Source: Phorcus lineatus (Eukaryota; Mollusca; Gastropoda; Trochida; Trochidae). Taken from it: a stretch of 64,000 nucleotides of DNA. Location of the stretch: the NCBI GenBank assembly GCA_921293015.1, contig OV121088.1:34075645-34139644 (forward strand), in the 5' to 3' direction. Of this stretch, positions 1 through 64,000 are shown one piece after another. Position 1 is the first letter of the stretch, and every line of letters begins with the position of its first letter. The position numbers and the translations under genes are program-made. The notes below the pieces were generated by a model. That model had not been told where the DNA came from, ran no database searches, and saw only the letters and a list, made by a program, of their open reading frames with translations.

Positions 1-1312
1 ACTACATGTGCACCAATGCACCCGGTGAGTAAACTCTGTTATAAAAAATCTCTTTTTTCTGTGGTTTTTTTTACACAGATGAATAAAATTTTATTATATT
101 TTTTCGTAATTTCACATTTTTTAGCACTAATCAAAATGCTTTCGACTGTGCTTTACTGAAAATGGTAAAAAACTGAAAAACACGAAAGCTTACAATAAAA
201 AAGTTTGTTTTGTGAAATGTAAAATGTGCTACTGTTGTTTCTGTAAGTGTCCAAATTTATGCTTTGTTTACTTATTTTTTTAATTTCATGGTTTAAACTT
301 TCGCTTTTAGTGTACGAACCTTATCTTTATCAATTCACCAAACATTTCAGTCACCAAACAAATCATACGTTAATCACATGAATTATATATGGGGGCTCCA
401 CCGTATTTCTAAAGCACAGATTCCATTGCAGGGAAGTCATCAAAATCGATGTTTAACCAACACTTCTAACATTAATATGTACGACTTTTTGTAGCAATCG
501 AGAGGGGCGCAGATTGTTTTCAGGACGACAAAAGCAGCGAGGTTATCAAAGCTTGCTATAAAGAAATTGTTGGAAACTATTGGTAAGAAAATGAAATGTA
601 ACATAAAAATAAAGAGAAAAAGATAATAAGGATAACTATAAAGTATATAATTTAGTTGGGTGCTATCGAATGGTATGTCTTAAATCATCATATGATATAA
701 TGCGGTTTAAGTTATCCTGAAAACGAAAATGGAAAAGGAAAATAAAAAGAATAAATACTTATTATGATAACTATGAAGTTTTTAGTTGAACACTTTTAAA
801 AAGGTAGGTCTGAAAGCAGCATTTGATGAAATAGGGTTAAAGTTGTCCTGACATTCATTTTCAATTTTTACATATTGTATAGAATTGTTTACTATACTCA
901 AAAAGTAATTCAAATATTTTGGAGAGATTACGCTCAGATAATAGACATTTAACAACTACGCTCACATGATAAACGCTAAACATTAAGGAGATATCTAGCA
1001 ATGCATCATGTTTGTTTGAATTTATATAACGTCTTAATCATTTATGAAAATGTGACATAAATGGGTAATTAAATTACCACAATGCGGAACTTAACATAAG
1101 AAATATCACAATATTTATCATATTCAACATTTCAAACAACAATACAAAAGAATTGTTAAAGTGAATATTACAGATTTTGCCTTTTATATTTTTTCAGTGA
1201 CCTTCCAATCTGTATACAGAACAAACTCTCTTCTGTATCCAGTTGCACAGACAATGATGCGGAGATCGCATATAACGTGGGCATGTTCGTTCTCAAAGGT
1301 TGCTCTCGTTGA
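1..1312 (+). CDS. Secreted twelve-cysteine (DUF19/T20D4.11-like) protein, 3' part only
   Basis: Three terminal exons are visible, at 1-24, 495-582 and 1198-1312 (TGA stop); the upstream exons lie before the window. Intron phases are 1 and 2, exactly as in the paralogue at 7544-12468. The first fragment reads YMCTNAP before a GTGAGT donor, against YVCDNQS in the paralogue. The last exon starts CDLPICIQNKLSSVSSC, against CDLPTCILNSLSAVSSC. The visible part has seven cysteines in the same places as the last seven of the paralogue. Family knowledge: a module of about 130 residues with 12 cysteines matches the description of the nematode T20D4.11-like/DUF19 extracellular domain. The assignment rests on cysteine count and length only, so it is tentative. 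An AATAAA signal overlaps the stop codon at 1312-1317, implying a very short 3' UTR or a further signal downstream. Confidence 0.75.
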
Positions 1313-1317
1313 ATAAA
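1312..1317 (+). terminator. Polyadenylation signal AATAAA overlapping the stop codon
   Basis: The stop and the hexamer share a base (TGAATAAA). No other AATAAA was noticed closer downstream. If used, the 3' UTR would be only about 10-30 nt. Confidence 0.4.
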
Positions 1318-2185
1318 AAGCAATTTAACATTTCAATTAATAAAATAAATTCACAGATTTTGTTGAGATTTGAAATTACTGATTATTGACATTGAGGTAG
1401 CAGAGGCAAGTTATTGAAAGAGTAATTCTTCAAATATTCCCCTCAAGTTTTATGTTAAATGTATTATCTTCAGAGGTTCAAAGTATCTCATTATTCAGCT
1501 CGATCATCAGTAATCGTAGAGAAAAAAACAAGTATAAAGTAAACACCACTGGCGACCATTTTTGTGGGAACACCTTTTTCAAATCATTTAGGAAAGGGTT
1601 CACCTAGCTTTGACGATCATGCTATGTTCGTTTTATTATTTTGATTAAAGACATTAATTATCTTCATTGGAAACATTTATTCACGTTTACTTGAGGTCAC
1701 ATGATTTATTTACAAATACAAACTGCCCCTTAAACACTTATGATCACAAAGTTGAGAAAGGTATAACGACGTAGATGTATATTATATCTTATTGACTGAA
1801 GCTACTATGACATGGTTATATATGCACCTGGACAAAAGTTGAGCAACCCAAAATTTGCCTAAAATTGCGATTTTGAAGGTTCAGATTGCTATAACCAGTA
1901 GGGTAGTTACCAAAAGTATGATTCGTTTACCTAACAGAATATATTTTTCAAGAGTAGAATAACCAGTGTTGGCTTTCATTTCTCAATATGACTAAACTTA
2001 GTTGCGACACCATGATACAAGATTTTATTCATGCAAATATCCAATAGTAGTTTAACGTAATCCGAAAAATGTATCTTTGTTTAAACTTTAGAAACTAATT
2101 CTGTCAAAGCAGATAATTAATTTCTGAAACACAATCATCTCTCTTCGCAATTTGTGCTTATAATAAACTAGGAGTTGCTAAATTT
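1313..2185. other. Gene-free AT-rich spacer
   Basis: No reading frame with coding character, splice-bounded exon or clear repeat was recognised between the end of the first Cys-rich gene and the LINE remnant. Confidence 0.5.
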
Positions 2186-2704
2186 TTGTCCGGATGTATT
2201 GTTATAGATCATTCCTGGATAAGTATGCTTGAAAAATTCATTATGAAGTTATTAATGTTGAATGTTGAATTTTATGTATATTCTTTCAACCTAGTAGCAG
2301 TTAGAAGAAATATTTGTCTCCTAATATCAAATTCGCTCCCTTTGCGCTGCAATATTAATATTACAGGTGTGAGTTGTAGAATGTGTAAGCTTGGTGTGAC
2401 TGAAGATGTTATTCATTTTCTGTATGAATGTAAAGCCTACAATGTAATAAGAGATAAATAGATTTTTATGAATGTTCAGTCAAATTTAGTTTCTCATTAT
2501 CATCCTTTATTAACTAAATATTGTAGATATACCCTTCTAAATTGTTCAAATATTTTTTTAGAGAAGCGCTTGCTTATAGAAAACGTTAATGCATTAGCCC
2601 TGCTATCAATGTATTTTTTAAAAAACCCATTATTGTCTAATCAACATAACCAAAATGACTGTGACTGTGTTCTAATACGAACATTTCATGGTCTCGAAAT
2701 GTAG
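2186..2704 (+). pseudogene. LINE reverse transcriptase C-terminal remnant (zf-RVT-like)
   Basis: One reading frame runs through 2186-2704, broken by a single TAG at 2459-2461. It contains CRMCKLGVTEDVIHFLYEC followed by KAYNVIRDK. This Cys-rich segment, with a conserved E-D-x-x-H-F-L and a final Cys before an x-x-Y-x-x-x-R run, is typical of the zf-RVT region near the C-terminus of non-LTR retrotransposon polyproteins. The upstream reverse transcriptase and endonuclease are absent, so this is a 5'-truncated dead copy. The frame is AT-rich and slightly degraded. Confidence 0.6.
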
Positions 2705-3260
2705 AAGCCTGATGGGATGCAATCAAACTTGTGCAATCTGAGACGCCGTTTCATAAAGGATCATTCAAGATTTTCCGCATGCTTTGGGAAAGCTCATTTA
2801 TTCTAAACACTTTATGATTAAATATTGCAAAGTAAGTCATGTTGCAGTATTTTGCCGCTAGGGGGAAACCTGCCAGAAACTCGATTAACGTTGGTAATAG
2901 ACAGATGTTCAAATAGGACATTTATGACGGAGCTACCTTTGTGGGGAGAGAATGACGGTCAAGGAGACGGGAGGGTTTGGGGGTGGACGGGAAGACACTC
3001 TGGCATGACCCCAACCCCCAAAAATGAAATTGTGAACTCGATAGATTCAGTAATCAGATTCAGAAATTAAAATCCCATCTACATATATGCAAACAGCTTA
3101 TACTTCTGACGTATCGACAATGCGATAACTGGTTTAAATTACAATGGGATACTTCTCCAATTTCAACATTTTATACCAAAGCAAATCTGAACAACTGATT
3201 GTAGCTTTGCGAACAATATTGGTGCAATAGTAGAGATAAAAAAATAATTCAGATGTTTCA

Positions 3261-3398
3261 TTAAAGAGCTACTCCGTGATTTTCATAACATATTATTTAC
3301 CTTTGATACGAACCTAAATGTCATATGTGGTGATATCAAATCAAAACATCTTAAGTTTGGCATATATGACTCCAACAACTCACGGAGTGGCTCTTTAA
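3261..3398. mobile_element. Short copy of TTAA-flanked inverted-repeat element (MITE family 1)
   Basis: It begins TTAAAGAGCTACTCCGTGA and ends with the inverted match TCACGGAGTGGCTCTTTAA. The interior keeps the block with 'gatacgaacctaaatgtc' that is also present in the longer copies at 33955-34431 and 39756-40165. At about 138 bp it is an internally deleted copy. No coding capacity. Confidence 0.7.
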
Positions 3399-3404
3399 GA
3401 GCTA

Positions 3405-3650
3405 AGCCAAATGCGAAATTTAGGCCAGTAATTAATCTAAAGAATTAACGTTTTTTAACATTATGAGCATTTTTATAACATTAGCCAGAAAGGTAACTAT
3501 TTTGCTTCAATTGATCTTAAAAACGCCTATGTTTCGGTGCCGGTCCACCCTGATCACAGAAATATTTTAGTGGTTTTACCTTGTGGCTTAGATTCCTCTC
3601 CAAGGCTTTTGACTAAAGAATATCATGATGTACATGTTTTGCGAAATCAA
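3405..3650 (+). pseudogene. DIRS-like reverse transcriptase fragment, frameshifted and internally deleted
   Basis: A first segment encodes KFRPVINLK (from about 3416). A second, in another frame, encodes YFASIDLKNAYVSVPVHPDH (from 3498) and then LPCGLDSSPRLLTK. These are recognisable blocks of the reverse transcriptase of tyrosine-recombinase (DIRS/Ngaro-type) retroelements: the fingers block, the S-I-D-L-K-x-A-Y catalytic block and the LPxGLxSxPRxxTK block. The distance between the last two blocks is too short for a complete enzyme, and a stop and frameshift separate the first from the rest. No recombinase or terminal repeats were seen. It directly abuts the inverted-repeat element at 3261-3398. 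Confidence 0.6.
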
Positions 3651-4593
3651 CTTCTCCCACAGTTATGAAATTTTGTACCATATGTACAATATATAAATGA
3701 CGTGCATTTAGAAATTTAGAGTGGAGCATATGAAACAAACGTGTTTTTGAACTCTTATGATTTTTTATAACTAGTACAAGTTCCAAGTTCATATTCAAGC
3801 CTATTTTCACCCTTGATATTTTAAAAAGTTAGGAAATCATGCACAGCCGAAGGCTTAATGGAAATTAAGAGCCCCCATCAAAGAGTAATTGCCGGAAGGG
3901 GTCATTATTCAAATTGCCTGACAAGCTGAGTTAAATAATCCACAGCTGCGTGCTTCGCGGAGGCGTGTTCTTTTTTAAATTACCAATTACTAAGGTTTTT
4001 TTCATACAAATTTATTTATTTAAAATTAGATTACAAACCAGCATAGTAACTCCCACTGGTTTCTAAAATCTTAAAATGATTATATAGAATTTGATAATAA
4101 ATATATGAAAAATTGAAGATTATAGAAATAATTCGTGAAAGTTGTATAATTAATGACTATACACAATCTAACACATTTTCTGAGTGGCGGTTTCACTTAA
4201 AAAACTTCAATCGTTAGATCATTTGTCAATAATACTGCAAAATCATTTCGAATCCTGCAGTATTTTCATGACAAAGAGTAAATTTGTGGTATTCAAACCC
4301 AGGGCACTTATGAGAGGTGTGGCTTGCCAAACCTGCACAGCCAATAAGCGATCCAAAGTTAAGGGTAGTTCGAGACCGTTGTGTAATTAGATCAGTCTCT
4401 CATTTATTGATGAAGCTTAAGGAACAACGATGTACATCTCACTATAACCTGATGAGAGTGAAAGAGAATTCCCTTCATCTGTTACACACATTTTTACCTG
4501 GAAAATAGATATCCTCTACATGTAGCTAATGGAAGGGCGACTGCGAGTGACAATACGAGTTTGGCGTGTATATAGAACCATTGGCTTTGCATG
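3651..4593. other. Gene-free stretch
   Basis: Short open frames here (for example around 4184-4508) overlap one another in different frames and show no family signature. No repeat was identified. Confidence 0.4.
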
Positions 4594-4810
4594 AAGTGAG
4601 GTGAGGTGATTTTGGTTAAACGCTGCTTACAAGAGTATTTCAGTTATATCACGGCTGCAGTTATTCAGTTGTAGCTTTGCATTGCGATGAATCCTGCGAG
4701 CATCGGCAGGTACTATCGAACAGTCGGTGGTAATGGGCTGAAATTCAGTGTAAAATTGCCCAAAACTTTACTGCATGAGAACAATTCTCTATTGCACATA
4801 AAGACAAAAT
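4594..4810 (-). mobile_element. SINE-like element, truncated (family with GAGGTGAGGTGA tail)
   Basis: It starts with 'gaagtgaggtgaggtgat' and continues through blocks shared with 7630-7955 and 37469-37742 ('caagagtatttca', 'tatcacggctgc', 'cctgcgagcatcggc'). The tRNA-like head seen in those copies is missing here. Confidence 0.6.
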
Positions 4811-7543
4811 AAGGTCACGACATTTAGATAGGAGTTTTTTTTCTTTTTTATTCACTACACATGGATACAATTATTAGTCACAGAAGGCATGGTAACAAAT
4901 ACACATTCATCAATATAACATGGCAAATGGCATAGTTATTACATTCAAATGTTGGTAGAAAACAATTCAACATCTTCATAGAGAAACAAGATTGTCAAGA
5001 ATGAGATGACCTTCTCAATTACTTTCCATTACTTTTCATTTCTCCTGGCGATATATTTTTAATGCCAAATATATCTTTTAGTATAGATTATTGAGAAAGA
5101 AGGTTTGTTACCTTTGATGTTCATGACGAATATGTGTCGTTTATCTAATAATATCATGTGATTAAGCAAGTGGTCATCGTTGGCACAAAATAATATGAGT
5201 TTGCACTTGGAAGGTTTCATTACGTAATCTATTCACATTGAATTCTTCCCAAAATAGTCTGACAACTGGGTATTCAGTATAAACATGGTATATGATCTCA
5301 CTTTTAAATAGGAGTTTGTGACGCCCACGTGGACCGTGAATGTTCTAATTGTACCTTCTTGCAAATACGAAGATAAATTTATAAAAAGTACGTAAAATGA
5401 CATAGAAAACAAAGTATCAGTTTACAGAGTTCAACATCCTGCGTATTAAGAAATCTCTCGACGGCAGCAATCAGGCTGATGTCATAAAAAAACTACATCC
5501 ACGTAAATGGTTGTTCAGATTGGGAAAGAGGAAGAAGTCCAATGGTGCCAAATCTGGGGAGTATGGGGGATGTGAAAAAATTTCGAAGCCACAATTAGTC
5601 GCAGCAAAGGACAGTGCTCTACATGTGCTATTTGGACGGGAGCACTATTCTGAAGAGCTGAACATATTTGATGCAGGTACATTGATTCGCATAGCTTAAA
5701 TGAAGAAGGAACCTTCCTTCTAGAGCTGCTTCTATAGATTGAGATATCACTGCCTTGCGATTCATTGTCGTTTTCGGGAGATGACTCATCATCTCAGAAA
5801 TATTGCTACTGTCCCTTTAATTGTCGTACTTTGTTTACAGTGAGTAGCTATAAATTGTCTACATTTGTAATAATTTGACCGCATGTTTCCTTTAATAGGT
5901 TTCTATATCATGGTTAAAAGTTAAAATCAGATAGTGAGTACAAAGATTATTTGAAACCATCCGAAGCCTGTTTCAAATCACCCTAATCATTTTCCAATCG
6001 TTAAATCAAAATGTGATCCCAAAAAATCTGTGTGTCGATGTGAAGGTATGTCTTTTGATTGACAGTTGTTGAATCTATATACTGCAAAATTTTCTTCAAA
6101 TGAATATGAATTTGAAATGATTGTAAAACATAATAGTCCAGTTTCTTTTTAAAATGTAAAAAAGTTTTATATGACAGTTTTATTTTATATTTTGCTCAAT
6201 TTAGAATTAAAAAATCTTGTCCCATCTTGGATAGATCACTACTTGAATGGAACATATCATCCTTACCAATCTATGACACACAATGTCTCCTGGGCAGCTA
6301 AGTCACGCTAGAAACTTGAGGATAAAATTGGTTTATGCGAATCTAGGTTTCATGTTTTCCTGACCCACCAATTAAACACGTGAATAACTCGTAATTAGAA
6401 AGATCATCTACACCAGATTTGAAATTTACAGTAGGTGCATCACTGGGCCTCTGATACACTTTTTGAATGGTTGAATTGCCATTTTGACTAAATAATATTG
6501 CATTGAATAACATATAGGATATTGGCATTAGAAATCCCATCAATTCCATACATGTTAACGTGACAGATAACAATGTAAAATGAGGAAGTTATGGAATTTT
6601 TTTCCTAAAAACGTAAATGTTACAATGAATGTACCTTATATAGAATAGGTAAGAAAAGGTAACAACTGTCTCGAGTTTCTTTATGAAACGAAACTCTAGG
6701 GGACATTCCCGTGTATACAAATATGCTAACTGTACATGATTGTAACATAACCCATTTTAAACATGGTACTGAAGATAACATGGATTTAACAACTAGATAC
6801 ATAAACGCGTACACTCAGTAAAATAAAACAAGATGAAGCGAAACCTTTCATCGGCGCTACGAGCGGTAAAAGCCTTTCCACAGCATTACCAGGCATTGTT
6901 GATTAGTCTTATCATAAATCATTTTTGAATTTGTGGTTATAACAATACATATAGTTTATTTCATGTTATTGTGAAATAACTAAAAGTACAGCGCCTTTTC
7001 TCATGTCATTTTTCCTTAAAGCAACATGGCGGGTCGTAGCCGAGAGAAAAACCACTTTAAATGCTTTAAATACAACGGGTATGCCTTAGTAATGTCACGA
7101 AAATTGATAAGTGACATTACAGACAACAATAAAGGGAATCTCAAACTGGGACAAATGTTGCATGACTGTGTGCGTGTAAAAATATGACACAAGTTATGTA
7201 TCATCCGAGCCTTAAAGTTTGTAACCGTACGTTTAGTGCAATAATGTGATCTCAGAAAATGACAAGTAAGCCTGTAATTAATTCATTTCCGTTGGAATAA
7301 TACCATAAGGAGGAAACGAGGGTTTAATCAATGCAACCTTCGACATTGAAATTGGTTGTTAATTACATTACGTTTAGTATAATAATCATTGAAATTGGCT
7401 TATGACCTTCAAATGTCAGTTTAACTGCTGATGTCCACTCGAATATGAATGACACGTCCATGTAAGTACCCTATTATATTTCCGAACTAATCTACAGTTT
7501 AACACCCCATCAACGTCAATCAAGCATTGGACACAGAAGCAGC
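4811..7543. other. Gene-free stretch upstream of the twelve-cysteine gene
   Basis: About 2.7 kb without a convincing exon. A small open frame at 5511-5699 is the only one with a mixed amino-acid composition; it has no recognised homologue. A motif 'gctactgtccctttaa' at about 5806 recurs at 25135 and 29597 and is probably the end of a dispersed repeat. Confidence 0.4.
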
Positions 7544-10500
7544 ATGGGGCGAATCCTGATTGTGGTGCTCTCTATCGTCTCCCTTGGTAAGTACTACTTG
7601 CTTTCAACTTATTAACTCATTTGACAACTGAGGTGAGGTGAGGGGATTCGGCGTTTTTACGCCCCTTTCAAGACTATTTCACATATCACGGCTGCTACTA
7701 TAATTGTAAGATGAAAGGCCGCAACACCAATGTGGCTAAGCATGGTGAAACCTACGAGCATCGGCTGGATCTAGCGAACCATAGGTGGTACCCGCTGAAA
7801 TTAATTTTAAGCATTGCCCCAAAATTTTACTTCGTGTAGTTCTTTACTACAAACAAATGCAAATCTCTTCGAGCCCCTGGCGGGATTGGAAACACGTATC
7901 TCTTAATTTCGAAGCCGAACGGGCCTACCACTGTGCTATCGCATATATTCTTGTAGATAACGACATATTACTTAAGTGGAAAATATACTGCGATTGCAAA
8001 GAAACGCGAAACCTTAACTGTTATGACTTAAGAGCACGGACAATGCTTGCCTTAAAACCGCTCATCTCGATTTATGCAACGATTCAGTAAGTTTCTCATT
8101 GACAACTGTATATACTCATCATCAACTGTCTATGGTGTTAAAAGATGCGATTCCAATTCATATGATATCGGAAGTATAATCATTCTTTTTTCGGAAAATG
8201 GTGCGTGAAATGTTAAAGAAATATCTAACTGAAACTTTAAAATGTATATATTTTTCCACCTGTTATGAAAGGTTTTATATCCTCGATTTCCAATGGCTGA
8301 TGGTTCTGATGTTCTTCATTGTATCACGCCTGGACGTTTTCAGAAGAAAAGCTGTATTGATATAACCAGTCCTGGATTTGGAAAGTTAGTCAAAGTGCTA
8401 TCAATTACCTTCAAAGTTATTTGTAACATAACGTATGACAGATAAAGCTGGATTCAAGACTGTTGCAAGATACAAACAGTTGTTTCGACGTGCCATTACT
8501 AACAATCTGATTAAAATTAAATCAATGATATGCTCTCTTTTAATATTATATCTGGTTGTCAGTTGTCACTTATTTAAGAATAAGAGATCGGTGTCAACAT
8601 AAAATGATATTACCTATTATTTTGTACTTTCAATTTTCTGAAAGTAACTTTAAAGTTTAAACATCCCTTTTCTGAGTAACGCTGCGAATAGTTGTCCGAA
8701 TGTATTGTCACAGCGGCATGGCTGCCCTCGAGACTAAACATGCAGTGGCAGTGATTTGTCATGACTAACACGACAAACCAAAACGTACGTACTGTCGCAA
8801 AAATACAGTTATACTTTGCGAATATTAATAAATAGAGACCAAATTTCGCAGGTAGCCACCAAGGTCGACTGCAATGCCACTTGGCCACTTTCGGGAATCA
8901 TTAAAAGGTATCACGTTGACTTGACTTAAAATGTCTGAATTCGGCAGATAAACTACTTAATTACGTCTTTTTAATCATACTGTCTAATTATCTTTAGCGA
9001 ACATATTGTCAAAGAGTCCTGTGGTGCCTGAAGCGTATTTGCTTCTCTGTCGTCATAGAATCACCCCGTTAATTGTATGTTTCAAACGCCCGATCATCTT
9101 ATGTAACTGTGGCATTTCACAGAGCTTATTAGTCTGGCGTCTGGAAATCGGCCGGTTTGTCTAGATGTTGTACAGGTCGGTAACAATAAACAGGTTCGTA
9201 TAATTTATTATTGAATACATATTAGTCTTCGACATGCGAATAATTACGCAGTGTTATGTAAAGGTTGCTATTTTCATTACAGAGGTGTTGACTTGAAAAG
9301 GGAAAAATATGGTAGATGATTTTATGTTTAATATCATAAATTGCACCACAGTGTCTACTATCATGTTTATCGATTTCAGTATTTTCGTCTCAAAAGTCAT
9401 TTAACATGTTAATTCGACCTGATTAAATGCGATTAACTGTATATCCATTTTTCAAGATATGTAAAAAATGATAAAATCCTTTATTGGTACCATACATGAA
9501 CATGATATAACTAGTGTTGGATCATGAACATGTTATCACTATAGTGTTGGATCATGAACATGTTATCATTATAGTGTTGGATCATGAACATGTTAACACT
9601 AGTGTTGGATCATGAACATGTTATCAATATAGTGTTGGGTCATGAACATGTTATCACTATTATGTTGGATCATAAACATGTTATCACTATTATGTTGGAT
9701 CATAAACATGTTATCACTAATGTTGGATCTCTCAATGATATTATATTAAGGTATTTATTGAGGCCGAAATGCCAGTGAAAGCTGGAATTGGGTTTTGTCG
9801 GATAATGGTCGGCCCTACAAAATGTTTGGTTGACCATTTTCGGGTTCATGTCCCTTTCAAAGTTCATGTGGACGTATTACAGCTCAAGATTTCGTTTCCA
9901 TGAGATTGCATTTTTAGACAGAATATTTTATATTGCTCTTAGTCAATATACGTACATACACCTTTAAAATTAACAACTATATACAACTTGAAAAACTTAA
10001 AGGCATTTAGAAGTTGGCGTGAATGTCAGTCACCTGAAGAAGGGTCAAGAAGTAGCACAGAAACGTCGTGAGAAATCAAATAGAGAAGTTTTTATCCATA
10101 AAAATAAGTTTTATATGCAACCTTTTATTTTGTTTACAGAATCGTTCGACATTTCTTATATATGATAGATTTTTATGTTTATAAATCTTATTTTGACCGT
10201 CGTTACTCAAACATGAAATCAATATATTTTTGAAATATTGAAACAGTATTTTCATTAATGTTTATACCGGTATTGACATGATGGTTATTAGCAGATATCG
10301 CACTTGGATACAGCACCAGTGGGGCGAGTTGTGATGTATTCTGTATGAACAACGTGAGGATTCTTGAAACAGGGTTTGCTCAGGACCTAAGCGCTCTGTT
10401 TGACGGGGATCATTTGGCTGTACATTGCACGTCAGTTCAGTTTCTTATCTAGATAAAGCAAACAGTTAAAAAGTGATATCAACTATATATTGTATTGTAT

Positions 10501-12468
10501 TGTATATTATAGATTATCGAAAGGGTGCTTACGTTTTGTTTTAGACTGTGTGATATAACATGGACTTTAAAAAAAAAAAATTTTCAAACGCAAGTTTCAA
10601 AGATTTTGTAATTTGGTAAATGGAAGCTTATTTGTTTACTGTTCATCAAGTTTAATATATCATCAGGCTGCCGTGTAGCCAAATACACATAGCTTTGGAA
10701 CGATACAGTTATCATTGGATAATAAGCTGACTTTACTATGGTTTCAACAGTTCAAAGGCGAATATGTCAGCGTGTTTCGACGCGGTCCCACAATGCTCCA
10801 GTGGTATGGAAACGGGCACATTGTTTGATTTACTCGACTACGTGTGTGACAATCAGTCTGGTAAGTCTCAAGAGTTCTGTGTGAACATGTTATTTTCAGC
10901 TGGCAAAGGGACATTCTCTCCCAACAGAGGTAGCTGCAAGTCCGAAAATCCTGACCTAACCTCTGAATACGAGCGTTTCGTAGGCCAGAATTGGAAAAGC
11001 CTTATTGGATGCAATCTAAGTTAGTTATGCAATCAGCAAAGCCGTTTCAAAATAATCTTTCGAAAAGACTCAATCATATTTGTATGCTTTTGGGAAACGC
11101 AATTTTATTCGGCTATGCATTTCACCCTTTGAATCTTCTTGACAATACACTTACAAGTTGATTAGCAACTGAATCATGCAAAAGGTTTCGGTGACAACAA
11201 GCAATCTTTTAACAAGACGCGCTGTCCTTGATGGAGATTTCACAGAGATCCATGTATTCACACAGAAGTTCGGTCAGGATTTTATGACTTGAGCTACATC
11301 TGCGGGGTAAAACAACTGTTTTAGCAAACGTTTTAATGAATTGTTATGTAACTTTTCAATTGAACATGTAAAACATAGTTTGCTTCATAACTGTAACAAG
11401 TTTCATCTCAAGGACAGATAACTGGCGAGACTATATGCATATAGATACATGCTACTAGGTGTATTTTCGGAAACGCATGCACACAATTCGATACATGTCA
11501 TTCAGAAATAACGGTAACAGTAGATAAGACTAAAGACTTTGAATGAGTGTATACATATACGATGTTTTGTTGAAAGATGTGAAACTTGCAGTCAATGTTC
11601 TTTAATGCTTTCGTAATATTGTTCATGTACCCTAGTAAAAAAATCTAACTTTGACTTTGTTTCGAAAATATAGTAGATAGTGTTGGTTAAACTGGTGCCG
11701 TGGTATCATATAGTTTAATATCGTTAAGTAAAGGATGATTATTGACATTGGTCCTCGATAGCAATGTCACCATTACTCTCTCCAGATTACTTGATGTTAC
11801 TTTTTGTAGCTTTCGAGACGAACAAACCATGTTTTGACGACCATGAAACCAGGGTGCAAATGGTAACTTGTTATATGCAAGTTAATCGTGACAACTATTG
11901 GTAAGTACATGAAAAAGATGACAAAACATACAAATGATAATAAGTTAAGCAACACGCGATTTTTCAACTGTTCATCAGTTTGATTTAAAACTGCCACCAC
12001 AGCGAGTCACTGAAACTGCTAAATTGTCATGAAAGCCTAACATATGGTTTTAACATATTCATTCGAATTTCGAAATCGGCCGATAAACAATTTTAATACG
12101 GCTCTTTCGAAACAACAGGTAATTAGCACCACTGAACAGAAGTGAAATGGCCTGTGGTCACTGTAGCGTCAGTCCTGCCATTACGAAAATTGTGAAATTA
12201 TAGATAATAACATATTTTTACATTTAGCACCTGATACAATATAAATCATAAAATTGGTGATACCCCTCACTTATTTTGCAAGGATTAAAAAAAATATACA
12301 TATCTTTTTCAATCTGAATAACATATTCTACTGTTATTACTTTCGATATATTTCAGCGACCTACCGACATGTATACTGAACTCACTCTCTGCGGTGTCCA
12401 GCTGTTCGAACGGTGGGAAGGAGCTCATATCTGGCATGATGAGAATTATGACGAGCGACGCTTGCTAA
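7544..12468 (+). CDS. Secreted twelve-cysteine (DUF19/T20D4.11-like) protein, complete
   Basis: Five coding exons: 7544-7586, 10295-10430, 10751-10860, 11810-11900, 12357-12468 (TAA stop). Intron phases are 1, 2, 1, 2, all with GT/AG ends, giving 163 aa. Exon 1 encodes a signal peptide, MGRILIVVLSIVSL, so the product is probably secreted. The mature part has exactly twelve cysteines, including C-x3-C near the start (CDVFC), C-x6-C (CFDAVPQC), C-x3-C (CDLPTC spacing) and a C-terminal Cys directly before the stop. Length and cysteine number fit the T20D4.11-like/DUF19 extracellular module; this is a pattern match from memory, and the function is unknown. The last three exons match the gene at 1-1312 in phase and sequence, so the two are tandem paralogues. 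Intron 1 (2.7 kb) holds a SINE and a 30-bp minisatellite. Confidence 0.8.
7630..7955 (-). mobile_element. tRNA-derived SINE, near full length, minus orientation
   Basis: The left (tail) end is a GAGGTGAGGTGAGG run. The right end, read on the minus strand, begins 'gatagcacagtggtaggcc', which resembles a pol III A box, and includes a B-box-like 'gtttccaatcccgccagg' (degraded from GGTTCGAATCC). The body is shared with the copies at 4594 and 37469. It lies in intron 1 of the twelve-cysteine gene. Confidence 0.65.
9495..9730. repeat. Minisatellite, ~30-bp unit, eight copies
   Basis: The unit contains 'tgttggatcatgaacatg'. TGTTGG recurs at 9515, 9545, 9575, 9603, 9633, 9663, 9693 and 9721, so the period is 28-30 bp. 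The open frame across it is produced by the repeat. Confidence 0.9.
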
Positions 12469-13050
12469 CATGCCATCCTAACAAACACTTGTCATACTTG
12501 ATTCATACATGATTGTCTCCAGAATGCACAACTTTAATCAACTATATGGAAAGAACGCGGCAACATCCGTTAGAATGATCCTATGATCAACCTGCTCCAT
12601 CGGTGTATTTGATTCCGAAGAGCTCCTTCCAAATATTAGGAAGCTAATGAACTTTGTGGATTCAAATACGCTGATGGACAAGATGATGCAGATCATGTAT
12701 AAACAGTTTAAAGGTCTTTTTTAACATGTCTTTTCTTAATTATATAAACAAGTCAGGTGTTTTATTTTCAGTTTTGTTTTCAAATGAGTTGTTAAATGTC
12801 GCAATATTGCTGTTGACCGTGCTTCAATGGTGTTCGCCGGATGATGCTTCAAACAAGTGTGGTCACCTAATTTCATAAAAGACTATAGCATACCCGCTAT
12901 TCTTGACTAATACCAGGGGGGAAAATCGACATGCCTAAATAACTAAAATGATATGTTTGACTGATTCAAGACTAGATCAAAATATTACGTATTGTATAAA
13001 TGTCACGTTAATGATTATTAGTTATCTCAATTTACAACAAGAATTCCCTT
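12469..13050. other. 3' flank of the twelve-cysteine gene, nothing else seen
   Basis: No exon or repeat recognised. A clear AATAAA close to the stop codon was not found. Confidence 0.4.
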
Positions 13051-13052
13051 AC

Positions 13053-13148
13053 GTAGCCGTGGGGATAGCGCAATGGTAAGCGCGTTCGGTTTGGGATCAA
13101 GAGTTCCCAGGTTCTAATCCCCCCTGGCGCTCGGCAACTTCACCTCAC
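13053..13148 (+). mobile_element. Internally deleted tRNA-derived SINE (head joined to tail)
   Basis: The tRNA-like head has an A-box-like 'tagcgcaatggtaag' and a B-box-like 'ggttctaatcc', followed by 'cctggcgctcggcaac' and then directly by the 'cttcacctcac' tail. The central body present in the other copies is missing. It is in the opposite orientation to the copies at 7630 and 37469. Confidence 0.65.
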
Positions 13149-13598
13149 GTAACCCAAAGCCTTTCTGAACAGACATTGATTCAACAGCTGAGCTGTCAAA
13201 GAAAAGTTTTTGACTCGAATATTGAATTTAAAACTAATGTCGAAGCAAAGATAATCATGGATCAGTGCAAGAAGGTTTCTTCCCCCGAACTTATATATCT
13301 ACCATATGTCTGTCACAGACATAATGTATTCCGCCATAGTGTTTCGCACTTTTGATAATATCTTGGAACGTTCTTGGCAAGATAAGTTAGGGCACTGCAA
13401 ATGATAATTGGCTTTGTTTGAAATCTCCTACACATATAGAATTTATAATTAATAACATTGTAATGATGACACGATAATGAAGACTTACATTGTGATGAAA
13501 TTTCACGATATATTTGGCTTGGTAGTTCTCAGGGGATTAGGTAGCTTTGGGGATATGAATATGCAGTTGTAGCAGGATGGTTAGCAAGATGACGGTCT

Positions 13599-13864
13599 CG
13601 CTCCTTACTAGTACCCTGATCTCTTTCGGGCTAAATCCCTCGTATGACTGGCAGATTAATATTCGTGGCTATGCTCACCTGTTATTTTTGAGGCCAATGA
13701 AATATCGTAAATTTAGGAGCTTTAAGCTACTAGCTTGAATTCAACGGATTTTTCCATCCGAGTTGTCCCGCTGTTGCTGAATGCGCGTATTCCGATTAGC
13801 TGGTTAGATAGCTAGCGATACGAGGGTTTTGACTTCAAAGAGATCAGGGTATATGGAAGGAGCG
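13599..13864. mobile_element. Inverted-repeat element (MITE-like), ~266 bp
   Basis: The ends are inverted copies about 45 bp long. The left end has 'cgctcctt...taccctgatctctt...tccctcgtat' and the right end 'atacgaggg...aaagagatcagggta...aaggagcg'. No open frame; no target-site duplication was established. Confidence 0.65.
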
Positions 13865-15480
13865 GATTCATGAACGCTGATTTAGCAGGATGCAGGATGA
13901 CATGGAAATTGGAAGGAAAATTTCCATCTTTGATTGCAGATCTGACGACAGCTGATCCTGTTAGATTGGCATATTTGATCCTTAGAGCTCCTTCAATATT
14001 CTAATAAAGGTCAGGCCAAGTGCCTCGTATCGTAGCAAAATATCAGATAAAATAACTCGCATTTAAGGATAGCTGCACTCACATGACGACATGTCAATTG
14101 AGTTTGCTTCAAGCTCGAAAAACGTTTTTCGGCATTTAAATTTCTAATTGAGTTGATAGCCAAAAGTGTTACTTATTTTACTACCGTTTTGAAATAATCG
14201 GGACTATGTTTAAAAGATACAGTACTGTTTGTTCGCTTCATAGGTCACAAAACAAATTTTATGTCCGCTTCATAAATCAGTGAGACTTGTGAATGGGTTT
14301 CGATCAAGATCGAGAGTTGATATCTCTATATTGTCACTGAACTGCAGATCATTTTCAGTAACAGTCAATGCTTCTCGATAAAATGAAACAATTAGTAACG
14401 TTTGATGTACCGCTACGTAGAGTGTGTCTAGTTAAAGGATCAGCAGCAGGTTTTTTAGGTAAAGAAATGGATTTATTAAAAAAGACAATAAATATTGCCA
14501 AATGCAAGGAAAACCTATCAATCAATCAAATGTAGAAGTTCTCAAGCGAAAGTTATATGTCCGGTTGAGCTTTGCGAATTCTTTTTCAAACCTTTTAAGA
14601 GTATGAAGCGTCCAGACTCGGGTTGAATGATGAGGGGTTTGACATAAACGTTGGACGAAATAGAATTTAGAAAGAGGTGGTCCTGCCCCTTTAAAATATA
14701 TCAACACATTTTCAATAAATGTGCATATGTATTTACTATTTTCATCATGGAAGTAAGCATAAAAAACGAGAAAAGGAATAAATCACTTGTTAATATTTCA
14801 TTTAATTATCAAGAATAAAGTTAAATGTTCATTACAAAATATGAGCTTCCCATCCGACTTCAAGATAGCTCTTATCTCCTCAGTTCTATTTGAAAATTTC
14901 TACATTTACATTTACACTTAACCAAAGGGTAGAACAGGTAGATTGACAATGTATATTCACAGACAGGTGGTATACTTACTAAAATACACAATCTATAAAG
15001 CATACTCACAAGGGTCAAATAAACCACCCTGAACATCAATATTGGGGACAAATGAAACATGATTGATGTGTATATAAAATAATACAGTTGGTGACGTGTG
15101 CATGGTAACATCTACGGTAACATACACATGACGCTTATAACACAATTTAATAGTCAAGTATACAAATGGCATATACAATTTCAAAGTTATGCTTACGAAT
15201 TTAGAAAGCATTAGACACTATTCCAGTTCGTAAATAAAGTTTTCCAAACTTATCCCCATCTTACCACTGTTTATAAGCCCTTTAATAACTCCAGGCTAAA
15301 CAAACTTAGAGGAAGTACTTAGATTATTACTTAAATGTATTTAGTGACAAAATTTAAACATTCAAATTCAATTTAACACGATGAAAAGATCATATGCAAA
15401 GTCAACTCTCCATTTTTTAAAGCTTTGGATAAGAAGTATCTTCAAGTATATGTTTACCACACACTTTTGTTTCAGACGTT
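13865..15480. other. Gene-free stretch
   Basis: No exon recognised. The open frames at 14522-14707 and 14872-15211 (minus) are AT-biased, mutually overlapping and without family signature. Confidence 0.4.
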
Positions 15481-15610
15481 TGTCCAATCGTGAAAGCGAC
15501 TCAAAGACAATCTAGTTAAAACTAGATGTATTGATCCGTCAATACGGACTTCGGGACATATTATATTACAGCTAGTTTTAACTAGATTTTCTCGAAAAAG
15601 ATTGGACGAT
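15481..15610. mobile_element. Small inverted-repeat element
   Basis: The left arm 'gtccaatc...aatctagttaaaactag' is mirrored by the right arm 'ctagttttaactagatt...gattggac'. It could fold into a long hairpin of about 130 nt. No coding capacity. Confidence 0.6.
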
Positions 15611-15900
15611 GAAGCGTTCATAAAAGGTTACTTAATATCAACACAAACATGACAACATCATTTCATTTACATCATGTAATCATGGATAAGTCGGACCACC
15701 GATTGTGATAAGGACTAGAAAGACTAGAAAACAATACTGTTGGTATAATGACTAGTAGCATTACTACCTTATGCGAGCGTAACTAGTGAATTGTTTGTTA
15801 GGAGATCCTTATGCTGGTACAAGCGGTAGAACGAATGTAGCTGTATTGAAGTACCAATATGCTTAGGGTGATCTTGTTAGTCATTTACCATATTTCGATA

Positions 15901-16040
15901 ATAGAGAATACTAAACGCTGTCCCGTCTAATTAGATTTGTAAATGCATGGTTTGGTATATAACGAGCGAGAGCGAGTTAAATACCTTTACCATAAACGAT
16001 TTTCATGAAAATCTTATTAAACGGAACTGAGTTTAATATT
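15901..16040 (+). mobile_element. Inverted-repeat element (MITE family 2), copy 1
   Basis: It matches the reverse complement of 42700-42865 along its whole length: 'agagaatactaaacg', 'gtcccgt(t/c)taat', a central 'acgagcgagagcgagtt' and a terminal 'attaaacgg(g/a)actgagt'. The inverted outer blocks (gtcccgtttaat / attaaacgggac) suggest a non-autonomous element. Confidence 0.65.
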
Positions 16041-16492
16041 TGACTTATTACTCGCAGAATTATATCAAGTACAAAGCATGAAAATCGCCGAGATTACCGC
16101 TGATGCCGCGCTGCTTACACTGTGACTTCGTACTTAAATATTGTGATGTCATGTGACTTCAGGCAGCACCCAGGCAGCACGGCCACTTTCATATGTCGTG
16201 AATACAAAAAAACTAAAGACTTTTAAAATAGGCGGAAGGGCTCTCAGATCCGCCAGGGTCGACAGACCTTTCAAACGGCTTCTTTGTTTGTCTCAAATTG
16301 AGAGACGTAAAAAACGAGCTCTTAGTTGGCTCATATTTATACACCTTACTAACGATCCCAAATTGGGCAACACTTGCTTTCTGACTAAGAGATGTATAGC
16401 TGTACATGTCCTTTGAAGGACGATCATAGCATAGAGACTATGACAAATGGCAAACTGGCAATGCAAGACTTGTTGAATGTGAAGTAAACCAT

Positions 16493-34754
<18,262 letters not shown>

Positions 34755-34764
34755 GTGTGCCCAT

Positions 34765-37468
34765 TTAGCTTGATCTCACGTCTCTCACACACGTACACTC
34801 ATAGACACATCCTTCGGTTCCTTGCTTCCCAGCATGATGTTGTTCAGAACCAATGGATATACGTTACATAGGAAAGTGAGCTGGTTTGTCGCAGGTAGAC
34901 AAACTGGTTGTCACTGTTGAATGTCGTCAAAGGCTTGTCTTTGTCTCTCTCCAAGTCGTCCTGGCGACACAGGGAACTATGATAACCGTTGTTTGTGTCT
35001 GTTCTGATAAGGTGCGAACAGTCCGAGCTTTACAAAAGTTGTACACATTGAAGATCACTTTTACAGTAAATCGCCATAACGCCAGCAGTACAGCCCTCGT
35101 CACAGCAAAATCAGTTTTCACCGCAGATCAGTTCATATGAGATAATACACTGATTTTCTCTTTGAGTTCTCTTATAAAACCATGCGGTGTGCGCCACCAG
35201 ATGTTTGGCGTCTGTCCTTCACTGAACCGGTGTCGGTGTCATCTGAGACAGTGATGAAGTCAGACCGTCACACGGAGTCTCATACTGTCATGATGATATC
35301 CAATCGTGTCTCCTGCTGTCCTCGGAAAACAGTATTTACATACTTCATTGATCTGTTGTAAATAGAGCATGTCTCAAACGTTTGTCTTCCTCTGCTTACA
35401 TCTTCTCAAAACAATGGACAGCATAAATTAGTAATTTCTAGGCAGTATATTTTACGCTCTGTTTAAATTTAAATTGTAGCTCTATACAACCGGTTTGCTC
35501 GGTTTCCTTTGAATGTCTATTCGTTTCCAGATGGCCATGATGGTTATAATGAGTCACATGTCTTGTTTGAATGTAGTTGTGAATTTGACTATACACATAT
35601 TACATTTGTTAACTGATATGTGTTTACAACTAACGCTTTTGTGATATGCTGTATGTTGTACACTTGTATTGGTCTATATATCATTGTGTTAGTGTTTACA
35701 AGCGAGAGCAAAAGCTGGCTGGTTGCTAAGACTAGTGTTGGTTTCCATGCTGGTTGCCACTGACTCGCGGTATATCGATCCGAAACAGATGTTCATTCTA
35801 CGGCATCGCATTATCAGCAGGGCGTTCCATGATTATTTGTTCACTATATTTTTACGATTAGTTGACCAGATAAATGGTGGTTACCAAGCTACTAGTATAA
35901 TTTGTCAAAGAAACGTGATTGGTTAATTTTGTATATAAATGAGCAAAATATTAGCATGTCATTTATAGAATATATTGCTTGATAGCAGCTTTGGCTCTAT
36001 CAGAAGCGGTGATCACATTTTGTATTTTAATCATGCTTATTGGATAGAATAATATCCTGAATTGTTATGATGTACCGTATCATCCAAATGTAGTCAACGT
36101 AACAAATTAATGATCATCTTTGTAATGCAATGACGAATATCTAACTGAGTATTTTTGTAAAATTTATAGTCCTCAAATTTTTGCATCAAATTGATATGGT
36201 CGCCTTTGACAATACAAATCATTCTAAAACGATCCCTATATTGGTGAGTGCTGATTGGCTGATGTCATCACTCCATTCTTTTTAATATTTTCTGTACAAT
36301 CATTTTTTAGTTATTTCAATCACATAAACGTACTCTCAGTGCCCAGGACGACACGAAGGGGCGAAAGCGAGAATTGTACAAAGTAAATGTTATACAAATA
36401 AAGAAAGACCGGGCATACGCCGTATCAAATCTTTTCCGTGCTATCAAATAGTAAGTTTTTCTCAATAAAGTACATTGGCGAAAGGTATAAATTAAACATA
36501 CCCATGCAAATATATAGAGAGTGATTATCAAAAACAATTTTATTAACTTAAACATCAACTGTTACAAATAGACAAAAATTGCTTTATCTGCTCCAATTAA
36601 ATTCAGCCAGATATCCTGTAATTCTGTTCCTTAGAGGTATTCTATATCCCTTTGAGCATAGTTCTTTTAAAAAACTTTAAGTTAATTGTTTAACAGTTTC
36701 TGTATTCATTAGCCAACCCACATTCTTAACGGTTTGAATGGAAAAACGTTAAGTGAAATTTTATCAAAATACATATGCAGTATACATATAATATTTCGTA
36801 ACATATCTGAAAATGATAAAACTGGTGATCAATTTTGACAATTTCGCAATGAATTATATTTCGAAACACAGGTTGTATCCATAACGACACGAGAAAGCTA
36901 TCAGTTGTTTCCCAAATGCATCTGGTTGGCATGGGGACGTTATGAAACTGGGGATAAAAGCATATTTATAGATAAAACGATGGCAACATTTGGGAACAGG
37001 CTATACTTTGTGTTTATAAAAACCAGTTTGATGTCAACAGAATAAAACATATAAACGCTAACACAAGTGAATACATAAACAAATTATGATTGCTACACAA
37101 CTCTAGAGTTTTTTCCTTCGCGGGTGATTTTCTGCTGATATTTTGAATTCATTTCATATGTCATCGTGCATCTTTATCAGATACAGAGAGTCAAGATTTA
37201 AATCCCCATTTTCTTTGGAAAAGGCAGTGTTTACAGGACTTAACATGCTGAAGATCAGTAGCGATGCACCAATTTGGTAACGGCAGTTAGTTTTATTTCT
37301 CTTCAGAAACTCTTTATTCGTATAGCGATCGTAGTATTGACAATGCGTTGTCAACGTAAATATGTCATCAGCAGTTCCGCCTTAATCTCTATAGAGGGAA
37401 AAGGTCGGGGTTTCCAACAAATTGTATAAAATAATGCATCAGTTCATCAAGCTTACATAACGTTTATA
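34765..37468. other. Upstream region of ANKRD55, no gene seen
   Basis: The first few hundred bases (to about 35400) are less AT-rich than the surroundings and probably include the promoter and 5' UTR. No unambiguous TATA box or RFX X-box was identified. The overlapping plus and minus frames at 34886-35140 are mirror shadows with no domain. Confidence 0.35.
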
Positions 37469-37742
37469 GTGAGGTGAGGTGAGGTGATACGAGGTTTAAC
37501 TCCTCTTTCAAGAGTATTTCACTTATATCGCGGCTACTTGCAGGGAGAAATCCCGCAACACTATTGTGGCTATGCATTGCGGTGAAACCTGCGAGCATCG
37601 GTTGGATCTAGCGAACCATGGGTGGTAGGCCTACTGCCCTGAAGTTTGGGTTTGCATTGCACCCAAACCCGACTGCGTGTAGAACAGTTCTCTACTGCAG
37701 ACAAAGTTGCCGAGCCCCTGGCGGGATTCGAACCACTGACAC
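37469..37742 (-). mobile_element. tRNA-derived SINE, minus orientation
   Basis: A GTGAGGTGAGGTGAGGTGA tail at the left is followed by the body blocks 'caagagtatttcacttatat', 'cctgcgagcatcgg' and 'ggatctagcgaaccat'. The right end carries 'cctggcgggattcgaacc', whose complement is a perfect B box GGTTCGAATCC. The A-box end of the head is missing. Confidence 0.75.
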
Positions 37743-38528
37743 TTTAAAGATAAAAGTTCATGTATACTTTATTGCTTACTTTGAAATTAGATATATTTAA
37801 TATTTTTGCACTATGGTAGGCAATAGTATTGTATCTGTTTTCTCCCGAAGCGCTCATAAAATTTACATGTCTAGGCGGATTTCCGAAAAAAATACTGTTA
37901 CCTGTGCAGGTGATACATGCTTGAGGCCGTCGGAGCTCATTAACTGAATATATGCATCAATATCAACAATAACGAAACTATCCTTTATAACTGATTATTG
38001 TCTATATTTTTAGTTTTCGTACAGAAAGTTCGGTAATACACACAGTTTTAAATACATGAAATAATACCTGTTCAAATCTCTTTGAAAATATAAATTATCC
38101 TTGGTAAAAAAAGTATGGACATGTTTGAGTTGTTTCGTATACTGTATCGAAGATTTTGATATTATTATAAGAGTTAAAAGGTTTCAAGTGAAGCAATGAA
38201 TTCCCGAAAACGCATTAAAGTAATAAATTCCCTCCTCGAACAAATAGCCATTACGTTTATTATTTCTAAGGATTTCGTTGTCAAATCTAATTGGCTGTTA
38301 AGGGAAGAATTACATATTTGAATTGGGTAATTGTCTTAACTGGCAGATGCAAAATGTTTATATCTAATGTAATGTTCGTGTCTGGGGAAGATGTGGCACA
38401 GAGTTTGTTGTTGGGATTAAATATGTCAAACTTTAAGAATGGTGTTATTATATCGAAAACTAATGGTTGTATCTGAAAATTTCCATTTTAATGCTTATCA
38501 GTTCAGTATAGTGAGAGAAAAAAAGCAG

Positions 38529-38610
38529 CTTAAAGTTGTGAGTTGTGATCGAAAACCGGACAAAGACGCGCGTCAATTTCGGAAACTTATAGCGTTAAGC
38601 ATTACACATA
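38529..38610. mobile_element. Partial copy of MITE family 1
   Basis: It contains 'gatcgaaaaccggacaaag' followed by 'cgcgcgtcaat', matching the interior of 33955-34431 and 39756-40165. The inverted ends are not preserved. Confidence 0.5.
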
Positions 38611-39755
38611 AGTAGTATATAAGCAACCTCGTAACATTTATATTGCCTTTAGTAGACAATTATTGAAAATAAGTAAATATCATAACCATGGCTTGAACTT
38701 TCCGCAGGACACATGGTACATTGGTTACTAATTAAGCGACATACACAATTTTGAAAAATACTCTGTGTCACTTGAAGGTTGTAACCCATATTCCCTTTAA
38801 TAGGGCCACTGAAATCCTAATCTACATTATACATTGTCAATGGTCAAAACATTATGTTCACGATATTTTCACATATATAAACATTGGGGTTCTTTTAAAG
38901 ACAGAATATTCTTTCAAAGTGTGAGAACTGCGATATCCATTAAGTGGCCAAGATGTCACAACTTAAAATTCCTCATTTGTAAGATTAGGGATAAGTGCAT
39001 AGAATATATGTTCTTTAGGGCGTACATTGTATGTCGTAGCTAAACTAACATGGAAAGTTTTTTTGGGGCGGACTAACTGCTATAGGAAATAGCTTACCGG
39101 GCTGCTGATAGGGTCTAGTGCAATCTCATTAAAATTAAATCTAAATGCTCAAATACATTGCGCGTGTAGATCTATAATCTTCGTAACATAGTGCAGCAAT
39201 ATGAGATTTTATTTGAGTGAGATTGGGGCCTAGTGCAGCTCAGTATTTCGTTGATATAAGTACAAATGTGCACGTATTTAGATTCTAAGGTGGATTCAGA
39301 AAGGTCAGAAGGATTTAATGCAACGTTACACAAAAATTTATATTAATTAATATTTTGCATACAGCCTGAAAAATGTATAGACAGCCGCTATTGTTGATAC
39401 AACAGAAATGCTTATTATGTGCATACGAACTAGATAAACTTACAGATATAAACTTCATATGAACAATTCAACCTTTGCCCCCCGTTATAAGAGATTATTG
39501 AATATTCAAAAGCTGATCATATTCCTTTTTCAATCGTTTTCAACAATCAACATTTCCTATTCATGAAAAACCGACAAATAAAATTTGTAGCATTCCATCG
39601 GCCGCCTTAAATTCCTGAAGTTACAGTGTAATATGCATTTCAGTACATCATTAGAAATAACCTGAGTTCGATAATGCGTGATATAGTGCCTTTAAGATAC
39701 TTGGTTTGTTTAGGAAATATATATCATTCGTTATCAGTTATCATATGACAAGTTC

Positions 39756-40165
39756 TTAAAGAGCCACTCCGTGAGTTGATGGAGTTTTATAGCTTATTGG
39801 TTTTCTTATACAGTGACAATATGAAGATTAACGTCACAATAATGATCGAAAACCGGACGGGGGCGCCCGTCAAATAGTCAAACGTTATTTTGAAGACTTT
39901 TCTAAAACAGGCAGGAGAGCAGTTAAGAGTTGATAGCGTTTGTTAGGTTATATAACTAGTATCCATGTATATTTTACGTGATATTTACACCTCTGTGCAT
40001 TTATAAGGCTGTTTTTAGATTTTCATAGAAAACCAGACTTTGTCATATATATGTCTTTTGGACATGAAAAGTTAAGATTTTTTAATTTGATATCACCACA
40101 TACGACATTTAGGTTCGTGTCAAAGGTAAATAATATGTTATGAATATCACGGAGTGGCTCTTTAA
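39756..40165. mobile_element. TTAA-flanked inverted-repeat element (MITE family 1), complete copy
   Basis: Perfect 19-bp ends TTAAAGAGCCACTCCGTGA and TCACGGAGTGGCTCTTTAA, 410 bp in all. A TTAA at each outer edge fits a TTAA target-site duplication (piggyBac-like behaviour); the remaining end sequence, AGAGCC, is unlike the usual CCC start, so the superfamily is uncertain. Confidence 0.85.
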
Positions 40166-41724
40166 TGCTGCCATATAGTATCAATCAAGGCAGATAGAAT
40201 CAGCAGATTTACAAAAAAATGGTATAAACTTGCTATTGTGGCGGAAATCGGATAGTGTAGTCGAGTTTGGAAATTAATATAACGAACATTCATAATGAAT
40301 TAGACGTTAGAATTCTGGCACTGCACGGATCAATTAATAAGCTAATTTTTGATTTCATTGAAAACTTTGAATTGTAGGTTTCAAGTTCAATAAGCAATTT
40401 TTTCTCATAACTTTTGAGGGTGCCAATATAAAAAAGTGATATATTTTTTATTGTGTTTTGTAATGGGTGCAAAAATAATAAATAGTATTTATCTCTCGCC
40501 ATCAAGTGTCTACTGTATGTAGTTTAATGGCGGGAAAGGTCAGTTGGTTAGCTGGTGGTATAGTCGATTCTTGCGATGTTGCCCGACTCGACCCGAAAAA
40601 GAATTTGGACTATTGCAGATACTAAGATCCCAAAAATAACAATATTACATTACGTTAAGTTATGAATGCATGAGATACATTTATCTTATGTAGGAATTTC
40701 ATATATTTCGGCACGTACCAAACACCAAATATAATGCTTATTGTAATGATATCACGGAATGTTACTTTTCGACAGAGAAATTAACAAAACAGATTTTCCT
40801 TTGATAATCTTACTGTTACGATATCGTTGTACGTGGCACGTTTTCCCCAAGACCGGGCGATTACATAATACCACCCTCTTCCAACTGCGTTGTGTCTGAG
40901 AGAGAGTTCGTCTCTCCAAGCCAGTGTCAGATTCCAGCAGCACGTGACAAAAACATGTTATTAGATGCTCAGGGCTTGTGTGTGACTAAGATCAACATTG
41001 ACACAGCCTGTTGACAAAGACATCCCGGTCTGTAATTGTCTCCTAATAAAAAAATCTTTCAAAAGACCCTTTTTCCAAACAAAACGATTGTTGAGTTAAG
41101 AGTTAAATCAGTATTTGTTACACATTGCTTGATGAGTATCATCTGGAAGCAAACTTAACGCGATGAAGTAAAACTGGTCGCCCACTGCGTGATAATCCCA
41201 GCTCAGCATCAAACAGCGAATTTGTTGACTTAACGCAAAACCAGTTTCAGCCTAGCACGTGCTGAAGTTAGCACATGGTTACGGTGACCTCTCCAGCACG
41301 CTGGGTCACGGCGTATTTGGCAGGCGCGCCTTGGCGAAGAACGGGGGAAATTAGTGAAGGCAATGTTTGAATGCTTGATGTAGGGTGCGGGGATCGCACC
41401 TTGATGGAAGACAACTTTTCAATTTAATCACTCGTGCTTTAAAAAATCCACATCCTGAATACACGTAAAGCTAAACCGCCAACGCTTTTCACTAGAAATT
41501 AAGATGATAGCACAAGTTTAAACTTGTTACATCACGACTATTGTCACTGAATTGATTTTTAAAATTCATTTTAAGCTCATTGTTTTTGAGTGAATCATGA
41601 CTTTCCATACCTACAGAATCCCCCCCAACCTACCAGGAAGCCTCAAAGACATCCCACATTACATGAATTAAGGAATTCATGACAAAACAAATTATAATTA
41701 TGAAAGTATATACTTGTTAAAGCT
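40166..41724. other. Gene-free stretch 3' of the minus-strand CBM14-LamG gene
   Basis: Short frames at 40290-40505 and 40752-40943 have no recognisable signature. No repeat identified. Confidence 0.4.
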
Positions 41725-41730
41725 TTTATT
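41725..41730 (-). terminator. Polyadenylation signal AATAAA for the minus-strand CBM14-LamG gene
   Basis: TTTATT on the plus strand, about 150 nt downstream of the stop codon at 41878-41880. Confidence 0.45.
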
Positions 41731-41877
41731 TCCATTGATAAGTAGGACATACATGTATAGAACTGAAACACGAAACAACACAAACATAAATGGAGAATAT
41801 GTTCAATAAACAATGTAAAGATTCAAAAGAAAAAGCTCAATACACAATGTTTACAATGGCGTCGAGGCCCTCGCAGG

Positions 41878-44800
41878 TTATTTACTCAGGTACTCTGGAG
41901 GGACACACTTGTAGAACTTCACCTGTAAATATACACAAGTCCGGGACGTTAAGGTCACGAATTAGAAATGACGTTAAGGTCAGGCGCGTATTTTCTTGCT
42001 GTGTTGATGAACGAATTTAAGAGATGGCTTGAATCTACCTTCATCATCGCCACACTCGATGCACATTTCTAATCCCACTCCCTCATTTAAAAAAAATCCT
42101 CTCGTTTTCTAACTTATAAAAGAGCATTAAAATATATGTTTTTAAATTAGAACATCCTAGAACGTCAGATATGTTTTCAGTTGTAAAACTTCGTCACAGT
42201 AACGTTGTTTTAAGTATGGAGGAGTGTTACACGTACGTTAGTTTTCGATATCTAATCTAAAGGTACTTGCTGATGAAAGGCATGGAAAGGATGCAAAAAC
42301 AGTGTAAAATACACAAAAATACTTATGAAATTATATGTCTATACATTATTGTGTGCGATAACATTTGTTTTGTATTACATTACATACAGAACTTTCAGAA
42401 CTTTCGTAAACATATAAGGTTATTACCGTTATATACGACGACATACAGGAACTCGAGCTGTAAAAACATCTTCTATGTAAAAGATATGAGCACATGTGCA
42501 TATATGATATATCTATTACATGCCCCTTGACGATACCGCCGTTTAATAAAGTTACAATGTTATTACAGATTTTGTAATACCATCGCTTATTGACTGACGT
42601 CACATGGGCGTCACAATCATTAAGCATGACGTCACAATGTTAGCGGCGAGGCAGCAACGGTAATCTCGACTATTTTCATATTTTTTCTTTGATGTTATTC
42701 AGTGAAAAATATAAAAATACTTTACTCAGTCCCGTTTAATTACATATTTGTTAAACTCGTGAATGGTATTGGTATCGAACTCGCTTTCGCTCGTTCAATA
42801 CCAAATCCGACGCTCGTTTCATAAAAATGTTATTAAACGGGACGTCGTTTAGTATTCTCTATATGTCATATGCACCATGTAGATGATATTATCATTTAGC
42901 AATGCCCACCTCGTCGATATAGCCGATGAAGTTGACAAGTCCTGTTCCTTTTCCGATTGTCATAGAACAGTCAACTCGAGCCACGTCAGCCTCCAAACCT
43001 ATACAGGGAACAGATAGTGATCACACCATTGTGTGGGGTCGTCCTAGAGTATTTAGAAAACGTGAACTTGTTGATTAAAAAATTGAATTATTATAAAACA
43101 TGCAGAAGTTTTACATCGTTTATAGATAAACAAAATATTATTACTTGTGACATTTCTTTGGATCTCATTTTCTAGTCTAAAATGCAAAAGGTAAATGATG
43201 TTTTCACTAATTATGCCTAAAAGGTAATGAATATTAATAATTAATTGATGGTTACATATTGTGTTTAGAGATAAGGCATTGTTTATGTACAAAGCGGGGT
43301 CAAACATATCATAACACAATTTGATACATTTCATCAATTTTATCAAATTGTTAGTTTTTGAAAAAATACTTAATTTTAATATAAGAGCTCTTGTTGATGT
43401 ATAACATTTCCCAAATGATCATTTGTAAATAACAAGATCGTAAGCCATAAGAACTTTGTTGACTGTAATATGATTTGAAAAACATATGATCAAACCTGAC
43501 ATCCACCATTAAGTATGAAATCTTAAGTCAATAAAGTATCAGCTAATATTATGTAGGGTTTCGGGATGATATATATTACGAAAACAATAATAAAAAATAA
43601 GTAAGAAAGTGTAAGTGAGTTAGATAATCGAATGACAAATGGCATCCGTGGCATCAACTTCAAATTCGCAGCTGTACAAAACAAATTTCCTGTTAATATG
43701 AATTTGTCGTATATGGTAAACGACAAACAACTATTTAATGACTCTTTAGCTATCGTAAGGGCTACAATGAGCTGAAACGGGCCAACGCACGTTTCAAGAA
43801 AGATTTATTTCTACAAATTTTACCAAAGTTTATGCCAAATGTACATTGTAATATCTTCACAAGATAAAACATTTAATTTCCCCAATCCTTTTGAGCAAGA
43901 TCATTTTCATTTGCTGCTGCCTCTCTTTAGAACTCCCTGCCTAAAGACTTAAAATCATCTCCATCTCTCACTTCCTTCAAAGCACGCCTCACGACCCACC
44001 TTTTCCTTAGATACAAATAACTTTCTGCCAGCTTCTTTGTATATAGTTTTATTGGTGCTCAGGGAGCGCTTTGAGCATGACTGTGTGTTGTGGAGCTAGC
44101 GCTATATAAATATCCTACTTCTACTACTACTACCTAACATGACCATCCGTAGTAGTAGAGTATATATTCGTGTATCATGCCACAGGCAGCCATTTTGGAT
44201 GTGAACACCCTTTAATCATTTTGGGAAGGGAAATGAATTCGCATAGACTAACCTATCATATCAATTTCGTTTGATAACAAATTCAGAATCGTTATCGTGC
44301 AATAGGAAACAGGTATATTCGTTTCCTGGGATCACTTTATATTCCAACATCTTGTTACTGCCTCTCCTAAGTAAAATTATTGGTTTAACGTCATAATATG
44401 TTTATTGTGTTGACACGTTCCTTAAAAATGTTTTATCAGAAACTTAAAACATGGTTTCAGTGACCAAAGCTGTACGGCAAGCTTGACTTTCTTACTTTGG
44501 AGATTTTACAAGTGGTAAGATAATCTTACTGTACAGCTCTAATATGTATCAAGGGTGCCCAATTACTTTTATTGCTGAGTACAAACTGACCCCAAGTCGA
44601 CTCACCACTAGACACTACCTGCTCATAGTCTACAGACCACAACTCACCAGTTCCCTGTATGGGGTAAACCTCGTCATCGACTCTCAGCTCGGCCACTGGT
44701 CCATTCTTCAATAGGATCACCTCATGCCACACATTCAGAGACTGGGGATATAAAGTGTGATTATCAGCGATAACCCAGTGGTTGCGCCACTCGTGAAATA

Positions 44801-44887
44801 CCTACTTTATCGTTACTGGATAGGATAAATATGGTATTTGTCAAGGAAAGAAAGATATCATCTTTTTAAAATTCTACTTTTTCAAAT

Positions 44888-44919
<32 letters not shown>

Positions 44920-47900
44920 CGGATAATAAGTGTTGACTCGATGGCCTACAATTAATGCTGCACACATTTTCATTTTCATTTCCTACACGACAGAAGGTTA
45001 AAACCATTGTGAAAAAAACCAGTGTAGCTATTTATAACAATGTAAAATATATCACTGCAATCGAGCATGTAAGGTGCGTCATGTGAGAGAGTTTCATTAT
45101 TGATATCGAAAAATTTGATTATTATCGACACAGATAAGAATGTTCTTGTTTGTTTATACAACATAAACAGCCTCACTGCAAAAAGTATTGTTTTCTCATA
45201 ACATTTTACCTGGGGCAGTTAATACGAGCAATTTAATCTCTTGTATATTTGCGACAAAGGCTGAATGAAAAAATGTTCTTGCGGGTAAATATTCCAAACC
45301 AAATTTTGCAACTTTCTTATCAATTACAAGACCCCGTGTATTTTACCATTTTACATTACATATAACGTATAATCGGTCATTCCGTTTTTGAGATAACCCT
45401 CATAACAAAGTGTTTCAATCATTTAACACTTTAAATCTTTAGGCGAATACATTTTTCCGAAACCCTGTCTTATATCATAATCATAATAATAGGAAGAGAT
45501 ATGACGGTGATCTTAAATAGAATGTTTCTCTGGTGTACGTACAATATCCCTTGAGCTTGTTGTAACAGCTTGCCCATTTTTCAGTCTAAAGCCGCCATGG
45601 ATTGATCCAGTTTTTGGACCCGACTTCAACACAGCCACTCCAAAAGTAGCCTCTTTCTCACAATCACTGTTGTCGATCAAAGCAAACCTATCACCCTTCA
45701 CGTCCTCCTTTAAATCACTTTTGAACCGGAAGTATAACGTGAAGTTTGACCTGAACTCCATGTTGTTGAGAGCCCAGGCTATAATCTGGCGGTGTCCGTT
45801 GAAATAGACCGCCCCTCCCCCGACTGAGGCTGGCTCTGACCTCTGGATCCATGAGTTGACCCCAGCGGAAGCTGTACGACCAAGTACGTCCTTGACATTT
45901 TCGTCGAATGGGAAGTAGATGTATGGTTCACATTTTCCTTGGTAGATAAAGAATGGTATTATTTCATAAGTAAAATTGAGCATTTCAAAATCTCATTGTA
46001 TAAGAGTAAACTACTTATTAAGACATAAAATATGCATACTTGTTTTATGGTACAAGTATAAGTATGAGAACGATATGGCAATGTTTGGGTACAACATTCC
46101 TATTTAAAAGAAATATAGATTCCATAAAATATTCTAAGGTTACATGCTAGTTTTTAGATTATTAAGTACCGGTCTTTACGACGTCCACGGAGTCAATGCA
46201 ACTACAGAACTCATCTGAGAAACAATTCCTATTTAGATGAAAGATAGATTCCTTCAAATATTCTATACATGCTAGTTTTCTGATACTAAAGTACCAATCT
46301 TTACGACGTCCACGGAGTCAGTGCAACTACAGAACTCCTCTGAGAAATAATTCCTATTTAGATGAAAGATAGATCCCTCCAAATATTCTATACATGCTAG
46401 TTTTCTGATACTAAAGTACCAATCTTTACGACGTCCACGGAGTCAGTGCAACTACAGAACTCCTCTGAGAAATAATTCCTATTTAGATGAAAAATAGATC
46501 CCTCCAAATATTCTATACATGCTAGTTTTCTGATACTAAAGTACAAATCTTGACGACGTCCACGGAGTCAGTGCAACTACAGAACTCCTCTGAGAAATAA
46601 TTCCTATTTAGATGAAAGATAGATCCCTCCAAATATTCTATACATGCTAGTTTTCTGATACTAAAGTACAAATCTTGACGACGTCCACGGAGTCAATGCA
46701 ACTACAGAACTCCTCTGAGAAACAATTCCTATATAGATGAAAGATAGATCCCTCCAAATATTCTATACATGCTAGTTTTCAGATACTAAAGTACAAATCT
46801 TGACGACGTCCACGGAGTCAATGCAACTACAGAACTCCTCTGAGAAATAATTCCTATTTAGATGAAAGATAGATCCCTTCAAATATTCTATACATGCTAG
46901 TTTTCTGATAATTAGTTACCAATCTTTACGACGTCCACGGAGTCAGTGCAACTAAAGAACTCCTCTGAGAAACAATTCCTATATAGATGAAAGATAGATC
47001 CCTTCAAATATTCTAAGGTTACATACTAGTTTTCTGATTATTAAGTACCAATCTTTACGATGTCCACGGCGTTAGTGCAACTACAGAACTCCTCTGAGAA
47101 ACCTGTCCCAGTGGCGCAGTTGAAGGTGACGTTTCTGCCCCCGGTCTGCCATAGGTATTTTTGTTTGTCCGTGGGGTGGGCAAATCTTTTGCACTCTGCA
47201 AAATTCAATGTATTATGATAACAATAGTAAACATCAACAACAACACATTTTCTATGTTTCACCCTGTAGAAGAAAAATCCGTTAACCTTAATGGTCGAGA
47301 AATGGTATTAATTTAAAAAGGAATAAATACACTGTATGAAAATTACATCGTAGGGGCGTTTGCGATTATTCATGTCATTCCAGCTTTAATATGAATGAAA
47401 ATGTAATTTGCAAAATTGAAATAATATGTGAGATTTATCAATTTGATTTTTATATATATTGTTGTGATTTATATATAATTGTTGTTTAAAAACACAATAG
47501 CCCGTTTTTATTTCCTTATGCTGAAACTGAATGATTAGGTGCCCTGTACTCACGACAAAATGCTAATCGCTTGAGCTGGCAGGTAAAATCTCATCGGATT
47601 TTAACCTAATTATACGTAATTAAAGCCAAATTGTGTAAACATGAGGTTCTTTTTGCCCTTGCACGGTCTCCAATAGACATAAGAAAGTGAAGATACCCTC
47701 TGATAGTTTTCAATGTTTAATCTCCAGCATTATTTTAAGGTAAAGACATTGAATAGGTAGTAAAACCAATAAACCTGTATTTGAAAGCAAAATAAGAACA
47801 ATTTTGAATGAATTTGCTGTCATTTGACACTCAGTTATCATTGATAAGGCAGTTTTTAGGTGAACCCAAATAGTGACATAGTTTTAGTGGTCCTCAGAGT

Positions 47901-50900
47901 CTCCATGTATGGCACGCTGGCTAACGGCCTTGGACGAGTCCCTTGTATCAAACTAATGGAGACTTTGAGAACTAGTTTGATTAAAATCAACAGTGCTCCA
48001 AGGAATACTGTTATACTCTGTACTCTAGAGGGATTCGAACTTACTCTATCGAGGACTTTCCTCTCCGCAACGGTATTAAATTACCCTCGTAGCTCGCACG
48101 TTCTGACGCAATCTCGACAAGCAAGTCACAAAGCCTCCGACAAAAGCCTTCGGTGTCAGTATCTAAGGGCAAGTAACTCCCGTTTACCATTCATTAACTT
48201 TGATCACCGCTATCCTTATTTTAAACGAAAAGGTGATTTGTCCGCTAATGACTAGGTTTTGTCTGTGTTTAACTGGTGTTAGCAAGTGCGAACAAGGAGG
48301 CTGCTTTCAGACCATTGTGAAGAGTGAAAGCCTCTGATAGAGTACGTTCTATCCTACTAGAGGAATTTTATTTCTCGGAATATGGTCGAATTTAATCAGA
48401 CTGCTTTGAGAACCATATGCTACACTTATTCTATGGCATAAATTTGGTCTAAACTAATGCATAATCACAAGAATGTACGACCATACAACCTTATGTTCAC
48501 CGCTGAAAACGGTGCCATTCCTACCTGGAGCTATTGCTGTGTCATTGGAAGAGCCGGGAAGACAGGGGTCGTTACATCCGGGTGAGTCAACGCACGTGCC
48601 CAAGTCTTCGTCGAACCTCTGATCCCTGGGGCAGCAGTTATACTTGAGGCGTGCTGCTTCAGGGCACGTGAGGTAGCCATTACAGTTCCTCAGGTCCCGG
48701 ATTGAGAACGTGCGATTGTAACATGGATCTATGGGGGACAACAAATTAGAAATGTTCATGATTTTTAATATACATGTCATTAAGTACAACGTTGTTTAAA
48801 GAGATATGTTCAGCTTGCCAGCAGACTGCACTTTACAAATTGATTTATTGAATCTTGACTTATACTTATCAAATAATAATAGTGTTCATAGAAATGCGTA
48901 CATAAGTCACTTAATATGTCAATGCAAAAGAAAGCGAGTCGAAGTTTGTCTCTGAATGAAAAAAGTAAATGTTCACATCTTGATTATTGAATCTGATATG
49001 GGGCGTCCGATGACATTTGACAAAATTTAGATCGAGAAAGATTTTTTTTTAAAATTGTGTATGCATTAAATAAGTTCTATAAATGACCCACTTTGCGGGC
49101 AGTCTGATTCGCTTGGCCAGACACATTGTTTGACGGCCTGGGACCACAGCAGTCCCCGGGTACACTCCTTCACCTCTCCCCGGAGCGAGTTGTCGGACCC
49201 CTGGGAGCAGTGCACGAATAGGTGACAGTATCGGGGGTGGTTCACGTACCCAGAACCAGTCGAGGTATCACACTCCTCGCACATCTCTGCAAAAAGGGCA
49301 TGGCTCGTTCAGAAACACTCGTCGAGGTTACGTTTCAAAATTTAACATATTTTACATTGCGAAGAATTGACGGTGTTAAGGTGTAAAGCCAAAATGAAGA
49401 CTAAATATCTTTGTACCTTCAGTATCTTGCATTGCTGCACCTACAGTGGGTTGCATATATCTTTACCTGTAGTGAACGCATTCAGATTGCACTCTGATTG
49501 CGGTCGAATGCATTTAGATTGCACTCTGATTGCGGTCGAATGCATTCAGATTGCACTCAGATTGCGGTCCAATGCATTCAGAATGCATTCAGATCGCGGT
49601 CAAATGCATTCAGAATGCCTAGATCGCGGTTTTCAGGAAAGTAATTCTGCAAGGGTCTGTACATGTACCATCATTGATAATGCTTACATGAGTTCGTAAT
49701 TGAAAACTCGATTGAGGGATACTGCCTAAAAGGCCAAAAATTTATTCTAATACATTTAGTTATCACGCACATTAATGTGAAATATTCTGCGGGTTTTGTT
49801 TTTCATAATTCGATTTAGATATGTAGTATTGTAAATGAATCATTCAAACAACAAACAACAAAATATTTTTTTTCACATGGAATAGTTATAAAGAATCGAT
49901 TTTTCAACACTTAAAAACATGTTGATGGCGACGAATCCCTATAAATGATTGGGTATGTACGTTTTAATTTTAATATTATCGGTAAAGAATTTCATATCTT
50001 ATTTTCGCCCGAAATAAGAGAGAAAATAGAGAGAGAAAAATATGTTCACAAATATTATCAAATAAGACCAATGTTTACCTACAAATGATATTGGGGTTCA
50101 TATTTTTCATACTATCCCCTACGGCAAATATCTCTTTTAATGTGACGTCACGTCATTAACAATGCTTTGACGTCACAGTTTGCCTTTGACATTGCGTTCC
50201 AAATGTGACGACGGCGAGTACACTGCCAATGCGATTTTGATTTCAGTAATAAACAGAAAATAATATTCGTGGCCATGACATACTGGCTCTCGCTCGGGAG
50301 ATATCAATATTTAGGCACTCGTGTCGGAAATATAGTATGTCATGAACACTGATATAATATCCTCTATAAATGCACAATAAGAACACCCTTTTGATTATCA
50401 AACAGCTAGGAACTGTCAATGTTTTTTAAATGCAAATTGTCCCTTTTTAGAAATAATATTATTAAACAAAAATCTATTCAATGAAGCACATTTTATACTT
50501 TATAATTGCATGATATGATGTTATTTGTTTGTACGTTCATGTACCTAATATGCTGCAGTTTGCATCCCGAATTTATTAAAGTTCAGTTCAGTTGTCATAG
50601 CGAATGTGCAATTGACAATGATTGAATAAAAGCCATGAACGAGCTCGTTGGATTAGTGATATTAAAAAATCGTTTATATCTTTATATAGTTATAGCTAAC
50701 AAAAACATGAAACTGTTTTTACACAAACTATCAGAAACAAAAGATAGGTTAATGAATACATTGCATGCATGTAATCTTTTTTGAAAGTAGGCAATGACTC
50801 GTAGATACAAATCGAAGGTAGGTAATCGAAACCATCTACTGATTGCTAAGTGCACCTTATCTTTTTAACGCAGTGCAAATGTAGATAATTAAAACCTTCT

Positions 50901-51196
50901 ATTGATGGTCACGTACTCCTTATCTTATGGGTACAGAACGTTGATTAAGAATCAAAATCATCTACTGACAGCTAAGTACGCCTTAACTCAATCATGCCGA
51001 GGAAAGTAGACAATTGAAACCTTTTACTGATGGGCAATTATGACTTACCTTGTAGGTGCGTAGGAAAGGTAGACAATAAAAACAATCTATTGATGGCTAA
51101 GTACACCTTACCTTGTAAGTTTAGGGCGAAGGTATCAGAAGCATGTTGAGCAAAACTGGTTTCGGCAAGTACCACAAACAGTAAAATAACAAACAT
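41878..51196 (-). CDS. Secreted chitin-binding (CBM14 x2) and LamG protein, Pif-like shell matrix candidate
   Basis: Eight coding exons: 51112-51196, 49092-49286, 48525-48728, 47049-47195, 45543-45937, 44648-44741, 42910-42998, 41878-41922 (TAA). Phases are 1,1,1,1,0,1,0; product 417 aa. Residues 1-16 (MFVILLFVVLAETSFA) are a signal peptide. Residues ~30-92 and ~94-160 are peritrophin-A/CBM14 chitin-binding domains, each with the C-x5-C core (CHLFVHC, CNGYLTC). Residues ~162-210 are a third Cys-containing segment. Residues ~212-405 form a LamG/concanavalin-like domain, with YFPFDEN, FTLYFRFKSD, WHEVILLKNG and NFIGYIDEVKFYKC. CBM14 plus LamG in this order is found in molluscan shell matrix proteins related to Pif; the VWA domain of Pif is absent. 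A role in an extracellular chitinous matrix such as shell is inferred. It is head-to-head with the paralogue at 55461-61663. Its introns carry two arrays derived from its own splice junctions. Confidence 0.88.
42700..42865 (-). mobile_element. Inverted-repeat element (MITE family 2), copy 2, in intron 7
   Basis: The outer blocks gtcccgtttaat and attaaacgggac are inverted copies of each other. The centre, 'aactcgctttcgctcgtt', is the reverse complement of the centre of 15901-16040. It ends 'cgtttagtattctcta', matching 'agagaatactaaacg' in the other copy. Confidence 0.7.
42999..44647. other. Intron 6 of the minus-strand CBM14-LamG gene
   Basis: Apart from the LINE 3' end at 43895-44135, no feature is seen. 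The minus-strand frames at 43053-43346 and 43523-43726 are AT-rich shadows. Confidence 0.4.
43895..44135 (+). pseudogene. LINE 3' end: last codons of a reverse transcriptase plus tail
   Basis: It encodes NSLPKDLKSSPSLTSFKARL then TTHLFLRYK and a stop. This matches the typical end of CR1/L2/Rex-type retrotransposon polyproteins (LWNSLP...L...SL.SFK..LKTHLF). The Trp of LWNSLP is a TAG stop, so the copy is dead. The tail has 'gcgctttgagcatgac' and 'gcgctatataaat' followed by CTACTACTAC repeats, as expected for a microsatellite-ended LINE. Located in intron 6. Confidence 0.7.
44892..44919. repeat. (TA)n microsatellite
   Basis: About 28 bp of alternating TA in intron 5 of the minus-strand CBM14-LamG gene. 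Confidence 0.9.
46095..47110. repeat. 125-bp tandem array (eight units) carrying the end of exon 4 and its splice donor
   Basis: 'cacgg' of the motif 'acgtccacgg' recurs at 46186, 46311, 46436, 46561, 46686, 46811 and 46936 (exactly 125 bp apart), then at 47065 inside the true exon 4. A partial unit precedes the first. On the minus strand each intronic unit contains TTTCTCAG, then 45 nt matching the end of exon 4 without a stop (EEFCSCTDSVDVVKI or close), then GTAC or GTAA. The 45-nt blocks are at 46170, 46295, 46420, 46545, 46670, 46795 and 46920 (starts, plus-strand numbering). The copy nearest the exon has Cys changed to Phe. Confidence 0.9.
47196..48524. other. Intron 3 of the minus-strand CBM14-LamG gene; possible SINE-derived block
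   Basis: The plus-strand open frame at 47860-48255 is not gene-like. It includes 'gagggattcgaac' (complement of a B box), and 'ccttggacgagtcc' recurs at about 60770, so it is probably a dispersed repeat rather than a coding exon. Confidence 0.4.
49470..49630. repeat. ~35-bp minisatellite in intron 1
   Basis: About four to five imperfect copies of a unit containing 'gaatgcattcagattgcact' and 'ctgattgcggtc'. It is in intron 1 of the minus-strand CBM14-LamG gene. Confidence 0.8.
50817..51131. repeat. ~63-bp tandem array (five units) carrying the exon 1 donor
   Basis: Units start with 'gtagacaat' or variants at about 50818, 50881, 50941, 51006 and 51069. The last unit includes the end of exon 1 and its donor (on the plus strand 'ccttaccttgtaagtttagg'). 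The neighbouring unit has 'acttaccttgtaggtgcg', that is, a second well-formed ACAAG/GTAAGT donor 60-odd bases into the intron. Confidence 0.8.
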
Positions 51197-51328
51197 GTTA
51201 ATGTCCAGTTATTCGATATATCGAAGAATAAATACTAGAATATGATATATCCAGCTATTCGGCTATTCGTCAGCACATCCCCTTCAACTGAATCGCTTCT
51301 CTCTTTTGGAATTTTTGAAAGATCTTCA

Positions 51329-51335
51329 TTTTATA
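51329..51335 (-). promoter_or_regulatory. Probable TATA box of the minus-strand CBM14-LamG gene
   Basis: TATAAAA on the minus strand, about 135 bases upstream of the start codon at 51196. Transcription would start near 51300, giving a 5' UTR of about 100 nt. Confidence 0.35.
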
Positions 51336-54199
51336 TGAGGACCAGAGGGACAAACAAAGTCTTAATCCGAGATGAGCGAAGAGGAACTCGGGATTAACAG
51401 GCGCCCATATGCAAGAGTCAAGGTTCTTTCACGTCAACCAACAGATTTAAAAGCTTTCTATAAACATGGCGTGGAATTTAGGAGATTACGGTTTTCTCAC
51501 TAAGATGTACCAGCGTAATACGATTATAACACTAGAGTGTTGTTATCGATCAGAATCGCTAATTTATACCAATATGTTGTTACTCTAATAAACCGAATAG
51601 AATAAAATTGATAATTTTTCAGCAACTGCCAGTAGTTTTCGATCAAAATTACACCATTCGTTAATTTGAGCATACCTGTGTGTAATGAGTGTTGTATGTT
51701 AACTGCGGTGATTTACTGTAGGTGAAACCTTCACCATGGGTTCTTCTGGAAATCTATTGTATGAAATATCAATTTAAAATGTTTCACATTAATTTACAAT
51801 CCGAGTACACCATTATACTTATTACTCTAAAATAATTCTGAAATCAGAAGTTGACCACAAAATAATGGGTATCGATGAGGTTTTTTATTTTTCATCCTAA
51901 AATGTTTTCTGTTCAGTATCGCCTCTTGTCGGACAAACTTGGTTTAAACAATGTTTACCGTTTGGTAAAACGATTATCTAAAACATGTGACAAGTCAACC
52001 GCTTCTAACCTGTAGCATAAGAAAACTATTACCGAGTTGTTTGTTTGAAGAGGGAGATTTGCGTTCCAAAGAATACCAGGGAAGGCTAACAAAAACAACA
52101 AAAAATATCATGTACTTTTAATGGAGCTCTGGACACACGTCTATTGATAGTGTGGTATATTGCAACCTTCAATAGTATAATTTTGTTTAACTAAAAGTGA
52201 CTATTGTCACCTGGACAATGGAATGCTCATTTTCAATTTTTTTCGGTTCAAGCAAATGACAATATACAGTTTAATGTCCCGATTTTACCGGAAATTAGAC
52301 GTAGTTTTGAAACTTACCTTAACAAGCATAACGATTGTTTTTGGTTGATGTTGTTTAAGTAACTAAGTTACATAGTAATGAAATGTGTGATTTCAGCTTA
52401 AGTACAGATATAAAGCTGTTTTCCATGTTCTACGAGAACCTTTAATTATCATTTTAGTTTAATTGTAGGCTTACCTTTCAATTTCGATTAAGGTAATTTG
52501 AACCCAATTCAGAACATACGTGGCTTGTACCAAAGCCAATAAAGGGGAAATTAAACGTGCCCAATGTCACTCTAAAGTATAATAACAGCGGAAATATTTA
52601 ACATGACATAGTGAACCATGTACTGAAACATTTGTCTTAAAATATATTTATTAATTTTACAAAATGATGACTTCCTTTCAGCGACAATGACAGTTTCATT
52701 AGTCAGATTTGAACGATATTATGTTATACGTCACAACAACGTTAACACTAAATTCGTTGTAAAAAGATTTGAATTCGTTTATATTCGTGTTATAAATATC
52801 ACGTGAGAGCTTTTTATAATAAGGTTTAACAAAAAAATTAACTTTAGCATCTTAATCAACTCTCAATAAATCATGAATCATTTCACATTTAAAACATATA
52901 CAACTTAAATGTCTGGAAAATATTTACTCAAAAAGCGAAACATTAATATGTACGTATATATAGCATAAGATTATATCATAAAAATATAACTTTTTTTAGT
53001 TACGACCAATGCGATTGTAGAATAAAAAGTCACAAGATCGTTATTTTCTGATTTGATATAGATAATTCAAATTATCATGACGGATGTTAGGCATGGTTAA
53101 CGTAGACCAAACCTTATTTCAAGAGAAACACATATTACATATCACCACATATCTACCACACATCGTCTCTTGCTGGGAAAAAGCTGAAAACTGGTTTTTT
53201 CCTATCGCAACTCTCAAATTGACGAACATATTTACTGAGACTAAGTAGATGTCGGTCAAATGAGTAGTGACCTTTACAGAGCCTAAATGACCTCTCATGT
53301 TTTACTGCAGAATTCCTTATCTGCTGCAAAACTAGTTTTGTAAACCTAACGTCAATTCGTAGTTTTTCTTTTATTTGTACATGATCGTTTTTCAACACCG
53401 TTTCTTTTGTTGTAAGTCTAATAGCACCTGTGTGACACTTGTAAGCTAACAAGTGATCGTTTCACGATGACCAAGTGAAGTGTCACTTAGATTTTGAAAA
53501 TGTGTGTAGCATTTATCTACTGCATTTTGACACACATGTCACCTTATGTATAGTGACAGAGTAACCTAGGGCATCAAAATGCTGAATCTCCCCCTTTCCT
53601 ATTAGATAAGTTCAGTTGTCCTAGTTGGTCTTATTTTACTATATATCAAGAATTGATTATGTAAGAAACTAAAAACCTTATTTCACATTTAGAATCATGG
53701 CACCTCTCAAGAACCAGAACCAGCCTTGACATTGATATTACAAAATTACAAAAAAAAATAAAAAAACAATAAATTCTACTCGGGGACCCAAAGGCAAATG
53801 TATTAATAAATCACATTTTCATTATTACAATAGAATATATCAATAAACTAGATTTACTTCCAATGTTTTAAACATCAACAATCTGATTCATTGCATAAAA
53901 TATAATTATCACCCCAAAGGACCCAGAGGACCCCAAATTTAAACAAAAATGGTCATGTCTCTTTTGAACATTGTATCGTGAGTCTCTTTCACTCTTGCAC
54001 TCTGTAACTGTCCACTATCCCCTGTTTACCTCTGTCTCAGTCTCTCAGTGTATAATCGTTAATCGTTCTTGTTACAACAATTTATCTTTTCATATGTTCA
54101 AATCATATAATTTAATTGTACCATTCTCTTGTCTGTAATAAAAAAAAGAAAAAAATGAGTTGATTATGTTAGGCAAGACAATGAATTGCATGGGAAACA
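51336..54199. other. Spacer between the divergent CBM14-LamG genes
   Basis: No exon recognised. The 99-codon minus-strand frame at 53153-53452 has a mixed composition but no known domain or visible splice context. Shared regulatory sequence may lie here, but no specific element could be assigned. Confidence 0.4.
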
Positions 54200-55060
54200 C
54201 ATATGTGACATGATCTCTTCATAACTCACATCACATATTAATAAAAACAATTAGAACACTGCCAGTAATGTTACATGTAATGATTTGTATCATGTGTGAT
54301 TAATGGCTATGGTCTCTGACATATGATATGTGATTAAGGCCTAGCCTGTAACCCATGAAAGGTGACAAATGTCTGCAGCATATGGTATGTTACAATTGTC
54401 TGTAAAGCGTGAATCATGGCCATGATCTGAATATGTGAAAATTGCCTTTCAAATATGACATTTTTCATCACCTGTAACATATGAGATGCGTCATGGGGCT
54501 ATTGGCTGTTACCATTGATAAGTGAGAATTGTCTATGAAATATGACATTTTACATCGCATGTAACATGTAATATGCGTCATTGGTCAGTTACATATTACA
54601 TGTAATCATTGTCTATATCAAATGGCATGTTGGCTGTCACCTATGATATATAACAATTTTATGTAGCATAAGACATGTGACCAATGTTTATACTTATGAC
54701 ATATTACCATTGTCTGTAGAAAATAATATGGGACCTATTCTGTAGCAATTGAAATGTTGCCATGGTCTCTTGCATATTACATGTGACCATTATCTATGCA
54801 TAATATGTTACATGCGACATGGTTTGTAAGATCTGATATGTGAATATTGTTTGTAACTTGTAACATGCAACATGGCCTGCGTCATCTTACATATGATAAT
54901 TATCTGTAACACATGACTCATTAATATGTTCTGTAACTTATGAATGTCGACAATGGTCTGTAAATTCCTTATTGTTTGCAAAGTATGATATAAAATTATT
55001 GTCAGTAAAATACGATATGTAACATGGACTGTAACTCTTGATATTGGATCATAAGCCATC
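54200..55060. repeat. Degenerate ~30-35-bp minisatellite upstream of the plus-strand CBM14-LamG gene
   Basis: Many diverged copies of a unit like 'catatgacatgttac' followed by 'attgtctgtaa' run for about 850 bp. Examples are 'ggtatgttacaattgtctgta' near 54385 and 'gacatattaccattgtctgta' near 54700. Copies are too diverged to count exactly by eye. Confidence 0.7.
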
Positions 55061-55401
55061 CGTTTTTCATGCTATTTATCGCTGAATCGCTAAATAATAT
55101 AAAAATTAAAACAATATATTGCATCCTATTGTCTTATCCATTTCATAACAAAGAAAGTATTTTGAATAAATTACCCATATCTATAATGTTAGATTAGTTT
55201 CTAATTCTGTAGACGATGGGTGAAACATCTTTGTTTACTGCATTGTTGTGCAAGTTCTTCCCCATGTGTACAGTCCTCGATGTACACGCGCCATGTTCAC
55301 GTTTCTTGTATGTCATTGGTCCACGTAAATTACATTTAGGTAAGTAAACCTTCCCTTTGTATACTTTACCACTCCGTTTCCTAACCAAACAATATAGACG
55401 C

Positions 55402-55408
55402 TATATAA
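55402..55408 (+). promoter_or_regulatory. Probable TATA box of the plus-strand CBM14-LamG gene
   Basis: TATATAA in 'gctatataaggttgcag', 53 bases upstream of the start codon at 55461. The expected start of transcription is near 55435, giving a very short leader. Confidence 0.55.
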
Positions 55409-55460
55409 GGTTGCAGTTAAAAGTATAGATGCAGTTACCTATCCCGTTTGACCGTCCAAA

Positions 55461-61663
<6,203 letters not shown>

Positions 61664-61783
61664 ACAATTGGCTACCAATTAACTGATGAACAGCAAACCC
61701 TTGAGAAACTGTTTCCCTGCACGAATCTGAATACGGGAGCATTACTGGAAGGACGCGATTACTCGAAATATATCTTTGTTTTT

Positions 61784-61789
61784 AATAAA
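61784..61789 (+). terminator. Polyadenylation signal AATAAA for the plus-strand CBM14-LamG gene
   Basis: About 120 nt downstream of the TAA at 61661-61663. It supports the placement of the last exon. Confidence 0.55.
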
Positions 61790-62595
61790 ATATGCATAAT
61801 CAACGTTAACACGACTTTTTGCATTGTTTTTTTAATGTCAAGGCAGTGGAATGATAATCATATCAGACAAAATAAATGCACTTAAGATCTTGGAATTATA
61901 AATATTAATATTTTAACAGTGTTTTAAAACTACTTTTCCTCATGACCGAAAATTGAATAAAAAGCTTCGATTAAAAAAAAGTTGCTATTTAATTTGATTT
62001 TCAAGGCAATAATGTAATGTTACTTGAATTTGTTCGTTCCTTGTTATACACCAATGAACGTACGTTTTCGTTCTCGGGACGCAATCACGGTATGACATAT
62101 AACTGAATAAAGTAATTTCATGACGGCAGTTCAACTGAAGTAATTACCTATAGCTAATACTGTCATTTTATCTGATTCATAAATGGTACAGCACCTATAG
62201 CCCTTAATCAGTAACCCATATGATGTGATGTTTTAAGAGTTCTCTCGTTTTGGAATTCTGTGTTGAGAAGATACCCATATAAAATAGCTGTCACGCCAAA
62301 AAAAACTCCGTACAAGAGTGATTTTATCTTCCAAACAAAATTCGTGTAAATTGAAATAAATCACTAGTTCTTTCTGTTTATGTCATCTGAGATAACTGAG
62401 TTCTTGACCAAAGTTATGAGTATGTTTCCTCAAAACATAAAGGATGCGACCATGGGAAAATTCGAAATCGTAAAATAAATTAAGTAAAAATATCTGCTAC
62501 AATGGGCCTGAAAATAAGTGATGTTTACATAACAAATATATTGAACCAACACTTTCATCAACACAACATCATTAACATAATTGAAAATACGTCTT

Positions 62596-62668
62596 ATGAT
62601 TGGTGACGGAACGGTGTTAATCCTAATGCTAATTGCGACACAATGCTATGACGTCGAGGAGCTTCATG
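62596..62668 (+). CDS. Possible signal-peptide first exon of another secreted protein gene
   Basis: An ATG opens MIGDGTVLILMLIATQCYDV, a short signal-peptide-like run, and reaches a GTATTG donor in phase 1, the same phase as exon 1 of the neighbouring secreted-protein genes. The donor is weak and no following exon was found before the window ends. If unspliced, the frame stops after 46 codons. It could be a third member of the local cluster or a chance frame. Confidence 0.3.
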
Positions 62669-63263
62669 GTATTGTACCTGAAGAAAAGTTTAATAATAAG
62701 ATGATGTCTGTCTTTTTCTTGGTGTATACCATTTGATTCTGATCGAGCGATTTCCATATTGTAAACCATCACGAACCACTAATGACGAAAAGTTACTTTT
62801 CAACAATATTATATATATACACACATATGGTATTTTTCAAGGAAAGACAACTGTTCACAATTTTCATTGATAGATCCCGGATATTCACTGGCAGTAGAAT
62901 AACAGAGGAGAATTATCGCGACAAGCTCGGAACGATATTGGTATATATTTGTGATATTTGTGTTTATATAACAGGACAGTGTGTGGAGATTGTTACAACA
63001 GCATTGTATTGTACATTTTCTCATAATTTTCCACGGCAATTTTTATTCAGAATTCAATCTCTCTTTATTTCCACTCTTATATACATATTTTCAACAATTT
63101 GGAAAAAATTTTGTTTTGAACATATTCGCCATAAAACATGAAAATAAAGAAAAAAATGTCTTGGTTATGTGTTTTCATATTCGGTATCAATACAATGACG
63201 CCATTAACCAAAGAAATTTTGTCGGCGCTATACTGATTTACTTATTTTGACGTAAACGTTTTG

Positions 63264-63611
63264 TTCATACGGAGGTACGTGAATCATGAACTATGGTGCA
63301 AACACTTCCATGAGAAATGCCACGTTCTGAAGATATCTCGTCCACCATTATTCTACGATCGGACATGATCAAGCCCTGGACCAGTGCAACCATATCATCT
63401 GTAATTCTATCAACAGGCCTTCCTGACCGTAGGTCATCGTCTATGTAGCTGCAACCCTGCTTAAACTCAGCTCACCATTTTGCAACAGTAGAATATTGAG
63501 TGATTTATTCCCATACACATTGGTCATACGTTTATGTTATTCGGTTGCAATCTATCCTTCTTTCGTGAGAACATTGATAACCGCACGTTGCTAGGTCTTA
63601 GAATTTCCCAT
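63264..63611 (-). pseudogene. Mariner-family transposase N-terminal remnant
   Basis: The minus strand encodes QRAVINVLTKEG early, then DDDLRSGRPVD, and LIMSDRRIMVDEISSERGIS followed by HGSVCTIVHDS. This is the paired helix-turn-helix DNA-binding region of mariner-type transposases, including the (R)SGRP linker. Several in-frame stops and a frameshift interrupt it, and the catalytic DD(D/E) part is missing. Terminal repeats were not identified. Confidence 0.75.
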
Positions 63612-64000
63612 GATTTCAGGAGAATACCTTTGTTCAACAGGCTGTACATCTCAAGTAAATGATCGGGTTTTATGTTTGTAAACTACCGTCGACGTCAGAT
63701 GGCCTATCTCAATAATGACATCAACGACACACGTCTTCAGAGGTGTATGAATTTTAAAACTTTTATCATACCCTTTCTGAATCGGAATGATGAAGTCCTA
63801 TGATAAGGAAAAGTTCTCATACATACAAAACGATTACAAAAGAAAATACCAACTTTGATGTTTATATTTAGATAATCGTTAGGATTATAACTTTTCATCA
63901 CAATACATTGCGAACTTTTGTTACATACATGATTCTGTTTCGTACATATGTTAAAGGATTTTGATATAAGATATACATATACCGTTAACAGTGTGATGTG
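63612..64000. other. Window end, nothing recognised
   Basis: AT-rich sequence with no exon or repeat that could be supported. Confidence 0.4.

Follow-up and report, generated by a model that had tools for sequence, protein, structure and literature searches.

The window analysed here is a stretch of 64,000 nucleotides, in which a gene of the CBM14 type carries seven tandem copies of the end of its fourth exon inside its fourth intron. The question raised by this locus is whether the copies serve as micro-exons that vary the protein, or form an array that arose by accident and holds decoy splice sites. Both readings had been offered in an earlier note on this DNA. The analysis supported the accidental array but not the micro-exon series. 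The accidental array was favored because three of the seven copies gave stop codons at their joints, no excess conservation of the copied blocks was detected, and a precedent exists in amphioxus.

Host gene and anatomy of the array

The host gene was modelled on the minus strand with six exons, and the borders were set by eye from the reading frame and GT/AG (Table 1). The joined frame has 434 codons counting the stop, which gives a 433-residue model. Exons further upstream may have escaped this by-eye model. The acceptor of the tentative exon 6 at 44801 (-) scored -7.1 on a generic matrix, and the true start may be a few bases off. In intron 1 of the same model, a 32-bp, 5-copy repeat is found at 49474-49630, about 190 bp before exon 2.

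Table 1. Modelled exons, tandem array, and copied blocks, in positions of the window
Feature	Positions	Strand	Description
Exon 1 of model	51196-51112	-	by eye
Exon 2 of model	49286-49092	-	by eye
Exon 3 of model	48728-48525	-	by eye
Exon 4, CBM14 gene	47195-47049	-	147 nt, phase 1-1; frame and GT/AG by eye
Exon 4 part of unit 1	47102-47049	-	54 nt; frame and GT, by eye
125-bp tandem array	46096..47102	-	8.0 copies, 93% matches
Copy 2 block	46920..46964	-	EEFFSCTDSVDVVKI; one Cys lost; ends G; joints open
Copy 3 block	46795..46839	-	ends ATTT; TGA/TAG at joints
Copy 4 block	46670..46714	-	ends ATTT; TGA/TAG at joints
Copy 5 block	46545..46589	-	ends ATTT; TGA/TAG at joints
Copy 6 block	46420..46464	-	joints open
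Copy 7 block	46295..46339	-	joints open
Copy 8 block	46170..46214	-	DEFCSCIDSVDVVKT; begins AT, not AG; edge copy
Exon 5	45937-45543	-	begins GA (phase 1); frame and GT/AG by eye
Exon 6	44801-44526	-	start tentative; by eye

A Pfam scan of the model detected CBM_14 in two stretches (E 3.7e-10), which bore out the CBM14 label given to the gene earlier; exon 4 alone produced a sub-threshold CBM_14 match (E 0.011). The accompanying Laminin G label was not confirmed. Within the C-terminal 223 residues, Pfam detected nothing at E up to 10, a negative limited by the HMMER filters, which discard most weak matches, and a PDB sequence search (E up to 10) returned two matches, the best at E 0.18 and neither named Laminin G. 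VWA was not found in the 433-residue model, in which CBM_14 was the sole Pfam match at E up to 1. The host gene resembles the Pif/BMSP-type shell matrix proteins (discussed in PMC11291548) in having CBM_14 downstream of an N terminus that, by eye, resembles a signal peptide. It differs from them in that neither VWA (E up to 1) nor a Laminin G match (E up to 10) was found in the by-eye model, and in that source (PMC11291548) it is the VWA clade that delimits the family.

The exons were also searched against the assembly. Exon 5 matched only itself (E up to 0.01), while exon 4 (E up to 1) had five matches, of which one was the exon itself, three were array copies (E 0.14), and the last was a weak distant place (E 0.04, 37% over 43 aa), whose DNA displayed no firm splice site by eye. 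With the exon 5 self-match and this weak distant match for exon 4, paralogs were rejected as an aid to polarising the differences between the exon and the copies.

The eight-unit 125-bp array described in the earlier note was confirmed by Tandem Repeats Finder (46096-47102, period 125, 8.0 copies), with a score of 1606 against a threshold of 50, and a chance origin is ruled out for eight units at 93% matches. On the minus strand, each unit consists of the last 54 nt of exon 4 and about 71-75 nt of intron 4. One unit is real, at the end of exon 4, and seven are intronic, all inside intron 4. The block-to-block spacing was 129 bp at the first unit and 125 bp for the six after it.

Identity among the units was not uniform. 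Copies 2-7 shared 90-98% identity with each other and 90-93% with unit 1, and copy 8, at the edge, shared 84-88% with all others. In addition, a 4-base segment is common to units 1 and 8 and absent from copies 2-7. Such a pattern is usual where the interior of an array is homogenised and its edges are excluded. At three first codon positions (N/D, A/S, and I/V), the true exon end (47049-47093) carries a base found in none of the seven copies. All three of these consensus differences change the amino acid, and their direction is not polarised without an outgroup or paralog.

A DNA search with the unit covered the 957.8-Mb assembly; the best candidates were scored, so that counts are lower bounds. 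There were at least eight matches, and all those listed lie within this array. On this basis, a dispersed or mobile origin of the unit was rejected. The same result bears on a reading in which the array functions in DNA or chromatin apart from splicing, for example as an intronic enhancer with the exon end carried along. This reading is very unlikely: among the assembly matches listed the unit occurs only here, unlike a shared, dispersed element.

Reading frame, splice sites, and selection

At all eight places (one true and seven copies), TTTCTCAG is followed by a 45-nt block without internal stop and then GT. This agrees with what had been reported of the copies: the open block, TTTCTCAG, and GT were present in 7/7, the block length and phase 1-1 were correct, and the upstream AG is part of the exon 4 coding sequence. 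It had further been stated that each copy encodes EEFCSCTDSVDVVKI with two cysteines. Two cysteines were indeed retained in 6/7 copies, but the exact peptide occurred in only three (copies 5, 6, and 7), and copy 2 has lost one cysteine (EEFFSC).

The reading frame was then followed across the joints. Each joint codon is made of the last base of the preceding block and two bases of the next block or exon. The block starts are AG in seven of eight and AT in copy 8, and exon 5 starts with GA. In copies 3, 4, and 5 (block starts 46839, 46714, and 46589) the final base is T instead of G. Joined to exon 5 they form TGA (T+GA), and joined to a following AG-block they form TAG (T+AG); they escape the stop only when joined directly to copy 8, where the codon is TAT. 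In scripted single-copy splicing, copies 2, 6, 7, and 8 remained open (4/7), and copies 3, 4, and 5 met a stop at codon 226 of 449. When order-keeping subsets of the seven copies were considered, 21/127 were open. Fifteen of these were composed of copies 2, 6, 7, and 8 only, and the other six included one of copies 3-5 directly before copy 8. The earlier claim that any number of blocks could be spliced in without breaking the frame therefore fails, because copies 3-5 end in T and give TGA or TAG at their joints.

These results weigh on a coding micro-exon series, in which blocks would be included in variable number and each would add 15 residues between the chitin-binding region and the C-terminal part of the protein. 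The phase 1-1, the open interiors, and the AG and GT in 7/7 copies agree with such a series, and no stop arises in any order-keeping combination of copies 2, 6, 7, and 8. However, copies 3-5 stop at all joints except one kind, which leaves few subsets open. As the main reading it was rejected on these joint stops, and we consider it very unlikely.

Splice-site strength was scored with a generic matrix that was not built for this species, and 191 AGs and 220 intronic GTs served as the acceptor and donor backgrounds. In exon 4, TTTCTCAG is coding and follows GGGACAGG, and the copies have intron-derived GGAATTG or GGAATTA in front of it. The acceptor score on the generic matrix rose from -3.09 at the exon 4 place to -0.03 in the copies, a value reached by 13.6% of the 191 background AGs. 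The proposal that the acceptor was created by duplication of coding sequence is thus supported by the flanking intron-derived sequence and by this rise in score. By the same generic matrix, four of the five inferred true acceptors scored 2.3 to 5.5, and the fifth, of the tentative exon 6, scored -7.1. The putative copy acceptor is mediocre, and its position below four of the five inferred true acceptors, the fifth being that of exon 6, argues against the micro-exon series.

The true donor of exon 4 was itself weak on the generic matrix (1.39, reached by 23.6% of the 220 background GTs). It was retained in the model because its GT fits the phase of exon 5 and an in-frame stop lies beyond. On this generic matrix, the donors of copies 2 (4.73) and 8 (3.01) outscored the true donor (1.39), and copies 6 and 7 have donors equal to it; therefore, occasional inclusion of these four copies is plausible. 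In copies 3-5, the change of the last exonic base from G to T lowered the donor score from 1.39 to -2.15 (generic matrix), the weakest of the array, and 59.5% of the 220 background GTs score at least as high. The statement that all copies keep the GT was accurate for the dinucleotide (7/7), but in 3/7 the last exonic base is T and the donor falls to -2.15 on the generic matrix.

The common G-to-T change also bears on a regulatory reading, in which inclusion of copies 3-5 as poison exons would truncate the transcript, lead to its decay, and tune expression. The occurrence of the same stop-making change in three neighbouring copies fits this reading. On the other hand, the donors of these copies score lowest in the array (-2.15 on the generic matrix), and a single mutation spread by array expansion accounts for the shared change. 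We regard poison exons as very unlikely.

Conservation of the blocks was compared with that of the intronic part of the unit by counting variable sites after gapped columns had been dropped and the copy 8 end masked. The counts for block and intronic part were 7/45 and 15/69 in copies 2-8 (Fisher p 0.47), 10/45 and 16/69 in all eight units (p 1.0), and 4/45 and 10/80 in copies 2-7 (p 0.77). Thus, no excess conservation of the block was detected in any of the three Fisher comparisons, whose numbers are small. Within the first 44 block positions, the copies displayed six distinct changes, of which four alter the amino acid and two are silent; the 132 possible single changes comprise 102 nonsynonymous, 26 silent, and 4 stop changes. 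If changes are equally likely, the chance of no internal stop is 0.83 for 6 events and 0.74 for 10 events. The open interior is no evidence of use, because chance alone gives 0.74-0.83. That no excess conservation was detected, that copy 2 has lost a cysteine, and that 4/6 changes alter the amino acid all speak against a coding micro-exon series. Weak selection on the blocks may still act, as the substitution counts are small.

A probable neutral boundary minisatellite and its wider meaning

The array is very probably a neutral boundary minisatellite, or mirage, whose copies would leave the transcript with intron 4, apart perhaps from rare aberrant inclusion. We infer that tandem duplication of a segment across the exon 4/intron 4 boundary came first, and that the array then expanded and was partly homogenised, probably by unequal exchange or slippage. 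The seven extra copies lie inside intron 4 and would be removed along with it. The acceptor-like TTTCTCAG is exon 4 coding sequence that duplication set behind intron-derived sequence, and the copy donors are copies of a weak true donor. The copies would then be decoys, used at most as rare aberrant exons.

Two observations stand against the neutral reading. AG, GT, and an open interior are kept in 7/7 blocks, which chance explains but use would explain too. Moreover, on the generic matrix, the copy acceptors score -0.03 versus -3.09 in exon 4, and the donors of copies 2 and 8 exceed the true donor. A more novel reading is a young exon nursery in use, with copies 2, 6, 7, and 8 as occasional 15-residue cysteine-bearing micro-exons and copies 3-5 as poison exons. 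We consider this reading very unlikely. If it were true, the length and composition of the array would tune linker length and protein amount, and would vary between individuals.

A second boundary duplication was found at 19919-20103 (-). Here the two copies of a 93-bp repeat each comprise 56 nt from before an acceptor of an ankyrin-repeat gene and 37 nt from after it, with the decoy block starting at 20047, the real one at 19954, and an identity of 80/93. The upstream exon of this gene ends with GATGACAG before GTAAGC, and the in-frame join gives DDRSPLHW. The hand-joined peptide matches the ankyrin-repeat family Ank_2 (E 8.3e-16). The occurrence of a second boundary duplication within the same 64 kb suggests that this kind of event is no rarity in the genome, although this is an anecdote and not a rate.

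For a base rate, arrays with a period of 60-500 and at least 2.9 copies were counted, at exon boundaries or elsewhere. Twenty 10-kb stretches of the same contig gave two rows, both from one locus, and the 64-kb window gave three. Elsewhere in the window, a 222-bp, 2.9-copy repeat with 94% matches lies at 27663-28302 and is followed by a 30-G run at 28308-28337.

In the neutral reading, the array plainly illustrates an exon boundary that has become part of a minisatellite, and duplication has given it a cryptic acceptor. This genome would be well suited to following the origin of exons and introns, and the way in which splicing ignores decoys, if it proves rich in boundary minisatellites.

Comparison with known boundary repeats

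Literature searches with molluscan or general wording found no such array; the terms were narrow and few subscription journals were covered, so absence from print is not implied. In humans, one report (PMC2812944) describes variable internal tandem repeats, minisatellites located where exons meet introns, which are able to turn on cryptic splice sites and give rise to new introns. These repeats occur in genes in segmental duplications and have units of 30 bp on average (PMC2812944). The present array is similar in being a minisatellite at an exon-intron boundary, but unlike the human repeats as described there (PMC2812944), its unit is 125 bp and exon 5 has one assembly match.

The closest descriptions were found under the name mirage, in lancelets, and an array outside lancelets would extend the phenomenon. 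As described in PMC3087553, amphioxus mirages are minisatellite-like tandem duplications of exon/intron boundaries, found in BflGb6, BflGb9, and earlier in Adh3, with units of 150-160 bp, 157 bp, and 10-72 bp, respectively. Many of the units carry AG/GT signals, the interior is concerted, and edge units are excluded; haplotypes differ in length, with 6 and 3 BflGb6 units in two haplotypes (PMC3087553). Adh3 data and globin RT-PCR suggest there that regular splicing is undisturbed by mirages (PMC3087553). According to PMC3902484, lancelet PGBD5 has imperfect 60- and 108-bp repeats at splice sites; the Adh and TnC mirages are cited as being without aberrant mRNAs, and the same is inferred for PGBD5. 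Either kind of exon/intron boundary can be hit by mirages (PMC3087553, PMC3902484). A route from such repeats to exons and new introns has also been proposed (PMC3087553). Therefore, the micro-exon idea is a published possibility for such repeats.

The present array differs from the amphioxus mirages in its gene and in having 8 units, and it was examined in one assembly. Its unit size, 125 bp, is similar to theirs. Three mirage features are found in it: a unit that spans an exon/intron boundary, with the exon border placed from frame and GT; AG/GT signals, here in 7/7 copies; and a concerted interior (90-98%), accompanied by the divergent edge copy 8 (84-88%).
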